64,000 nt of DNA from positions 62,001 through 126,000 of the forward strand of contig NZ_KE386572.1 of NCBI RefSeq assembly GCF_000427665.1, written 5' to 3'. The notes under the pieces were generated by a model. It was not told the origin of the DNA and did not search any database. It saw only the letters and a program-made list of their open reading frames with translations. Both the position numbers and the translations under genes were made by a program. Source of the stretch: Geminicoccus roseus DSM 18922 (GTDB taxonomy: Bacteria > Pseudomonadota > Alphaproteobacteria > Geminicoccales > Geminicoccaceae). Positions 1 to 64,000 of the stretch are shown here, piece by piece (positions within the stretch are counted from its first letter, which is position 1; each line of letters opens with the position of its first letter).

Positions 1-36
1 GACCACCAGCTTCGGCTCGGTGAAGCGGCGGCTCAT
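1..36 (-). CDS. rdgB: RdgB/HAM1 non-canonical purine NTP pyrophosphatase, N-terminal fragment
   Basis: Only the first 12 codons lie in the window. They read [12 protein letters not shown], and KLVV is where RdgB proteins begin their first strand, normally followed by ASHN-GK. The ATG overlaps the rph stop codon by four bases (ATGA), which is translational coupling, and rph-rdgB is a common bacterial gene order. RdgB hydrolyses dITP, XTP and related damaged purine triphosphates in the cytoplasm. The assignment rests on a dozen residues and on the neighbour. Confidence 0.7.
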
Positions 37-761
37 GCGAAGCCCGCCTCGGCCAGCGCCGCCAGCTGCCGCTCGACCAGCTGCCGCACGCCCTGCTCGG
101 CCAGGCGCTGCATCGCCACGATCTGGGCCGGCTCCAAAGGCGCCTCCTCGGCGGTCACCTGCATCTCGACGATCTTGCCGGACGGGGTCAGCACGAAATT
201 GGCATCCGCCTCGGCGCCGCTGTCCTCCAGATAGTCCAGGTCGAGCAGGGCTTCACCCTTGACCAGGCCGCAGGACACCGCGGCCACCGGCTCGCGCAGC
301 GGCAGGCTCGGCAAAGCCCCCTTCTGCACCAGCTTGCGCAGGGCCTCGTGCAGGGCGACATAGGCGCCGGTGATCGAGGCGGTGCGGGTGCCGCCATCGG
401 CCTGCAGCACGTCGCAATCGACCACGATCTGCCGCTCGCCCATCGATTCGACCAGGGTGACGGCGCGCAGCGAGCGGCCGATCAGCCGCTGGATCTCCAT
501 GGTCCGCCCGCTCTGGCGGCCCTTGACCACCTCGCGCGGCGAGCGGGAATGGGTCGAGCGCGGCAGCATCGCGTATTCCGCGGTCACCCAGCCCTTGCCG
601 GTGTTGCGCAGGAACGGCGGCACCCGTTCCTCGACGGTCGCCGTGCACAGCACCCGCGTGTTGCCGAAGCTGACGATGCACGAGCCCTCGGCATGCCGGT
701 TGACCCCGATCTCGATCGTCACCGGCCTGAGCGCCTCCGCCAGCCGACCATCCATCCTCAT
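33..761 (-). CDS. rph: Ribonuclease PH
   Basis: Phosphorolytic 3'-5' exoribonuclease that trims tRNA precursors using phosphate and releases nucleoside diphosphates; it works as a hexamer in the cytoplasm. The protein is 242 residues, the normal family length, and nearly every conserved block is visible: MRMDGR at the start, [52 protein letters not shown] and [16 protein letters not shown]. An in-frame ATG four codons earlier (773) exists, but RNase PH proteins normally begin at the M-R-x-x-GR motif. It is first in an operon with rdgB and diverges from the hydratase gene across about 200 bases. Confidence 0.97.
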
Positions 762-967
762 GTTCCGCGTCACCCTTTTCGTGTCCCGTCGCGCTGCCGC
801 TCATAGGGGCTTGGCGTCCCGAAGTCTCGGACCGATCGCAGGGCGTCCCCCGGCTCACCCCGCTTTCCCTGCCGCGACGGCGTCGATCCCGGTTGCTCTG
901 GAGCTTTCGCGAACGCAGGTAGAGAGCAACGACAATGCAACAGACAAGCCATGCCAGGGGAGCGCTC

Positions 968-1771
968 ATGACGGCCGATGCGGGGATGAAGGCGGCATCC
1001 GATCTGCTGTTCCGCTGCTGGGAGGAAGGCTGGAAGCTGCCCTCCGTGCCCGACGAGATGCGCCCGCGGACGCGCGCCGACGGCTACGAGGCCCAGGCCT
1101 TCCTGGAGCAGCGCAGCGCTTCGCCGCTGTTCGGCTGGAAGATCGCGGCCACCAGCCTGGCCGGCCAGGCCCATATCGGCGTGGACGGGCCGCTGGCCGG
1201 CCGTATCCTGCAGGAGCGGGTCCTGCCCCCCGGCGCCACCGTGTCCCTGGCCGGCAACGCCATGAAGGTCGCCGAGCCCGAGTTCGCCTTCCGGATGGCC
1301 CAAACCCTGGCGCCCCGTCCAGGAGATTACGGCACCGACGAGGTGATGGCGGCGGTCGGCAGCCTGCACCCGGCGATCGAGGTCCCGGATTCCCGCTTCG
1401 AGGATTTCGTCAGCGCCGGCGAGGCCCAGCTCCTGGCCGACAATGCCTGCGCCCACCAGTTCGTCTTAGGGGAGCCTGCCCCGGACGGGTGGCGCGACCT
1501 GGACCTGGTCACCTTCGCGCCCAAGGCCACCGTGCGCCGCCCGGGCCAGCCGCCCACCACCCGGATGGGCCAGGGCGCCAACGTGCTGGGCGACCCGCGC
1601 GTCGCGCTGACCTGGCTCGCCAACGAATTGTCCCGCCTGTCGATCCCGCTGCAGGCCGGCCAGGTGGTCACCACCGGCACCTGCATGGTGCCGCTCGCCG
1701 TCGAGGCTAGCGACGAGGTCGAGGTCGATTTCGGCGTGCTGGGCGGGCTGCGGATCGCGTTCGGCGCCTAG
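968..1771 (+). CDS. 2-keto-4-pentenoate hydratase-type protein (MhpD/fumarylacetoacetase fold)
   Basis: Predicted cytoplasmic lyase of 267 residues. The family hydrates 2-oxo-4-pentenoate-type dienols, or decarboxylates related oxo-acids, with a divalent metal. The family blocks GWKIAATS, the acidic EPEFAF metal-binding stretch, HPAIEVPDSR, ADN-CAH-FV-G and the late QVVTTGTCM block are all visible. The ATG at 968 is preferred to one at 935 because AGGGGAG lies six bases before it. No meta-cleavage dioxygenase or aldolase gene is adjacent, so the substrate cannot be assigned. Its stop codon overlaps the stop of the convergent cyclase gene. Confidence 0.85.
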   Translation: MTADAGMKAASDLLFRCWEEGWKLPSVPDEMRPRTRADGYEAQAFLEQRSASPLFGWKIAATSLAGQAHIGVDGPLAGRILQERVLPPGATVSLAGNAMKVAEPEFAFRMAQTLAPRPGDYGTDEVMAAVGSLHPAIEVPDSRFEDFVSAGEAQLLADNACAHQFVLGEPAPDGWRDLDLVTFAPKATVRRPGQPPTTRMGQGANVLGDPRVALTWLANELSRLSIPLQAGQVVTTGTCMVPLAVEASDEVEVDFGVLGGLRIAFGA

Positions 1772-4700
1772 TCCGGGCGCAGGATGCGGCCACCCCGGCG
1801 CAGCAGTTCCTGCGCTTCTCGGAAATGGGGCAGCTCCGGATCTCCGGTGAAGGAGGCACAGGCCGCCGCCAGCCGTTGATGCGCCAGCCCCGCCTCGCCT
1901 GCCGCTGTGGCTGCACGAGCCATGCTGATCGCGGTGCGCAGCCGCCACAGCGGGGCGTCCTGCGCAGCCGCGATGGACCAGGCCCTTTCCAACTCCTGCT
2001 TGGCTGCAGCCGGATCGGCCGCCGGTTCCAGGGCCAGCAGCTCGCCCCGGCGGCGCACCAGTTCCGCTTCGAACCAGCCCTCCCGGATGCGCTGGGCCTG
2101 CCTAAGAGCCTTGGTGACCTGCAGCAGGAGCTCCGGCTTGGCCCGTCCCGCCCAGGAGAGCGCGTCGATCAGGAGGCAGCGGTTGTACGGCATGAAGATC
2201 CGTGTGCGGGTCCCCAGCAGGGCCGTGAACCCTTCGCTGATCCGGGCAAGGCCCGCCTCCGGCTGTCCGGTCCGTGCCAGGGCCCAGCCATGGAATACCT
2301 TCGCCTCGCCTGCAAACATCAGGAAGTCCAGCTTCTCGGCCAGATCCAGATAGGCCTCCGCTTCCGCCAGGGCCGTGGCGGTGTCGCCGCATAGCTCGGC
2401 AACCATGAAGCAGTAGGCGCGGGCATAGGCGCCTGAAGCGGGATGCCTGAGGAAAGTCGCGCGGCTCAGCGCCTCTCGGGCGTACTGCCGCGCCCGGCCC
2501 GGCCGGCCGCCAATCGTGAGGATGAGCGCCAGGTAGCACAGGGCGACCACCCGGGTGTCGCAATAGAAGCCGAAGGGCGCGGACAGCCCCGGGTCGTCGA
2601 GAGCGAGAACTGCGCCCAGATGGTGTCGCGCCCTGGCAAGATCGCCCATGTGGAACGAGTTGACGCCGATGACCCGGTGGCCCAGCGACTGCGCGACCAC
2701 GTCCCCTCGGCGTTCGCCCAGCGCCAGCAGCGCGGCGCCTTCTCTTTTCGCGGCTTGGTAGTCCGCGCGAATCGCCTTCACGCCGCATTGCGCCAGGAGC
2801 ACCAGCGGCAGCTGGTCAGGTTCGCCCAGCGACTCGCAGAGGGCGCGGGCGCTCTTCCAGACCCGTTCCGCGTCGAGCGAGCCGTAGCCGCGCAGGCTGG
2901 CGACCACGGAGCCCAAAGCAATCTGCAGGTCAAGTTCGCGCCGCATCCGCCCGCGATCTTCGGGCATCCTGTCCAGCAGGGCCAGCGCCTGGCTGAGATG
3001 GGCGATAGCCTCGCGGCCGGCCGAGCGCGCGATCGCGAGGGTGCCGGCTTTCTGCCAGTAGGCCACGGCCTGCTCGATGAGCTCCGCTTGCGTGAAATGA
3101 TGGGCGAGCAGTTCCGGCTGAACCGCGACCACATCCGGGAAACGCGCTTCGATCGTTCGCGCTACCTTGGCATGAAGCTCGCGGCGCCGACTGCGCAGCA
3201 GCGTCCGGTAGGCGACATCCTGCACCAGCGCATGCTTGAAGGCGTAACAGCGCTGGGCTGCCGGTCCGCGCACGAAAATCAGTTCCGCCTGCAGAAGATC
3301 AGCCAGCGCGCGCTTGAGCATTCTGGTCGGCCAGCCGGCCACTTCTGCCAGCAGGTCGAGAGAGAACTCCCGGCCGATCACCGCGCAGACCTGGACGACG
3401 CCACGAACATGCACCAGCCGGTCTAGGCGCGCCAGCAGCGAGTCCTGGAGGGTCGCGGGAATCACCGGAAGATCCGCCGGCTGCCCCGGAGGCGGCAGGT
3501 CCCGGACCAGCTGCCGGGACTCCACCAACGTCTTGGTCAGTTCCTCCACGAACAATGGCACGCCATCGGTCCGCGCCACGATCTGGCTGAGAAGCGCGCG
3601 CGGCAGGTCCGTTTGCCCCGCCACGCTTTCGGCCATGGCTGCGGCATGCTGGTCGTCCAGGCTGGCGAGCGTGAGGAGGCCGACATGGCCAAGGCTGCTC
3701 CAGCGCGGCTCGAAGCCTGGCCGGCAGGTCACGACGATCAGCACCGGCAGGTCCTGAAGTTGCTCGATCGCCAGGTCCAGCAGCTCAAGGGTCGTGGGAT
3801 CCATCCAGTGGGCATCCTCCACGATGACCAACAGGCCCTGGCCTGCCGCCAGCCGCTCGAACTCGGCTATCAGCGCCCGGAAGGTTCGCGCCTTGCGCTC
3901 GTGCGGGCTGAGGTCCTCCAAGGAGCAGCGATGATCCGGATCGATGCCGAGAAGCTCCGCAAGCAGCGGCAGGGTGCGCTCGTCGCGGCCGGCGTCGGCG
4001 CCCAGCATCGCCTCCAGCTTACCCAGCCGGACCTGCGCATCGTCCTGCCGGGCGAAACCTGCGGCACGCTGGAGCTGCTCCACGACCGGCCATAGGGCGG
4101 CGTTCACGTGGAAGGGAGAACACTGGTAGCGCAGGATCTGCCCGCTCCCGCGAACTTCCTCGCTGATCGCCCAGGCGATCCTCGACTTGCCGATGCCCGG
4201 CTCGCCCCGGATCAGGACGACCTGCCCCTTGCCGGCAAGGGCCAGCCGCCAGCGGTCGCGCAGCAGGTTCATTTCCTGGCTCCGACCGATCATCGGCGTC
4301 AGCGCAGCCGTGTGGCGCGCCCGGAACCGGTCCCCCACCTCCGCATCGCGCAAAACGCACCAGGCCTGGATCAAGGCGCTGAACCCCTTGAGCCGGCGGC
4401 GGCCCAGGTCGCGGTAGAGGAACAGGTCGCCCAGCAGCGTCCGCGTGCCGTCCGCGATGATCACCTCGCCTGGTTTGGCGAGACCTTGCAGTCTGGCAGC
4501 CAGGTTGGGCGTCTCTCCCACCACCGAACGCTCACGCGACTCCCTGCTGCCGATCAGTTCGCCGACCACCACCTGCCCGGTCGCGATCCCGATCCGCGCC
4601 GACGCCGCGGTGGCCAGGTTCAGGAGAGGCATGGCTGCAGCGATGGCGAGCCCGGCGCGCACCGCCCGTTCCGCCGCATCCTCTTGGGCGACGGGCCATC

Positions 4701-5142
4701 CGAAATAGGCCAGCACTCCATCGCCCAGATACTTGCTGACATAGCCGCCGAAGCGCGCCACCTCATCCGTGATCAGGTCCTGGTAGGCGTGGATCAGGTC
4801 GCTCATCTCTTCCGGGTCGAGACGCTGGCTCAGTTCCGTGGAACTGACCAGATCGACGAACATGACCGTGAGTTGTCGCCGCCCTGCCGACGGCGGGTAT
4901 CGCGGAGCTTTGGGATCCAGCGATCGCTCGTTCGCCCTGGGGTTCCCGGATGGCGCCGTCCCGGTGCGAAGCATCTGGATCGCATCGAGCATGCGCCGGC
5001 GGTGGCCGACGGCGGCGACACCGATTTCCTTCAGGTCGTCGGCGGTCAGCCGGACGAGCAGGCCGAAACCTACGTCATGCTTGCGGAAGTGCGGGCCGTA
5101 CTGCTCCAGCCCCAGTCCGCGTAACCACGCGTCGAGGTCCAA
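1768..5142 (-). CDS. SAM domain-class III cyclase-AAA ATPase-TPR signalling protein
   Basis: A 1124-residue cytoplasmic multidomain protein. Residues 1-60 form a sterile-alpha-motif domain (GLEQYG-HF, LTADDLKEIGV--VGHRRRML). Residues 88-270 form a class III nucleotidyl cyclase domain with metal-binding aspartates at D97 (VMFVDLVSST) and D141 (KYLGDGVLAYFG) and a matching Lys137. From about 310 an AAA-type NTPase domain follows, with Walker A GEPGIGKS near 314-321 and Walker B LLVIVEDAHW. The rest is alpha-helical with TPR-like repeats, many beginning with A-A-Y or A-R-ALAR. The layout matches adenylate/guanylate cyclases with an ATP-binding sensor half, common in rhizobia and relatives. No membrane segment is visible. 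The cyclase residues look intact; cAMP versus cGMP and the ligand of the TPR half cannot be read. Confidence 0.9.
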   Translation of the reverse strand: MDLDAWLRGLGLEQYGPHFRKHDVGFGLLVRLTADDLKEIGVAAVGHRRRMLDAIQMLRTGTAPSGNPRANERSLDPKAPRYPPSAGRRQLTVMFVDLVSSTELSQRLDPEEMSDLIHAYQDLITDEVARFGGYVSKYLGDGVLAYFGWPVAQEDAAERAVRAGLAIAAAMPLLNLATAASARIGIATGQVVVGELIGSRESRERSVVGETPNLAARLQGLAKPGEVIIADGTRTLLGDLFLYRDLGRRRLKGFSALIQAWCVLRDAEVGDRFRARHTAALTPMIGRSQEMNLLRDRWRLALAGKGQVVLIRGEPGIGKSRIAWAISEEVRGSGQILRYQCSPFHVNAALWPVVEQLQRAAGFARQDDAQVRLGKLEAMLGADAGRDERTLPLLAELLGIDPDHRCSLEDLSPHERKARTFRALIAEFERLAAGQGLLVIVEDAHWMDPTTLELLDLAIEQLQDLPVLIVVTCRPGFEPRWSSLGHVGLLTLASLDDQHAAAMAESVAGQTDLPRALLSQIVARTDGVPLFVEELTKTLVESRQLVRDLPPPGQPADLPVIPATLQDSLLARLDRLVHVRGVVQVCAVIGREFSLDLLAEVAGWPTRMLKRALADLLQAELIFVRGPAAQRCYAFKHALVQDVAYRTLLRSRRRELHAKVARTIEARFPDVVAVQPELLAHHFTQAELIEQAVAYWQKAGTLAIARSAGREAIAHLSQALALLDRMPEDRGRMRRELDLQIALGSVVASLRGYGSLDAERVWKSARALCESLGEPDQLPLVLLAQCGVKAIRADYQAAKREGAALLALGERRGDVVAQSLGHRVIGVNSFHMGDLARARHHLGAVLALDDPGLSAPFGFYCDTRVVALCYLALILTIGGRPGRARQYAREALSRATFLRHPASGAYARAYCFMVAELCGDTATALAEAEAYLDLAEKLDFLMFAGEAKVFHGWALARTGQPEAGLARISEGFTALLGTRTRIFMPYNRCLLIDALSWAGRAKPELLLQVTKALRQAQRIREGWFEAELVRRRGELLALEPAADPAAAKQELERAWSIAAAQDAPLWRLRTAISMARAATAAGEAGLAHQRLAAACASFTGDPELPHFREAQELLRRGGRILRPD

Positions 5143-5223
5143 CCCACTCGCTCCCGGCCTTGCCTGGGACCCACCAGTATAGACGCGGCAGCGCGATCCG
5201 CTCCCTGAAAGAGCAAGCTTGTC

Positions 5224-5616
5224 TCAACTTGAAGATGAAAAATTCTTCAGGACGTTTCCGTTATTGCGCTCCACGCCGCCGCAGCGGTCGGCAAGCGCCG
5301 AGAGGGTGGCGCGGATCGACATCAATTCGCCGATCTTGCCGTCGATCTCGCCGATCCGGTCCAGGGCCAGCGCCTTCACTTCCGCGGCGCTGCGGTCCTG
5401 CCCCCGATAAAGCGCCAGGAGGTCGCGGCAGTCGTCGACCGAGAAGCCCAGCGAACGGGCGCGCTGGATGAACAGCAGGGTCTGGACGTCGGTCTCGTCG
5501 TAGAAGCGATAGCCGCTCTGCCGCCTGGCCGGCGCCTCGATCAGGCCGATCTGCTCGTAGTAGCGGATCGTCTTGACCGGCAGGCCCGAGCGCTCCGCCG
5601 CCTGTCCGATGTTCAC
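5224..5616 (-). CDS. MerR-family regulator, CueR/HmrR-like but lacking the second metal cysteine
   Basis: A 130-residue regulator beginning with GTG (VNIGQAAERSG), with the MerR winged helix (GLPVKTIRYYEQIGLI, SGYRFYD) followed by the long dimerisation helix. The N-terminal 110 residues look like CueR-type Cu(I) sensors, including the LGFSVDDCRDLL block. In CueR the C-terminal loop carries two cysteines about eight residues apart. Here only the first remains (ADRCGGVE) and the tail becomes a low-GC, serine-ending stretch (KNFSSSS). The protein may therefore sense something else or be damaged. It lies 32 bases after the double-ATPase gene on the same strand, and no copper ATPase or chaperone gene is near. 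Confidence 0.85.
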   Translation of the reverse strand: MNIGQAAERSGLPVKTIRYYEQIGLIEAPARRQSGYRFYDETDVQTLLFIQRARSLGFSVDDCRDLLALYRGQDRSAAEVKALALDRIGEIDGKIGELMSIRATLSALADRCGGVERNNGNVLKNFSSSS

Positions 5617-5648
5617 GTCATTCCTTCCCCGCCCCCTCGCCGCCCAGC

Positions 5649-7502
5649 TCAGGCCGCCAGCGGCGCCGCGGCCGGCTGGCGCTCCCATTCCGGCCCCCAG
5701 ACCTGCACCACATGGCCGGGCGACACCTCGCGGTACTGGCGGACCGGCGGCTCGTAGTCGGGCGGCCGCACCGGGCTCTTGATCTCGTCCTCCGACACCT
5801 CGCGCCGCTCGCCGCGCATGGCCGGATCGGCGATCGGCACGGCGGCCAGCAGCTTGCGGGTATAGGGGTGCTGCGGGTTGCCGAACACCACGGCGCGCGG
5901 GCCGATCTCGACGATCTCGCCCAGATACATGACCGCGACCCGGTGGCTGACCCGCTCGACCACCGCCATGTCGTGGGAGATGAACAGGTAGGCCAGGCCG
6001 TAGCGCGCCTGCAGGTCGAGCATCAGGTTGATCACCTGCGCCTTGATCGAGACGTCCAGGGCCGAGACCGATTCGTCGGCCACGATGATCTTGGGCTCCA
6101 GCGCCAGGGCACGGGCGATGCACACGCGCTGGCGCTGCCCGCCGGAGAACTCGTGCGGCAGGCGGCTCGCCATGTCCGGGGTCAGGCCGACCTGCTGCAA
6201 AAGGTCGGCGACCCTGGCCTGGGCCTTCGCACCGCTGGCCAGCCCGTGCGCCAGGAGCGGTGCCGCGATCGCGGCGCCGACGCTGCGGCGCGGGTTCAGG
6301 CTGGAGAACGGGTCCTGGAAGATCATCTGCATGGACCGGCGCATCAGGCGCAGGCCCGGCTTGTCCATGGCGCGCACGTCCTGGCCCTCGACCAGGATGC
6401 TGCCGTCCTGCGGCTCGACCAGCCGCATGATCGAGCGCCCGGTGGTGGACTTGCCGCAGCCGGATTCGCCGACCAGGGCCAGGGTCTCGCCGGCCCGCAG
6501 GTCGAAGGAAACGTTCTCCACCGCATGGACCCGCCCGGTCACCCGGCCGAACAACCCGGTGCGGATGTCGAACCGGGTCACCAGCCCGGCCACCTCCAGC
6601 ACCGGCCGCGCCTGGGGCTGGATGGTCTCGCCGGTCTCCATCGGCACGTCGGACTGGCCGGTGGCGGTGTCCACCACCGGGAAGCGCATCGGCCGGGCCC
6701 GCCCCTCCATCGAGCCGAGCCTGGGCACCGCCGAGAGCAGCGCCTTGGTGTAGGGCCTGGCTGGGCGGGCGAAGATCTGGGTGGTGGGACCGCTCTCGAC
6801 CATCTCGCCGCGGAACATCACCACGGTCCGGTCGGCGATCTCGGCCACCACCCCCATGTCGTGGGTGATGAACAGGACCGACATGCCGTTCTCGTCCTGC
6901 AGTTCCTTGATGAGCTGCAGGATCTGCGCCTGGATGGTCACGTCCAGGGCGGTGGTCGGCTCGTCGGCGATCAGCAGCTTGGGCCGGCAGGCCAGCGCCA
7001 TGGCGATCATCACCCGCTGGCGCATGCCCCCGGAGAAGCGGTGCGGGTACTCGTGGAAGCGCGAGCGGGCGGCGGGGATACGCACCTTGTCCAGCAGCCG
7101 CACGGTCTCCGCCTCGGCCTCGCCCCGCGACATGCCGCGATGCTGCACCAGCGCCTCGGCGATCTGGAAGCCGATGGTCAGCACCGGGTTCAGGCTGGTC
7201 ATCGGCTCCTGGAAGATCATCGCGATGTCATCGCCGCGGATCTGCCGCATGTCGCGCTCGGGCAGGGTCAAGAGCTCCTGCCCGGCCAGCTTGACGCTGC
7301 CCTCGATCCGCCCGGCGTTCTTGGGCACCAGCCGCATGATCGAGAGCGCGGTGACGCTCTTGCCCGACCCGGATTCGCCGACGATCGCCACCGTCTCCCT
7401 GGGCGCCACCTCGAACGACACGTCCCGCACCACGGTGCGCCAGCCGTCCTCCATGCGGAACGCGGTGGACAGGTTGGCGACGGACAGGATCGGCGTGGTC
7501 AT
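5649..7502 (-). CDS. Peptide/nickel-type ABC importer, fused double ATPase (GsiA/DppDF-like)
   Basis: Energises import of peptides, glutathione, opines or similar substrates at the inner membrane. The 617 residues hold two complete ABC ATPase halves of the oligopeptide type. Half one has Walker A GESGSGKS, the signature FSGGMRQR and Walker [13 protein letters not shown]. Half two has [16 protein letters not shown] and [12 protein letters not shown]. Each half ends with the [15 protein letters not shown] block of this subfamily. The ATG at 7502 begins the usual [10 protein letters not shown] start. No permease or binding-protein genes of the family are in the window, so this is an orphan ATPase gene or its partners lie elsewhere. 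Confidence 0.9.
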
Positions 7503-7732
7503 CGGCGACAATGTCTCCCGGCGTTCGGATCCCTGGCGGCGGCCCCGCGATGATAGGCAAGCCCCTCCACCGCCGTCTACGCCCAGCCTGCCGGAGGCAC
7601 TGGCCGCCGGCCTGCAACCTGTCCGCCAACTCAACCTCACCGATCCCGCAGCCGCGACCTGGCGCACCCTCGCCGCGGCGTGCGCGCTCCTCTATGCCCG
7701 AAGCCGTTCCTTGACGGATTTCGGGGTTTGAT

Positions 7733-8722
7733 ATGACGCGTGTCCTGGTGACCGGCGGGGCCGGCTATATCGGCAGCCATGTGGTCAAGCATCTGGCGGC
7801 GTCCGGCTTCGCGCCGGTCACGCTGGACAATCTCTATGCCGGGCATCGCTGGGCGGTGACCTCGGGCGAGCTGATCGAGGCCGATTTCGGCGATCCGGAG
7901 CGGATGGACGCGATCCTCGGCAGCGGCCGGTTCGAGGCGATCATCCACATGGCCGCCCATATCTGGGTCGGCGAGAGCGGCAAGGATCCCGCCAAGTACT
8001 ACCAGAACAACACCGTCGGCGCCCTGAACCTGTTCCGGATCGCCGCCCGCCACGGCATCCGCCGGATCGTGTTCTCGTCCACCGCCGCCGTCTACGGCGA
8101 GCCGGACCTGGACCCGATCCCCGAGGACGCGCCGCTGCGCCCGATCAACCCCTACGGCGCCTCCAAGATGATGGCCGAGCGGATCCTGGCCGACGTCATG
8201 GCGGCGTCGGGCGGCAGCTGGATGGCGCTGCGCTACTTCAACGTGGCCGGCGCCGACCCGGACGGCCAGGTCGGCGAGGCCACCCCCAACAACAGCCACC
8301 TGGTCAAGCTCGCCTGCATGACCGCCGCCGGCCTGCGCCCGCGCATGGCGATCTTCGGCCGGGACTACCCCACCCCCGACGGCACCTGCATCCGCGACTA
8401 TGTCCATGTCCAGGACCTGGCCCGCGCCCATGTCGACGCGCTGCGCCACCTGCTGGACGGCGGCGCCTCGATGCCCCTGAACTGCGGCTACGGCCACGGC
8501 TTCAGCGTCAAGGAGGTGCTGGACACCTGCCGCCGGATCACCGGCGTCGACTTCCCGATCGTCGACGAGCCGCGCCGCCCGGGCGATCCGGCCCGCCTGG
8601 TGGCGGACGGGCGCCGCATCCGCGAGGTGCTGGGCTTTGAGCCCCGCTTCGACGACCTGGACACCATCGTCGCGCATGCCTGGGCCTGGGAGCGGAAGCT
8701 GGCGGCGATGCGCGGCGCTTAA
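7733..8722 (+). CDS. galE: UDP-glucose 4-epimerase
   Basis: Interconverts UDP-glucose and UDP-galactose with tightly bound NAD in the cytoplasm, supplying galactose for polysaccharides. The 329-residue protein has the Rossmann motif TGGAGYIGSH at residues 7-16, the catalytic serine/threonine in FSSTAAVYGEP (Ser116), the Tyr141-x3-Lys145 pair in NPYGASK, ALRYFNVAGADP, and GTCIRDYVHVQDLA-AH. Six bases separate it from the following exporter gene, so the two are probably co-transcribed. The GalE-specific pattern is much clearer than for other NAD-dependent sugar epimerases. Confidence 0.94.
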   Translation: MTRVLVTGGAGYIGSHVVKHLAASGFAPVTLDNLYAGHRWAVTSGELIEADFGDPERMDAILGSGRFEAIIHMAAHIWVGESGKDPAKYYQNNTVGALNLFRIAARHGIRRIVFSSTAAVYGEPDLDPIPEDAPLRPINPYGASKMMAERILADVMAASGGSWMALRYFNVAGADPDGQVGEATPNNSHLVKLACMTAAGLRPRMAIFGRDYPTPDGTCIRDYVHVQDLARAHVDALRHLLDGGASMPLNCGYGHGFSVKEVLDTCRRITGVDFPIVDEPRRPGDPARLVADGRRIREVLGFEPRFDDLDTIVAHAWAWERKLAAMRGA

Positions 8723-8727
8723 AGCCG

Positions 8728-9657
8728 ATGGGACGGACCGGCGAGGTCCTCGCCGCCTTCCTGCCGGTCCTGCTCCTGGTCCTGGGCGGCTATCTCGGCC
8801 AGCGCACCGGCCGGATGGACGCCTCCCTGCGCAGCGGGCTGGAGCGGATCGGCTACCACGTGTTCCTGCCGGCGCTGCTGTTCCAGAACCTGGCCTCCTC
8901 GGCCGCCTCCTCGGCGGTGGTCCTGCCGCTCCTGGTGCTGACGGTGGTCTCGATCCTCCTGGCCTCGGCGGCAATGCTGGGCTGGTGCCGCTTCGCCCGC
9001 ACGCCGCACCCGCAGGTGGGGCCCCTGGTCCAGGCCTCGATGCGCTTCAACAACTTCCTGGGCTTCTCCCTGCTGCTTCCGCTGTTCGGCCCGGTCGGCC
9101 TGGCCGCGGGCGCCATCGTCTCGACCTTCTCGGTGATCGTCGCCAACACCGTCGCCGTGACGGTCCTGCTGGTCTATGCCGGCAAGGAGCCGCCCGGCCT
9201 GCTGCGCCTCGGGCGCGAGCTGGTGCGCAACCCGCTCATCCAGGCCTCGGCCGCCGGGCTCCTGTTCAAGGCGCTGGGCGTGGAGCTGCCGGAGACGCTC
9301 GGCCAGACCCTGTCGATGCTGGGCCAGGCCGGGATCGTGGTCGGCCTGATCGTGGTGGGCGCCGCCCTGGCGGCGGCACCGAGCGCCCTGGTCCCCCTGC
9401 GCGCCCTGCTGCCGGCCGCCCTGGTCAAGTTCCTCCTGCTGCCGGGCATCGCCTTCGCGATGGCGAGGATGTTCGGCCTGGACCCGGTCGTCACCGCGGC
9501 GATCACCATGTTCTTCGCCCTGCCGACCGCGCCGGCCTCCTACCTGCTCTCCCGCCAGCTGGGCGCGGACGCCGACCTGATGGCCGGCCTGATCGTCGCC
9601 GAATCGGTCTTGGCCCTGCTGGCGCTGCCGGCCGTGGTGCTGCTCACGGCGCCCTAG
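8728..9657 (+). CDS. AEC (auxin efflux carrier) family transporter
   Basis: Inner-membrane secondary transporter of 309 residues with about ten hydrophobic segments in two halves of five. The family motifs are visible: GYLGQRTGRMDA at the start, a first half ending in RFNNFLGFSLLLPLFG, and near the end a transmembrane segment with LPTAPASYLLSRQLGADADLMAG. Bacterial members export malonate, malate or other small organic anions. It follows galE by five bases with no convincing ribosome-binding site of its own, so translation is probably coupled. The substrate is not predictable from the sequence. Confidence 0.88.
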   Translation: MGRTGEVLAAFLPVLLLVLGGYLGQRTGRMDASLRSGLERIGYHVFLPALLFQNLASSAASSAVVLPLLVLTVVSILLASAAMLGWCRFARTPHPQVGPLVQASMRFNNFLGFSLLLPLFGPVGLAAGAIVSTFSVIVANTVAVTVLLVYAGKEPPGLLRLGRELVRNPLIQASAAGLLFKALGVELPETLGQTLSMLGQAGIVVGLIVVGAALAAAPSALVPLRALLPAALVKFLLLPGIAFAMARMFGLDPVVTAAITMFFALPTAPASYLLSRQLGADADLMAGLIVAESVLALLALPAVVLLTAP

Positions 9658-9766
9658 CGGCATCCTCCGGGGGTGAACCGGATCACGACGTAGCCGGCGC
9701 CCGGTGATCGTCGGATTGCCGCAGGCGTCCCGGGCCTCGTCTGGGCCCGTCCCGATCGAGCTGCCC

Positions 9767-10570
9767 CTAGTTTCTGGTCGACGCCGTCCCGACGATCGCT
9801 GGAAGAGCGAACTCGACCGACCCGTCCTGCCGCTCATATCCGGCGAGCGCATGCCTCGCGTCGTCGAGCAGCGCTGCGTAGGCCTTGTCGCCGAACTCGC
9901 CGCCAACCCAGCCTCGGACTTCCGCCTCGACCCAGTCCTCAATCGAGGGGAAGCGTGCGGTGGCATCGACCGAAGCGGCCTCGACATCGACGAACGCTGC
10001 CGTCTCGAGCAGCGATCTGATCCTGTCGGCATCCCCCAGGGCGAAGGAGGCGCGGATCGGCATGCCCGCCTCCCGACCCAGATGCCGCTCGACCAGATCG
10101 GTCAGCATGGCATAGCCGGGCGTGCGGTCGAGCCGGTCCCAGACTGCCAGGGCGACGCGCCCGCCGGCGCGGAGGACCCGCCGCATCTCTTGGAGGGCTT
10201 GCCCGGGATCGTCGAAGAACATCATCCCGAACTGGCACGTCACGGCATCGAAGGCTGCGTCGTCGAACGGTAGCGCCTCCGCGCGACCCTCGTGCCAGTC
10301 CAGGTCCGGAAGCTTGCGACGCGCCACCGCGAGCATGTCCGGGCTCCGGTCCAGACCGGTCACGCTCCCGTCCGGACCGACCCGCCTGAGCGCTTCGGCG
10401 GCCACGGCGCCGGTCCCGCAGGCAACGTCGAGGACCCGGTCGCCTGGGCCCAAGCGCGCGGCATCCGCCACACGGACGGCCCAAGGTCCGGCCATCGCAG
10501 GCAGGAACAGGCGTTCGAAGACCTCGGCGGATGATTCCGATCTGCTTTCTGCTCGCTCCTCGTGTTCCAT
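9767..10570 (-). CDS. Class I SAM-dependent methyltransferase (UbiE/Methyltransf_11-like)
   Basis: A cytoplasmic methyltransferase of 267 residues. Motif I VLDVACGTGAV sits near residue 46, followed by VTGLDRSPDMLAVARR (acidic end of the second strand), AEALPFDDAAFDAVTCQFGMMFF and MRRVLRAGGRVALAVWD. The pattern is that of ubiquinone/menaquinone-type C-methyltransferases, but the protein is a general member rather than UbiE itself. GGAGGA lies six bases before the ATG, fixing the start. It is a single gene, convergent with the AEC exporter, and its substrate is unknown. Confidence 0.88.
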   Translation of the reverse strand: MEHEERAESRSESSAEVFERLFLPAMAGPWAVRVADAARLGPGDRVLDVACGTGAVAAEALRRVGPDGSVTGLDRSPDMLAVARRKLPDLDWHEGRAEALPFDDAAFDAVTCQFGMMFFDDPGQALQEMRRVLRAGGRVALAVWDRLDRTPGYAMLTDLVERHLGREAGMPIRASFALGDADRIRSLLETAAFVDVEAASVDATARFPSIEDWVEAEVRGWVGGEFGDKAYAALLDDARHALAGYERQDGSVEFALPAIVGTASTRN

Positions 10571-10758
10571 GCCAGATCCTCCACAGCCGTCGCGAGCGCA
10601 GGAACGCTCGTGAAGGACAGCCCCGTCGATCCTAGCATGGGAAAGGTCCGATCGCGCTGATGACGGTTCCGTGGAGAGGCGAACCGCGCTGCTGGGTTCG
10701 CGTGCTTGGCGTTGTCGGAGGTGGAAGTCTTGCAGCGAGGTGTCCGGCTTGACCCCGT

Positions 10759-11463
10759 CTAGCTGACGCCCACGTAGCGGCCGGGCCGGTGGTTCAGCGC
10801 GATGATCAGGTTGAGCACGGCGGCGCCCAGCGCCGAGAGCAGGATCTTGGCGGGCGGCAGCACGAAGCAGGCGCCCGCCAGGATGGCGGCGTCGACGCCG
10901 AACTGGAAGTAGCCGGCGCGGATGCGGTGCCGGTCCTGCAGGTAGAGCGCCAGGATGTTGATGCCGCCGAGCCCGGTGCGGTGGCGGAACAGCATCAGCA
11001 TGCCGATCCCCATCAGGGTGCCGCCGGTGACCGCGGCATAGAGCGGCTCCAGGTGGTCGAGGCTGATCCAGTCCGGGGTCAGCCGGGCGAACAGCGACAG
11101 GAGCAGGACCGCCAGGAAGGTGCGCAGCGCCAGCTGCCAGCCCATCCGCCGCACCGCCAGGTAGTAGAAGGGCAGGTTCACCACGAAGAAGATGATCCAG
11201 AACCCGTGGCCGGTCACGTAGTGCAGCAGGAGCGCCAGGCCCGCCGTGCTGCCGGTGAACAGGGTGGCGTGGGCATAGAGCGTGATGCCCAGCGCCACCA
11301 GCAGCGTGCCCAGGAGGATGGCGAGCACGTCCTCGTGCAGCCGGTGCGGCAGGCCGGCGCCTGGCCGCGCCGGCTCATGGCGACGGTCGTCGCGCCGGCG
11401 CATGGGCGGCATGCGCTGCAGGGACGAGAGGAGCGGGCTCCTGGCGCTACCGGCCTGGCGCAT
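10759..11463 (-). CDS. YitT/DUF161 family membrane protein
   Basis: An inner-membrane protein of up to 234 residues. A basic, proline-rich cytoplasmic N-terminus (RRRDDRRHEPARPG) is followed by five or six hydrophobic helices. The family pattern is visible in ILLGTLLVALGITLYAHA, GSTAGLALLLHYVTG, FFVVNLPFYYLAVRRMGW, GGTLMGIGMLMLFRHRTGLGGINILALYLQ and a closing NLIIALNHRPGRYVG. Members of the family are of unknown function. In-frame ATGs near 11403 and 11412 would shorten the tail without touching the membrane domain. The short C-terminus lacks the DUF2179 domain that many YitT proteins carry. Confidence 0.82.
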   Translation of the reverse strand: MRQAGSARSPLLSSLQRMPPMRRRDDRRHEPARPGAGLPHRLHEDVLAILLGTLLVALGITLYAHATLFTGSTAGLALLLHYVTGHGFWIIFFVVNLPFYYLAVRRMGWQLALRTFLAVLLLSLFARLTPDWISLDHLEPLYAAVTGGTLMGIGMLMLFRHRTGLGGINILALYLQDRHRIRAGYFQFGVDAAILAGACFVLPPAKILLSALGAAVLNLIIALNHRPGRYVGVS

Positions 11464-11499
11464 CGGCCGACACTCCGCCGCGCACCGGGCGCTGCCCGC

Positions 11500-12186
11500 T
11501 CAGACCCGCCGGACCCGCTGGCTCGCCAGCAGTTCCTCCATGAACGGGAACAACTTCAGCCCGTCCTGCACCTTCTTGAGGGTCGCGGCCTCCACCTCGC
11601 GCACGTCTTTGAGCGCCGCCACGACCTCCTTCAGCCGCGCGCGCGGCACGATCACCACCCCGTCCGGGTCACCCACCACCACGTCGCCGGACTGCACCAC
11701 GACCTCGCCCATCACGATCGGCAGGTCGACCGTGCCGGGGCCGCTGCGCGCCGGCGAGTTCGGGGTCAGGCCGCGGGCAAAGCAGGGCACGCCCATGTCG
11801 CGGATCCCGTCCAGGTCGCGCACCATGCCGTCGGTGACGAAGCCGACCACGCCCTGGTTGCGCGCCATGCCGAGCGCCAGGTCGCCGGTCACCGCCGCCT
11901 TCTCGTAGCCGGCGGTGGTGGTCACCACCACGTCGCCCGGCTTGCAGTCGGCGATCGACGCCAGCATGGCGAGGTTGTCGCAGGGCCCGCAGTCGGAGGT
12001 GCGCGCCACCCCGAAGAACCGGTCCTGGCCCGGCACGATCGGCTTGATCCGCCAGTCCAGGGCACCGCTGCCGCCCATGGCGTCGACGATCTGGCTGGTC
12101 AGCATGCCGGCCAGCGCGTCGACCAGCTCGGCCGGCGGCCGCTCGAAGCTCTTGGCGATGGTGAGAATCGGCGCTTCGTCGATCAT
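11500..12186 (-). CDS. RraA-like / HMG-CHA aldolase superfamily protein with a changed active site
   Basis: A 228-residue protein of the RraA fold, which includes 4-hydroxy-4-methyl-2-oxoglutarate aldolases and oxaloacetate decarboxylases. The family blocks SQIVDAMGG, TSDCGPCDNLAM, CKPGDVVVTTTAGYEKAAVTGDLAL, DGMVRDLDGI and GDPDGVVIVPRA are clear. Active aldolases keep an Arg-Asp followed after two residues by Glu or Asp. Here that position is Gly (RDLDG), so the usual acidic metal ligand is missing. The ATG overlaps the stop of the upstream hydroxyacid oxidase gene by ATGA, so the two are translationally coupled. It may be a different lyase or a non-catalytic paralogue. Confidence 0.85.
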   Translation of the reverse strand: MIDEAPILTIAKSFERPPAELVDALAGMLTSQIVDAMGGSGALDWRIKPIVPGQDRFFGVARTSDCGPCDNLAMLASIADCKPGDVVVTTTAGYEKAAVTGDLALGMARNQGVVGFVTDGMVRDLDGIRDMGVPCFARGLTPNSPARSGPGTVDLPIVMGEVVVQSGDVVVGDPDGVVIVPRARLKEVVAALKDVREVEAATLKKVQDGLKLFPFMEELLASQRVRRV

Positions 12187-13370
12187 GCTGCGATAGCCTT
12201 CGGCCTGGTGGAGGGAACGACGCCCGGCGCCAGCAGGCTGGCATCCGCGTCGGCAAATCGGGTGACGCCGCATAAGCACAAGGCGCGGTCCAGGTCGCGG
12301 CGCAGGATCTCCAGCACCGCCGCCACCCCGGCCTCGCCGCCGACCGCCAGCCCCCAGAGCTGCGGCCGGGCGATCAGGCAGGCATCCGCGCCCATCGCCT
12401 TGGCGATCAGCACGTCCACGCCGCGCCGGATCCCGCCGTCCAGCAGCACCTTCATCCGGCCCTGGGCCGCTGCCGCCACCGCCGGCAGCGCGTCCAGCCC
12501 GGAGGCCGCCCGGTCCAGCTGGCGCCCGCCATGGTTGGACACGATCACCCCGTCGACGCCGTGGTCCAGCGCGATCTGGATGTCCGCGGGGTGCAGGATG
12601 CCCTTGAGGATCAGCGGCCCGGCCCACTGCTTGCGCAGCATCGCCACGTCCGCCCAGGACATGGACGGGTCCAGCAGCGCGTTCATCCGCCCGGCCAGCG
12701 TGTTGCGGTCGGCGCCGCCCTCGATCGCGGCATAGTTGGCGAAGGTGAAGTCGCGCCGCTCGCGCATCCGCCAAAGCCAGTTCGGCCGGATCGCCATCGC
12801 CGCCATCACCTTGAGCAGCAGCTTGGGCGGGATCGAGAACCCGTTGCGGGTGTCGCGCTCGCGCTGGCCGAGCGTCTGGTTGTCGATGGTCAGCACCAGC
12901 GCGTCGAAGCCGGCCTGCGCCGCCCGGTCCACGAACGAGCGGGTGAAGCCACGGTCCTTGTAGACGAACACCTGCATCCAGCGGTGGCCGGTCTTCGGCA
13001 GCGCCTCGATCGGCACGGTCGAGGCATGGCTCATGCAGTAGGCGGTGCCGGCGGCCGCCGCCGCCCGGTGCGATTCGAGCTCGCCGTCCGGCCACAGCAT
13101 CCCGGACAGCCCGGTCGGGCCGATCATCACCGGCATCGACAGCGTCGTGCCGAACATGTCGACCGACAGGTCCCGCTCCGCCACGCCCTGCAGCGGCCGC
13201 GGCAGCAAGGCAGGCTCGTGGAACGCCGCCTCGTTGCGCCGCAGCGTGACCTCGTCCTCGGCCCCGCCATCGGTGAAGTCGAACACCGGCCGCGGCAGGA
13301 CGCGCATGGCGCCTCGCCGAAAGCCGTCCACGTTCAGATATCGCCGGACGAGCTGGTCCCGCTCCATCAT
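12183..13370 (-). CDS. FMN-dependent alpha-hydroxy-acid oxidase/dehydrogenase
   Basis: Oxidises an L-2-hydroxy acid (lactate, glycolate or mandelate type) to the 2-oxo acid with FMN. The 395-residue protein shows the whole family set: FDFTDGGAEDEVTLRRN at the N-terminus, MIGPTGLSGMLWPDGE, the Tyr-Lys block QVFVYKDRG, LTIDNQTLGQRERD, the catalytic His block IVSNHGGRQLD, and the phosphate-binding VLLDGGIRRGVDV plus ACLIARPQLWGLA. The closest-looking subgroup is mandelate/lactate dehydrogenase. The coupled RraA-like gene suggests that the oxo-acid product is processed further. The exact substrate cannot be told from sequence. Confidence 0.9.
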   Translation of the reverse strand: MMERDQLVRRYLNVDGFRRGAMRVLPRPVFDFTDGGAEDEVTLRRNEAAFHEPALLPRPLQGVAERDLSVDMFGTTLSMPVMIGPTGLSGMLWPDGELESHRAAAAAGTAYCMSHASTVPIEALPKTGHRWMQVFVYKDRGFTRSFVDRAAQAGFDALVLTIDNQTLGQRERDTRNGFSIPPKLLLKVMAAMAIRPNWLWRMRERRDFTFANYAAIEGGADRNTLAGRMNALLDPSMSWADVAMLRKQWAGPLILKGILHPADIQIALDHGVDGVIVSNHGGRQLDRAASGLDALPAVAAAAQGRMKVLLDGGIRRGVDVLIAKAMGADACLIARPQLWGLAVGGEAGVAAVLEILRRDLDRALCLCGVTRFADADASLLAPGVVPSTRPKAIAA

Positions 13371-13462
13371 CCGGCAGCCTCCCTGCCCCGGTTCCTTGTC
13401 GGAGCACCTAGGCCCCGGCCGCGCGCAGGGTCAACCGCGACATGGCGCGGTTGATCAGCCGG

Positions 13463-14272
13463 TCAGGCCGGGATCTCGTCGCACACCACCTTGAATCCGG
13501 TAAGCGTGCTCGGGCCGAACGTGTGGGTGAGCGGCACGTCGGCGGCATCCCGGCCCCGGGCGATCAGGATCCGGCCGAACATCGGGCGGTTGTTGCGCGG
13601 GTCGAACACCCGCCACTGCCCGCCCAGGAACACCTCGATCCAGGCGGCGAAATCCATTGCGCCATAGGGGGGCGGCTGGCCGATGTCGCTGATGTAGCCG
13701 GTGCAGTAGCGCGCCGGGATGTTCATGCAGCGGCAGAAGGCCAGGGCCAGGTGGGCGAAGTCCCGGCACACCCCGACCCGCTCCCGGTAGCCGTCATGGG
13801 CGGTGCGGGTCGGCCGGGCATGCTGGTAGCCGAACTCGATGTGCTGGTGGACGAAGTCGCAGATCGCCTGCACCCGCGCCCAGCCCGGCGGGGTGGTGCC
13901 GAACAGGCGCCACGCCTCGTCGAACAGATGGTCGGTGTCGCAGTAGCGGCTGCCCAGGAGAAACACGATCGTGTCGTCGGGCAGGTCCTCGACCGCGTGC
14001 TGGATCGCGTCGGTCGCCACCGGGTCGCTGGCGCCGCCGTCGCGGATCACCGTGTCGGCGGCAAAGCGCACCTGCCCGGCCGGCGCCACCAGCCGGGTGC
14101 ACCAGTTGCCGAACACATCGCGGTAGCCGTGCAGCGGGATCGACGGCCGGGTGACCAGGTGGTCGGCTGCCTCCAGATCGCTCACCCGCGACCAGTGCAC
14201 GTGCAGCATCGCGATCATCGGCGTCGGCTGCGGGAAATCGTAGTCCATTTCGTAGCCGATCCGGATCCGCAT
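13463..14272 (-). CDS. Transglutaminase-like cysteine peptidase family protein
   Basis: A 269-residue predicted cytoplasmic protein with the bacterial transglutaminase-like fold. The N-terminal beta domain (MRIRIGYEMDYDFPQPTPM) is typical of the group. The catalytic triad is visible as Cys in GVCRDFAHLALAFCR, His or equivalent in the AWIEVFLGGQWRVFDP segment, and Asp in FDPRNN. In the classic triad the His precedes E-V-F; here the residue is Trp-Ile in AAWIEVFL, so catalysis is less certain than the fold. Such genes often stand alone or near alpha-E genes, which are not seen here. It diverges from the exporter operon across 243 bases. Confidence 0.85.
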   Translation of the reverse strand: MRIRIGYEMDYDFPQPTPMIAMLHVHWSRVSDLEAADHLVTRPSIPLHGYRDVFGNWCTRLVAPAGQVRFAADTVIRDGGASDPVATDAIQHAVEDLPDDTIVFLLGSRYCDTDHLFDEAWRLFGTTPPGWARVQAICDFVHQHIEFGYQHARPTRTAHDGYRERVGVCRDFAHLALAFCRCMNIPARYCTGYISDIGQPPPYGAMDFAAWIEVFLGGQWRVFDPRNNRPMFGRILIARGRDAADVPLTHTFGPSTLTGFKVVCDEIPA

Positions 14273-14309
14273 GCGTGCCCTCTTTCATGGCTTGCTCACG
14301 GCCGCGGGG

Positions 14310-14349
14310 CCACACCGTGTGGGCCGTCGGAAATGGCAGTTGCTGCAAC
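14310..14349. promoter_or_regulatory. Two short palindromes in the transglutaminase/exporter divergent spacer
   Basis: CCACACcGTGTGG (14310-14322) and GTTGCtGCAAC (14339-14349) are perfect odd-length palindromes, 17 bases apart, in the 243-base spacer between divergent genes. The bases after the second are AT-richer than the surroundings. They could be operators for one or both promoters. No regulator gene is adjacent. The call is by pattern only. Confidence 0.3.
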
Positions 14350-14515
14350 AACAGATCAAATAGCATGCCAGTGCCGTCCGGTCCCGTTCCTCCGGCAAAC
14401 AAGTTTGGCGCCGGCCGCGGCTTTCCGGACCAACTGCCGCAGCGGGGGTGCATGACCGGTTGCCGGGCCGCCGGCGGATCTCCATCCTGCCTGGTGGAGT
14501 TGTCGGAGGACGCAG

Positions 14516-15502
14516 ATGTTGTCGCGGCGCACCCTCGTCGTCCTGGCCGTGCTGCTGGCGGCCGGCGCCGCTGCCTTCTGGTGGTGGCGAAACCAGGCGC
14601 CCGAGCTGCCGGCGGGGATCGCGCAGGGCAACGGCCGGATCGAGGCCGAGCCGATCGACATCGCGTCCAAATATGCCGGGCGCGTCCAGGAACTGCGGGT
14701 CGACGAGGGCGACCGGGTCGAAGCCGGCCAGGTGCTGGCCGTGCTGGAGTCCACCGAGACCGAGGAGATGCTGCGCGAGGCGGAGGCCGACCTGCGCCGC
14801 CTGACCCTGCAGCTCTCCGAGACCCGGGCGATGCTCTCCAGCCGCCAGAGCGAGCTGGCCCTGGCCCAGATCGAGTACGACCGCGCCGCCGAGCTGCGCC
14901 GCTCCCAGAATGTCAGCCAGTCGGTGCTCGACCAGCGCCGGGTCGCCCGCGAGGCCGCCCAGTCCTCGGTGGACGCCGCCGAGGCGGCGACCGGCCAGAT
15001 CGAGGCGGCGATCGAGGGGGCGGAGGCCAGGGTCGCCCGGACCCGGGCGATGCTGGCGGAACTGTCCTTGCGGGCGCCGCGCGCCGGGCGGGTCCAGTAC
15101 AAGCTGGTGCAGACCGGCACGGTCGTGGCCGCCGGCCAGCGCGTCTACACCCTGGTCGACGTCACCGACGTGCACATGACGATCTTCCTGCCGACCGCGG
15201 ATGCCGGCCGGCTCGCGATCGGCTCGGAGGCCCGGATCGTGCTGGACGCCGCCCCGGCCTACCGGATCCCGGCCAGCGTCTCGTTTGTCGCCAGCGAGGC
15301 GCAGTTCACCCCGAAATTCGTGGAGACCCAGGACGAGCGCAACAAGCTGATGTTCCGGGTCAAGCTGCAGCTGCCAAGGGACCTGCTGGCGAAATACGCC
15401 GACTACGTGAAGACCGGCGTGACCGGGGTCGCCTATGTCCGGGTCGACCCCGACACTGCCTGGCCGCCCGGGCTCGAGCTGCGCCTGCCCGATGAATCCT
15501 GA
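14516..15502 (+). CDS. HlyD-type membrane fusion protein (YhiI-like)
   Basis: Periplasmic adaptor of an ABC-2 exporter. The 328 residues begin with one N-terminal membrane anchor (LVVLAVLLAAGAAAFWWW). A biotinyl-lipoyl half (GRVQELRVDEGDRVEAGQVLAVLES) follows, then a long coiled coil (about residues 85-180), the second lipoyl half (LSLRAPRAGRVQYKLVQTGTVV) and a beta-barrel domain. GGAGGA lies five bases before the ATG. The next gene starts 11 bases before this one ends. The gene order adaptor, fused double ATPase-permease, permease is that of E. coli yhiI-rbbA-yhhJ. Confidence 0.92.
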   Translation: MLSRRTLVVLAVLLAAGAAAFWWWRNQAPELPAGIAQGNGRIEAEPIDIASKYAGRVQELRVDEGDRVEAGQVLAVLESTETEEMLREAEADLRRLTLQLSETRAMLSSRQSELALAQIEYDRAAELRRSQNVSQSVLDQRRVAREAAQSSVDAAEAATGQIEAAIEGAEARVARTRAMLAELSLRAPRAGRVQYKLVQTGTVVAAGQRVYTLVDVTDVHMTIFLPTADAGRLAIGSEARIVLDAAPAYRIPASVSFVASEAQFTPKFVETQDERNKLMFRVKLQLPRDLLAKYADYVKTGVTGVAYVRVDPDTAWPPGLELRLPDES

Positions 15503-18239
15503 TCCCGGCCCAGCTCCCGGTCCTGGCCCGGACCCGGTGGTCGACCTGGACGGGGTCAGCCATCGCTACGGCAAGGTCGCCGCGCTGGAGGACGTCCGCC
15601 TCGAGGTCGGGCGGGGCCGGATGGTCGGGCTGATCGGCCCGGACGGCGTCGGCAAGTCGACCCTGATGGCGCTGGTCGCGGGCGTAAAGCGGATCCAGGC
15701 CGGGCGCGTGTGGGTGCTGGGCGGCTCGATGGCCGAGAACCGCCACCGCCGGCTGGTCTGCCCGGACATCGCCTACATGCCGCAGGGCCTGGGCAAGAAC
15801 CTCTACCCGACCCTGTCGGTGGCCGAGAACCTGGCCTTCTTCGGCCGGCTGTTCGGCCAGAAGCGGGCCGAGCGCCAGGCCCGGATCGAGCACCTGACCC
15901 GCTCCACCGGCCTGTTCCCGTTCCTGGACCGCCCGGCCGGCAAGCTTTCCGGCGGCATGAAGCAGAAGCTCGGCCTGTGCTGCGCCCTGATCCACGACCC
16001 GGAGCTGCTGATCCTGGACGAGCCCACCACCGGGGTGGACCCGCTCTCGCGCCGGCAGTTCTGGGCGCTGATCGGCGCCATCCGCCAGGACCGCCCGTCG
16101 ATGAGCGTGCTGGTCGCCACCGCCACCATGGACGAGGCCCGCCAGTTCGACCGGCTGGTCGCGATGGATGGCGGCCGGATCCTGGCGGAGGACACGCCGG
16201 CCGGCCTGCTGGCGCGGACCGGCAGCGACGACCTGGAGGCGGCCTTCATCCGCCTGCTGCCCGAGGAGCGCCGCCAGAACCATGTCGCCCCGGTCCTGCC
16301 GCCCCGGACCTCCGCCGGCGGCCCGCCGGTAATCGAGGCCCAGGGCCTCACCCAGCGCTTCGGCTCCTTCACCGCGGTCGACCATGTCGACATCCGGATC
16401 GAGCGGGGCGAGATCTTCGGCTTTCTCGGCTCCAACGGCGCCGGCAAGACCACCACCATGAAGATGCTGACCGGCCTGCTGCCCGCGACCGAGGGCAACG
16501 CCACCCTGCTGGGCAAGCCGATCGACGCCCGCGACATCCAGACCCGGCGCCGGGTCGGCTACATGAGCCAGGCGTTCTCGCTCTACGACGAGCTGACCGT
16601 GCGCCAGAACCTGGAGCTGCACGCCCGCCTGTTCCGCCTGCCCGACGATCGGCGCACCGCCCGGATCGCGCTGCTCCTGGAGCGGTTCGAGCTGGAGGAG
16701 GTCGAGGGCCAGCTGGCCGAGGCCCTGCCGCTGGGCGTCAAGCAGCGCCTGTCCCTGGCGGTGGCGGTTTTGCACGAGCCGGAGCTGCTGATCCTGGACG
16801 AGCCGACCTCGGGCGTCGACCCGATCGCCCGGGACCGGTTCTGGGAGCTGCTGATCCGGCTGTCCCGCGAGGACGGCGTCACCATCTTCCTTTCCACCCA
16901 TTTCATGGGCGAGGCCGAGCGCTGCGACCGGATCTCGTTCATGCATGCCGGACGGGTCCTGGAGGTGGCGCCGCCAGCCGAATTGAAGGCCGCCGTGCCC
17001 TCGCGCGACCTGGACGACGCCTTCGTGGCGGCGATCGAGAAGGCGGCGCCCGAGGCCACCGACGACGGCAGCAGCCCCGGCTCCACGCCGGAGATCGCCG
17101 TCGGCCACCGCGGCGGCGCTGTCGCCCGCACCCTGGCCTGGGCGGCGCGCGAGGCCAAGGAGCTGCGCCGCGACACGATCCGGCTGGTGTTCGCCTTTCT
17201 GGGCCCGGTCCTGCTGATGGTCGCGTTCGGCTACGGGATCAGCTTCGACGTCGAGGACGTGGCGTTCGCGGTGCTGGACCAGGACCGCAGCGCCGAGAGC
17301 CGGGCGCTGGCCGCGGACTATCGCGGCTCGCGCTACTTCGCCGAGCAGCCGGACCTCGCCAACCTGGCCGAGCTCGACCATCGCCTGCAGGCCGGTGCCA
17401 TCAAGGTGGCGCTGGTGATCCCGCCCGGCTTCGGCCGCGACCTGCAGGCCGGCCGCAGCCCGGAAATCGGGATCTGGATCGACGGCGCCATGCCGTTCCG
17501 CGGCGAGACCGCGCGCGCCTACGCGATCGGCGTGGCCCAGGGCTTCGGCGCGCGGATCGCCGGCGAGCTGGGCCGAAACGCCGGCGCGGCGCCGCCGGTC
17601 GAGGTGGAGACCCGCTACCGCTACAACCAGCAGTTCGAGAGCGTGCGCGCGATCGTGCCAGGCGTCCTGATGCTGCTCCTGGTGATCATCCCGGCCATGC
17701 TGACCGCGCTCGCGGTGGTGCGCGAGAAGGAGACCGGCGGGATCGTCAATTTCTACGTCACCCCGACCCGCCGCCTGGAGTTCCTGGTCGGCAAGCAGCT
17801 GCCCTACATGGGCGTGGCGTTCGTGAGCTTCCTCCTGCTGACCCTGATGGCGGTGCTGCTGTTCGGCCTGAGCGTCCAGGGCAGCTTCCTGACCCTGGCC
17901 CTGGGCGCCCTGCTCTACGTGGCCGGCACCACCGCGGTCGGCCTGGTGTTCTCGACCTTCGTCAACAGCCAGGTCGCCGCCATGTTCGGCACCGCGATCG
18001 CCACCACCATCCCGGCGATCAACTTCTCCGGCTTCATGACCCCGGTCAGCTCGCTTTCCGGCGTCACCCCCTGGATCGGCCGGCTGTTCCCCTCGGCCTG
18101 GTTCCAGATCGTCTCGGTCGGCGCCTTCGCCAAGGGCACCGGCCTGGCCGAGCTGGTCCTGCCGCTGCTGGCCCTGGCCGGCCTCGCCCTGGCCTATCTG
18201 GCGCTGGCGGCCCTGCTCCTGCGCAAGCGAGCGCGCTGA
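15492..18239 (+). CDS. rbbA: RbbA-type fused ABC exporter: two ATPase domains plus ABC-2 permease
   Basis: A 915-residue protein, close to the length of E. coli RbbA. ATPase one has Walker A GPDGVGKS and signature LSGGMKQKLG. ATPase two has GSNGAGKT and Walker B LLILDEPTSGVD, but its signature is altered to LPLGVKQRLS. After about residue 540 an ABC-2 permease half follows: one early helix, a large extracytoplasmic domain and five C-terminal helices ending LALAALLLRKRAR. RbbA is described as a ribosome-associated ATPase, yet this architecture and the operon argue for drug or lipid export with the neighbouring HlyD and permease proteins. The ATG at 15492 overlaps the adaptor gene. Confidence 0.9.
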   Translation: MNPDPGPAPGPGPDPVVDLDGVSHRYGKVAALEDVRLEVGRGRMVGLIGPDGVGKSTLMALVAGVKRIQAGRVWVLGGSMAENRHRRLVCPDIAYMPQGLGKNLYPTLSVAENLAFFGRLFGQKRAERQARIEHLTRSTGLFPFLDRPAGKLSGGMKQKLGLCCALIHDPELLILDEPTTGVDPLSRRQFWALIGAIRQDRPSMSVLVATATMDEARQFDRLVAMDGGRILAEDTPAGLLARTGSDDLEAAFIRLLPEERRQNHVAPVLPPRTSAGGPPVIEAQGLTQRFGSFTAVDHVDIRIERGEIFGFLGSNGAGKTTTMKMLTGLLPATEGNATLLGKPIDARDIQTRRRVGYMSQAFSLYDELTVRQNLELHARLFRLPDDRRTARIALLLERFELEEVEGQLAEALPLGVKQRLSLAVAVLHEPELLILDEPTSGVDPIARDRFWELLIRLSREDGVTIFLSTHFMGEAERCDRISFMHAGRVLEVAPPAELKAAVPSRDLDDAFVAAIEKAAPEATDDGSSPGSTPEIAVGHRGGAVARTLAWAAREAKELRRDTIRLVFAFLGPVLLMVAFGYGISFDVEDVAFAVLDQDRSAESRALAADYRGSRYFAEQPDLANLAELDHRLQAGAIKVALVIPPGFGRDLQAGRSPEIGIWIDGAMPFRGETARAYAIGVAQGFGARIAGELGRNAGAAPPVEVETRYRYNQQFESVRAIVPGVLMLLLVIIPAMLTALAVVREKETGGIVNFYVTPTRRLEFLVGKQLPYMGVAFVSFLLLTLMAVLLFGLSVQGSFLTLALGALLYVAGTTAVGLVFSTFVNSQVAAMFGTAIATTIPAINFSGFMTPVSSLSGVTPWIGRLFPSAWFQIVSVGAFAKGTGLAELVLPLLALAGLALAYLALAALLLRKRAR

Positions 18240-18242
18240 GCG

Positions 18243-19364
18243 ATGCGCCGCACCCTGTCCGCCGCGTTCTGGCTGGGCCTGAAGGAGCTGGCCTCGCTGC
18301 TGCGCGACCCGGTGCTCCTGTTCCTGATCGCCTATTCGTTCAGCTTCGCGATCGTCTCGGTGGCGCGCGGCGCCCGCATGGAAGTTTCCAACGCCGCGGT
18401 CGGCATCGTCGACGAAGACCGCAGCCGCCTGTCCCGCGCCATCGCCGACGCGCTGCTGGAGCCGCGCTTCCAGGAGCCCGTCCCGCTGGAGCTGGACGAG
18501 GTCGACCAGGCGTTCACCCTGGCGCGCACCACCTTCGTGCTGGACATCCCGCCCCATTTCGAGCGCGACGTCCTGGCCGGGCGCCAGCCGGCCTTGTCCC
18601 TGGCGGTGGACGCCACCGCCATCGCCCAGGCCGGCACCGGCGCCGGCTACATCACGCAGATCGTGCAGCAGGAGGTCGCCGCCTTCCTGTCCGCCGCCCC
18701 GGACGGCACGGCCCTGCCGTTCGGCCTGGCGGTGCGCACCGCGTTCAACCCGAACCTGGACAGCGAGAGCTTCAACGCGGTGATGCAGCTGGTGAACTCG
18801 GTCTCGATCCTGTCGATCATCCTGACCGGCGCCGCGGTGATCCGCGAGCGCGAGCACGGCACGCTGGAGCATCTTCTGGTGATGCCGCTGAAACCCCTGG
18901 AGGTGATGCTGGCCAAGATCTGGGCGAACGGGCTGATCGTGCTGGTTGCCGCCGCCCTGTCGCTCACCGTGGTGATCCGGGGCGTGCTGGGGGCGGAGGT
19001 CGCCGGCTCCACCCTCCTGTTCGTGCTGGGCACCGCCGTCTACCTGCTGGCGGTGACCTCGCTCGGCATCATGCTGGCAACCATCGCCCGGACCATGCCG
19101 CAGTTCGGCCTGCTCGCGATCCCGGTGTTCGTGGTGATGAACCTCTTGAGCGGCTCCTCCACGCCTTTGGACGCGATGCCGCCCTTCCTGCAGTGGCTGA
19201 TGCAGGCCTCGCCCTCGACCCACTTCGTGGCGTTCGCCCAGGGCGTGCTCTATCGCGGCGCCGGCCTGTCGATCGTCTGGCCGCAGCTGGCGCTGATCCT
19301 GGCGCTCGGCAGCCTGTTCTTCCTGGTGGCGCTGCGCCGCTTCCGTGCCGCGCTGTTCGCCTGA
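18243..19364 (+). CDS. ABC-2 type exporter permease (YhhJ-like)
   Basis: A 373-residue inner-membrane permease with one N-terminal helix (VLLFLIAYSFSFAIV), a roughly 150-residue extracytoplasmic domain, and five helices clustered in the second half. IIREREHGTLEHLLVMPLKPLEVMLAKIWANG is the characteristic cytoplasmic coupling segment. It starts three bases after the fused ATPase gene ends and completes the exporter operon. It would pair with the permease half of the RbbA-type protein. The substrate is not predictable. Confidence 0.92.
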   Translation: MRRTLSAAFWLGLKELASLLRDPVLLFLIAYSFSFAIVSVARGARMEVSNAAVGIVDEDRSRLSRAIADALLEPRFQEPVPLELDEVDQAFTLARTTFVLDIPPHFERDVLAGRQPALSLAVDATAIAQAGTGAGYITQIVQQEVAAFLSAAPDGTALPFGLAVRTAFNPNLDSESFNAVMQLVNSVSILSIILTGAAVIREREHGTLEHLLVMPLKPLEVMLAKIWANGLIVLVAAALSLTVVIRGVLGAEVAGSTLLFVLGTAVYLLAVTSLGIMLATIARTMPQFGLLAIPVFVVMNLLSGSSTPLDAMPPFLQWLMQASPSTHFVAFAQGVLYRGAGLSIVWPQLALILALGSLFFLVALRRFRAALFA

Positions 19365-19371
19365 GGCGTCC

Positions 19372-20265
19372 TCAGGAGAACTGGTCGGCCGGCTCCGCCA
19401 CCGCCGCGGCGAACCCCGCGGCCGGGGCGGCGGGGATCCGGCCCAGCACAGCCTCGACCTCGTCCGGCGCCGCCGGCACGGCCTGCCCCACGCGCATCGC
19501 CAGGTCGGCGCGGATCACCGCCTGCATCTGCCGCGCCATCACCTTGCGGTCCGGCACCTCCCAGGACAGCACCGGCTCGTGGAACACCAGCTCGATCCGG
19601 CAGCCCCGGTCGCACAGGGCGCCGAACAGGTGGGTCCCGAACAGGGCGTCGCCGTACCAGGCATAGCGGTCCGCCTGGTCCGGGCCGATCGGCATCCCGT
19701 CCGCCAGGGCCACGTAGGCGATCGTCACCGGCTGCACCGCCACCGGCCGGTCCAGCAGCTTGGGCTCGGCCGCGGCGAACAGCGTGCTCTTGAACGCCAG
19801 CACGTCCAGCCCGTCGGTGGAGGTGCCCTCCGGGAACAGGATGATGTCCTCGCCCCGGCGGAGGCGCTGGGCCAGCTCGTCGCGCTGCTCGCGGGCGAAG
19901 CGCCAGTGCCGGCGGATGAACATCGTCCCGGCCAGCTGCGCCAGCCAGCCGAACACCGGCCAGCCCGCCACCTCGGACTTGGCCACGAAGGTGCCGTCCA
20001 CCGCCTGGCCCAGCACCAGGATGTCCAGCCAGGAGACATGGTTGGCGACGAACAGGGTCGGGCAGGCGGTGAAGGCCTGCCCATGGCGCTGCACCCGGAT
20101 GTTCAGGAGCAGCAGGCAGCCCCGGCACCAGACGAACCGGCCGATCCAGGTGGCGCGGCGGCCGAACGGCATCGCCGCCAGATAGATCGACAGGCCCAGC
20201 AGCAGCACCAGCACGAAGCAGAGCGCGCGCAGGACGAAGCGGAGGGCTGGAGCGAGCGCCGCCAC
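19372..20265 (-). CDS. olsA: 1-acyl-glycerol-3-phosphate-type acyltransferase, probably OlsA
   Basis: Transfers an acyl chain from acyl-ACP to a lyso-lipid at the inner membrane. The 297 residues start with an N-terminal membrane segment (VLRALCFVLVLLLGLSIYLAAM). The PlsC motifs NHVSWLD, IRRHWRF and FPEGTSTDG follow. The gene follows the OlsB-like acyltransferase by three bases. That arrangement is the olsBA operon, in which OlsA acylates the hydroxyl of lyso-ornithine lipid. PlsC activity (phosphatidic acid synthesis) is the alternative, but the partner gene favours OlsA. Confidence 0.88.
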   Translation of the reverse strand: MAALAPALRFVLRALCFVLVLLLGLSIYLAAMPFGRRATWIGRFVWCRGCLLLLNIRVQRHGQAFTACPTLFVANHVSWLDILVLGQAVDGTFVAKSEVAGWPVFGWLAQLAGTMFIRRHWRFAREQRDELAQRLRRGEDIILFPEGTSTDGLDVLAFKSTLFAAAEPKLLDRPVAVQPVTIAYVALADGMPIGPDQADRYAWYGDALFGTHLFGALCDRGCRIELVFHEPVLSWEVPDRKVMARQMQAVIRADLAMRVGQAVPAAPDEVEAVLGRIPAAPAAGFAAAVAEPADQFS

Positions 20266-20268
20266 CGC

Positions 20269-21072
20269 TCAGGCCGCTGCCAGGACGGGCGGGCGGACCG
20301 GCTTTTGGAACCGGCGGCGGTTGCGCTGGCGCACGCCCTCGCAGGGCAGCAGCACGCAGACGTCGATCGTGTTGAACAGCGGGTCCAGCGAGGCGCCGTC
20401 GCCGACCACGGCGCCGGCCAGGAGATAGCCCTTGAGCAGCGGCGGCAGCTGGCGCTTGGCCAGCGTCTCGTCGATCTGCCCGGGCGGCAGGATGTCCATC
20501 TCGACCCGCTGGCCGCGCAGGGCGGCCGGGCGGAACGAGGCCGGCGCCCGGTGGTGGCGGTGCAGCCAGGAAAGGGCGTGGGCCACCGCGTCCGGGTCGG
20601 TGCCGGGCAGGCTGGCGCAGCCGAACATCACGTCGATGCCGTGGCGGTCGACATAGTCGCACAGGCCGCGCCAGAGCAGCTGAACCACATGGCCGCCGCG
20701 ATGCTCCGGCGCCACGCAGGAGCGGCCGAGTTCCAGCAGTTCGCCGCGGCTGGCCAAAAGGCCGCTGATGTCGAACTCGCCGGCGGTGTAGAAGCCGCCG
20801 GCCCGCTCGGCGACACTTCGCCGCAGCAGCCGGTAGGAGCCCACCACCACCGGAGCACCCGGGCGCGAGGCGGCCCGGTCGATCACCAGCAGGTGGTCGC
20901 ACAACGCGTCGAACGGGTCGATGTCCCGGCGCAGCTTGTGGCAGGCCGGGCTGGTGCCCGCTCCCATCTCCTCGACAAACACGCGGTAGCGGAGCGCCTG
21001 GGCGGCCGCGATCTCCCTCGGATCTTCAGCCAGCCGCAGTTCCATGACGCCGTCCTGAATACCAGGGCTCAT
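20269..21072 (-). CDS. olsB: L-ornithine N-alpha-acyltransferase (OlsB-type GNAT)
   Basis: First step of phosphorus-free ornithine lipid synthesis: a 3-hydroxyacyl group goes from ACP to ornithine. The 267 residues match the OlsB/hemolysin-like GNAT family: ALRYRVFVEEMGA near the N-terminus, DPFDALCDHLLVID, VVGSYRLLR, ELGRSCVAPEHRGG (acyl-donor site), and FGCASLPGTDP. The ATG at 21072 has GAGGAGA six bases upstream; a TTG 48 bases earlier is in frame but lacks a site. Ornithine lipids are often induced by phosphate starvation. I see no clear Pho box in the upstream spacer. Confidence 0.88.
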   Translation of the reverse strand: MSPGIQDGVMELRLAEDPREIAAAQALRYRVFVEEMGAGTSPACHKLRRDIDPFDALCDHLLVIDRAASRPGAPVVVGSYRLLRRSVAERAGGFYTAGEFDISGLLASRGELLELGRSCVAPEHRGGHVVQLLWRGLCDYVDRHGIDVMFGCASLPGTDPDAVAHALSWLHRHHRAPASFRPAALRGQRVEMDILPPGQIDETLAKRQLPPLLKGYLLAGAVVGDGASLDPLFNTIDVCVLLPCEGVRQRNRRRFQKPVRPPVLAAA

Positions 21073-21289
21073 CAACTTCTCCTCGAACCGCCGGAACGTT
21101 GCGATCCTGCTTGCGGCCAAGAACTCTGCTTGCCGATCGCCTGTTTAATACTCTGGTGCTGCGCCTTCGCGACTGTCTGGTGACGGATGCTTCGCCGTAT
21201 CGCGACCGCCGGATGACGGTGGCTTCTTCACGTTTCGTTAAGAGCTGGGCGTGCATGCTCTGGCCAAGCGGATGAACTTGGAGACCACG

Positions 21290-21472
21290 ATGATGGACGC
21301 GACGGCTTTCGGCGGTGCGGCGGCGAACGGGGCGATGCGGGTCCCGGCGCCAGAGATGGCGGGCGGCGAGGTCGAGAAGCTGCCGCTGCCGCAGTCGGCC
21401 ATGCTGATCGTATTGGGCTCCGGCGGGTGCTGGTTCCTGCTGACCCTGGCGGCGCGCTGGCTGTTCTTCTGA
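21290..21472 (+). CDS. Small single-pass membrane protein, function unknown
   Basis: A 60-residue open frame beginning MMDATAFGG, with GGAG six bases before the ATG. The first 38 residues are small and hydrophilic. The last 22 form a membrane segment with a glycine knot (MLIVLGSGGCWFLLTLAARWLFF), giving an N-in or N-out bitopic topology. I do not recognise it. In-frame GTG (21251) and ATG (21272) codons lie upstream without ribosome-binding sites. It lies in a 500-base gap between olsB and the permease pair and may belong to neither. It is supported mainly by its start site and the clean hydrophobic tail. Confidence 0.45.
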   Translation: MMDATAFGGAAANGAMRVPAPEMAGGEVEKLPLPQSAMLIVLGSGGCWFLLTLAARWLFF

Positions 21473-21624
21473 GCCGGCGGGTCCCGCCCGCGGCTTGAAG
21501 GCGAGGTTGCGCCGCCCGCCGCCTTTTGCCACCACCGCGCCGACCGCCGCCGGAAAGCCGGCGGGGACCGCCCGCCGGATCTTGCCTGCGGGCGCGGGCC
21601 GGACAGCAGGCGAAGAGGACGAGC

Positions 21625-22557
21625 GTGATCGCGTGGCTCGACGTGATGGAGGCTGGACGCCGGCGGCTGTGGCCGCCCGCCATGGCGTTCGCCGACGGCT
21701 GGATGCTGCTGCTGCCGGCCCTCCTGCTCGTCTCGGTGCTGGCGGTGGGGCTGGTGTTCATCGGCGACATGTCGCTGCGCACCCTGGACACCTCGACCTT
21801 CATGCTGAGCGAGGACTGGTCGCTCGCCAACTACGCGGCCGCGATCGAGCGCCGCGCCACCTGGCTGGTCGGCTGGCGCACCTTATGGGCCTCGGTCGCC
21901 ACCACGCTCCTCACCCTGCTGCTGGCGTTCCCCTACGCCTACGCCCTGGTGCGCACCTCCTCCTCGGCCTGGCGCAAGTTCCTGCTGATCAGCCTGTTCC
22001 TGCCGTTCTTCCTGGGCCAGGTCGTGCGCGCCTATGGCTGGCTGATCGTGCTGGGCCGCCAGGGCCTGGTGAACAGCATGCTGGCCTGGTTCGGGCTGGA
22101 GCCGCTGGCGCTGATCTACACCCCCTCGGCGGTGGTGCTGGGCCTGGTCCAGTACATGCTGCCGTTCGCGGTGCTGATGCTGGCGCCGGCGCTGACCGCC
22201 ATCCCTGAGGAACTGGAGCTGGCCTCGGCCTCGCTGGGTGCCGGCTGGGTCCGCACCTTCCGCCACGTGGTCCTGCCGCTGGCGCGGCCGGGCCTGGTCG
22301 CGGCGGGGATCGTGGTGTTCACCCTGAGCTTCACCGAGTACGCGATCCCGCAGATCATGGGCGGCGGCAAGTTCGACTTCGCCGCCCAGGCCGTCTACGA
22401 GGCCTGGTTCTCGACCTCCGACGCCGGGCTCGGCTCGGCCCTGGCCCTGATGGTGGTGATCGTGTCCACCGGCTTCACCGCGCTCCTGATGGCGCTGCTC
22501 GGCATCCGGGCGGTCGAGGGCCATGCCGCGCCCTCGGGCAAGGGGGGCGGCTCATGA
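21625..22557 (+). CDS. ABC importer permease, spermidine/putrescine type (PotB-like)
   Basis: A 310-residue inner-membrane permease with six helices. The binding-protein-dependent transport (EAA) loop is visible as ELELASASLGAGWVRTFRHVVLPLARPGL. The GTG at 21625, with AGAGGA upstream, is preferred over an ATG 99 bases earlier, which would add a basic proline-rich tail. Its last codons overlap the next permease gene by ATGA. Polyamine, thiamine, 2-aminoethylphosphonate and sulphate importers share this architecture. No matching ATPase or binding protein lies nearby, so the substrate stays open. Confidence 0.88.
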   Translation: MIAWLDVMEAGRRRLWPPAMAFADGWMLLLPALLLVSVLAVGLVFIGDMSLRTLDTSTFMLSEDWSLANYAAAIERRATWLVGWRTLWASVATTLLTLLLAFPYAYALVRTSSSAWRKFLLISLFLPFFLGQVVRAYGWLIVLGRQGLVNSMLAWFGLEPLALIYTPSAVVLGLVQYMLPFAVLMLAPALTAIPEELELASASLGAGWVRTFRHVVLPLARPGLVAAGIVVFTLSFTEYAIPQIMGGGKFDFAAQAVYEAWFSTSDAGLGSALALMVVIVSTGFTALLMALLGIRAVEGHAAPSGKGGGS

Positions 22558-23354
22558 CCGGCGAGCGCGGCAAGCGCCTGCTGATCGGCGGGCTGGTCCT
22601 GTTCGACCTAGTGTTCCTGGCCCTGCCGACCGTGATCATCCTCCTGGCCTCGTTCACCAGCGGCTCGATCGTGCGCTTCCCGCCCGAGGGCTTCTCCTTG
22701 CGATGGTATGCCGAGCTGTTCGCCGGCGGCGCCTTCCTGGACGCGTTCGGCCGCTCGCTGCTGGTGGCGACCGTTTCCACCGCGATCGCGGTGCCGGCCG
22801 GCAGCCTCGCCGCCCTGGCGCTGGCCCGCTGGCGCTTCCGCACCGCGGCGCTGATCCGGCTGTGGCTGCTCTTGCCGTTCACGATCCCGCTGGTGGTGGC
22901 GGGGCTCGGCATGATGGTGCTGTTCGGCGAGATCGGGATCCTGGGCAGCCTGTGGCCGGTGGGGCTGGCCGCCTGCATCATCAACCTGCCCTTCATGCTC
23001 TGGGCGGTCAGCGCCTCGGTGAACCATCTGGACCCGGAACTGGAGAACGCCGCAGCCAACCTGGGCGCGGCACCCCTGCACCGATTCGTGACCGTCACCG
23101 CGCCGGCGGTGATGCCCGGGATCGTGACCGGCGGCCTTTTGATGTTCATCCTGGCGTTCAACGAGTTCCTGGTCAGCCTGATGCTGACCGATGCCCGCAC
23201 GGTCACCCTGCCGGTGCAGATTTACACGTCGATTCGTGCGATCATCACCCCGGACTTGGCAGCGGTTTCCGCGATCTACGTGCTGGTGGCGCTGGTTGCG
23301 GTCTGGCTGCTCGACCGGCTGGTCGGGCTCGACCTGTTCCTGCGCTCGCGCTGA
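22554..23354 (+). CDS. ABC importer permease, spermidine/putrescine type (PotC-like)
   Basis: A 266-residue partner permease with six helices and the EAA loop ELENAAANLGAAPLHRFVTVTAPAVMPGI. Its ATG overlaps the stop of the preceding permease gene (ATGA), as expected for a heterodimeric membrane channel. The conserved N-terminal SFTSGSIVRFPPEGFSLRWYAELF resembles the PotC group. It is the last gene of the unit; a strong inverted repeat follows at 23394-23427. Confidence 0.9.
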   Translation: MTGERGKRLLIGGLVLFDLVFLALPTVIILLASFTSGSIVRFPPEGFSLRWYAELFAGGAFLDAFGRSLLVATVSTAIAVPAGSLAALALARWRFRTAALIRLWLLLPFTIPLVVAGLGMMVLFGEIGILGSLWPVGLAACIINLPFMLWAVSASVNHLDPELENAAANLGAAPLHRFVTVTAPAVMPGIVTGGLLMFILAFNEFLVSLMLTDARTVTLPVQIYTSIRAIITPDLAAVSAIYVLVALVAVWLLDRLVGLDLFLRSR

Positions 23355-23393
23355 TCCGGAACCTGCTCCGCCCAAGCCCGTTGATCGCCCAAC

Positions 23394-23427
23394 GGATCTA
23401 CACTCACGTTTCTGTGAGTGTTGATCC
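23394..23427. promoter_or_regulatory. 14-bp inverted repeat just upstream of the DUF883 gene
   Basis: The arms GGATCtACACTCAC and GTGAGTGTtGATCC are complementary over 14 bases with one mismatch, around a six-base loop GTTTCT. The repeat ends eight bases before the GGAGG site of the next gene. It could be a terminator for the permease pair, an operator, or an RNA hairpin close to the ribosome-binding site. No T-run follows, which argues against a classical terminator. Confidence 0.6.
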
Positions 23428-23447
23428 GACACATGGAGGGAAGTATC

Positions 23448-23888
23448 GTGGCCACCACCGCTGGAGATATCCGCGACTCTGCCCGCAAGACGGGCGAGGA
23501 TCTTCGACAGGGCGCCCGTGACGTCGGCAGCGACGTGCGCCACTCCATCCGCGACACCGCCCGCGACGCGAAAGAGCAAGCCTTGCACACCGCCGAACAT
23601 GCCCGCCAGTCGCTCAGCGCCAACTATGACCAGCTCAAGCGCGATCTCGACGTGCTGCGCGGCCAGCTGGTGGCGCTGGGCGCCGATGCCAGCGACGAGG
23701 CGAAGCACCGCCTGCACGACGGTCTGGAGACCTTGAGCCGTCGGGTCGACCATCTGTCCCACGACGCCAAGGACTTCGGCGGGCGCAAGCTCGAGGAAGC
23801 CGAGCGGCTGGTGCAGGAGCGTCCGTTGACCAGTGTCCTGGTGTCGTTCGGCCTCGGCATGCTGTTCGCCCAGTTCCTGCGTCGCTGA
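23448..23888 (+). CDS. DUF883/YqjD-ElaB-type membrane-anchored coiled-coil protein
   Basis: A 146-residue protein made almost entirely of charged amphipathic helix, with repeats of the type D-(I/V)-R-x-S-(A/I)-R-x-T. One C-terminal membrane anchor follows (LTSVLVSFGLGMLFAQFLRR). E. coli YqjD and ElaB have the same plan, bind stationary-phase ribosomes and sit in the inner membrane. The start is read as GTG at 23448 because GGAGGGA lies just before it; an ATG at 23433 has no site. The following small membrane-protein gene is 11 bases away, mirroring yqjD-yqjE. Confidence 0.82.
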   Translation: MATTAGDIRDSARKTGEDLRQGARDVGSDVRHSIRDTARDAKEQALHTAEHARQSLSANYDQLKRDLDVLRGQLVALGADASDEAKHRLHDGLETLSRRVDHLSHDAKDFGGRKLEEAERLVQERPLTSVLVSFGLGMLFAQFLRR

Positions 23889-23899
23889 GGTCGTTGCCG

Positions 23900-24316
23900 A
23901 TGTGGCCGCTCCTGCGGACCGTGCTGCCGGTGGACATCCTGCGTCCGCAGGTGCGTGCCCTGACCACCCGCCTCGGCGCCTATGCCGTGGCGGGTCTCCT
24001 GGGCCTGATCGCCTTCCTTTATTTCCTCGACGCCGCGCGGCTGGGGATGCTCGGCGTCATGCCGGCCTGGGCCGCCTCGCTGGTGGTGGGCGCGATCCTG
24101 GTGATCGCGGCCGCCCTGGTTGGCCTGATCGGCGCCGTGGTTGCGCGCCGGGCCGAGCGGCGCGCCCGGATGCTGGCCCTGGCAGCACCGCCGCCCTCGA
24201 TGCAGATGGCGACCTTGGCCACGCCCCTGGTCATGAAGGTGCTCCGGCACCCCCGCCAGATCGTGCTGCTGAGCCTGGTCGCCGGGGCGGCCATGGAGTT
24301 CTTCCGCAAGCGTTGA
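23900..24316 (+). CDS. Small membrane protein, YqjE-like position, function unknown
   Basis: A 138-residue protein with two strong membrane helices (AYAVAGLLGLIAFLYFLDAA and SLVVGAILVIAAALVGLIGAVVA). A basic stretch RRAERRARM and an amphipathic tail ending in MEFFRKR follow. Gene order and size resemble the YqjE-type partner of DUF883 proteins, but I do not see a diagnostic motif. It starts at ATG 23900; an in-frame TTG two codons earlier is possible. The operon ends at the terminator 24356-24393. Confidence 0.75.
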   Translation: MWPLLRTVLPVDILRPQVRALTTRLGAYAVAGLLGLIAFLYFLDAARLGMLGVMPAWAASLVVGAILVIAAALVGLIGAVVARRAERRARMLALAAPPPSMQMATLATPLVMKVLRHPRQIVLLSLVAGAAMEFFRKR

Positions 24317-24355
24317 GCCCGGTCTCCTGGACGGGGACCCGGCGGACATCACGGG

Positions 24356-24393
24356 CCGAGGCGAGCGGGCGACCGCTCGCCTCGGTCGCTTTT
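24356..24393 (+). terminator. Rho-independent terminator with GCGA tetraloop
   Basis: A perfect 13-bp stem (24356-24368 with 24373-24385) closes a GCGA loop of GNRA type and is followed by TCGCTTTT. It lies 40 bases after the DUF883 operon and before the HisD-like gene, so it separates the two units. Confidence 0.88.
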
Positions 24394-24472
24394 CGCGCCG
24401 GGACCGCATGCAGCCGGTTGCTCCTGCGCGGCGGGCGGCTAGGTTCCGCGACGCCAACCCCCTGGAGGAACC

Positions 24473-25789
24473 ATGCGAGGCGCCAACATCATCGATCTGG
24501 CGGAGCTGTCGGGCGAGGCCCGGGCGGCGCTGATGAAGCGCGCCGAGCACGACGTCTCGGCGATCCTGGAGCCGGTGCGGGCCATCGCCGACCGGGTCGC
24601 CGGCGGGGGCGACCGCGCGGTGGCCGAACTCGGCCGCGAGATCGACGGCGCGCCGCTCAGCCCCGACCGGCTGTTCGCCACCGAGCAGGAGTTCGAGGAC
24701 GCCGAGGCGCTGGTCGAGCCGGAGGTCAAGGCCGCCATCGAGGAGGCCGCCCGCAACATCCGGCTGTTCCACGAAAAGCAGATGCCCCCGCCCATGTGGC
24801 TGGAGGAGATCCGCGAGGGGGCCTTTGCGGGCGAGCGGCACCGGCCGATCCCGTCCTGCGGCTGCTACGTGCCGCGCGGCAAGGGCTCCTTCCCCTCGGT
24901 GGTGATGATGACCACCATCCCCGCGGTGGTGGCCGGGGTGCCGGAGATCGTGATCCTGACCCCGCCGACGCCCGAGGGCGGGGTCGACGCGGCGAGCCTG
25001 GTGGCGGCGCGCCGGGTGGGCGTGTCCAGGGTCTACAAGGCCGGCGGCGCCGTAGCGGTGGCGGCGGCCGCGCACGGTACCTACAGCCTGCCGAAGCTCG
25101 CCAAGATCGTGGGTCCGGGCTCCCCCTGGCTGGTGGCGGCCAAGAAGCTCCTGGCCGACCGGATGGACACCGGGCTGCCGGCCGGCCCGTCCGAGGCGAT
25201 CATCCTGGCCGACGAGCACGCCAACCCGGAAATCGCCGCTCTCGACCTGCTGATCGAGGCCGAGCACGGGCCGGACAGCTCGGCCTATCTGGTGACGCCG
25301 TCCCGCCGGGTCGCCGAGGCGGCCGCCCGGGTCCTGCCGGACCTGTGGGCCAGGATGGGCGAGCAGCGGGTGGGATTCTCCAGCACCGTGCTCAGCGGCC
25401 CGCGCGGCGGCATCCTGGTCGCCCGCGACATGGACGACGCGGTGGCGTTCGTGAACGAGTACGCGCCTGAGCATCTGGAGATCCTGGCCGCCGAGCCCAT
25501 GGGGCTGATGAACCGGATCGAGCATGCCGGCGAGATCCTCCTGGGCGAGAACACCCCGATCGTGATCGCCAATTTCGTGCTGGGGCCGGACGCGGTGCTC
25601 CCCACCGGCGGCAACGCCCGGACCTGGTCGCCGCTCTCGGTGTTCGACTTCCTCAAGCGCACCGGCATCGGCTACGCCACCCGGGCGGGCTACGAGCGCC
25701 TGGCCGAGCCGGCCCGCCGCCTGGCCCGCTACGAGGGCTTCGACGCCCACGCCAACGCCATCGAGCTGCGCGAGCGTTATCGCCGCTGA
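24473..25789 (+). CDS. Histidinol-dehydrogenase paralogue with altered zinc and substrate residues
   Basis: A 438-residue NAD-dependent dehydrogenase of the HisD superfamily with YVPRGKGSFPSVVMM, GPSEAIILAD, AEHGPDSSA, VNEYAPEHLEI and a closing EGFDAHANAIELR. The Glu-His pair of HisD is kept (Glu333-His334), as are two presumed zinc histidines (His265, His426). Compared with E. coli HisD, Gln259 is replaced by Glu262, the zinc Asp360 by Asn367, and the histidinol-binding His367 by Ala374. It is not in a histidine operon. Paralogues with such changes oxidise other alcohols, as sulfopropanediol dehydrogenase does. GGAGGA lies before the ATG. Substrate unknown; it opens the nitrogen-compound locus. 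Confidence 0.85.
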   Translation: MRGANIIDLAELSGEARAALMKRAEHDVSAILEPVRAIADRVAGGGDRAVAELGREIDGAPLSPDRLFATEQEFEDAEALVEPEVKAAIEEAARNIRLFHEKQMPPPMWLEEIREGAFAGERHRPIPSCGCYVPRGKGSFPSVVMMTTIPAVVAGVPEIVILTPPTPEGGVDAASLVAARRVGVSRVYKAGGAVAVAAAAHGTYSLPKLAKIVGPGSPWLVAAKKLLADRMDTGLPAGPSEAIILADEHANPEIAALDLLIEAEHGPDSSAYLVTPSRRVAEAAARVLPDLWARMGEQRVGFSSTVLSGPRGGILVARDMDDAVAFVNEYAPEHLEILAAEPMGLMNRIEHAGEILLGENTPIVIANFVLGPDAVLPTGGNARTWSPLSVFDFLKRTGIGYATRAGYERLAEPARRLARYEGFDAHANAIELRERYRR

Positions 25790-25818
25790 CGGTTGGTCCT
25801 AGCGGAACAGAACCGTCA
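25787..25818. repeat. 8-bp inverted repeat over the HisD-like stop codon
   Basis: TGACGGTT (25787-25794, beginning with the stop codon) is the exact inverse of AACCGTCA (25811-25818), with a 16-base loop. It could end or attenuate transcription before the oxygenase gene. No T-run follows. Confidence 0.4.
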
Positions 25819-25983
25819 CGGAACGTCCCTATGTACCTCCGCGCACCGCATCCTCCCCAGGGCGGCCGGCGCCGGTGCTAGACCTCGACGCCGGGGACCG
25901 CCGCCCCGGCGGGGGCGCGATCATCGACGCGGCCCGGTCCTTGCATCGGGCCTGACGGGGTTCGACCCATCGAAGGGCGTTTC

Positions 25984-26934
25984 ATGGCCTCTTTGGACCT
26001 GCCGATCGTGGACGCCACCGCCCGCGGCGGCGACGTCGAGCAGCTGGCGCGCGCGGTCGGGCGCGCCGCGCGCGCGACCGGCTTCTTCTACCTGTCCGGC
26101 CACGGCATCCCGCGCGACCTGGTCCGTGCCGTGTTCCAGCACACCGCCGCCTTCTTCGCCAGGGACGAGGCCGCCAAGCGCGAGCTGGCGGCAAGCCGCT
26201 CCGCGGATGGCCGCGGCTATGTTCCGTTCGGCGCCGAGCGGCTCGACCCTGCCCGCCCGGCCGACCTGCGCGAGGCGTTCAACATCGGGCTGGAGCTGCA
26301 GCAGGACCATCCGGAGATGGCCATGGGGATGCCGATGCGCGCCCCCAACCAGTGGCCCGCGGACCGCGCGTTCCGCCACACGATGCAGGCCTATTTCTGG
26401 GCGTGCTGGTCGGTCGGCCGCCGCCTGCATCAGGCGATCGCCCGCGATCTGGGCCTTCCCGCCGACTTCTTCGAGGACAAGTTCGACCGCCCGCTCGCGA
26501 CCTTGCGCCTGCTCCACTACCTGCCGCATCCCCCGGCCGGGCCAGACGGCCCGATCGGGGCGGGCGAGCACACCGATTCCAACGCGCTGACCTTGCTGAT
26601 GACCGACGGCAGCGCCGGGCTGGAGGTCCGCCGTCCAGACGGCTCCTGGCTGCCGGTGCCGCACGTGCCGGGCGCGTTCGTGGTCAATATCGGCGACTGC
26701 CTGGTGCGCTGGACCAACGACACCTACGTCTCCGCCCCGCACCGGGTGGTCAACCGCAACCCGGCCGGGCGCTACTCGCTGGCCTTCTTCCTGGGCCCGA
26801 ACCCGGAAGCCAGCGTCGCGGTGCTGCCGACCTGCATCGCCCCGGACCGTCCGGCCCGCTACGCGCCGATCAGCGGCGCCGCCTACTCGCGCGAGCGCCC
26901 CTATCCGGGCTTTGCCCACCAGCAGGCAGGCTGA
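25984..26934 (+). CDS. 2-oxoglutarate/Fe(II) dioxygenase, isopenicillin-N-synthase-like
   Basis: A 316-residue non-haem iron oxygenase. It has the N-terminal DIOX_N block (LPIVDATARGG, ATGFFYLSGHGIP), the iron ligands His and Asp in GEHTDSNALTLL, the distal His in SAPHRVVN, and the 2-oxoglutarate-binding Arg-x-Ser in GRYSLAFF. The set is complete, so the enzyme should be active. It hydroxylates or demethylates an unknown small molecule in the cytoplasm. AAGGG precedes the ATG. Its place between the HisD-like gene and biuH suggests a step upstream of biuret or cyanuric acid, for example freeing a substituted ring, but this is inference. Confidence 0.88.
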   Translation: MASLDLPIVDATARGGDVEQLARAVGRAARATGFFYLSGHGIPRDLVRAVFQHTAAFFARDEAAKRELAASRSADGRGYVPFGAERLDPARPADLREAFNIGLELQQDHPEMAMGMPMRAPNQWPADRAFRHTMQAYFWACWSVGRRLHQAIARDLGLPADFFEDKFDRPLATLRLLHYLPHPPAGPDGPIGAGEHTDSNALTLLMTDGSAGLEVRRPDGSWLPVPHVPGAFVVNIGDCLVRWTNDTYVSAPHRVVNRNPAGRYSLAFFLGPNPEASVAVLPTCIAPDRPARYAPISGAAYSRERPYPGFAHQQAG

Positions 26935-26937
26935 TCA

Positions 26938-26961
26938 AGAACAAGGCAATGCCCCTGTTCT
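26938..26961. promoter_or_regulatory. Inverted repeat AGAACA...TGTTCT before biuH
   Basis: AGAACA (26938-26943) pairs with TGTTCT (26956-26961), with two further inner pairs after one mismatch. It sits just after the oxygenase stop codon and about 130 bases before biuH. It could be an operator for the biuH operon or a weak end-of-gene hairpin. Confidence 0.35.
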
Positions 26962-27089
26962 GAGCAGCGGATCCGGGCATTCCGGGCCGACCCGCCCGAC
27001 CGCGCCGGCGGGTGGCACGGAGCTTGCCCGTTCCTGCAGGCGAGAGCCCGGTCACAGATGGCCGGGCCGCCGGGCGGATGGGTGCAGGC

Positions 27090-27767
27090 ATGACCACGAT
27101 CGATTCGGATCCTTATCCGTGGCCGTTCGACGGCGGGCTGCGCGTGGACAACACCGCGCTGGTCGTGATCGACATGCAGACCGATTTCTGTGGCAAGGGC
27201 GGCTATGTGGACGCGATGGGCTACGACCTGTCGCTGACCCGCGCGCCGATCGAGCCGATCCGGGCGGTGCTGGCGGCGATGCGCCGTGCCGGCCACGCAA
27301 TCGTGCACACCCGCGAAGGCCACCGCCCGGACCTGGCCGACCTGCCGGCCAATAAGCGCTGGCGCTCGCAACGGATCGGGGCCGGCATCGGCGATCCGGG
27401 ACCGTGCGGCAAGATCCTGGTGCGCGGCGAGCCCGGATGGGAGATCATCCCCGAACTGGCGCCCCTGCCGGGCGAGATCGTGATCGACAAGCCCGGCAAG
27501 GGCAGCTTCTGCGCCACCGACCTGGAGCTGATCCTGCGCAACCGCGGCATCACCAACCTGGTGCTCACCGGCATCACCACCGATGTCTGCGTGCACACCA
27601 CCATGCGCGAGGCCAACGACCGCGGCTTCGAGTGCCTGCTGCTGGAGGATTGCTGCGGCGCCACCGACCACGCCAACCATCTGGCGGCGCTGCGGATGGT
27701 CAAGATGCAGGGCGGGGTGTTCGGCGCGGTCGCGACCAGTCAGGCCCTGCTGGCCGGCCTCGCCTGA
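27090..27767 (+). CDS. biuH: Biuret amidohydrolase
   Basis: Hydrolyses biuret to allophanate and ammonia in the cytoplasm. The 225 residues belong to the isochorismatase-like cysteine hydrolases, with the triad Asp28 (VIDMQTDF), Lys134 (DKPGKGSF) and Cys167 (TTDVCVHTT). The long conserved stretches [41 protein letters not shown] and [12 protein letters not shown] match the Rhizobium leguminosarum BiuH enzyme as I remember it and separate it from ureidoacrylate hydrolase RutB. The ATG at 27090 fits that alignment. Its stop TGA shares a base with the ATG of atzD, so it heads a coupled operon. Confidence 0.92.
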
Positions 27768-28849
27768 TGCCCCAGGCCCGCGTCCACCGCATCCCGGCAG
27801 CCTCGCCTGACGACATGCAGGGCCTGAACCGGCTGATCGGCGACGGCGTGATCGACCCCGCCGGGATCGTGGCGATCCTGGGCAAGACCGAGGGCAATGG
27901 CTGCGTCAACGACTTCACCCGCGCGTTCGCGGTGAGCGCGCTGAAGGCCAGCCTGCGCCGCCACCTGCCCGAAACGGCTGTGGAGCGGATCGTCTACGTG
28001 ATGTCGGGCGGCACCGAGGGCGGCCTTGCCCCGCACTGGCTGGTGCTGGAGCGCAGCGCCTACGACCAGGGCCTCCGCCCGGCCCTCGCCATCGGCGCCC
28101 ACCACACCGCCGAGCTGCCGGCTTCCGCGCTGGGCCGGACCGCCCAGGCCGAGATGGTCCGCCAGGGCGTGCTGGCGGCGATGGCCGAGGCCGGGCTGGA
28201 CGACCCGGCCGATGTGCATTTCGTGCAGGTCAAGGTGCCGCTGCTGACCGCCGAGCGGATCGCCGCCGCCACCGGCGAGGTCCGCACCCGCGATACCCTG
28301 AAGTCGATGGGCCTGTCCCGGGGTGCCGCCGCCCTGGGCGTCGCCCTGGCTTTGGGCGAGCTGGCGCCGGACCAGGTCACCGACCAGGCGATCGGCGCCG
28401 ATCCCGCCTTGTGGTCGGGGCGCGCCAGCAGCTCGGCCGGGGTGGAACTGGCCAACCACGAGATCCTGGTCCTGGGCATGAGCCAGCACTGGTCCGGGCC
28501 GCTGGTGGTCGATCATGCGGTGATGGCCGACCAGCTCGACATCGAGCCGGTGCGCGACACCCTGGTCCGCCTGGGCCTGCCGGTCCGCGCCCAGCTGGCC
28601 CCCTCCGAGCGCCACCGGGTCGTGGCCCTGCTGGCCAAGGCCGAGGCCGGCACCAGCGGCCGGCTGCGCGGCCGCCGCCATACCATGCTGGACGACAGCG
28701 ACATCTCCGCCACCCGCCATGCCCGCGCCTTTGTCGGCGGGGTGCTGGCCGGCCTGATCGGCCATGCCGAGCTGTTCGTCTCGGGCGGGGCGGAGCATCA
28801 GGGACCGGACGGCGGCGGGCCGGTCGCCATCATCGCGGAGCGCACATGA
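27767..28849 (+). CDS. atzD: Cyanuric acid amidohydrolase (ring-opening)
   Basis: Opens cyanuric acid to 1-carboxybiuret, which loses CO2 to form biuret. The 360 residues show the threefold AtzD/TrzD/barbiturase design. Each repeat supplies one Lys and one Ser: Lys40 with Ser80 (ILGKTEGNG, VMSGGTEG), Lys156 with Ser222 or Ser223 (QVKVPLL, ASSSAG), and Lys291 with Ser339 (LLAKAEAG, FVSGGAEHQGP). Length and motifs fit cyanuric acid hydrolase. Barbiturase is the main alternative, but the neighbours biuH, atzG, atzE, atzH and atzF favour AtzD. Its stop overlaps the atzG start by ATGA. Confidence 0.92.
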   Translation: MPQARVHRIPAASPDDMQGLNRLIGDGVIDPAGIVAILGKTEGNGCVNDFTRAFAVSALKASLRRHLPETAVERIVYVMSGGTEGGLAPHWLVLERSAYDQGLRPALAIGAHHTAELPASALGRTAQAEMVRQGVLAAMAEAGLDDPADVHFVQVKVPLLTAERIAAATGEVRTRDTLKSMGLSRGAAALGVALALGELAPDQVTDQAIGADPALWSGRASSSAGVELANHEILVLGMSQHWSGPLVVDHAVMADQLDIEPVRDTLVRLGLPVRAQLAPSERHRVVALLAKAEAGTSGRLRGRRHTMLDDSDISATRHARAFVGGVLAGLIGHAELFVSGGAEHQGPDGGGPVAIIAERT

Positions 28850-29067
28850 GCGAGCAGGACACCAGCCGGACCCTTCCGGCTCCTCCCACCGACCAGGATC
28901 TCGTCCGCCTGATCGAGGCCTGCTCGACGGTGAACGGGATCGCGATCGAGCCCGGCTGGCAGGACCAGGTCCAGGCCCATCTGAAGGTGGCCTTCGCCAT
29001 GGCGGCCCTGGTCGAGCGGGAAGACCTGCCCGACCAGGCCGAGCCCTTGCCGGTGTTCGCGCCGTGA
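28846..29067 (+). CDS. atzG: AtzG-type small subunit of 1-carboxybiuret hydrolase (DUF4089)
   Basis: A 73-residue helical protein whose core DLVRLIEACSTVNGIAIEPGW and HLKVAFAMAALVE are the DUF4089 pattern. In Pseudomonas sp. ADP, AtzG (68 residues) is required for soluble, active AtzE and forms an alpha2-beta2 complex with it, a relic of the GatCAB transamidosome. It starts within the atzD stop (ATGA) and its own stop overlaps the AtzE start (GTGA), consistent with equal expression of the two subunits. The homologous HpxX of oxalurate catabolism is an alternative role. Confidence 0.9.
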   Translation: MSEQDTSRTLPAPPTDQDLVRLIEACSTVNGIAIEPGWQDQVQAHLKVAFAMAALVEREDLPDQAEPLPVFAP

Positions 29068-30455
29068 GCGAGCTCTGCGCCCTGCCCGGCCACGCGCTCG
29101 CCGAGCTGGTCGAGGCCGGCGGCGCCAGCGTCGGCGCGATCGTGACGGCCCATCTGGCGCGGATCCGGGCCCATGACGGCCGGCTCGGCGCGTTCACCGA
29201 CCTCCTGGCCGAGCGGGCGCTGGCCCGGGCCGCCAGCCTGGATGCCGATCCCCGCCCCCGGCCGCTCAAGGGCGTGCCGTTCGCGGTGAAGAACCTGTTC
29301 GACATTGAGGGCCTGCCGACCCGGGCCGGCTCCAGGATCAACCGGACGCGCCCGCCCGCTGTTCGCGACGCCACCGCGATCCGCCGCCTGGAAGCGGCCG
29401 GGGCTGTCCTGCTGGGCGCCCTCAACATGGGCGAGTACGCCTACGACTTTACCGGCCGCAACTGCCATGACGGGCCGTCCCTGAACCCGCACGACCCTGG
29501 GCGGATGACCGGCGGCTCGTCCGGCGGCTCCGGCGCCGCGGTGGCGGCCGGCTTCGCACCCCTGGCGCTGGGCTCCGACACCAACGGCTCCATCCGGGTG
29601 CCGGCGTCGTTCTGCGGCCTGTTCGGCCTGAAGCCCAGCTATGGCCGGCTGTCGCGCGGCGGCAGCTTCCCGTTCGTCGCCAGCCTGGACCATGTCGGCC
29701 CGCTCGCCCGCTCGGTGCGCGACCTGGCCCTGGTCCACGACGCCTGGATCGGCGCCGACCCGGACGACCCGGTGGTGCCGCGCTCCCCGGCTCCCCCGGT
29801 CCTGCCCGGCCTGGAGCAGGGCATCGCCGGCCTGCAGATCGCGGTGCTGGACGGCTGGTTCGTCCAGAACGCCCAGCCCGAGGCGCTGGCGGCGCTGGAG
29901 CATGTCGCCGGCGCGCTGGACGCGAGGCGGCGGGTCCGGCTGGAGGGGGCCGAGGCGGTGCGCGCCGCCGCCTACCTGATCACCATGGCCGAGGGCGCCG
30001 CCCTGCACCGCGAGCGGCTGCGCAGCCGGGCGCCCGAGTTCGACCCCGAGGTGCGCGACCGGCTGATCGCGGGCCTGATGCTGCCGGCGCACTGGGTGGT
30101 CACCGCCCAGAAGCTGCGCCGCCACGTCCTGGAGCAGGCCCGCGAGGTCTTCCGCAGCGTCGACATCCTGCTGGCGCCGGCGACGCCCTGCGTGGCGCCG
30201 CTTTCCGGGGCCAAGACCATGACCCTGGATGGGGTCGAGAAGCCGCTGCGCCCGAACATCGGCCTGTTCACCCAGCCGATCTCGGCGATCGGCCTGCCGG
30301 TGGTGGCGGTGCCGGTGCGCTCGGTGGCGTCTCTGCCGATCGGCGTCCAGGTGATCGCCGCCCCCGGCCGCGACGACCTGGCGCTGCGGGTGGCCCGCCA
30401 CCTGGAGCGGACCGGGGCGGCGCAGGGCGGGATCGCAAAAGGATACGACGCATGA
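29064..30455 (+). CDS. atzE: 1-carboxybiuret hydrolase subunit AtzE (amidase-signature enzyme)
   Basis: Deaminates 1-carboxybiuret to 1,3-dicarboxyurea together with AtzG. The 463 residues are a complete amidase-signature protein with the Lys76-Ser152-Ser176 triad (PFAVKNLFD, TGGSSGGSG, GSDTNGSIRVPAS), the usual 24-residue gap between the serines, and normal length (AtzE of strain ADP is about 457). The GTG at 29064 is chosen for its four-base overlap with atzG. The downstream atzH overlaps by ATGA. If this cluster worked on oxalurate it would be called HpxY, but biuH and atzD next door favour AtzE. Confidence 0.92.
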   Translation: MSELCALPGHALAELVEAGGASVGAIVTAHLARIRAHDGRLGAFTDLLAERALARAASLDADPRPRPLKGVPFAVKNLFDIEGLPTRAGSRINRTRPPAVRDATAIRRLEAAGAVLLGALNMGEYAYDFTGRNCHDGPSLNPHDPGRMTGGSSGGSGAAVAAGFAPLALGSDTNGSIRVPASFCGLFGLKPSYGRLSRGGSFPFVASLDHVGPLARSVRDLALVHDAWIGADPDDPVVPRSPAPPVLPGLEQGIAGLQIAVLDGWFVQNAQPEALAALEHVAGALDARRRVRLEGAEAVRAAAYLITMAEGAALHRERLRSRAPEFDPEVRDRLIAGLMLPAHWVVTAQKLRRHVLEQAREVFRSVDILLAPATPCVAPLSGAKTMTLDGVEKPLRPNIGLFTQPISAIGLPVVAVPVRSVASLPIGVQVIAAPGRDDLALRVARHLERTGAAQGGIAKGYDA

Positions 30456-30850
30456 CCGAGCGCGACCTGCCGCAGGTGAAGGCCGAGGTCGAGGCCGCCT
30501 TTGCCGCCTACGAGAAGGCGCTGGTGGAGAACGACGTCGCCACGCTCGGCGCTTTGTTCCTGGACCATCCCGACACGATCCGCTTCGGGATCGCCGAGAA
30601 CCTGTACGGCTACGCGGAGATCCAGGCGTTCCGCGCCGCCCGGCCGGCCGCCGGCCTGGAGCGCAGCCTCAGCCGCACGGTGATCACCACGTTCGGCCAG
30701 AACACCGCGATCGCCTCGACCCTGTTCCACCGGGCAAGCCAGCCCGCCCGGGTCGGCCGGCAGCAGCAGACCTGGGTGCGCACGGAGGGCGGCTGGAAGG
30801 TCGCCGCCGCCCATGTCTCGGTGATCCAGGATCATACGGAGGCGAGATAG
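30452..30850 (+). CDS. atzH: AtzH-type DUF3225 protein, 1,3-dicarboxyurea amidase/decarboxylase
   Basis: A 132-residue SnoaL-like protein of the DUF3225 (AtzH/HpxZ) family. In Pseudomonas sp. ADP, AtzH converts the AtzE product 1,3-dicarboxyurea to allophanate, and residues Tyr22 and Arg46 were implicated in catalysis. Here Tyr20 (FAAYEKALVENDV) and Arg44 (HPDTIRFGIAEN) sit exactly two positions earlier, so both are kept. The C-terminal QQTWVRTEGGWKVAAAHVS is the family end. It overlaps atzE by ATGA. Its 3' end overlaps the 3' end of the convergent atzF by 19 bases. Confidence 0.9.
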   Translation: MTERDLPQVKAEVEAAFAAYEKALVENDVATLGALFLDHPDTIRFGIAENLYGYAEIQAFRAARPAAGLERSLSRTVITTFGQNTAIASTLFHRASQPARVGRQQQTWVRTEGGWKVAAAHVSVIQDHTEAR

Positions 30851-32574
30851 GCCTTCCAGCCGCCGAACCCGGTGATGTCCTGCGCCCCCTCGATCCCGAT
30901 GCCCTCGCAGGCGAAGCCGCACACCACCCGACCGTCCTCCAGGACCACCTTGCCGATCCCGAGCGGGGCCGGGATCGCCGCCACGAACCGGCCGAACGCC
31001 GCCTCGGGCAGCGCCCAGATCTCGCCGGTGATCGGGGCACCGGTGCCGGGTGCCACCCGGATCAGCCCCGGCCGGTGCGGCGGCCCGCCCGGCAGCGCGT
31101 AGAACCGGTAGTCCGGGGCGGTGCGGACCTCTTCCAGGAACACCCCGCCCGCACTCGTGATCTGCGGGTTGAGCGGCAGGCCGGCCAGATGCGCGCCCAC
31201 CGCCAGGAACGGCACGAACCCTTCGGGCATCGTAGGGCCGGGCAGCGCCTCGCCCAGGAACGCCGCACCCAGCGAGGCCAGTCGCCGGTCCTGCCCGGAA
31301 GGTGCCACCAGGGTGATCCCGGCCGGGTTGCCGTCCGCGCGCAGCGGCCCCGGCACCGCCAGGGCGGCCAGGTCCAGCAGGTTCACGAAATTGGTGTAGG
31401 TGCCAAGCTCGCTGTTGCGCAGCACCGGCTCCGCCTCGATCTCGGCCAGGGTCACCGGGCGCGGGATCGACGGCACCACCATGGCCGCCACCCTGTCCCA
31501 CAGGCCCTCCGTCTGCCGCTTCAGTTCCGCCAGCCGGTAGAACGCCTTGAACGCCGCCACCGCGTCGTGGCGGGAGGCTTGGCTGATGATCTGGCGGGTC
31601 ACCGGGTGCAGCGCGTCCGGGTCGCGGACCAGCAGGTCCTCGACCGCCGCATAGCGCTCCGCCACCCAGGGCCCCTCGTAGAGCAGCCGGGCCACCGCGA
31701 AGAACGGCGCCAGGTCCACCGGCACCAATTCCGCCCCCTGTTCCTCCAGCCGCGCCAGGGCGGCATCGAACGCCGCCTCGGCCATGGCATCGCCCAGGAA
31801 CACCCGGCTGGCCCGATCCGGCACCGCCAGCCGCATCCCCGGCGCCAGCGCGCCGCCGGGCGCCAGGGCCAGGCGGCGGGAATAGGCGTCGTCCGGGTCG
31901 TGGCCGGCCATCACCTCCAGCGCCGCTTTTGCACCCGCCACGTCGCGGGTGAAGATCGAGACCACGTCCAGCGTTCGGCAGGCCGGCACCACCCCGGCGG
32001 TGGAGACCAGGCCCAGGCTCGGCTTCAGCCCGACCAGGCCGTTCAGGGCGGCCGGCACCCGGCCGGAGCCCGCCGTGTCGGTGCCCAGCGCCAGCGGCAC
32101 CAGGCCCGCCGCGACCGCCACTGCCGAGCCGGAGGACGACCCGCCCGGCACCCAGTCCGGCACCCGCGGGTTGCGCGGCACGCCATAGGGGCTGCGCACG
32201 CCGACCAGGCCGGTGGCGAACTGGTCCAGATTGGTCTTGCCGACCAGGATCGCGCCGGCCGCCTCCAGGCGACGCACCACCTCGGCGGAGTGGGCCGGCA
32301 TTCTTGCGAAGGCGTGGCAGGCGGCGGTGGTCGGCAGGCCGGCCACGTCGATATTGTCCTTCACCGCGAACGGCACCCCGAACAGCGGCAGCCGCTCGCG
32401 GTCGCCTGGTGCCAGGGACGCCGCCGCCGCCAGCGCCTCCGGCTCCGGCCGGAGCGTGATGAACGCCGCCGGGTCACCATGGCCGCGGATCCGCGCGTAG
32501 CAGTCCCGGACCGTCGCCTGCGGGTCCGCCCCGCCGCGATGCGCCGCCAGGATCTCCGCCACCGTTGCCATCAT
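30832..32574 (-). CDS. atzF: Allophanate hydrolase
   Basis: Last step: hydrolyses allophanate to ammonia and CO2. The 580 residues consist of an amidase-signature half and an allophanate-hydrolase C-terminal domain. The first half carries Lys72-Ser146-Ser170 (FAVKDNID, PGGSSSGSAV, GTDTAGSGRVPAA). The second, from about residue 450, holds FVPFLAVGAHLAGLPLNPQ, ALPGG-PHRPGL and GIGKVVLEDGRVV. The length is close to AtzF (605) rather than the longer urea amidolyase. The start at 32574 (MMATVAEIL) has AAGG upstream; an ATG 45 bases earlier is possible. It is last in the TRAP/hydroxyacid-oxidase operon, facing atzH. Confidence 0.92.
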   Translation of the reverse strand: MMATVAEILAAHRGGADPQATVRDCYARIRGHGDPAAFITLRPEPEALAAAASLAPGDRERLPLFGVPFAVKDNIDVAGLPTTAACHAFARMPAHSAEVVRRLEAAGAILVGKTNLDQFATGLVGVRSPYGVPRNPRVPDWVPGGSSSGSAVAVAAGLVPLALGTDTAGSGRVPAALNGLVGLKPSLGLVSTAGVVPACRTLDVVSIFTRDVAGAKAALEVMAGHDPDDAYSRRLALAPGGALAPGMRLAVPDRASRVFLGDAMAEAAFDAALARLEEQGAELVPVDLAPFFAVARLLYEGPWVAERYAAVEDLLVRDPDALHPVTRQIISQASRHDAVAAFKAFYRLAELKRQTEGLWDRVAAMVVPSIPRPVTLAEIEAEPVLRNSELGTYTNFVNLLDLAALAVPGPLRADGNPAGITLVAPSGQDRRLASLGAAFLGEALPGPTMPEGFVPFLAVGAHLAGLPLNPQITSAGGVFLEEVRTAPDYRFYALPGGPPHRPGLIRVAPGTGAPITGEIWALPEAAFGRFVAAIPAPLGIGKVVLEDGRVVCGFACEGIGIEGAQDITGFGGWKAYLASV

Positions 32575-32649
32575 CGTCCCGCCTTCCGCGCTGCCTGCCC
32601 GAGCCTCGTGCTGCTGCAAGCTCCATGCCGCAAGGAGGGCGATGCCCGG

Positions 32650-33810
32650 TCAAGGACGGCCGGGCAGGCTCCGTCCATCCAGGCAGGCCCTGCTGATCTG
32701 GTCCATCGAGGTCACGCCCAGCAGCGCCATCGACGAATCCAGCTCGTCCCTGAAGATGGCGATCGCCCGGTCGACCCCCGCCTCGCCCGCCGCCGCCAGG
32801 CCCCACAGGAACGGCCGGCCGATCATGCAGGCATCCGCCCCCAGCGCTTTTGCCTTGATCAGGTCGATGCCGCGGCGCACGCCCCCGTCCAGGATCACCT
32901 GGGCGCGGCCGGCCACCGCCGCCACCACGCCCGGCAGGGCCGCGGTCGCCGAGGGCACATGGTCGAGCTGGCGGCCGCCATGGTTGGAGACCACCACCGC
33001 GCTCGCCCCGATCGCCACCGCGCGCTCGGCATCGGCGGGATGCAGCACGCCCTTGACCACGAACGGGCCGCCCCACTCTCTCGCGATCCGCTCCACCGTC
33101 GCCCAGTCGGCCGAGGCGTCGCAGAGCTTCGCGATGTGCTGGGCGATGCTGCCGAAGCCCTTGTCCGGCACCGCCCCCTCGAAATTGCCGAAGCGCACGC
33201 CCGAGCGCAGAAAGCCGGACAGCCAGGCCGGCCGCGCCAGCACCTCGGCGATCATCCGGGCCGTCGGCCGCAGCGGCACGGTGAAGGCGTTGCGCAGGTC
33301 GCGCTCGCGCCGCCCCTGCACCGGCAGGTCGAGGGTCAGGCACAGCACCCGGTAGCCGGACGTGCGGGCGCGCTGGAGCATCGAGCTCATCAACGCCGCG
33401 TCTTTCAGGAAGTAGAGCTGGAACCAGCGGTCCACCCCCGGCACCGCCGCCACCTCCTCGATCGACGCCACCGAGTTGGTCGACAGGCAGAAGGGGATCC
33501 CGGCCCGGCCGGCCGCCCGCGCCGCCAGGAGCTCGCCGCCCGGGCGGAAGAAGCCGGCCAGGCCGGTCGGCGCCAGCACCAGCGGCAGGGCCGAGCCATG
33601 GCCCACCACTTCCGTGGCGGTGGAGCGGGCGGCGACGTTCACCGCCACCCGCGGCATCAGCCGGATGGCGTCCAGGTCGCCGGTATTGTTGCGCAGGGTC
33701 CACTCGTCGCCAGCACCGCCGTCGATGAACTCGAACACGGAGCGCGGCAGGCGGCGCCGTGCAAGCTCCCGCAGGTCGGCGATCGAGGCGGCGCGGTCCA
33801 GCCTGGCCAT
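32650..33810 (-). CDS. FMN-dependent alpha-hydroxy-acid oxidase/dehydrogenase
   Basis: A second hydroxyacid oxidase of 386 residues. FEFIDGGAGDEWTLRNN, LAPTGLAGFFRPGGE, FQLYFLKD (active-site Tyr and Lys), VVVSNHGGRQLD (catalytic His) and VILDGGVRRGIDLIKAKALGADACMIGRPFLWG are all present, so the enzyme should be active. It starts two bases after dctM ends and lies 75 bases before atzF, tying it to TRAP import and allophanate breakdown. A hydroxyacid carrying a ureido group, such as ureidoglycolate, would fit both neighbours, but no residue proves this. Confidence 0.9.
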   Translation of the reverse strand: MARLDRAASIADLRELARRRLPRSVFEFIDGGAGDEWTLRNNTGDLDAIRLMPRVAVNVAARSTATEVVGHGSALPLVLAPTGLAGFFRPGGELLAARAAGRAGIPFCLSTNSVASIEEVAAVPGVDRWFQLYFLKDAALMSSMLQRARTSGYRVLCLTLDLPVQGRRERDLRNAFTVPLRPTARMIAEVLARPAWLSGFLRSGVRFGNFEGAVPDKGFGSIAQHIAKLCDASADWATVERIAREWGGPFVVKGVLHPADAERAVAIGASAVVVSNHGGRQLDHVPSATAALPGVVAAVAGRAQVILDGGVRRGIDLIKAKALGADACMIGRPFLWGLAAAGEAGVDRAIAIFRDELDSSMALLGVTSMDQISRACLDGRSLPGRP

Positions 33811-33812
33811 GG

Positions 33813-35087
33813 TCAAATCCCCCAGGTGAGCCAAAGGGCCAGCGACGGGAACACGATCACCAGCAGCAGCACCGCGAGCGACCAGCCCAGGAACGGCAGG
33901 ATCTCCCGGCAGACCGCCATGAACGGGATCTTGCCGATGCCGGCCACCACGAACAGCAGCAGGCCGACCGGCGGGGTGATCAGGCCGATCATCAGGTTGA
34001 TCACCACCACGCAGCCGAAATGGACCGGGTCGATGCCGAGGTCGAGGCCCACCGGCAGGAGTGCCGGCAGGAAGATGATCATCGCCGGCAGCGGCTCCAG
34101 GATCAGGCCCACCAGCAGCAGGAAGACGTTGATCAGGATCAGCACCACCAAAGGATTGGTGGAGATGACATGGATCAGGTCGACCAGCCGGTCGGCGATC
34201 TGGCTCTCCGCCACCAGCCAGGAAAAGGGTGCGGCGGCTGCCAGCAGGAACAGGATGACGGCGCTGCTCCGCCCGGCGCTGGCCAGGATCGCCGGCAGCT
34301 CGCGGAGCTTCAGGGAGCGGTAGACGACCATGCTCACGATCAGCGCGTAGACCACCGCCACCGAGGAGATCTCGGTGTCGGTCATCAGCCCCATGCGGAT
34401 GCCCAGCAGGATGATCACCGGCAGCAGCAGGGCCCAGATCGCGTCGGCGGAAACGCGCAGCCTGGTCCGCCAGTCGACCTTCGGCCCGGCCGGGAACCTG
34501 CGGGCGCGCCCGATCAGCGCGCAGATCGCCATGAAGCCGATCGCTAGGAGCAGGCCCGGCAGCAGGCCGGACATGAACATCTTGGCGACGGAGGTGTTGG
34601 CCATCTGGGCGTACACCACCATCGGGATCGAGGGCGGGATGATCGGGCCGATCAGCGCGCCGGCCGCGATCGCGGCGCCGGAATAGGCCACCGGGTAGCC
34701 CTTGTCCCGCATCTGCGGGATCATCGCCTTGCCGATCGCGGTGGCGTCGGCCACCGCCGAGCCGGAGATGCCGGCCATCATCACGTTGGCGCCGACCGAG
34801 ACCTGGCCCAGGCTGCCGGGACCACGGCCGACCCACACCCCGGCGAAGTCGATCAGCCGGCGGGTGATCCCGCCCCGGTTCATGATCTCGCCGGCCAGGA
34901 TGAACAGGGTGATCTGCACGAAGGCGTAGAACCCGACCCCGCTCAGCATGGAGGTCGGGAGCATCACCAGGTCGACGAACCGGTCGGTCTTGAACTCGAT
35001 GCCGAGCCAGGCCGCGATCACCATGGCGAAGCCGACCTCGGTGCCCAGCAGCAGGAGCAGGAGGAAGGAAAGGAACAGGAGGCTCAT
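33813..35087 (-). CDS. dctM: TRAP transporter large permease (DctM family)
   Basis: A 424-residue inner-membrane protein with about 12 helices that uses a sodium or proton gradient to import the ligand of the periplasmic receptor. Diagnostic stretches are SVGANVMMAGISGSAVADATAIGKAMIP, GPIIPPSIPMVVYAQ, LFLLAAAAPFSWLV and LITPPVGLLLFVVAGIG. Its start overlaps the DctQ stop by ATGA. Ligand specificity lies in the DctP protein, not here. Confidence 0.93.
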   Translation of the reverse strand: MSLLFLSFLLLLLLGTEVGFAMVIAAWLGIEFKTDRFVDLVMLPTSMLSGVGFYAFVQITLFILAGEIMNRGGITRRLIDFAGVWVGRGPGSLGQVSVGANVMMAGISGSAVADATAIGKAMIPQMRDKGYPVAYSGAAIAAGALIGPIIPPSIPMVVYAQMANTSVAKMFMSGLLPGLLLAIGFMAICALIGRARRFPAGPKVDWRTRLRVSADAIWALLLPVIILLGIRMGLMTDTEISSVAVVYALIVSMVVYRSLKLRELPAILASAGRSSAVILFLLAAAAPFSWLVAESQIADRLVDLIHVISTNPLVVLILINVFLLLVGLILEPLPAMIIFLPALLPVGLDLGIDPVHFGCVVVINLMIGLITPPVGLLLFVVAGIGKIPFMAVCREILPFLGWSLAVLLLVIVFPSLALWLTWGI

Positions 35088-35587
35088 GTCTGCTCGGCCC
35101 CGGCCACAAAGCGCCGCACCATCCGCCAGGCGATCAGCGGGATCAGGAGCAGGATGCCGGCGAGCACGCCATAGGCGGGCACCGACAGCGTGAGGTTGGT
35201 GCCCAGGATCATCTGGTACTGGGCGCTCTGGATCATGGTGAGGCTCTTGACCGCTAGGATGGCGAGCACGGCGAGCAGCAGGAGGTCCACGAGCGTGTCG
35301 ATGACCAGCAGCGCGCGTGCCGGCAGGACCTCGTGCAGGACGGTGATCCGGATGATCTCGTCGGTGGCGAATGCCCGCGCCAGGCCGACGAAGCACAGCC
35401 AGGTCAGGCCGATCTTCACGTATTCCTCAGGCGACTGCCGCCACAGCGTGACGAAGTTGCGGTCGATGAACTGGGAGAACACCAGCACCAGCAAGGCGGC
35501 GACCAGCAGGCCGATGAAGACGTCCAGGACCGTGCCGACGATCCTGCCCAGGATCGCGACCCGCCGGTCGATCGAATGGAAGGTCAT
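35084..35587 (-). CDS. dctQ: TRAP transporter small permease (DctQ family)
   Basis: A 167-residue inner-membrane protein with four helices (TVLDVFIGLLVAALLVLVFSQ, YVKIGLTWLCFVGLARAF, LLLLAVLAILAVKS, VPAYGVLAGILLLIPLIAW) and the E-E-Y-V-K-I-G-L-T-W pattern of DctQ. ATG 35587 has GGTGAG upstream; an in-frame GTG four codons earlier is possible. A strong hairpin separates it from dctP. Confidence 0.88.
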   Translation of the reverse strand: MTFHSIDRRVAILGRIVGTVLDVFIGLLVAALLVLVFSQFIDRNFVTLWRQSPEEYVKIGLTWLCFVGLARAFATDEIIRITVLHEVLPARALLVIDTLVDLLLLAVLAILAVKSLTMIQSAQYQMILGTNLTLSVPAYGVLAGILLLIPLIAWRMVRRFVAGAEQT

Positions 35588-35601
35588 GAGGCTCACCAAG
35601 G

Positions 35602-35633
35602 CGAGGGCCGCCCCGTCGCCGGGGCGGCCCTCG
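35602..35633 (-). promoter_or_regulatory. 14-bp intercistronic hairpin between dctP and dctQ
   Basis: A perfect 14-bp, very GC-rich stem (35602-35615 with 35620-35633) closes a four-base loop in the 63 bases between dctP and dctQ. No T-run follows. Such hairpins after binding-protein genes shield the 3' end and lower readthrough, giving more receptor than permease. Confidence 0.7.
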
Positions 35634-35650
35634 ATCCAGATCTTAGGTCG

Positions 35651-36643
35651 TCAGTCCTGCATGGCCCGGATCTTGGCGACCAGGCCTTCCGGCCAGACGC
35701 TGCCCTCGGACTGCTGGTAGACGTCGGCCAGCGCCGCGCGGAACGCTTCCTTGTCGGGCTGGGTCACCTCGACGCCGTTCTCGGCGAAGATCGCGTAGCC
35801 CTCCTGGTCGACCTCCTCGCCGGCCTTGGTCATGGCGGCACCGCCGGTCTTGGCCGCCTGGCGGAAGATCTCGCGGTCCTCCTCGGAGAAGGACTGCCAG
35901 AGCCCCTCGTTCACGTAGAACGCGGCGGTCTCGAAGATGTGGTCGGTGGGCGTGAAGTACTTGGCGACCTCGTACCACTTGTAGCCGACCGCGGCGTCGA
36001 TGCCGTTCTCGTGGCCGTCCACCTGGCCGCGCTCAATGGCGTTGTAGGTGTCGCCCAGGCCCAGCACGACCGGCTTCGCACCCATGGTCTCGAACGCGAT
36101 CCGGATGCCGTCGATCGGCGGGATGCGGATCTTCAGCCCCTCCAGGTCTTCCGGCTTCTCGACCGGCCGGACCTTGTTCTGGATCGCGCGCGGCGAGCGG
36201 GCGCCGTGGACCGCGAAGATGCGCACGCCCGACTGCTCGGCCAGCTCGTCATAGAGCGGCTGGAACACCTCGCTGTTGGCGATCCGCTCCGCGTCTTCCT
36301 TGGAGTTGAACAGGTAGGGCGTGTAGGCGACGTTCAGCGGCGCGCCGCCGCGCAGCACGCCGGCATTGCCGATCGCCAGATAGGTCATGTCGACGGTGCC
36401 GAGCTGCACGCCGTTGATCAGCGCCTGGATGTCGCCCAGCTGGCTGTCCGGATAGACCAGCACCTTGAGGCGGCCTTCCGACAGCTTCTCGACCTCGTCC
36501 GCGAACACCGGCAGAGCCTGGTGGATCGTGCTGGAGGTGGGCCAGGGCGAGCCCAGCCGGATTTCCTTCACCTCCTGCGCGTGCGCCGTCCCGAGCTGGG
36601 CGATCATCACTGCCGCACCTGCCATCAAACCGAGCAGCCGCAT
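35651..36643 (-). CDS. dctP: TRAP transporter substrate-binding protein (DctP family)
   Basis: A 330-residue periplasmic receptor with an N-terminal signal peptide cleaved near AHA-QE (MRLLGLMAGAAVMIAQLGTAHA). The DctP core follows: EIRLGSPW, SEGRLKVLVYPDSQLGD, DLEGLKIRIPPI, the family's conserved ligand-binding Arg in that block, and VDGHENGIDAAVGYKWYEVAKYFTPTDH. AAGCAAGG lies before the ATG at 36643. It is first in the operon dctPQM-oxidase-atzF. The binding Arg suggests an anionic (carboxylate) ligand, which suits the adjacent hydroxyacid oxidase. Confidence 0.93.
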   Translation of the reverse strand: MRLLGLMAGAAVMIAQLGTAHAQEVKEIRLGSPWPTSSTIHQALPVFADEVEKLSEGRLKVLVYPDSQLGDIQALINGVQLGTVDMTYLAIGNAGVLRGGAPLNVAYTPYLFNSKEDAERIANSEVFQPLYDELAEQSGVRIFAVHGARSPRAIQNKVRPVEKPEDLEGLKIRIPPIDGIRIAFETMGAKPVVLGLGDTYNAIERGQVDGHENGIDAAVGYKWYEVAKYFTPTDHIFETAAFYVNEGLWQSFSEEDREIFRQAAKTGGAAMTKAGEEVDQEGYAIFAENGVEVTQPDKEAFRAALADVYQQSEGSVWPEGLVAKIRAMQD

Positions 36644-36723
36644 CCTTGCTTCCCCCCTGGTGGTCGAGGCGTCCCGCCGCGGTGCCCACGGCCGCCGGTG
36701 CGCCCCCTTATAGGATGCATGGT

Positions 36724-36740
36724 ATGATGAGCTGATGAGC
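36724..36740. promoter_or_regulatory. AT-richer promoter region of dctP with tandem TGATGAGC
   Basis: In the spacer before dctP the 8-mer TGATGAGC is repeated head to tail (36725-36732 and 36733-36740), next to GGTATGAT. The segment is clearly less GC-rich than its surroundings. It is the likely promoter/operator zone of the TRAP operon; a GntR-type operator is possible. Confidence 0.3.
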
Positions 36741-36837
36741 ATGTCGATAGGCGCCGCCGGATTTTCCGGACGGGACAAGGCATCCGGGAGCCACGCGGGC
36801 GCCCGGTGCGGGAAAGAACCAGGAAGCTTCTAGAGGT

Positions 36838-37638
36838 TCAGCCTGCCGCCTCGCGGTAGACCGGCATCACTTCCGGCAGCATTTCCTGGATCTGGTCGAT
36901 CCGCTGGTCGCCGCTCGGATGGGTCGACAGGAAGGCCGGTGGGCTGCCGCCGCCGGCCGCGGCCATCGACTGCCAGAAGCTCACCGCCGCCTGCGGGTTG
37001 TAGGCAGCCTCCGCCATGTAGTGCAGGCCCAGCGCGTCGGCCTCCAGCTCCTGGTTGCGGGTGTAGGGCAGGATCACCCCGTACTGCACCCCGGCGCCCA
37101 GCAGGCCCAGGATCTGCGGCGGCAGGCCGTAGGCCTGGGCGCCCACCCCCACCAGCCCGGCGCCGAGTTCGGCGATCTGGGTGGTGCCGATCCGCTGCGC
37201 GGCGTGCCGCGCGGTGACGTGGCCGACCTCGTGGCCCATCACGGTCGCGACCTCGTCGTCGCTTTCCGCCAGTTCCAGGATGCCGCGATAGACGCCGATA
37301 TGGCCGCCCGGCAGCGCGAAGGCGTTGATCTCGTCGCTGTCGAACACCACCACCTCCCATTCCGGGTACGGGATGTCCGAGCCGCTGGCCGGGATGATCC
37401 GCGACGCGATCGCCTGGACCCGCTCCTGCGCGCTGGCGTCGCGCAGCTGCGGCGTCTCGCTCTTGATCTGCTGGAACGCCTGGGCGCCGAGTTCCGCCTC
37501 CTGGGCCGGCGTCACCGTGGAGGCGGCCAGCTCGTTGTAGGCCGAGCAGCCGGACAGGGCGAAGGCGCCGCCAAGCCCGGCCACGCCCAGCATCCGGCGC
37601 CGGGACAGGCTGGCGCAGCGACTGCAGTGAAACCTCAT
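36838..37638 (-). CDS. M48-family metalloprotease lipoprotein
   Basis: A 266-residue envelope protease. The N-terminus MRFHCSRCASLSRRRML is followed by a hydrophobic run and the lipobox LSGC with Cys31, so it should be a lipoprotein. The zinc motif HEVGH is at residues 136-140 and the third ligand Glu is in NQELEADALGLHYMAEAAY. The closing THPSGDQRIDQIQEMLP is typical of LoiP/BepA-type M48C peptidases, which degrade or help fold outer-membrane proteins. It is a single gene, diverging from the EamA exporter. Confidence 0.92.
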   Translation of the reverse strand: MRFHCSRCASLSRRRMLGVAGLGGAFALSGCSAYNELAASTVTPAQEAELGAQAFQQIKSETPQLRDASAQERVQAIASRIIPASGSDIPYPEWEVVVFDSDEINAFALPGGHIGVYRGILELAESDDEVATVMGHEVGHVTARHAAQRIGTTQIAELGAGLVGVGAQAYGLPPQILGLLGAGVQYGVILPYTRNQELEADALGLHYMAEAAYNPQAAVSFWQSMAAAGGGSPPAFLSTHPSGDQRIDQIQEMLPEVMPVYREAAG

Positions 37639-37829
37639 GGCGACGGCTCCCTTGTTGGCGGCTCGGGCTTGCTCCTAGAGCCGCCGAACCGCGGCCGCGG
37701 TTCCCGCCCCGGCCATCCCGGCTCCGGCAATCCCGCGTGACGGAACCGGGCAGGCATGGCAGAGCTGTGCCCCCGGCACCGGCAGGACAAGCAGAACGCC
37801 GGCACCGCTCCGGCCAAAGAGACTGTCCG

Positions 37830-38726
37830 ATGAACCGTGGATCCGCCATCACGAGCCCTGGATGCGCCGCGCCCTCCACCACGCTGGCGGCGGTAGCCTT
37901 CGTGGTCGCCGGGGTGACCCTCTATGCGGTGATGGACGGCACCGGGGTGTTCCTGTCGGACACGCAGAGCGTCGTGCAGATCGTCTGGGCGCGCTACGCC
38001 TTCGCCCTGCCGGTGGTGCTGGCGGTGCTGGCCCGCGACGGCGGCGGCGCCCGGCTGCGCACCCGCCGGCCGTTCACCCAGGCGGCCATCGGCCTGTTCC
38101 CGGTCCTGGCGAGCTTCTCGGTGGCCGGCGGCTTCGGCCTGCTGTCCCTGCCGGAGCTGACCGCGCTGACCTTCGCCGCACCGCTTTTGGTGGTGGCGCT
38201 GTCGGTGCCGCTCTTGCGCGAGCGCACCACCCGCCACGACTGGATCGGGGTGCTGGTCGGCTTTCTCGGCATCCTGGTGGTGGTCCGCCCTGGCGCCGAT
38301 GCCCTGGCCTGGGCGGCGGTCTTCCCGCTCGGCTGCGCGTTCTTCTTCGCCCTCTACCAGGTCGCCATGCGCTTCGTCGGCCGCCACGACGACCCGGTCG
38401 CCACCCTGGCCTGGTCGATCGGCACCGGCCTGGTGGTCACCACGCCCTTGGTGCTCCTCGACTGGCGGCCGCCCAGCGGTGCCGCCTGGGCGGCGATGAT
38501 CCTGACCGGGCTGGTGTTCGGCGCTGCCCAGTACTGCCTGATCCAGGGCTTCCGCCGCGCCCCGCCGGCCAGGCTCACCCCCTTCACCTATACCCAGATC
38601 ATCCCGGCCACCCTGATCGGCATCGTCCTGTTCGGCAGCTGGCCGGACATCTGGGTGATCCTCGGCGCCGCCCTGGTGATCGGCGCCGGGATCTACGTCC
38701 TGCGCAACCGGACCCGCACCGGCTGA
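37830..38726 (+). CDS. EamA/DMT-family exporter
   Basis: A 298-residue inner-membrane protein with ten helices in two EamA repeats (residues about 12-140 and 155-295). Features include VVQIVWARYAFALPVVLAV, LPELTALTFAAPLLVVALSVPLLRERTTRHDW, and LTPFTYTQIIPATLIGIVLFG near the end. The family exports amino acids and other metabolites. ATG 37830 places the first helix normally; an earlier ATG at 37737 would add a long unstructured tail. Substrate unknown. Confidence 0.9.
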   Translation: MNRGSAITSPGCAAPSTTLAAVAFVVAGVTLYAVMDGTGVFLSDTQSVVQIVWARYAFALPVVLAVLARDGGGARLRTRRPFTQAAIGLFPVLASFSVAGGFGLLSLPELTALTFAAPLLVVALSVPLLRERTTRHDWIGVLVGFLGILVVVRPGADALAWAAVFPLGCAFFFALYQVAMRFVGRHDDPVATLAWSIGTGLVVTTPLVLLDWRPPSGAAWAAMILTGLVFGAAQYCLIQGFRRAPPARLTPFTYTQIIPATLIGIVLFGSWPDIWVILGAALVIGAGIYVLRNRTRTG

Positions 38727-38808
38727 GGACGTGGGACGCCCGGCCCGTTTCTGCTACACTGCCCCGTTCGTGCGGAGCCTGGTCCCCCGCGGACGGTATC
38801 GCCTGGTG

Positions 38809-38934
38809 CGTTTTGCACGAACGAACCCGGGAACAACCCGGCCGTTTTGACCAAACGAACCCGGCAAGCCGCGGGCGGATGCGCCGCCAGCGGGACTCGG
38901 CACCCGTTCCGCTCGTTTTGCACGAACGAACCCG
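38809..38934. repeat. Three 21-bp direct repeats with an internal palindrome
   Basis: The 259-base spacer between the EamA gene and soxG contains three 21-bp copies of CGTTTTG-N4-AACGAACCCG at 38809-38829, 38843-38863 and 38914-38934. Copies one and three are identical. Copy two differs at three central bases and forms the palindrome CGTTTtgaccAAACG. Start-to-start distances are 34 and 71 bases. An inverted nine-base core, CGTTCGTGC, lies at 38765-38773. The pattern suggests a cluster of operator sites or an intergenic repeat element. Confidence 0.8.
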
Positions 38935-38985
38935 AGCGCCGCCCTCGGCCCCGCCCCCGTGAAAAGCTTCGACAACGGCCGCGCC

Positions 38986-39549
38986 TCAGCCGGCCGCCGC
39001 CAGCGGCGCGTGCCGGCCGATCCAGTCCCAAAGGAACGGCACCAGCGACCGGTCGGTGAACACCCGCACCGTCTCCCCGCGTGCCACCAGGGTCACCGGC
39101 TGCAGGGCCAGAAGCGTCCGGGCCGAGCGGCCATCGGCGATCTCGGCCGGGCAGCCATGCGCCAGCAGGCGGCGGGCGCCTGGGCCAGCCAGCTCGATCG
39201 CCGGCAGCCCGTCGGTCACGTCGGTCACCAGCACCGAGCGCGGCGCCGCTTGCTGCACCGCCCGGACCAGCTCGAACCGCTGGGCCTGGTCGCTGGTCAC
39301 CAGCCAGCGGTCCGGCCCGGTCCAGATCGAGCAGGGATCGGCGCCGGTGCAGCTGCCGGGCGCAGGATCCGGGGCATGGCCGAGCAAGCCCGCCAGCGCC
39401 AGGGCCAGGCCCGGCGCGCCGTGGGTTCCCGCCAGCCCGACCGCCACCCGCACCGGCGCGATCCCGACCCGCAGGCCAGAAACCGCCGGCACCGGCGCCA
39501 GCCCGAACGCCTCGATCGGCCCCAGCGGGGCCAGCTTCGTTTCAGCCAC
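38986..39549 (-). CDS. soxG: Sarcosine oxidase gamma subunit
   Basis: A 187-residue subunit of heterotetrameric sarcosine oxidase. It has the weakly conserved SoxG pattern: SIWTGPDRWLVTS in the middle, SVLVTDVTDGLPAIELAGPGARRLLAHGCP, and the end VFTDRSLVPFLWDWI. The start is read as GTG 39549, which overlaps the soxA end by eight bases; an ATG at 39573 would lengthen it by eight codons. Confidence comes largely from the position after soxA. Confidence 0.85.
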   Translation of the reverse strand: MAETKLAPLGPIEAFGLAPVPAVSGLRVGIAPVRVAVGLAGTHGAPGLALALAGLLGHAPDPAPGSCTGADPCSIWTGPDRWLVTSDQAQRFELVRAVQQAAPRSVLVTDVTDGLPAIELAGPGARRLLAHGCPAEIADGRSARTLLALQPVTLVARGETVRVFTDRSLVPFLWDWIGRHAPLAAAG

Positions 39550-42469
39550 GCAGCCGCTCCCCGGCAGGGTCATAGAACACCGGGCTCACCACCCGCGCCC
39601 GATAGGTCCGGCCCAGATGGAACAGGTCGACCTCGGCCCCCGCCGCCTGCAGCGCCCGGCCATCGGCCAGGATCGCCAGGGCGATCGGATGGCTCAAGGT
39701 CGGCGAGCGGTAGGCGGAGGTGACATAGCCGCGGCTGCGCCGGGTCCCGTCCTCCTGGCGCTCGTACATGTGCGCCCCGGTCGGGATCGCCTCGTCGGCC
39801 ACGCTGTTGACCAGGCCCACCAGCTCCAGCCGGCCGGGATCGCGGCTCACCGGCCGCAGCAGCGAGCGCCGGCCGACGAAATCGTGCTGCTTGCTGCGCA
39901 TCGGTGCGGTGACGCCCAGGTCCTGCGGCTCGCTGTTGCCGTCGGTGTCCCGGCCGATCAGGACATAGCCCTTCTCCGCGCGCAGGATCAGCAGCGCCTC
40001 CGAGCCCAGCGGCACGATCCGCTCTGGCCGGCCGAGATCCGCCAGCCGCCGGTACAAGGCCGGGCCATAGGCGGCCGGCACGCTGAACTCGAACGACAGT
40101 TCCCCGGTGAAGCTGACCCGGGCGATCCGCAGCGGCACCCCGTCCAGCTCGGTCTGCACGAAGCCCATGTGCGGCAGGGCCTTGGCCGACAGGTCGGCCG
40201 CCACCGGCAGGCGCGCCACCACGGACCGCGCCTTCGGCCCGGTCACCGCGAAGGTCGCCCAGGCGGTGGTCACGTTGCTGGCAACCACCTCCAGCTCCGG
40301 CCACCCTGTCTGCCGCCATTCCTCGACCATGGCATGGACCCCGGCGGCATGGCTGGAGGACGGCGACAGCAGGAAGCGGTCCTCGGCCAGCCTGGCCACC
40401 ACCCCGTCATCGTAGAGCTTGCCGTGCTCGGTCAGGAGGAACACGTAGCGCACCCGCCCGACCTTCAAGTCGCTCAGCCGGTGGTAGTAGAGCCGGTCCA
40501 GGAAAGTCGCCGCGTCCCGGCCGCCGACCTCGATCTTGCCGAGCGGGCTGCCGTCGAACAGCGCCACGCCATGGCGCACCGCCAGCACCTCGCGGGCGAT
40601 CGCCGCCTCCCGGCGCTCCTCGCCCTTCGGGTAGAAGGCCGGGCGCGACCAGCCGCCATAGTCCTCGAACACCGCGCCGGCGCGCACATGCTCGCCATGG
40701 GCCGACAGGAGCCGCAGGGGCGTCAGCATGGCGCCCCGCCTGGACCCGGCGATGCCGGCGAACGAGACCGGCGTGAAGGGCGGCCGAAACGTCGTGGTCC
40801 CCACCGCCGGCACCGGCTTGCCGAGCTGGTCGGCCAGGAGCGCCAGCCCGTTCAGGTTGCTGGTCTTGCCCTGGTCGGTCGCCATCCCGAGCGTGGTGTA
40901 GCGCTTGAGATGCTCGACCGAGACATAGTTCTCCTGCACCGCCAGGCCGACATCCTTGCTGGTGACATCGTTCTGGTAGTCGACCCATTGCCGGGCTTTC
41001 GGCCGGTCCAGCTTGCGCCAGATCGCCTGTTGCCAGGGCGGCTCACGCGCCGCCCGCGGCGCCTGGCCGTCGCCGGCACCACCGCCCGCCGCCTGCCCCG
41101 CCCGGTGCCCGTCGCGCAGGCAGCCGGCCGTATCCATCACCCCGTTCGCGGCGCCCACCGTCACCGAGGCCCGCGCCGCCCCGTCCGGCACGAACCCGTC
41201 CAGAGCCTCGTCGAAGCGCAGCCGGCCGCCGTCATGCATGTGCAGGTGCACGGTGGGCGTCCAGCCGCCGGCCGCCGCCAGGAGGTCGCAGCCGATCTCG
41301 ATCCGCCCGCCGCCGCCCAGCGGCTCCACCACCACGCCGCTCACCCCCTTGCGCCCGTGCACGGCGGTCGCCGCCGCGCCGACATGGGTCGGGATCGCCG
41401 GATGCGGCAGGGCGTCGGCGCGCAGGTCGACGATCACCGGCCCCGCGCCCGCTGCCGCCAGCGCTTCGGCAGTCCGCCGCCCGGCCTCGTTGTTGGTCAG
41501 CACCACCGGCGAGCGGCCGGCCAGGATGCCGTGCCGCGCCAGGTAGGCTCTTGCCGCGAACGCCGACATCACGCCCGGCCGGTCGTTGTCCGGGAACACC
41601 AGCGGCCGCTCGATGGCGCCGGTCGCCAGCACCGTGCGGGCCGCGCGCAGCTTCCAGATCCTCTCCGGCGCAAAGCCCGCCGGCATCGCGCGGCGCTCCG
41701 CCAGGACCGCCAGCCCGTGGTCGAACAGGCCGAGCGCCGTGGTGGACGGCAGCAGCGTGACGTTCGGCCGTCCCGCCAGCTCATCCGCCACCGCCGCGAT
41801 CCAGTCGGCGGCCGGCATGCCCTCGATCTCGACCGGGTCGACCAGCAGCTGCCCGCCCGGTGCCGGCTGGTCGTCGGCCAGCACCACCCGGACGCCTTGG
41901 CGCGCCGCCGCCAGCGCCGCGGCCAGCCCGGCCGGCCCGGCGCCCACCACCAGCAGGTCGGCTTGGCCATGGACCTGCGCCCGCTGCAAGGGCTCAGGTG
42001 TGGCCGGCACCACGCCCAGGCCCGCCATCTGGCGGATGCGCGGCTCGAACAGGTGCCAGTCCGGCCGGATAAAGGTCTTGTAGTAGAAGCCGGCCGGGAT
42101 CAGCGGGTGCAGCCGGTCCAAAAAGCCGAACAGGTCCCGCCCGGCCGACGGCCAGCCATGGACGGTCTTCACCACCAGCCCGTCCTCCAGCGGCACCAGG
42201 GTGGCGCGGGCGACCGGGTCGTGGCGGCCGTCCGGGAAGCGCACGTCCAGGATCGCGTTCGGCTCCTCCGCGCCGATCCCCCAAAGGCCGCGCGGCCGGT
42301 GGTACTTGAACGAGCGGCCGAGCACGGTCTGCCGGTTCGCCAGCAGTGCGGCGGCCAGGCTGTCGCCGGCAAAGCCCTCCATCCGCCTTCCCTCGAAGGT
42401 GAAGGAGAGCGGGCGCGTCCGGTCCAACGCCTGGCCGCTGTCGGGAAGCCTCGTGGCCTGGGTGCTCAA
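39542..42469 (-). CDS. soxA: Sarcosine oxidase alpha subunit
   Basis: The large subunit of tetrahydrofolate-linked sarcosine oxidase, 975 residues as usual. The N-terminal ferredoxin-like fold (FTFEGRRMEGFAGDSLAAALLAN, RPRGLWGIGAEEPNA) is followed by an NAD-binding flavoprotein half with VVGAGPAGLAAALAAARQG. The C-terminal third is a GcvT-like aminomethyltransferase domain (HVRAGAVFEDYGGWSRP, TGPKARSVVARL, SFTGELSFEFSVPAAYG, ALLILRAEKGYVLIGRDTDGN). The enzyme demethylates sarcosine to glycine, producing H2O2 and 5,10-methylene-THF. It seems to begin with TTG, overlapping the soxD stop (TTGA). Confidence 0.95.
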   Translation of the reverse strand: MSTQATRLPDSGQALDRTRPLSFTFEGRRMEGFAGDSLAAALLANRQTVLGRSFKYHRPRGLWGIGAEEPNAILDVRFPDGRHDPVARATLVPLEDGLVVKTVHGWPSAGRDLFGFLDRLHPLIPAGFYYKTFIRPDWHLFEPRIRQMAGLGVVPATPEPLQRAQVHGQADLLVVGAGPAGLAAALAAARQGVRVVLADDQPAPGGQLLVDPVEIEGMPAADWIAAVADELAGRPNVTLLPSTTALGLFDHGLAVLAERRAMPAGFAPERIWKLRAARTVLATGAIERPLVFPDNDRPGVMSAFAARAYLARHGILAGRSPVVLTNNEAGRRTAEALAAAGAGPVIVDLRADALPHPAIPTHVGAAATAVHGRKGVSGVVVEPLGGGGRIEIGCDLLAAAGGWTPTVHLHMHDGGRLRFDEALDGFVPDGAARASVTVGAANGVMDTAGCLRDGHRAGQAAGGGAGDGQAPRAAREPPWQQAIWRKLDRPKARQWVDYQNDVTSKDVGLAVQENYVSVEHLKRYTTLGMATDQGKTSNLNGLALLADQLGKPVPAVGTTTFRPPFTPVSFAGIAGSRRGAMLTPLRLLSAHGEHVRAGAVFEDYGGWSRPAFYPKGEERREAAIAREVLAVRHGVALFDGSPLGKIEVGGRDAATFLDRLYYHRLSDLKVGRVRYVFLLTEHGKLYDDGVVARLAEDRFLLSPSSSHAAGVHAMVEEWRQTGWPELEVVASNVTTAWATFAVTGPKARSVVARLPVAADLSAKALPHMGFVQTELDGVPLRIARVSFTGELSFEFSVPAAYGPALYRRLADLGRPERIVPLGSEALLILRAEKGYVLIGRDTDGNSEPQDLGVTAPMRSKQHDFVGRRSLLRPVSRDPGRLELVGLVNSVADEAIPTGAHMYERQEDGTRRSRGYVTSAYRSPTLSHPIALAILADGRALQAAGAEVDLFHLGRTYRARVVSPVFYDPAGERLRG

Positions 42470-42795
42470 CCCTGCTCTCCGGCCGGACGCGGGCGATCAA
42501 CGGGCGCGGCCGCAAGCTCGCGGCCTTCGGCGGACGGATGCCCCGGCAGCACCCCGGTCCGGAAGATCTCGTGGCTCACCGTGTCGCGCTCCACCAGGAA
42601 CCACTGGCCGCACCCGCCGGCATGGCACCAGAGCTCCTGCTGCCGGCCGCGCCGGTTGTGGCGCTCGTACAGGTAGCCTGCCCAGGCACGGTCGTCGGCG
42701 CTGTCCGGATCCGGGCGGCGCACCGTCGCCTCCACCCCGAACTTGAACTCGGTCTCATCCCGGGGTCCGCACCAGGGACAGGCGATCGACAGCAT
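42466..42795 (-). CDS. soxD: Sarcosine oxidase delta subunit
   Basis: A 109-residue zinc-binding subunit. Cys6, Cys9, His58 and Cys62 reproduce the SoxD zinc site (CPWCG, CHAGGCGQWF), and Y-ERHNRRG plus WFLVERDT complete the family pattern. It is the first sox gene here. In the usual soxBDAG order soxB would lie directly upstream, but the next gene upstream encodes an unrelated secreted protein. Confidence 0.93.
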   Translation of the reverse strand: MLSIACPWCGPRDETEFKFGVEATVRRPDPDSADDRAWAGYLYERHNRRGRQQELWCHAGGCGQWFLVERDTVSHEIFRTGVLPGHPSAEGRELAAAPVDRPRPAGEQG

Positions 42796-42910
42796 CCCAC
42801 CTCCACATGCCCGTAAGAGCCGGCCGTCCGGCAGGGCGCATGCCTCCCGGCGATGGCGGCGGAGGCTAGAGTCAGCGCGCGGATTCTGCCAGAGGCGGCG
42901 ACACGTCCCA

Positions 42911-43702
42911 TCACTCCGAGCGCGGCCGCGCCTCGTGCCGCTGCACCCGCCGGCCGTCATGCCAGTCATAGATCAGCCAGCAGCCCTGCCCGTCCGCCAG
43001 GTCCGGGCAGTGGGCGTCCGGCACCGAGATCGCCACGTCGATCCCCCCGGCGAACACTTCCGGGCCGCTGCCGGTGGTGGTGATCGGCTGGAACTTCTCG
43101 CTGGAGACCGCGATGTCGATCCGGCAGCCCCCTTCGCCGCAGAAGGCCTCGGTGGGGGCGGTGCAGTCCAGGGTCCGGGTGTCCAGGAGGTAGTCGGTGA
43201 CCCCGTCCTCGTCGAAGTCGCGCGAGGTGATCACCGGCCGGCTGCCGCCATCGACCAGGCCGCCGCCCAGCCTGCGGCAGCGATCGGCATAGCCGGCCAG
43301 CGTCGCGGCCACCCTTGGCGGCAGGCCGTCGGCCGCGGCCGGCGCGGGTTCCTCGCCAAGCCGGGCAAGGCTGGTCCGGATCCGCTCCTGGAGCAGGGCG
43401 ATGCGGGCCTGGTAGGCGTCGCGCAGGCAGGCGGGCTTCTCGCCGCAGGCGGCCCGCTCCTGCCGGAACGATGCCTGGTCGGGTGGGGCCGCTTTAGCCG
43501 GCAGCGCCCCATAGGCGAAGTCCAGCCCGCGCAGCTCGCCGTCCAGCGCCGCCAGCTCCGGGCTGGCGCACACCGCCGCCGGTCCGGCGCCGTCCCCCGA
43601 AGCGCAGTCCGGGGCAGCTGGACCGGCGGACGTCCACGGCAGCCAGAACGCTGCGACCAACGCCACAACCAGCACCCAGCCCCGATGCAACGCCCACGCC
43701 AA
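42911..43702 (-). CDS. Secreted LprI-like (DUF1311) protein with a calcium-type loop, copy 1
   Basis: A 263-residue exported protein. It appears to start at TTG 43702, which has GGGGAGG six bases upstream, and continues into a signal peptide (WVLVVALVAAFWLPW). An LprI/DUF1311-like N-terminal domain follows (VCASPELAALDGELRGLDFAYG, CLRDAYQARIALLQERI). A C-terminal cysteine-rich domain carries DFDEDGVTDYLLDT, a DxDxDG calcium-binding-type loop, and ends HCPDLADGQGCWLIYDW--GRRVQRHEARP. It resembles the protein at 45760-46557 throughout. LprI proteins inhibit lysozyme; whether this one does is unknown. It diverges from ftsH. Confidence 0.8.
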   Translation of the reverse strand: MAWALHRGWVLVVALVAAFWLPWTSAGPAAPDCASGDGAGPAAVCASPELAALDGELRGLDFAYGALPAKAAPPDQASFRQERAACGEKPACLRDAYQARIALLQERIRTSLARLGEEPAPAAADGLPPRVAATLAGYADRCRRLGGGLVDGGSRPVITSRDFDEDGVTDYLLDTRTLDCTAPTEAFCGEGGCRIDIAVSSEKFQPITTTGSGPEVFAGGIDVAISVPDAHCPDLADGQGCWLIYDWHDGRRVQRHEARPRSE

Positions 43703-43901
43703 TTCCCGCCTCCCCGCCGATGGCCCGAAGCCACGCCCGCCGCTTAAACGAGCCGGCGGCAGGCTAGACAGGCAGGCCCCGGCCTTCCAGCGGACTTGGC
43801 GTCGCCGGCCTGGCGGAACGAGCGCAGCCGCCATGACTATGCTATCGCTGCAGGTGCCGAACCGCTTCGGGCGGGGTGCCGCCCTTCCGGGAGAAGCCGT
43901 G

Positions 43902-45743
43902 ATGCCCAAGGGGACGCAGTTCAACATCTGGTACTGGATCGCCGCGCTGCTGGGCATCCTGTTCATCCAGTACCTGTACGCCTCCGCCCAGTCGGTGGCG
44001 CCGGTGCTCTACAGCGACTTCGAGCAGTACCTGCGCGACGGCCGGGTCGCCGAGGTGGCGATCTCCGACAACTTCATCCGGGGCGAGCTGCGCGAACCGC
44101 TGCCGGGCGGCCAGACCCGCTTCACCACCACCCGGGTCGATCCGGACTTCGCCGAGCAGCTGCAGAAATACAATGTCCGCTTCACCGGCCAGATCGAGAG
44201 CACGTTCCTCTCCGACCTGCTCTCCTGGGTCCTGCCGGTGCTCCTGTTCTTCGGCCTGTGGATGTTCCTGCTCCGGCGCATGGGCGGCGGGATCGGCGGC
44301 GGGCTGATGCAGATCGGCAAGAGCCGGGCCAAGGTCTATGTCGAGACCGACACCAAGGTGACCTTCGACGACGTGGCCGGGGTCGACGAGGCCAAGGACG
44401 AGCTGAAGGAGATCGTGGCCTTCCTGCGCAACCCCGGGGATTACGGCCGGCTCGGCGGCCACATGCCCAAGGGCGTGCTGCTGGTGGGCCCGCCCGGCAC
44501 CGGCAAGACCATGCTGGCCAAGGCGGTGGCGGGCGAGGCCAGGGTCCCGTTCTTCTCGATCTCCGGCTCGGAATTCGTCGAGATGTTCGTGGGCGTGGGG
44601 GCCGCCCGGGTCCGCGACCTGTTCGAGCAGGCCCGCGCCAAGGCCCCGGCGATCATCTTCATCGACGAGTTGGACGCGCTGGGCCGCGCCCGCGGCATCG
44701 GCCCGATGATGGGCGGCCATGACGAGAAGGAGCAGACCCTGAACCAGCTCCTGGTCGAGCTGGACGGGTTCGACAGCTCCAGCGGCCTGGTCCTGCTGGC
44801 CGCGACCAACCGCCCGGAGATCCTGGACCCGGCCCTGCTGCGCGCCGGCCGGTTCGACCGCCAGGTCCTGGTCGACCGCCCGGACAAGGTCGGCCGCGTC
44901 CAGATCCTCGAGGTCTACCTGCGCAAGTCCAAGCTCGGCACCGACGTCGATCCGGAGAAGGTGGCGGCCCTCACCCCGGGCTTCACCGGCGCCGACCTCG
45001 CCAACCTGGTCAACGAGGCCACCCTGCTCGCCACCCGCCGCAGCGGCGACGCGGTGACCATGGAGGACTTCAACAACGCCATCGAGCGGATTGTGGCCGG
45101 CCTGGAGAAGCGCAACCGCCTGCTCAACCCCCGCGAGCGCGAGATCGTCGCCTATCACGAGATGGGCCATGCCCTGGTGGCCATGGCGCTGCCCGGCCTG
45201 GACGTCGTCCACAAGGTGTCGATCATCCCGCGCGGCGTGGGCGCTCTCGGCTACACCATCCAGCGGCCGACCGAGGACCGGTTCCTGATGACCCGCGAGG
45301 AGCTGGAGAACAAGATGGCCGGCCTATTGGGCGGCCGCGCCGCCGAGTGGATCGTGTTCCACCACCTCTCCACCGGCGCTGCCGACGATCTGGCCCGGGT
45401 CACCGACATCGCCCGGGCAATGGTGACCCGCTACGGCATGTCCGAGAAGCTCGGCCATGTCGCGCTGGAAAAGGACCAGCGCTCCCTGCTCACCCCCAAC
45501 CCGATGGCCGGCGGCCCGCAGGAGCACGACTTCTCCGACCGCACCGCCGCGGCGATCGACGACGAGGTCCGCCGGATCGTGGACGCCGCCTTCGACCGCA
45601 CCGTCGCCATCCTCACCGAGCGGCGCCAGCTCCTGGAGAAGACCGCCCGCGCCCTTCTGGAGAAGGAGACGCTGGACGAGGCCCAGCTGCGCGCCCTGGT
45701 CGGCGCGCCGGCCCCCGTCCCGCCGCAGCCGGTCGCCGTGTGA
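43902..45743 (+). CDS. ftsH: ATP-dependent zinc metalloprotease FtsH
   Basis: Membrane-anchored AAA protease of 613 residues. Two N-terminal helices ([21 protein letters not shown] and [23 protein letters not shown]) flank a periplasmic domain. Walker A GPPGTGKT is at 196-203, Walker B follows as [11 protein letters not shown], then the second-region-of-homology [21 protein letters not shown], and the zinc motif HEMGH at 419-423. GGGAG precedes ATG 43902. The pore loop region and the [22 protein letters not shown] block are intact. The C-terminus ends in alanine/proline. It is bracketed by two paralogous secreted-protein genes on the other strand, so this may be a second, specialised FtsH rather than the housekeeping copy. 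Confidence 0.95.
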
Positions 45744-45759
45744 GCGATCCGGCCAGGGC

Positions 45760-46557
45760 TCAGTCCGGCTGCGGCCGCGCCTCGTGCCGCAGGCCGGGCT
45801 TGCCGTCCTGCCAGGCATAGACGGCCCAGCAGGCCTGGCCGGCCTGGAGGTCCGGGCAGTGCTCCTTGGACACCCAGAGCTCGACCTCGGCCAGCTTGCT
45901 CCCCTGCACCAGGGTCGGCTGCCCGCCCATCGCCGAAACCGGCTGGTAGCCCGCCGTCGAGGGCAGGATGTCGACCTGGCAGCCGGCATTGGCGCAGAAC
46001 GCGGTCGCCGACCCGGCGCATTGCAGGCCCTGGCTGTCCAGCAGGTAGTCGGCCTGCCCGTCGCCGTCGAGGTCGGCGGTGAGGATGTTCGGCTGGTCGC
46101 CCCCGGCCTCCAGCTTGCCGCCAAGCTCGGTGCACTGGCCGGCATAGCCGTCGATGACCTTCTGCACGCCCTCGGGCAGCGCCGGCGCCGCCGGCTCCGT
46201 CGTCGCCAGGTCGCCCAGGCCGTCCTTCACGGCGGTCTTCAGCGCCTTGATGCGGGCCTCGTACAGCCCGGTCAGGCAGCCGGTGTCGGCGCCGCAGGCG
46301 GCACGCTCCTCCAGGAACTTGACCGCCTCGTCATGGCGGACGCCGCTCATGCCCATCATCAGCGGGTACTGCTCGTAGGCGAACCAGAGCCCGCCCATCT
46401 CGCTGTCCAGCGCCGAGAGCGAGGGATCCGCGCATACCGCCCGCTCGTCCGGCTTCGCCGCCTTGCCGCAGTCGAAGCTCGCCGCGCCCGCCGGCGGCGT
46501 CGCCAGGCCGAACGCCGCCGCCAGCGCCACAACCGGCAGAACCTTCCCGATCACCAC
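45760..46557 (-). CDS. Secreted LprI-like (DUF1311) protein with a calcium-type loop, copy 2
   Basis: A 265-residue paralogue of the 42911-43702 protein. GGGAGG precedes a GTG start at 46557, and a signal peptide ends at GAA-SFDC. An LprI-like domain follows (VCADPSLSALDSEMGGLWFAYE, CLTGLYEARIKALK). A C-terminal domain with DLDGDGQADYLLDS, a textbook DxDxDG loop, ends HCPDLQAGQACWAVYAW--GKPGLRHEARP. Cysteines occur at matching positions in both copies and probably form disulfides in the periplasm. It converges on ftsH, 16 bases away. Function unknown. Confidence 0.8.
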   Translation of the reverse strand: MVIGKVLPVVALAAAFGLATPPAGAASFDCGKAAKPDERAVCADPSLSALDSEMGGLWFAYEQYPLMMGMSGVRHDEAVKFLEERAACGADTGCLTGLYEARIKALKTAVKDGLGDLATTEPAAPALPEGVQKVIDGYAGQCTELGGKLEAGGDQPNILTADLDGDGQADYLLDSQGLQCAGSATAFCANAGCQVDILPSTAGYQPVSAMGGQPTLVQGSKLAEVELWVSKEHCPDLQAGQACWAVYAWQDGKPGLRHEARPQPD

Positions 46558-46660
46558 GAAGCACCTCCCGTAGCTTGCAAGGGCGCCACCATGCCCTCGG
46601 CTCCGCGCCAATCCAATGACATTCAACAGACATGCTGTTGTGAATCGCGCCGCCTGGGGC

Positions 46661-47005
46661 TCAGCCATGCAATTCCCTGGAGTCGCCCGGGGCCTCGTCC
46701 CTCTCCTCCATGCCGTAGTCGCGCATCACCGCCGCCACCCGCAGCCGGTAGTCCGCGAACACCTTGGTGCGGCCCGCCGCCTGCGCCAGCCGGTGCTTCT
46801 CGGTCCGGCGCCAGCGCATCACCGCCTCCTCGTCCCGCCAGAACGACAGCGACAGGAGCTTGCCCGGCTGCTTCAGGCTCTCGAACCGCTCCACCGAGAT
46901 GAACCCGTCCACCTGCTCCAGGACCGGGGTCAGCGATGCCGCGATCTCCAGGTAGTTCTCCAGGTGCCCGCGGCGCGGAATGACCTCGAAGATCACCGCG
47001 ATCAT
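46661..47005 (-). CDS. Antibiotic biosynthesis monooxygenase (ABM) domain protein
   Basis: A 114-residue dimeric ferredoxin-like (ABM) protein: MIAVIFEVIPRRGHLENYL, VDGFISVERFESLKQPGKLLSLSFWRDEEAVMRWR, HRLAQAAGR--VFADYRLRVA. Members degrade haem, oxidise quinols or simply bind small molecules. The conserved Asn of haem-degrading IsdG types is not seen. It diverges from an ArsR-type regulator across 146 bases containing a strong palindrome, so the regulator probably controls it. Confidence 0.85.
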   Translation of the reverse strand: MIAVIFEVIPRRGHLENYLEIAASLTPVLEQVDGFISVERFESLKQPGKLLSLSFWRDEEAVMRWRRTEKHRLAQAAGRTKVFADYRLRVAAVMRDYGMEERDEAPGDSRELHG

Positions 47006-47129
47006 CGGCCCTGCCCCCAGATGGCCGGGGCGGGGCCGGGTGCGGCCCGGCTGGGAATGCGGCAAGCGGGAATCATGGTCGACTTCTCCTCGGCTGGTCG
47101 CTCTGGTTGTAGCGGCTTGCCCGGCTGGG

Positions 47130-47153
47130 ATGCTTCGATCATCATCGTAGCAT
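47130..47153. promoter_or_regulatory. 24-bp palindromic operator overlapping the ArsR start codon
   Basis: ATGCTtCGAT-CATC-ATCGtAGCAT has two perfect five-base and four-base arm pairs in phase. Its last two bases are the first two of the regulator's ATG. It lies between the divergent ABM and ArsR genes and is the obvious binding site for the regulator. It leaves no room for a ribosome-binding site, so the regulator mRNA may be leaderless. Confidence 0.72.
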
Positions 47154-47838
47154 GAGAGCTGGCCCCGACATCGCCCGCGTCGCCGCCCTGTTGGGGGACC
47201 CGGCGCGCGCCAACATGCTGACCGCCCTGCTGGACGGGGGAACCCTCACCGCCGGCGAACTGGCCCGCCAGGCAGGCGTCACCGCGCAGACCGCCAGCTC
47301 GCATCTGGCCAGGCTGCAGGACGGCGGCCTGGTCGCCAGCCGCCGCCAGGGCCGCCACCACTATTTCAGCCTGTCCGACCACGATGTCGGCGCGATCCTG
47401 GAAAGCCTGATGGGCCTGGCCGACCGGATCGGCCACCAGCGGGCACGACCTGGACCGAAGGATCCTGCCCTGCGCCAGGCCCGGGTCTGCTACGACCATC
47501 TGGCCGGCACCATGGCCGTGGCGATGCTGGATTCGATGCTGGCCCAGCGCCTGGTCCATTCTCCGGGCGACGATCTCGTCCTGACCGACCAGGGGAGCGC
47601 CTTTATCGGCCGGCTCGGCATCGACCTGCCTTTCCTCGCCCGGTCGCGCCGGCCGCTCTGCCGGACCTGCCTGGACTGGAGCGTGCGCCGTCCGCATCTG
47701 GCCGGCGGCCTGGGCGCCGCCCTGCTGACCCGGTTCAGCGAACTCGGCTGGGCGTCCCGGCAGGCAGGCTCGCGGGTCGTGACCTTCACGCCCCTCGGGC
47801 AGGAAGCGTTCGCCCGCCTGTTCCCGCCGGCTGCCTGA
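47152..47838 (+). CDS. ArsR-type winged-helix repressor
   Basis: A 228-residue regulator. The N-terminal ArsR-like winged helix is clear (IARVAALLGDPARANMLTALLDGG, LTAGELARQAGVTAQTASSHLARLQDGGLV, RQGRHHYFSL). The C-terminal 110 residues form an extra domain ending CRTCLDWSVRRPHLAGGLGAALL and FTPLGQEAF, found in ArsR proteins that flank ABM genes. The paired cysteines could bind metal or sense redox. A palindrome overlaps its start codon. A BtuF-like gene follows 12 bases later. Confidence 0.87.
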   Translation: MRAGPDIARVAALLGDPARANMLTALLDGGTLTAGELARQAGVTAQTASSHLARLQDGGLVASRRQGRHHYFSLSDHDVGAILESLMGLADRIGHQRARPGPKDPALRQARVCYDHLAGTMAVAMLDSMLAQRLVHSPGDDLVLTDQGSAFIGRLGIDLPFLARSRRPLCRTCLDWSVRRPHLAGGLGAALLTRFSELGWASRQAGSRVVTFTPLGQEAFARLFPPAA

Positions 47839-47850
47839 GACGCCTGCCCG

Positions 47851-48630
47851 ATGCGCCGCTTCCCGCCGGAACGGATCGTGTGCCTGACCGACGAGACGGT
47901 CGAGACCCTCTACCTCCTGGGCGAGCAGGACCGGATCGTGGGCGTTTCCGGCCATGCCGTCCGCCCGCCGGGCGTCCGCCGGGACAAGCCCCGGGTGTCG
48001 TCGTTCCTTTCCGCGGACCTGCCGAAGATCCAGGCCCTGCAGCCCGACCTCGTGCTGGCGTTCTCCGACGTCCAGGCGACGACCGTGGCGGAGATCGCCC
48101 GCGCCGGGCTGGCGGTCCACCTGTTCAACCAGCGCGACATCGCCGGCATCCTGGCGATGATCCGCACGCTCGGTGCCCTGGTCGGCTGTCCCGCCCGGGC
48201 CGAGGCGCTGGCAGGCTCGCTGGAGGAGCGGATCGCCGCCATCGCGGCGCGCACCGGAGCGGCGGCGGCACGGCCGAGGGTCTATTTCGAGGAATGGGAC
48301 GATCCCCTGATCTTCGGGATCGGCTGGGTGTCGGAACTGATCGAGGTGGCCGGCGGCGCCGACGTGTTCGCCGGACGGCGCGGCCGGCCGGCGTCCCGCG
48401 ATCGCGTCGTACGGCCCGAGGAGGTCGTCGCCGAAGCGCCGGACCTGATCCTGGCTTCCTGGTGCGGCCGCAAGGTGGTGCCGGCCAGGATCGCCGCCCG
48501 GCCGGGCTGGGAACGGATGCCGGCGGTGCGGGCCGGCCGGATCGCCGCGATCCCTTCCTCGCTGATCCTCCAGCCGGGCCCGGCCGCCCTCACCGAGGGC
48601 CTGGACGCGCTGGTCTCCGCCATCGCCTGA
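47851..48630 (+). CDS. BtuF/FepB-like periplasmic-binding-fold protein without a signal peptide
   Basis: A 259-residue protein with the class III binding-protein fold: RIVCLTDETVETLYLLGEQDRIVGV, PKIQALQPDLVLAFSDVQATTVAEIARAGLAVHLFNQRDI, RPRVYFEEWDDPLIFGIGWVSELIEVAGG. Cobalamin-binding BtuF is the nearest match. It begins MRRFPPERIVCL with no hydrophobic segment, so it should stay in the cytoplasm, unlike true transport receptors. No permease or ATPase gene accompanies it. Such soluble BtuF-like proteins may bind a corrinoid or haem-like ligand inside the cell. Confidence 0.85.
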   Translation: MRRFPPERIVCLTDETVETLYLLGEQDRIVGVSGHAVRPPGVRRDKPRVSSFLSADLPKIQALQPDLVLAFSDVQATTVAEIARAGLAVHLFNQRDIAGILAMIRTLGALVGCPARAEALAGSLEERIAAIAARTGAAAARPRVYFEEWDDPLIFGIGWVSELIEVAGGADVFAGRRGRPASRDRVVRPEEVVAEAPDLILASWCGRKVVPARIAARPGWERMPAVRAGRIAAIPSSLILQPGPAALTEGLDALVSAIA

Positions 48631-48714
48631 GCCGATCCGTCCCATGCAACGGCAAGGCCGCCTCGCCGGTTGTCGCGGCATGACCGCGACCGCCCACACG
48701 GAGGCCATGTCCCC

Positions 48715-49497
48715 ATGCGATCGATTGATCCTCGCCCGCTGCTTCTGCCCTCCCTCCTCCTGACGCTCGCCGCCTGCACCGGCGGAGCGCCCGTGCCGCC
48801 GTCGGTGGCGCCGGATGGGCGTCCCGAGAGCACCCGGACCGACCTCCTGGAGGCAGGCGCCACCGCCCTGCAGACCGACGCGCCGGTCGACGCCATGGAC
48901 ATCTACCTGGTGGGCTTCCACCCGATGAAGGACGATCCCGGCCACCAGATGGAAGCCCACCACTTCTGCCGGCAGGTGAACGAGGACTTCGCCCAGTGCG
49001 CCCTGTTCGACGGCAACACCGCCGACGCCAACCTGAACGGGCTGGAATACATCATTTCCGAGCGCCTGTTCGAGCAGCTTCCGCAAGAGGAGCGCCAGTA
49101 CTGGCATCCGCACAATGGCGAGATCCTGTCCGGCCAGCTGGTGGCGCCCAACCTGCCCGAGGTCGCGGAGCACGAGCTGATGGAGGCCAAGATGAACAGC
49201 TACGGGAAGACCTGGCACACCTGGCGGTCCGAGCATGGCACCGGTCCGGGCGACCAGATCCCGCTGGGTCCTCCCATGCTGGCCTGGTCGTTCAACCGGG
49301 ACGGCGAAGCCCGCCCGGAGCTGATCGAGGCCCGCGACCAGGACATGGGCATCTCCACGTCGGAGCGCCGCGCCGCCCGCCAGGACCTGGTCCCTCTGGC
49401 ACAGCCCCAGGAAGGGGTGGATGCCCTGCAGGGCGCGTTCCCGCGGCCGACCACCGCCATCCCGGGCGTGGTCGACAAGAACGACGCCGCCCGCTGA
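48715..49497 (+). CDS. OBAP/DUF1264-type lipoprotein
   Basis: A 260-residue protein with a lipoprotein signal (LLLPSLLLTLAAC, lipobox LAAC). The oil-body-associated-protein (DUF1264) domain follows: VGFHPMKDDPGHQMEAHHFCRQVNEDFAQCALFDG, NLNGLEYIISERLFEQLP, WHPHNGEILSGQLVAP and HTWRSEHG. In plants the family coats oil bodies; in bacteria its role is unknown. GGAGG lies 11 bases before the ATG at 48715. It is an isolated gene followed by a GC-rich hairpin. Confidence 0.87.
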   Translation: MRSIDPRPLLLPSLLLTLAACTGGAPVPPSVAPDGRPESTRTDLLEAGATALQTDAPVDAMDIYLVGFHPMKDDPGHQMEAHHFCRQVNEDFAQCALFDGNTADANLNGLEYIISERLFEQLPQEERQYWHPHNGEILSGQLVAPNLPEVAEHELMEAKMNSYGKTWHTWRSEHGTGPGDQIPLGPPMLAWSFNRDGEARPELIEARDQDMGISTSERRAARQDLVPLAQPQEGVDALQGAFPRPTTAIPGVVDKNDAAR

Positions 49498-49508
49498 GCG
49501 GTCCGTTC

Positions 49509-49540
49509 GCCGGGCGGGACGACGCCCTCGCCCGCCCGGC
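49509..49540 (+). terminator. GC-rich hairpin after the OBAP gene
   Basis: A perfect 10-bp inverted repeat GCCGGGCGGG/CCCGCCCGGC with a 12-base loop lies 11 bases after the stop codon. No T-run follows. It is probably an end-of-gene hairpin. Confidence 0.55.
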
Positions 49541-49613
49541 AAGGCCGAAGCCGCGGCCGAGTAGGCGTTTCTGATGCGAAAACTCTTGCATTGCACCTGC
49601 CTGTCGTCGTCCC

Positions 49614-49636
49614 ACGGAGGAGGAAGGGTCCTCCGT
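49614..49636 (+). promoter_or_regulatory. 8-bp hairpin in the hrcA leader
   Basis: ACGGAGGA and TCCTCCGT form a perfect stem around a seven-base loop, 64 bases before the hrcA ATG. I found no CIRCE element (TTAGCACTC-N9-GAGTGCTAA) in the 200 bases upstream. CTTGCA at 49585 could be a heat-shock (RpoH-type) -35, but no good -10 follows. Confidence 0.35.
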
Positions 49637-49700
49637 TGACGAGGCCCGCTCCGATTCCCACATCCGGCTTGGCCAATGGCCGGCCCATGCTTCGGAAACG

Positions 49701-50780
49701 ATGATCACCGAACTGAACAGTCGATCCCGACAGATCTTTCGCCAGATCGTCGACGCCTATGTGACGACCGGGGAACCGGTCGGGTCGCGGACGATCGCGC
49801 GCAAGCTCGACGAGCGGCTCTCGCCCGCGACGATCCGCAACGTGATGGCCGACCTGGAGGATGCCGGCCTCCTGTTCGCGCCGCACACCTCGGCCGGCCG
49901 GCTGCCGACCGCGGCGGGCCTGCGCCTCTATGTCGACGGCCTGCTCGAGGTCGGCAACATCGGCGACGAGGACAAGCGCAGCATCCGGGCGCAGTGCGTG
50001 GGCACGGGCAAGAGCCTGGAGGCGGTGCTGGGCGACGCCACCGAGGCGCTGTCTGGCCTGACCCGCCATGCCGGGCTGGTGGCGGCCCCGGCCAGCGACC
50101 GGCCGTTCCGCCATGTCGAGTTCGTGTCGCTGGGCCCGGGCCGCGCCCTGGTGGTCACGGTCACCGATCATGGCATGGTCGAGAACCGGATCATCGACGT
50201 GCCGCTCGGCATGCCGCAGACCTCCCTGGTGGAGGCCGGCAACTACATGACCGCCCGCCTGTCCGGGCGGAGCTTCGCCGAGGCGCGGATCCAGGTCCAC
50301 GAGGAGATCGAGGCACGCCGCGCCGAGATCGACGAGGTGACCCAGCGGGTGGTCGAGGCGGGGCTCGCCACCTGGGTGAAGCCCGGCGGCGACAGCGACG
50401 GGTTCCTGATCGTGCGCGGCCAGTCCAAGCTGCTGGAGGACGTCCAGAACCTGGTCGAGCTGGAACGGGTGCGGCACCTGTTCGAGACCCTGGAAACCCG
50501 CAAGAACCTGCTGCGCCTGGTGGAGGCCGCCCAGAGCGGCAACGGGGTGCAGATCTTCATCGGCGCGGAAAACGAACTTTTCGGCCTGTCCGGCTGCTCC
50601 ATGGTGATCGCGCCCTACCGCGCGCCATCGCCGGACCAGTCGCAGTCGGCCGTGGTGGGGGCGATCGGCGTGATCGGCCCGACCCGGATGAATTATGCGC
50701 GGATCATCCCGATGGTGGACTACACCGCCCGGGTGGTCAGCCGCATGCTCGGTCACCATGACAACGGAAGCAGGGAATGA
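49701..50780 (+). CDS. hrcA: Heat-inducible transcription repressor HrcA
   Basis: Represses chaperone operons through the CIRCE element; a 359-residue dimeric repressor. The N-terminal winged helix (SRQIFRQIVDAYVTTGEPVGSRTIARKL, LSPATIRNVMADLEDAGLLFAPHTSAGRLPT) and the GAF-like C-terminal half (VFIGAENELFGLSGCSMV-type block near residue 290, IGVIGPTRMNYARIIPMVDYTARVVSRML) are complete. It overlaps grpE by ATGA. No CIRCE is visible upstream, so its targets are probably groESL elsewhere. Confidence 0.97.
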   Translation: MITELNSRSRQIFRQIVDAYVTTGEPVGSRTIARKLDERLSPATIRNVMADLEDAGLLFAPHTSAGRLPTAAGLRLYVDGLLEVGNIGDEDKRSIRAQCVGTGKSLEAVLGDATEALSGLTRHAGLVAAPASDRPFRHVEFVSLGPGRALVVTVTDHGMVENRIIDVPLGMPQTSLVEAGNYMTARLSGRSFAEARIQVHEEIEARRAEIDEVTQRVVEAGLATWVKPGGDSDGFLIVRGQSKLLEDVQNLVELERVRHLFETLETRKNLLRLVEAAQSGNGVQIFIGAENELFGLSGCSMVIAPYRAPSPDQSQSAVVGAIGVIGPTRMNYARIIPMVDYTARVVSRMLGHHDNGSRE

Positions 50781-51364
50781 CGACGGAACAGGAAGCGACC
50801 ACCAACCCAGAGGCCGAGGCCAAGGTCGAGGAGACCCAGGTCGTCCAGCCCGAGCAGGAGATCGCGGACCTGAAGGACAAGCTCCTGCGCGCGCTGGCGG
50901 ATGTCGAGAACACCCGGCGCCAGAAGGAGCGCGAGGTCGACGAGGCGCGCCGCTACGCGGTGACCCGGTTTGCCCGCGACCTGCTCGACGTGGCCGACAA
51001 CCTCAAGCGCGCCCTCTCGGTGCCGGCTTCGGCCGCCGAGGAGAACCCGGCGCTCAAGAATCTGCTCACCGGCGTCGACATGACCGAGCGCAGCCTGCAG
51101 AGCGTGCTGGAGCGCCACCAGATCAAGCGGATCGAGCCGCAGATCGGCGAGAAGCTCGACCCGAACCGCCACCAGGCGATGTTCGAGGTCCCGCGCGCCG
51201 ACGTCGCTCCCGGCACGATTGCCGAGGTGATGCAGGCCGGCTATCTGATCGCCGACCGCCTGCTGCGGCCGGCGATGGTCGGGGTCGCGGCACGGCCGGC
51301 CGAGGCCGCGGACGAGACGGCGTCACCGGGCGAACCCGGCTCCAGCGTGGACACGCGGGCCTGA
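50777..51364 (+). CDS. grpE: GrpE, nucleotide exchange factor of DnaK
   Basis: A 195-residue co-chaperone that releases ADP from DnaK. A charged N-terminus precedes the long coiled coil ([51 protein letters not shown]). The C-terminal four-helix/beta-wing part contains [48 protein letters not shown]. It is translationally coupled to hrcA. dnaK is not in the window. Confidence 0.97.
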
Positions 51365-51419
51365 TCCGCACCGATCGACGGCGTACGGACGAGCGGCGCC
51401 GGGCAGAGGACGTTTTTCG

Positions 51420-52655
51420 ATGAAGACTGGTGTGAAGCGGGTGGTGCTGGCCTATTCGGGCGGGCTCGACACCTCGGTGATCCTGCGCTGGCTGCAGGAC
51501 AATTACGGCTGCGAGGTGGTGACCTTCACCGCCGACCTGGGCCAGGGCGAGGAACTCGAGCCGGCCCGCGCCAAGGCCGAGATGATGGGCGCCACCCAGA
51601 TCTTCATCGAGGACCTGCGCGAGGAGTTCGTCCGGGATTACGTGTTCCCGATGTTCCGGGCCAACACGGTCTACGAGGGCTGCTACCTGCTGGGCACCTC
51701 GATCGCCCGGCCGCTGATCGCCAAGCGCCTGGTCGAGATCGCGCACCAGACCGGCGCCGACGCCGTGGCCCATGGCGCCACCGGCAAGGGCAACGACCAG
51801 GTCCGCTTCGAGATCTCGGCCTACGCCCTGGATCCGTCGATCAAGGTGATCGCCCCCTGGCGCGAATGGGACCTGAACTCGCGCGACCGGCTGATCGAGT
51901 ATGCCGAGGCCCGGCAGATCCCGATCCCGCGCGGCAAGCGGGGCGAGCCGCCTTATTCGACGGACGCCAACCTCCTGCACATCTCCTACGAGGGCAAGGT
52001 GCTCGAGGACCCGTGGGTCGAGCCCGACGAGGAGATGTTCACCCGCTCGGTCTCCCCGGAAGCGGCGCCCGACCGGGCCAGCTACGTCGAGATCGACTTC
52101 GAGAAGGGCGACCCGGTCGCGGTGGATGGCATCCGGCTCTCGCCGGCGGCCCTTCTGTCCCGCCTGAACGATTTGGGCGGCGCCAACGGCATCGGCCGCC
52201 TGGACCTGGTCGAGAACCGCTTCGTCGGGATGAAGTCGCGCGGCGTCTACGAGACGCCCGGCGGCACCATCCTCCTGGCCGCGCATCGCGGCATCGAGAG
52301 CATCACGCTGGACCGGGGTGCCGCGCACCTTAAAGACGAGTTGATGCCGCGCTATGCCGAGCTGATCTACAACGGCTTCTGGTTCACCCCGGAGCGCGAG
52401 ATGCTGCAGGCCGCGATCGACGCCAGCCAGGCGAACGTGACCGGCACGGTGCGCCTCAAGCTGTTCAAGGGCAGCGTGCAGGTGGTCGGCCGCAAGTCGC
52501 CTTTCACCCTCTACAGCCACGAATACGCGACCTTCGAGGCCGACACGGTCTACGACCAGCGCGACGCGGAGGGCTTCATCAAGCTGAACGCCCTGCGCCT
52601 GCGCATCAAGGGCCTCTCGGGCAAGCTCGCGGCGAAGACCCAGGCCGGCGAGTAA
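51420..52655 (+). CDS. argG: Argininosuccinate synthase
   Basis: Joins citrulline and aspartate with ATP in arginine synthesis. The 411 residues carry the N-type ATP pyrophosphatase loop AYSGGLDTS near residue 11, [44 protein letters not shown] and [18 protein letters not shown]. Length and motifs are typical. It follows grpE by 55 bases and ends at a hairpin shared with the convergent peptidase-like gene. Confidence 0.98.
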
Positions 52656-52670
52656 GCCGGCGACGCGGAC

Positions 52671-52699
52671 GGAGGTGGCCGCCAGGCGCTGCCACCTCC
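52671..52699. terminator. Hairpin between convergent argG and the M24-type gene
   Basis: GGAGGTGGC (52671-52679) is the exact inverse of GCCACCTCC (52691-52699) with an 11-base loop, followed by GACGCTCCTTTA. It lies in the 54-base gap between two convergent genes and could serve both. Confidence 0.6.
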
Positions 52700-52709
52700 C
52701 GACGCTCCT

Positions 52710-53864
52710 TTAGCGGACGATCATCTCCAGCGGCGCCTTGGCCAGCGGCTCCGCCTTGCCCTCGGTGACCAGCGAGGTCCGCGCCAGCGTCATGGCGCGG
52801 CCGGTCTCGCTGTTCATCAGGATGATGTGGATGAAGAAGGTCATGCCCGGCGCCATCACCACCGGGTTGCCGGTGTAGAACATCGGCCAGTCCATCCAGG
52901 ACGGCGCGTACACCGCCCCCAGCGAGTAGCCGGTGGCGTTCAGGCGGTGCGCCCGCATCCCGTGGCGGTCCAGCACCGCCGCCTGGGCATCGAACACCTC
53001 CCCCATCGTCCGCCCCGGCACCAGGGCCGCCTCGGCGGTGAGCAGGGCCTCCTTGGCGGCATCGAACATGCGGCGATGGTCGTCGTCGGGCTCGCCGACC
53101 AGCAGGGTGCGCATCAGCGCCGCGTGGTACTGCCGGTAGACGCCCGCGAACTCCAGGGTGAGCTGGTCCCGCGCGTCCAGCTTGCGCCTTCCGGTATAGT
53201 AGCGGCACAGCAGCGCCTGCGGCCCGCTGCCGATGATGAACGGGTTGCCCGGATAGTCGCCGCCGCCCTCGAAGATCGCGTCGTGCATCCTGGCCAGGAT
53301 CACGCCCTCGTCGGCGCCGGCATGGGTCGCGGCCACCGCGGCGTCCAGCGCGGCGTCGCCAAGCTTGGCCGCCTCGCGGACATAGACCAGTTCCTCGACC
53401 GACTTCACCAACCGGATCTTCGAGAGCAGCAGCGAGGCCTCCTCAAGGGTCGCGAACCCCTCCAGGGCCGCTTCCAGCCGCTTGCCGTTGCGATAGGTCA
53501 GCCCGTGCGTGTCGAACTCGACCCCGACCCGCCGGCCGCGCAGCCCCAACTCCTCCAGCACCGGGCGGAGGTCGGTGGAGGCCGGGTCGGCCCCGTCGCG
53601 ATCGACCCAGATCCGGATGTCCTGGATGTTCGAGGTCAGCTGCGCCTGGCGCAAATCGGCGGAGCGGGTCACCAGGACCGGCTCGCCCTTGGCCGGGACC
53701 ACCAGGCACTGGAAGAAGCAGAACCCGAACGTGTCGTAGCCGGTCAGCCAGAACATGCTTTCCTGCTTGAACACCAGCAGGGCATCCAGCCCCTGGTCCG
53801 CCATCGACGCCCGGACGGCATCGCGGCGACGGTCGAACTCTGCGGCGGAAAAGTGCAAAGGCAC
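52710..53864 (-). CDS. Creatinase/ectoine-hydrolase-type M24 protein lacking metal ligands
   Basis: A 384-residue pita-bread-fold protein of the M24 family. The N-terminal creatinase domain (FDRRRDAVRASMADQGLDALLVFKQESMFWLTGYDTFGF) and the C-terminal fold (YYTGRRKLDARDQLTLEFAGVYRQYHAALMRTLLVGE, LNATGYSLGAVYAPSW) are clear. The metal sites of true aminopeptidases (D-D-H-E-E) are not: the two Asp positions read Glu and Ala, and the GHGIG His is Tyr. That fits a non-metal hydrolase such as creatinase or DoeA ectoine hydrolase. GTG 53864 has GAGGAG upstream; an ATG at 53894 is possible. Confidence 0.82.
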   Translation of the reverse strand: MPLHFSAAEFDRRRDAVRASMADQGLDALLVFKQESMFWLTGYDTFGFCFFQCLVVPAKGEPVLVTRSADLRQAQLTSNIQDIRIWVDRDGADPASTDLRPVLEELGLRGRRVGVEFDTHGLTYRNGKRLEAALEGFATLEEASLLLSKIRLVKSVEELVYVREAAKLGDAALDAAVAATHAGADEGVILARMHDAIFEGGGDYPGNPFIIGSGPQALLCRYYTGRRKLDARDQLTLEFAGVYRQYHAALMRTLLVGEPDDDHRRMFDAAKEALLTAEAALVPGRTMGEVFDAQAAVLDRHGMRAHRLNATGYSLGAVYAPSWMDWPMFYTGNPVVMAPGMTFFIHIILMNSETGRAMTLARTSLVTEGKAEPLAKAPLEMIVR

Positions 53865-53970
53865 GGTCGGCTCCTCGTCGATCCCAGGCGGCATGGCATC
53901 CACCGTTCCGATTTGCTTGTCGAGCCCCTGGCGCGCCCGAGCCGCCTTGGGCACGATCCGCCCGCATAAC

Positions 53971-54738
53971 ATGAACGGGAGAGCGGCGTTGCAGGGTCGG
54001 GTAGCGGATCGGGTGGCGGTGGTGTTCGGCGCGGCGCGGGGGATCGGCGCTGCCGTCGCGGCGCGCTTGGCCGAGGAGGGCGCCATCGTCTGGATCGCGG
54101 ACGGACGCCCGGAAGGACAGGCGACCGCCGAGCGGATCGGCGGGCGCTTCCTCTCTTGCGACGTGTCGAAGGAACAGGACGTCCAACAGGTGGTCAACGC
54201 CATCGTCGCCGAGCATGGCCGGCTGGAGATCTGCATCCAGAACGCCGGCATCTTTCCCGAGACCATGCTGGACGAGATCAGCGTGGCCGAGTGGGACCAG
54301 GTCCTGGCGGTCAATCTGCGCGGCTCGTTCCTGGCGATCCGCGCCGCCTTCGCCCCGATGAAGCAACGGAACTACGGCCGGATCGTTCTGACCAGCTCGA
54401 TCACCGGTCCGCGGGTGGTGCCGCCCGGCCATGCCCATTACGCCGCGTCCAAGGCCGGGCTGCTGGGGCTGATCCGGGCAGCCGCGCTGGAGGGCGCGCC
54501 GTTCGGGATCACCGTCAACGGCGTGGAGCCCGGCAACGTGCTGACCGAGGGGATGCGCGCCGAGCGCTCGGCGGCCTATGTCGAGGGCATGGCGCGGTCC
54601 ATCCCGCTCAAGCGGCTGGCCGATCCGGCCGAGCTCGCCCACAGCTACCTGTTCCTGGCCTCCGACGAGGCCGCCTACATCACCGGGACCAGCATCGTGG
54701 TCGACGGCGGCCAGACCCTGCCCGAGGGCAAGGTCTAG
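53971..54738 (+). CDS. Short-chain dehydrogenase/reductase (SDR)
   Basis: A 255-residue classical SDR. The glycine-rich loop GAARGIGAA, the acidic adenine site IADGRPE, the NAG block IQNAGIFPE, catalytic Ser in LTSSITGP, and Tyr-x3-Lys in HYAASKAGLLG are all present. It ends TSIVVDGGQTLPEGKV. The N-terminus is open: ATG 53971 has no ribosome site, while TTG 53989 has GGGAG seven bases before it and would give the more usual length of 249. It diverges from the creatinase-type gene across about 100 bases. Substrate unknown. Confidence 0.9.
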   Translation: MNGRAALQGRVADRVAVVFGAARGIGAAVAARLAEEGAIVWIADGRPEGQATAERIGGRFLSCDVSKEQDVQQVVNAIVAEHGRLEICIQNAGIFPETMLDEISVAEWDQVLAVNLRGSFLAIRAAFAPMKQRNYGRIVLTSSITGPRVVPPGHAHYAASKAGLLGLIRAAALEGAPFGITVNGVEPGNVLTEGMRAERSAAYVEGMARSIPLKRLADPAELAHSYLFLASDEAAYITGTSIVVDGGQTLPEGKV

Positions 54739-54780
54739 CTCCGCCTCGCCACCGGCCGGAACGTCCGGCCGGGCCTGCCC

Positions 54781-56646
54781 TCAGCGCCGGCGCTGCACCT
54801 GGGTCACGTCGCGCACCGCGCCGCGCGCAGCGCTGGTGGTCAGCGCCCCATAGGCCTGCAGTGCCGGCGAGACGACCCGCTCGCGGTCCGGCTGCCAGGC
54901 GGCCGCGCCCTTGGCCTCCATGGCGGCGCGCCGCTTCGCCAGTTCCTCGTCGCTCAAGGCGACGTCGAGCTTGCGGTTGGGGATGTCGATCTCGATCCGG
55001 TCGCCCTCCTCGATCAGGCCGATCGCACCGCCCTCGGCCGCTTCCGGCGAGATATGGCCGATCGACAGGCCGGCGGTGCCGCCGGAGAAGCGGCCGTCGG
55101 TGACCAGCGCGCAGACCTTGGCCAGCCCCTTCGACTTCAGGTAGCTGGTCGGATAAAGCATCTCCTGCATGCCGGGCCCGCCCTTCGGCCCCTCGTAGCG
55201 GATCAGCACCACGTCGCCGGCCTGGATCTTGCCGCTGAGGATGGCGGACACCGCGGCGTCCTGGCTCTCGAAGATCCGCGCCGGGCCGGCGAACACCAGC
55301 ACCGACGGATCGACGCCCGCGGTCTTCACGATCGCCCCGTCCAGCGCGATGTTGCCGTACAGCACCGCCAGCCCGCCATCCTTGCTGAAGGCGTGCTCGA
55401 CGTCGCGGACCACGCCGTTCTCCCGGTCCAGGTCCAGTTCCTCGTAGCGGTTGTCCTGGCTGAACGCCTCGGTGGTGCGCACGCCGCCCGGTGCGGCCTT
55501 GAACAGCTGGACGGCCGCATCCTCCTCGCGCCTTCCGGGTGCCCGCACGTCCCACTGGGCGATCGCGTGGCCGAGCGTGGTGGCGTGGATGGTCGGCACC
55601 TCGCGGTGCAGGAGCCCGGCGCGGTCGAGTTCGCCCAGGATGCCCAGGATGCCGCCGGCGCGGTGGACGTCCTCCATGTGCACGTCGGTCTTGGACGGCG
55701 ACACCTTGCACAGATTGGGCACGCGCCGGGACAACCGGTCGATGTCGGCCATGGTGAACGGCACCTGCCCCTCCTCGGCGGCCGCCAGGAGGTGCAGCAC
55801 GGTGTTGGTCGACCCGCCCATCGCGATGTCCAGCGACATGGCGTTCTCGAACGCCTCGAAGCTGGCGATGGTGCGCGGCAGGGCGGTGGCGTCGTCCTGC
55901 TCGTACCAGCGCCTGGCCAGGTCCACGACCACCCAGCCGGCCTCCACGAACAGGCGGCGGCGATCGGCATGGGTGGCCAGCAGGCTGCCGTTGCCCGGCA
56001 GCGCCAGGCCCAGCGCCTCGGTCAGGCAGTTCATCGAGTTGGCGGTGAACATGCCCGAGCAGGAGCCGCAGGTCGGGCAGGCCGAGCGCTCGACCGCCAG
56101 GGTCTCCTCGTCGCTGACGCTGGAATCGGCAGCGACCACCATGGCCGAGATCAGGTCGACCCGGCGCGCCTTGGTGGTGCCGTGCACCATCTTGCCGGCC
56201 TCCATCGGGCCGCCGGACACGAACACGGTCGGGATGTTCAGGCGCATCGCCGCCATCAGCATGCCGGGCGTGATCTTGTCGCAATTGCTGATGCAGACCA
56301 GCGCGTCGGCGCAGTGCGCGTTGACCATGTACTCGACGGCATCCGCGATCAGCTCGCGCGAGGGCAGGCTGTAGAGCATGCCGTCATGGCCCATCGCGAT
56401 GCCGTCGTCGACCGCGATGGTGTTGAACTCCTTGGCGACGCCGCCGGCGGCCTGCACCTCCTTGGCGACCAGCTGGCCCAGGTCCTTGAGGTGGACGTGG
56501 CCGGGCACGAACTGGGTGAAGGAGTTGGCGATCGCGATGATCGGCTTGCCGAAATCCCCGTCCTTCATGCCGGTGGCGCGCCAGAGGCTGCGGGCGCCGG
56601 CCATGTTGCGGCCATGGGTGGTCGTACGGGAGCGGTAGGTCGGCAT
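54781..56646 (-). CDS. ilvD: Dihydroxy-acid dehydratase
   Basis: Third common step of valine, isoleucine and leucine synthesis, dehydrating 2,3-dihydroxy acids with an iron-sulphur cluster. The 621 residues include [37 protein letters not shown], the cluster cysteines in [12 protein letters not shown] and [33 protein letters not shown] and [20 protein letters not shown]. The ATG at 56646 gives the standard start MPTYRSRTT. It diverges from a sugar-type ABC ATPase gene. Confidence 0.97.
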
Positions 56647-56959
56647 CGACGATCCTGGTGATGCTGCGGTTGCGGAACCCGGCGATACGCACCGGAGGGG
56701 CGAACGTCCCTGGGATGACACACCATTCGTCCGCTGGCCCCTGCCGCGGCAGGGAAGGTCGGGCGAGGTGCTCCGGGCGCTCTTCGGTTCGTGCGACAGG
56801 ACAGATGCCTCTTTCCTAGCCGGGCACGCTATGTATGACAAATGGAAGAACGGGCCGCCGCCGCGGTCCCATCCCGCCTGATGGCACTCTGGCGAGGCTC
56901 GCCAAGCTCTCTCCGATGCGGCTAGGCTCGCGGCCGCGCCCTCACCCGCCGGAGCCGCC
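56647..56959. promoter_or_regulatory. 313-base divergent spacer with a TGT-N3-ACA operator candidate
   Basis: No gene is visible in this spacer between ilvD and the ABC ATPase gene. It should hold both promoters. The one clear motif is TGTATGACA at 56832-56840, inside a locally AT-richer stretch ATGTATGACAAAT. TGT-N3-ACA is the type of short palindrome bound by FCD-class GntR regulators, and such a regulator gene lies at 57728-58450. Confidence 0.45.
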
Positions 56960-57727
<768 letters not shown>

Positions 57728-58450
57728 TCAACCGTTCTGCTTGTGCCGGCTGTTGCGGGCCCCGGTGTCGATGACCCCCGTCATCGCCAGCCGCGCCGCC
57801 TCCGGGTCGCCGGCCTCGATCGCCTGGAAGATCGCGAGGTGCTGGCCTGCGGAGGCGAGCCGCTCCGCCTCCCCCACCGGGGTCGACTGGGTGAAGGCGG
57901 CGGCAAGGGCCGCCTCGATCAGTCCGCCCAGCGACTGCAGGAACGGGTTGCCGGACGCCTCGCTCACCGCGAGGTGGAAGCAGAGGTCCAGCTCGATGAA
58001 CCGGCCGAGCTCGGCGCAGGCCATCATCGCCAAAGCGATCTCCCGCAGCTGCTCGAGCTGCTCGGGCGTCCGGCGAAGGGCCGCCAGGGCCGCGCCTTCC
58101 GGTTCCAGCACCCGGCGGACCTCGAACAGCGAGGCGATGAACTCCGGATCCATGCCGACCCGCGTGCGCCATTCCAGGAGGTCGGCGTCGAACATGTTCC
58201 AGGATTTCGGCGGGGTCACCCAGGTCCCGACCTTGGTCTTGGACGCGACCAGTCCCTTGGCCGCCAGCGTCTTGAACGCCTCGCGCTGGACGGTGCGGGA
58301 GACGTTGTAGCGGTCGGCCAGCTCCTCCGGGCTGGGCAGGAGCTCGCCGATCTTGAACTCGCCTTTCAGAATGCCGAGGCCGATGCCTTCGGTGACCACC
58401 CGATGAGCCGAAAGGGCCGCCGCTTTCGCCTGGCCCCGCACACCCGCCAT
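57728..58450 (-). CDS. GntR-family regulator, FCD (FadR-C-like) class
   Basis: A 240-residue repressor. The winged-helix domain has LPSPEELADRYNVSRTVQREAFKTLAAKGLVASKTKVGTWV. The all-helical FCD ligand domain has LFEVRRVLEPEGAALAA, IELDLCFHLAVSEASGNPFL and GQHLAIFQAIEAGD. The Asp and two His of the usual metal site are seen, but the third His near the end is not evident. It lies beside the dehydrogenase/cyclodeaminase pair and the importer genes and is their likely local regulator; a candidate operator is at 56832-56840. Confidence 0.9.
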   Translation of the reverse strand: MAGVRGQAKAAALSAHRVVTEGIGLGILKGEFKIGELLPSPEELADRYNVSRTVQREAFKTLAAKGLVASKTKVGTWVTPPKSWNMFDADLLEWRTRVGMDPEFIASLFEVRRVLEPEGAALAALRRTPEQLEQLREIALAMMACAELGRFIELDLCFHLAVSEASGNPFLQSLGGLIEAALAAAFTQSTPVGEAERLASAGQHLAIFQAIEAGDPEAARLAMTGVIDTGARNSRHKQNG

Positions 58451-58563
58451 GTTTCCTTGTTCCCGACCTCGCCTGATCGACCAGAGGTGATCGCCAGCGC
58501 CGCCGGTTCGTCAAGCCGGATGGATGAAACCGTCATCATTTCGACGCAACGGGCCGGTCGGGA

Positions 58564-59508
58564 TCAGCTTGCCCGGCCCAGCGCATCCTGCAGGTAGGCC
58601 GCGGTCGCCAGGTCGGCATGGCCGCCCCCGCCCGACTTGAACCAGGTGATCTCGTCCGGGCCGAGCCGTCCCGGCCGCACGCCCCGGCAGAGCTCGAACA
58701 GGTCGACCAGCGCGCTTTCGGTGATGATCCCGGCCCGCATCGGCAGGATCAGGTCGCCTACGACGCCCACCGTGGTGAAGCGCGCGTCCACCACGTGCCG
58801 CGCGGCGCGCTCGGCCGCGGCGTCGTCGGCCTCGCGCATGTCGGCGAGATAGCCGCCGACCAGGTCCAGGTGCGCGCCGGGCTTCAGGAGCCGGCCCTTG
58901 ACCAGCGGGACCGCGGCGCGGGTGGCGCAGCTGATCACGTCCGCCTCCGCGACGGCGCCGTCCAGCCGGTCCGGGGCCACCTGGGTGATGCCGGTCATCC
59001 CGCAGGTCGCGATCGCCGCCTCGGTCTTGCGGGCATCCCGCCCCCACCAAAGCACCTGGCTATAGGGCCGCACGCTGCGATGGGCCCGCACCAGCCAGCC
59101 GGCCAGCGCGCCGCTGCCCAGCACCAGCAGCGTGGCGGCATCCGGGCGGGCGAGCAGGTCGGCAGCGAGCGCTGAGTTGCAGGCGGTCTTCTTCAGCGTC
59201 AGCGCCGCCCCGTCCACCACCAGGACCGGCACGCCGCTGCTGCCGTCGAACAGGGCGTAGATGCCCTGCACCGCCTCCAGGCCATTGGCGGGATTGGCCG
59301 GGAACACCGAGACCAGCTTGGCACCGAAATGCCGGCCGAAGCGCCAGGAGGGGAGCAGCAGCCAGTCATTGGCCCCCTCGGCCGTCGGCTCCGCCAGGTG
59401 CAGCCGCTCGACCCGGTCGACGCCTTCGCGATACATGGCGCGCAGCGCCTGGATCAGACCCGGCTCGTCCAGCCGCTCCATGGCGGTGGCGAAATCGACC
59501 GTCCTCAT
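58564..59508 (-). CDS. Ornithine cyclodeaminase/mu-crystallin family protein
   Basis: A 314-residue NAD(P)-binding protein. The substrate half has KLVSVFPANPANGLEAVQGIYALFD and the Rossmann half has LLVLGSGALAGWLVRAH. DVISCATRAAVPLVKGRLLKPGAHLDLVGGYLADMRE and ITWFKSGGGGHADLATA match the family. In true ornithine cyclodeaminase a conserved Arg lies in the LRTAA segment; here it reads LKKTA, as in ketimine or 1-pyrroline-2-carboxylate reductases. Its ATG overlaps the dehydrogenase stop by ATGA. The two enzymes probably act in sequence on an amine or imino acid. Confidence 0.88.
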   Translation of the reverse strand: MRTVDFATAMERLDEPGLIQALRAMYREGVDRVERLHLAEPTAEGANDWLLLPSWRFGRHFGAKLVSVFPANPANGLEAVQGIYALFDGSSGVPVLVVDGAALTLKKTACNSALAADLLARPDAATLLVLGSGALAGWLVRAHRSVRPYSQVLWWGRDARKTEAAIATCGMTGITQVAPDRLDGAVAEADVISCATRAAVPLVKGRLLKPGAHLDLVGGYLADMREADDAAAERAARHVVDARFTTVGVVGDLILPMRAGIITESALVDLFELCRGVRPGRLGPDEITWFKSGGGGHADLATAAYLQDALGRAS

Positions 59509-61487
59509 AAGGCAAGCCCCGTGCGCCGGCCCTCGTAGAAGGCCAGGCTGGCCCGCCTGGAGGCGACCGCGTCGCCGATCAGGATCGCCTGGCCGCCCGT
59601 GGCCGACACCTCCTGCATCAGCCGGTCGTCGGCCACCGGCGTGGTCGCCAGCACCAGCGTGTCGAACGGCTCCAGGCGGAGCTCGCCGGACAGCATGTCG
59701 CGCAGCCGCGCCTGCCCGCCAAGCCAGGCATCCAGGGCCGTGTAGGGCTGCAGCCGGCCTCCGGCCTGCACCAGGCGGCGGCGCAGCGGCCCGTCGGCGG
59801 TGCTGTGGGCGAGGCCGCGGGCGATCTCGCCATCGGCGCTGGCGATTGTCACCTGGTGACCGCGCTCCTGCAGCAGGATGGCGGTGCCGATCGCCCGCCA
59901 GTTGCTCAAATCGTCCAGCACCAAAACCCGCTCGCCGATTGCCAGCTGCCGCTCCGGCGCATCCTCCAGCACGTCCTCGACATCCAGCACGTCCGGCCGG
60001 TCCACCCCCTCCAGGCGCAGCCGGTCCGGGAAGGCGCGCTGGTAGCCGTCCCGGGCGGGCCTGGCGCCGGTGGCGATCACCACCTCGTCGAAGCCCTCCA
60101 GCTCGACCGGGCCGGCCCGGACGCCCAGGCGGATCTCGACCTGAAGCTCCTCCAGCCGGTTGCGGTACCAGTTCAACAGCTTGCCGATCTTCTCCCGGGC
60201 CGGCTGGCGGGCGGCCAGGCGGAAGCGCCCGCCAAGCTCGCTGTTCTGCTCGATCAGGACCACATGGTGGCCGCGCTCGGCCGCCACCCGCGCGGTCTCC
60301 AGCCCGGCCGGCCCTCCCCCAACCACCAGGACCCGGCGCGGCCGCGCCGCCCGCTCGAACCGGTCGCCGTTCCAGGCGAACTCCCGCCCGGCCGAGGGGT
60401 TCACCAGGCAGGAAATCCAGTAGTCGCGCGAGCGCCGGCCCCAGCACAGCTGGTTGCAGGCGATGCAGGGCCGGACCGTGTCCGGGCGGCCGGCCGCTGC
60501 CTTGGCCGCCAGCCAGGGATCGGCGATCTGGCCGCGCACGATGCTGACCATGTCGGCGCCGCCCGCCTCCAGCAGGGCCTCGGCGTCCTCAGGGGTGGTG
60601 ATCCGGCTTTCCGCCTGCACCCTTGCATGCCGCACCACCTGCTTCAGTTCCGCGGCGAACGGCGCGCCCAGCCGGTCGGGATAGGGCGAGGTCGGGATGA
60701 TGCTGGCGAAGTCGAAATAGCTGCCGGTCCCGCAGGTCACGTAGTCGACCAGGCGGCGCTCGTCGTGCCAGGCCACCACCGCCTTCAGCTCGTCCAGGCC
60801 GAGGCAGCCGGGCGTGCCCGGATCGGCCGAGACCGCCAGCCCGATCACGAAATCCTCGCCGCAGGCCTCGCGGATGCGGCCGCACAGCTCGCCGGAAAAC
60901 CGCATCCGGTTTCCGAAGCTGCCGCCGAACTCGTCGGTGCGGCGGTTGGTGAGCGGCGTCCAGAACTGGTCGATCAGGGCGTTGTAGGCGGCGAACAGCT
61001 CGATCCCGTCGAACCCGGCGGCCCTGGCGCGCACGGCGCAGCGCACGAAGCCCGACTGGACCTCCCGGATCTCCGCCAGGGTCATCGCATGGCTGCCGTC
61101 GGCGTCGTGGAAGGAGGGCGCGCCCGATGGCGACCAGTTCGGCGCGAAGCTGTTGTCGGCATCGCCATGGGCGCCGACATGGTAGAGTTGCTGGATCATC
61201 ACCGGGCCGTGCGGCTTGCAGGCCGCCACCAGGCGCTGGAAGGCCGGCACCACCCGGTCGTCGTCGGCAAGATAGTTGCCCCGGGTCAGCACCGCCGTCG
61301 CATGGACCGGCACCGGCTCGACCACGATCATCCCGGCCCCGCCCCGGGCGCGTTCCTCGTAATATCCGATGGTGCGCGCCGAAGGCAGCCCGTCCTCGGC
61401 CATGTTGTTGGTATGGGCGCCGAAGACGATCCGGTTCTTCAGGGTGCAGCTGCGGATCGTGAGCGGCTCGAACAGGCGCGGGAACAT
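59505..61487 (-). CDS. Trimethylamine-dehydrogenase-like FMN/4Fe-4S oxidoreductase
   Basis: A 660-residue enzyme with three parts. An old-yellow-enzyme barrel covers residues 1-340 (FEPLTIRSCTLKNRIVFGAHTNNMA, YYEERARGGAGMIVVEPV). The 4Fe-4S motif C-x2-C-x3-C-x11-C follows in CIACNQLCWG. The C-terminal half binds FAD and ADP (VLVVGGGPAGLETARVAAERGH, LVLDDLSNWRAIGTAI). Relatives include trimethylamine dehydrogenase, N-methylproline demethylase, and 2,4-dienoyl-CoA reductase. The coupled cyclodeaminase-like gene favours N-demethylation of an imino acid or betaine. ATG 61487 gives the usual start. Confidence 0.9.
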   Translation of the reverse strand: MFPRLFEPLTIRSCTLKNRIVFGAHTNNMAEDGLPSARTIGYYEERARGGAGMIVVEPVPVHATAVLTRGNYLADDDRVVPAFQRLVAACKPHGPVMIQQLYHVGAHGDADNSFAPNWSPSGAPSFHDADGSHAMTLAEIREVQSGFVRCAVRARAAGFDGIELFAAYNALIDQFWTPLTNRRTDEFGGSFGNRMRFSGELCGRIREACGEDFVIGLAVSADPGTPGCLGLDELKAVVAWHDERRLVDYVTCGTGSYFDFASIIPTSPYPDRLGAPFAAELKQVVRHARVQAESRITTPEDAEALLEAGGADMVSIVRGQIADPWLAAKAAAGRPDTVRPCIACNQLCWGRRSRDYWISCLVNPSAGREFAWNGDRFERAARPRRVLVVGGGPAGLETARVAAERGHHVVLIEQNSELGGRFRLAARQPAREKIGKLLNWYRNRLEELQVEIRLGVRAGPVELEGFDEVVIATGARPARDGYQRAFPDRLRLEGVDRPDVLDVEDVLEDAPERQLAIGERVLVLDDLSNWRAIGTAILLQERGHQVTIASADGEIARGLAHSTADGPLRRRLVQAGGRLQPYTALDAWLGGQARLRDMLSGELRLEPFDTLVLATTPVADDRLMQEVSATGGQAILIGDAVASRRASLAFYEGRRTGLAL

Positions 61488-61623
61488 GGGCCGTCTTCCT
61501 GGAACTGCGACCGCAGGGAGCGTGCAGGACGATCTGGCCCGCCACAAGCCCTGCCGCTTGACTATGCCCAGATCCGATCGTTCGATCCGCCGGTCCAGCA
61601 TCATTTCCCAGGGGGGACCATCG

Positions 61624-62673
61624 ATGCGTCTGAGCCGTCGTGACGTCGGCATGCTGCTATCCGCGGCTGCCGCCTTGACCGCCGCCCGCCCTGCCTTCGC
61701 GCAGAGCAAGGGCAAGATCGTCTACATGATCCCGACCCTCCTGGACGAGTTCCAGACCGAGAGCCAGAAGGCGGTGGAATCGGTGTTCACCTCGCTTGGC
61801 TACGAGGTCACCTCGATCGACGCGCAGAACGACGCGTCGCGCCAGCTCTCGCAGCTCGAGGACATGATCAACACCAAGCCCGACGCGGTGATCATGAACG
61901 CGGTGGCGTTCGATTCGATCGTGCCCGGCATCGAGAAGGCGCGCGCCGCCGGCATCAAGGTGCTCAATTTCGACCGGCTGATCACCACCACCGAGTTCGA
62001 CCTGACCTCGGTCGCCGGCACGGTGGAGATCGGCGAGATCGCCGCCAACGAGGCGATCCGGCTGCTGACCGAGCGGCACGGCTCGGCCAAGGGCAAGGTC
62101 CTGCAGATCCTGGGCGATCCGGGCGACGCCTACACCCTCGACATCCAGAAGGGCTTCGAGGCGGTGATGGCCGAGAAGGCGCCCGAGGTGGAGATCATCT
62201 CCAAGGCGGCGCTGCTCTGGGAGCCGACCAATGCCGGGCGGGCGTTCGAGGACCAGCTCCTGGTCACCCAGGACATCGACCTGGTATTCGCCCACGCCGC
62301 GCACCTGACCGTGCCGATCGTCTCGATCATGGAAGCCAAGGGCATGAAGCCCGGCGACATGATGCTGATGGCCTCCAACGGCGCCCCGGTCGGCCTCGAC
62401 AACATCCGGGCCGGCTGGCAGCAGGTCGAGGTCGAGCAGCCCACCTACGCCCAGGTCTATGGCCTCGCCATGTTCATCGACAAAATCATGGCCGGCGAGA
62501 AGCTGGAGCCCGGCACCTACGACGTGATCGGGCTGAAGGCGACGCTCACCGACGAGGACTGGGGCCCGAACCTGAAGATCCCGGGCGCGGCGATCACCAA
62601 GGAGAACGTCGACGACCCGCGCTTCTGGGGCAACCTGAAGTTCCCGAGCGTCCCGGTCGACGTGGTGAAGTAA
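61624..62673 (+). CDS. CUT2-type periplasmic sugar-binding protein
   Basis: A 349-residue receptor with an N-terminal export signal that carries a double-arginine (RLSRRDVGMLLSAAAALTAARPAFA). The ribose/galactose-binding fold follows: GKIVYMIPTLLDEFQTESQKAVES, EDMINTKPDAVIMNAVAFDSIVPGIEKARAAGIKVLNFDR, GKVLQILGDPGDAYTLDIQKGFE, DLVFAHAAHLTVPIV. GGGGGGA lies before the ATG. Twin-arginine export is possible but not certain. It diverges from the dehydrogenase gene and precedes the permease gene. Sugar, polyol or another small polar ligand. Confidence 0.92.
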   Translation: MRLSRRDVGMLLSAAAALTAARPAFAQSKGKIVYMIPTLLDEFQTESQKAVESVFTSLGYEVTSIDAQNDASRQLSQLEDMINTKPDAVIMNAVAFDSIVPGIEKARAAGIKVLNFDRLITTTEFDLTSVAGTVEIGEIAANEAIRLLTERHGSAKGKVLQILGDPGDAYTLDIQKGFEAVMAEKAPEVEIISKAALLWEPTNAGRAFEDQLLVTQDIDLVFAHAAHLTVPIVSIMEAKGMKPGDMMLMASNGAPVGLDNIRAGWQQVEVEQPTYAQVYGLAMFIDKIMAGEKLEPGTYDVIGLKATLTDEDWGPNLKIPGAAITKENVDDPRFWGNLKFPSVPVDVVK

Positions 62674-62684
62674 CCGGCTCGATC

Positions 62685-62726
62685 GCCTCCCGGCGCCGCG
62701 CTCCAGCGGGCCGGGCGCCGGGAGGC
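62685..62726 (+). promoter_or_regulatory. 13-bp intercistronic hairpin between binding-protein and permease genes
   Basis: GCCTCCCGGCGCC (62685-62697) and its exact inverse (62714-62726) form a 13-bp stem with a 16-base loop, in the 86 bases between the two genes. It lacks a terminator T-run. Like the dctP/dctQ hairpin it probably stabilises the receptor mRNA and limits readthrough. Confidence 0.7.
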
Positions 62727-62759
62727 CCTTATGGACCGCAAGATCGAGATCTGGACCCC

Positions 62760-63761
62760 ATGATCGCTGTTTCCTCGGCCCCCTCGGCCGGCCGCATCCG
62801 GGCGGTCAAGCTGGTGCTGGACCATCTGGTCTGGTTCATCCTGGCCGCCATCCTCCTGATCTGCTCGCTTTCCATCGAGCATTTCTTCCAGATCGGCATC
62901 TTCATCAACATCGCCCAGCACGCGACCTATGTCGGGCTCCTGGCGCTGGGCCTGGCGTTCTGCGTGATCGCCGGCCACATGGACCTCTCGATCGAGAGCG
63001 TCATGGCGTTCGGGGCGATGCTGGCCGCAGGCCTGACCGCCGCCCGCGGCTCGCCCTTCGCCTTCCAGGTCAACACCTGGCTGTCCTTGCTGATCGTGCT
63101 GGGCTTCGGCGGGCTGGCCGGCCTGTTCAACGCGGTCCTGATCGTGAAGATGAGGCTGAACGCCTTCGTGGTCACGCTGGCCACCTATATCGCGATCCGC
63201 GGCCTCGGCCTGATCCTCACCGGCGGGCGCTCGATCTACGGCCTGCCCGACGACTTCCGGGCTGTGGCGAACACCGAGCTGTTCGGCCTGCCGCTGCTGG
63301 TGGTGATCACCATCGTCACCTACCTGGCGTTCGGCCAGATCCTGAAGGGCTCCCTGTTCGGCCGGCGGGTCTACCTGGTGGGCGGCAACCCGGTGGCGCC
63401 GTTCCGGGCCGGGATCGACGTCGACAAGGTGCTGTTCGGGGTGTTCATCCTGTCCGGCATCGTCGCCGCGTTTGCCGGCTGGCTCCTGGCCGCGCGCACC
63501 AACGGCGCCACGCCCAATCTAGGGGTCGGCATGCTGTTCGAGGCCTTCGCGGCCGTGGTGATCGGCGGCGTGTCCCTGCGCGGCGGGGTCGGCCAGCTCT
63601 CCGGCGTGTTCGCCGGCGTGCTGCTCCTGTCCACCATCGACACCGCGATCAACGTGATGGGCCTGGATGCCAGCTACATGCAGGTGATTCGCGGCGGGCT
63701 GATGCTGGTGGCGGTGATGCTGGACGGGGTCAAGACCGAGATCGCCAAGCGCCTGGGCTAG
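62760..63761 (+). CDS. CUT2-type ABC importer permease (RbsC/FrcC-like)
   Basis: A 333-residue inner-membrane permease with eight to ten helices. Diagnostic stretches are GLLALGLAFCVIAGHMDLSIESVMAFGAMLAAGL, LNAFVVTLATYIAIRGLGLILTGGRSIYGLP, GRRVYLVGGNPVAPFRAGIDVDKV, FEAFAAVVIGGVSLRGGVGQLSGVFAGVLLL and INVMGLDASYMQVIRGGLML. It forms the importer with the preceding receptor and, presumably, the ATPase at 56960-57727. Confidence 0.93.
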   Translation: MIAVSSAPSAGRIRAVKLVLDHLVWFILAAILLICSLSIEHFFQIGIFINIAQHATYVGLLALGLAFCVIAGHMDLSIESVMAFGAMLAAGLTAARGSPFAFQVNTWLSLLIVLGFGGLAGLFNAVLIVKMRLNAFVVTLATYIAIRGLGLILTGGRSIYGLPDDFRAVANTELFGLPLLVVITIVTYLAFGQILKGSLFGRRVYLVGGNPVAPFRAGIDVDKVLFGVFILSGIVAAFAGWLLAARTNGATPNLGVGMLFEAFAAVVIGGVSLRGGVGQLSGVFAGVLLLSTIDTAINVMGLDASYMQVIRGGLMLVAVMLDGVKTEIAKRLG

Positions 63762-64000
63762 GCCACGCCTGGATGCGACATTCCGCCACACCCATGGAAA
63801 CCTGGGCAGCGGCAGGCTGGCTTCAAGGAATTCCACCGCATTCGAGCGATGTTACCCGATCCCTCCAGGCAGGTGGATCGTCGGCGTTTTTTTCGATCCA
63901 AGATCAGTTGCAGAAAATTCGATCAATCTTAGCGTCGCCGACAACCCACAACTTGCTGCGCCGGCGCAGGTTCCGCGTGATAGGCGATACCTATTGTTTC
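63762..64000. other. Gene-free end of the window with two inverted repeats
   Basis: No coding region is visible in the last 239 bases. TGGATCG (63874-63880) and CGATCCA (63894-63900) form a perfect inverted repeat around a T-rich loop. AAGAT (63900-63904) and ATCTT (63926-63930) follow. The second half is noticeably AT-richer than the rest of the window and is probably a promoter region for a gene beyond the edge. Confidence 0.4.

Follow-up and report, generated by a model that had tools for sequence, protein, structure and literature searches.

Between two convergent genes of Geminicoccus roseus lie three copies of a 21-bp sequence, and the question raised by this locus is whether they are operators, a repeat element or part of a small RNA. 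The locus was analysed within a window, by which we mean the whole 64-kb stretch of DNA; positions are counted from its first letter. The copies occupy 38809..38829, 38843..38863 and 38914..38934 in the segment 38732-38986, all on the plus strand; the first and third are identical (CGTTTTGCACGAACGAACCCG), the second (CGTTTTGACCAAACGAACCCG) is 86% identical to them, and the positions and the spacings of 34 and 71 bases given in the original prediction were confirmed. When up to 3 mismatches were allowed, exactly 3 matches to the pattern were found in the window, whereas shuffled sequence gave 0.07. The repeats are thus genuine and well above what chance would produce.

The neighbouring genes, one for an EamA-type transporter on the plus strand (37902..38726; Pfam EamA, E 3.7e-24), the other soxG, sarcosine oxidase gamma, on the minus strand (38986..39573; TIGR01375, E 1.9e-13, under the curated cut-off), both point their 3' ends towards the array, and the repeats lie beyond the two stops at 38726 and 38986, as had been described. 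They had also been placed before the sox genes; they are in fact behind them, and the sox genes in question, soxA and soxG, are genes of sarcosine oxidase. The second copy does contain the arms CGTTT-N5-AAACG that had been read as a palindrome, but this is not a feature of the motif family. An inverted core, GTTCGTGC, does exist upstream of the copies (38766..38773, read on the plus strand) and coincides with the predicted 5' end of a transcript; it occurs in one of 25 leaders examined, the window's own, and two other leaders among the 25 have only unrelated 7-mers in common.

A directional motif family in Geminicoccus

The 5.70-Mb genome contains many further copies, and the outcome that would have spoken against a repeat family, a motif found nowhere else, did not arise. 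The 21-mer pattern gave 127 matches with up to 3 mismatches against 6 for a reversed control, TTTGCACGAACGAACCCG with up to 2 mismatches gave 120 against 0, and the exact sequence AACGAACCCRA was present 142 times against 2; as background, 40 other 20-kb pieces (800 kb in total) held only five cores. The consensus, TTTGCAC(G/A)AACGAACCCGAG, is directional; aligned sites extend it to CG-N-TTTGCAC(G/A)AACGAACCCGAG, beyond whose ends nothing is clearly conserved, and written as RNA the site reads UUUUGCACGAACGAACCCGAG. The motif is found at about 45 loci, singly or as same-strand arrays, with 1 to about 20 copies per locus and a single strand throughout each. Comparison of the stretches around some 44 loci showed that each long array has its own higher-order unit (63, 73, 107 or 127 bp, for example), within which the spacers recur in tandem, and that the spacers of one locus are unrelated to those of the others, the sole exception being the duplicated gene pair L043/L050. 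Neither the literature searched nor the databases yielded a match to the motif, and that literature held no paper on Geminicoccus repeats.

Among named public genomes, multiple matches were found in Geminicoccus harenae and G. flavidas; other single matches in named genomes resemble chance, and those in a Terriglobia metagenome-assembled genome (L060, L101, L107), three of them exact, belong to another kind of dispersed repeat, whose units are GTTAGGTTGCTGAAAAC and CCGTTAGGTTGCTGAAAAC. The two sister species carry the motif at matching intergenic sites, usually as a single copy where G. roseus has an array: 13 copies at L040 and 12 at L027 each correspond to 1 and 1 in the sisters, 11 at L010 to 1 in a sister, and 11 at L024 to 2 and 1. 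The G. flavidas contig ends just before the spacer of the focal locus, and the conservation data come from other loci. In the pair L070/L109 the motif is 95% identical, whereas the flanking 40 nt are 63% identical upstream and 35% downstream; a promoter block is conserved as well, amid diverged sequence. The orthologous pair L104/L100 is too alike to inform on conservation, and in the pair L081/L092 the motif copies were not placed in register by the aligner. Sites inside the CysS and FtsK genes are present in both G. roseus and G. flavidas, and CysS of G. roseus (L044) has an insert of about 19 codons, absent in G. flavidas, with two extra motif copies.

Since the arrays here usually correspond to one copy in the sisters, those of G. 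roseus are local tandem expansions; the single site is likely, judged from these comparisons, to be the older state from which arrays arise by tandem duplication. The suggestion of a mobile repeat gained no support, given the shared positions in sister species, the locus-specific spacers and this local mode of growth. Functionless minisatellites, whose core is common by chance or descent, would suit the variation of unit length and copy number between loci; they are nevertheless a very improbable explanation, given a core kept across species while spacers diverge, and given the strand rule and promoter described below. The family resembles mycobacterial MIRU/VNTR in its tandem units, about 40 intergenic loci and variable copy number, but its loci share only the 18-20 bp core and not the whole unit, its spacers are unrelated, and it has sense-strand copies within genes. 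With CRISPR arrays it shares same-strand repeats behind a leader promoter; it differs in having spacers that are alike within an array, degenerate repeats and dozens of arrays.

Strand, promoter and predicted transcript

Genes were called with a purpose-written codon-usage script rather than a standard gene finder. Within genes of the three species, 22 clusters were in sense orientation and 1 was antisense, the sense sites including those in CysS, SMC and FtsK. Intergenic clusters were found between convergent genes in 26 cases and between divergent genes, the rarest setting, in 8; gaps between co-directional genes showed no bias (18 with and 15 against), and several of the loci lying against such genes have a promoter of their own. 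The reading frames in which the sites fall vary between and within genes (TNEPE, HERTR, ARTNP), which indicates that the constraint acts on nucleotides. A protein-coding repeat was therefore rejected as a general account, spacings also often not being multiples of three; arrays L027, L036 and L048 do read in frame. Operators would be expected at the promoters of the genes they regulate; these sites instead follow promoters or fall in 3' ends and within genes.

There is a moderate bias of the motif towards the C-rich, probably lagging, strand, seen at about 31 of 45 loci; a KOPS-like polar sequence was rejected because the tendency reaches no further than this. The same bias, together with the frequent 3' location, would fit a protein that binds the motif as duplex DNA within transcribed regions, for instance as a directional roadblock, a transcription terminator or a nucleoid anchor, and the exact 21-bp phasing in genus g13 and the 51-55-bp spacing in family f30 resemble helical phasing. 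We consider such a site at the DNA level unlikely: the spacings in this genome have no 10.5-bp phase (Rayleigh p about 0.33), sense-strand roadblocks inside CysS, SMC and FtsK would be costly, and the orientation of the motif follows transcription. For the same reason of phase, the reading of the window's spacings as one and two units could not be generalized.

Upstream of the three copies, on the plus strand, are a -35-like element, TGGGAC (38732..38737), which fits the T[AG]GGAC found upstream of other arrays and lies inside the profile match, and an extended -10 element, TGCTACACTG (38752..38761). The form TGCTATnCTG was present on the same strand 30-150 nt upstream of 17 of 73 clusters and at none of the mirror positions, against a background expectation of 0.0005 per 120 nt. 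A promoter profile built from 23 other loci, with the window left out, gave the site at 38752 a score of 19.2, compared with a maximum of 18.8 among 1.6 million background positions. From this promoter to the motif core is a distance of 64 nt on the same strand, and 61-77 nt at sister loci. The window's RNA is accordingly predicted to start near 38766. A consensus scan found no terminator at the window; at the sister locus L065, a sequence resembling an intrinsic terminator stands right behind the motif.

The preference of the original prediction for a repeat element or a small RNA over operators was borne out by a motif that is genome-wide, oriented with transcripts and equipped with its own promoter. 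Most likely, as far as sequence comparison can tell, the motif is a recognition site at the level of the transcript and the feature in the window a short untranslated transcription unit with three such sites; the copies as a whole suggest a family of undescribed small RNAs with putative binding sites for some factor. A structured RNA was rejected, as the window RNA showed no excess folding (z -0.37), the motif was not consistently accessible, and no Rfam 15 family was matched at gathering score: the window gave nothing beyond a chance hit, and 14 related loci nothing beyond a tRNA. In predicted folds the motif was not unusually accessible, its pairing being no lower than with shuffled spacers. 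The short RNAs might instead be siblings that use the motif as a seed for pairing with complementary target mRNAs, as a dedicated promoter at near-constant distance, the short units and the terminator at L065 would allow. That arrangement appears improbable, because the sites in mRNAs have the same sense as the short units and are not complementary to them, with one clear antisense in-gene site only.

NGARSRGP genes and the motif in other families

Several arrays lie within or behind genes bearing the signature NGARSRGP (in full, RNGARSRGPxTPEGKARSxQNAxxHGL), of which this genome has seven (L043, L050, L039, L036, L013, L329 and L345) and a relative, G009, up to 17. A sense-strand motif was found at 8 of 8 NGARSRGP loci of the genus and at 19 of 29 others of the bacterial family, in most cases immediately downstream (3') of the conserved domain, with no antisense motif at any of them and a control count of 0; in several cases the genes also have a similar promoter. 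Genomes of the family without an NGARSRGP gene never exceeded 4 net sites (Mann-Whitney p = 0.012, ignoring shared ancestry), and across the class the gene was present in 3 of the 4 other genomes with at least 4 AAACGAACCCRA sites versus 15 of 288 overall (p = 0.0004, again ignoring shared ancestry). Comparison of NGARSRGP proteins with Pfam, NCBIfam, PHROG and PDB found no match, to a transposase or otherwise, and a structure model from the single sequence was unusable (pLDDT 52). We infer that this family is the best candidate for a partner factor.

Beyond the genus, the motif recurs in altered form. Genera g9, g12 and g13 of the same bacterial family have versions of their own, and in G021 an array of TGTCGC..GCGACA palindromes precedes sites that recur every 21 bp; at L148-L151 of that genome, arrays of TGTCGCGTATAACGCGACA-type palindromes stand directly 5' of the 21-bp spaced motif arrays. 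Related AACGAA(C/G)CC(A/G) motifs occur in other alphaproteobacterial families, often beside NGARSRGP genes, and in G179, G445 and G343, from further families, the gene is followed by a related motif, AACGAAGCCA, in sense orientation. An exception to the rule is family f30, where arrays next to NGARSRGP genes are antisense, and G029 and G030 combine many NGARSRGP genes with few motifs. It is possible, if doubtful, that one system extends across several alphaproteobacterial families, in which a degenerate transcript-level AACGAA(C/G)CC(A/G)A, in short units and in mRNAs, is recognised or propagated by NGARSRGP ('RNAxxSTGPRTPEGK') proteins; the links across families consist of short motifs and a modest number of gene loci.

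Some further elements were seen in these relatives. A dispersed element of about 100 nt (L310-L317, in G059 and G189) holds two motif copies 51-55 bp apart around a partly conserved middle, CGTTTGGAATCAAnGGnCCACCTGTGGATAA, which in some copies is like a DnaA box. In the 1.2-Mb genome G128 a conserved element, GGACAAACGAACCCAAATTARCC, with a T-rich tail after it, occurs three times (L291, L292, L293), twice directly behind tRNA genes. Reading frames like KTNP, NEPN and KRTQ occur in other phyla, and are a lead only.

The link to a multi-copy gene family brings to mind a selfish, non-autonomous repeat, spread or maintained by NGARSRGP proteins as REP elements are by RAYT and growing by tandem duplication. 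The enrichment between convergent genes and the tandem expansion even within CysS would agree with this, and the motif is like REP/BIME in being short, intergenic and present in many copies, with a preference for 3' ends. We regard this explanation as rather unlikely. The motif showed neither a palindrome nor terminal repeats, and no target duplication was seen; arrays other than L043/L050 have no common spacers, sites are common to several species, and one would not expect a passive repeat to have its own promoter and a 22:1 sense bias. In contrast to REP/BIME, the motif profile is non-palindromic, with one orientation per locus that follows the transcript, and the candidate partner family matched no transposase in the four databases compared.

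A putative decoy RNA and its meaning

The reading that we favour, tentatively and as something short of probable, is that the interval is a small, probably non-coding unit whose motif RNA is bound by a trans-acting factor, with stand-alone units as decoys. A sigma-70-like promoter at 38732-38761 would start an RNA near 38766, between the convergent genes, carrying three recognition sites, UUUUGCAC(G/A)AACGAACCCGAG; elsewhere in the genome the site would occur singly in other short units, in 3' UTRs and inside mRNAs, or be repeated in long arrays. A sequence-specific factor, for which an NGARSRGP protein is the candidate, would bind the transcribed site; each stand-alone unit would then serve as a decoy, or sponge, with a capacity set by array length, and sites in mRNAs would place those genes under the same control. 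We reasoned that decoys best fit the strand rule, the unit's own promoter, the presence of sites in mRNAs and the growth of arrays. Counting against them are the strict promoter, present in a minority of clusters; the ordinary accessibility of the motif, a window RNA lacking special structure and the lack of a terminator there; the tens of decoy loci, far above known sponge systems; and the antisense arrays of f30 together with the gene-rich but motif-poor G029 and G030.

The CsrB/RsmZ sponge RNAs are short and contain several copies of a binding motif also found in mRNAs, and they sequester an RNA-binding regulator through repeated GGA in hairpin loops. The Geminicoccus family is similar in having a repeated motif in predicted short transcripts and in mRNAs, but its core is AACGAACCCG and not GGA, the motif does not lie in predicted loops, and it is found at tens of loci rather than one to three.

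A core that is kept amid changing surroundings, oriented with transcription and present in the mRNAs of CysS, FtsK and SMC points to a hitherto unrecognised level of gene regulation, one that would span the whole genus and probably reach further. The arrays may account for spurious repetitive open reading frames (TNEPE, HERTR, ARTNP) in annotation, and the motif would offer a first handle on the NGARSRGP family, which has no assigned function.
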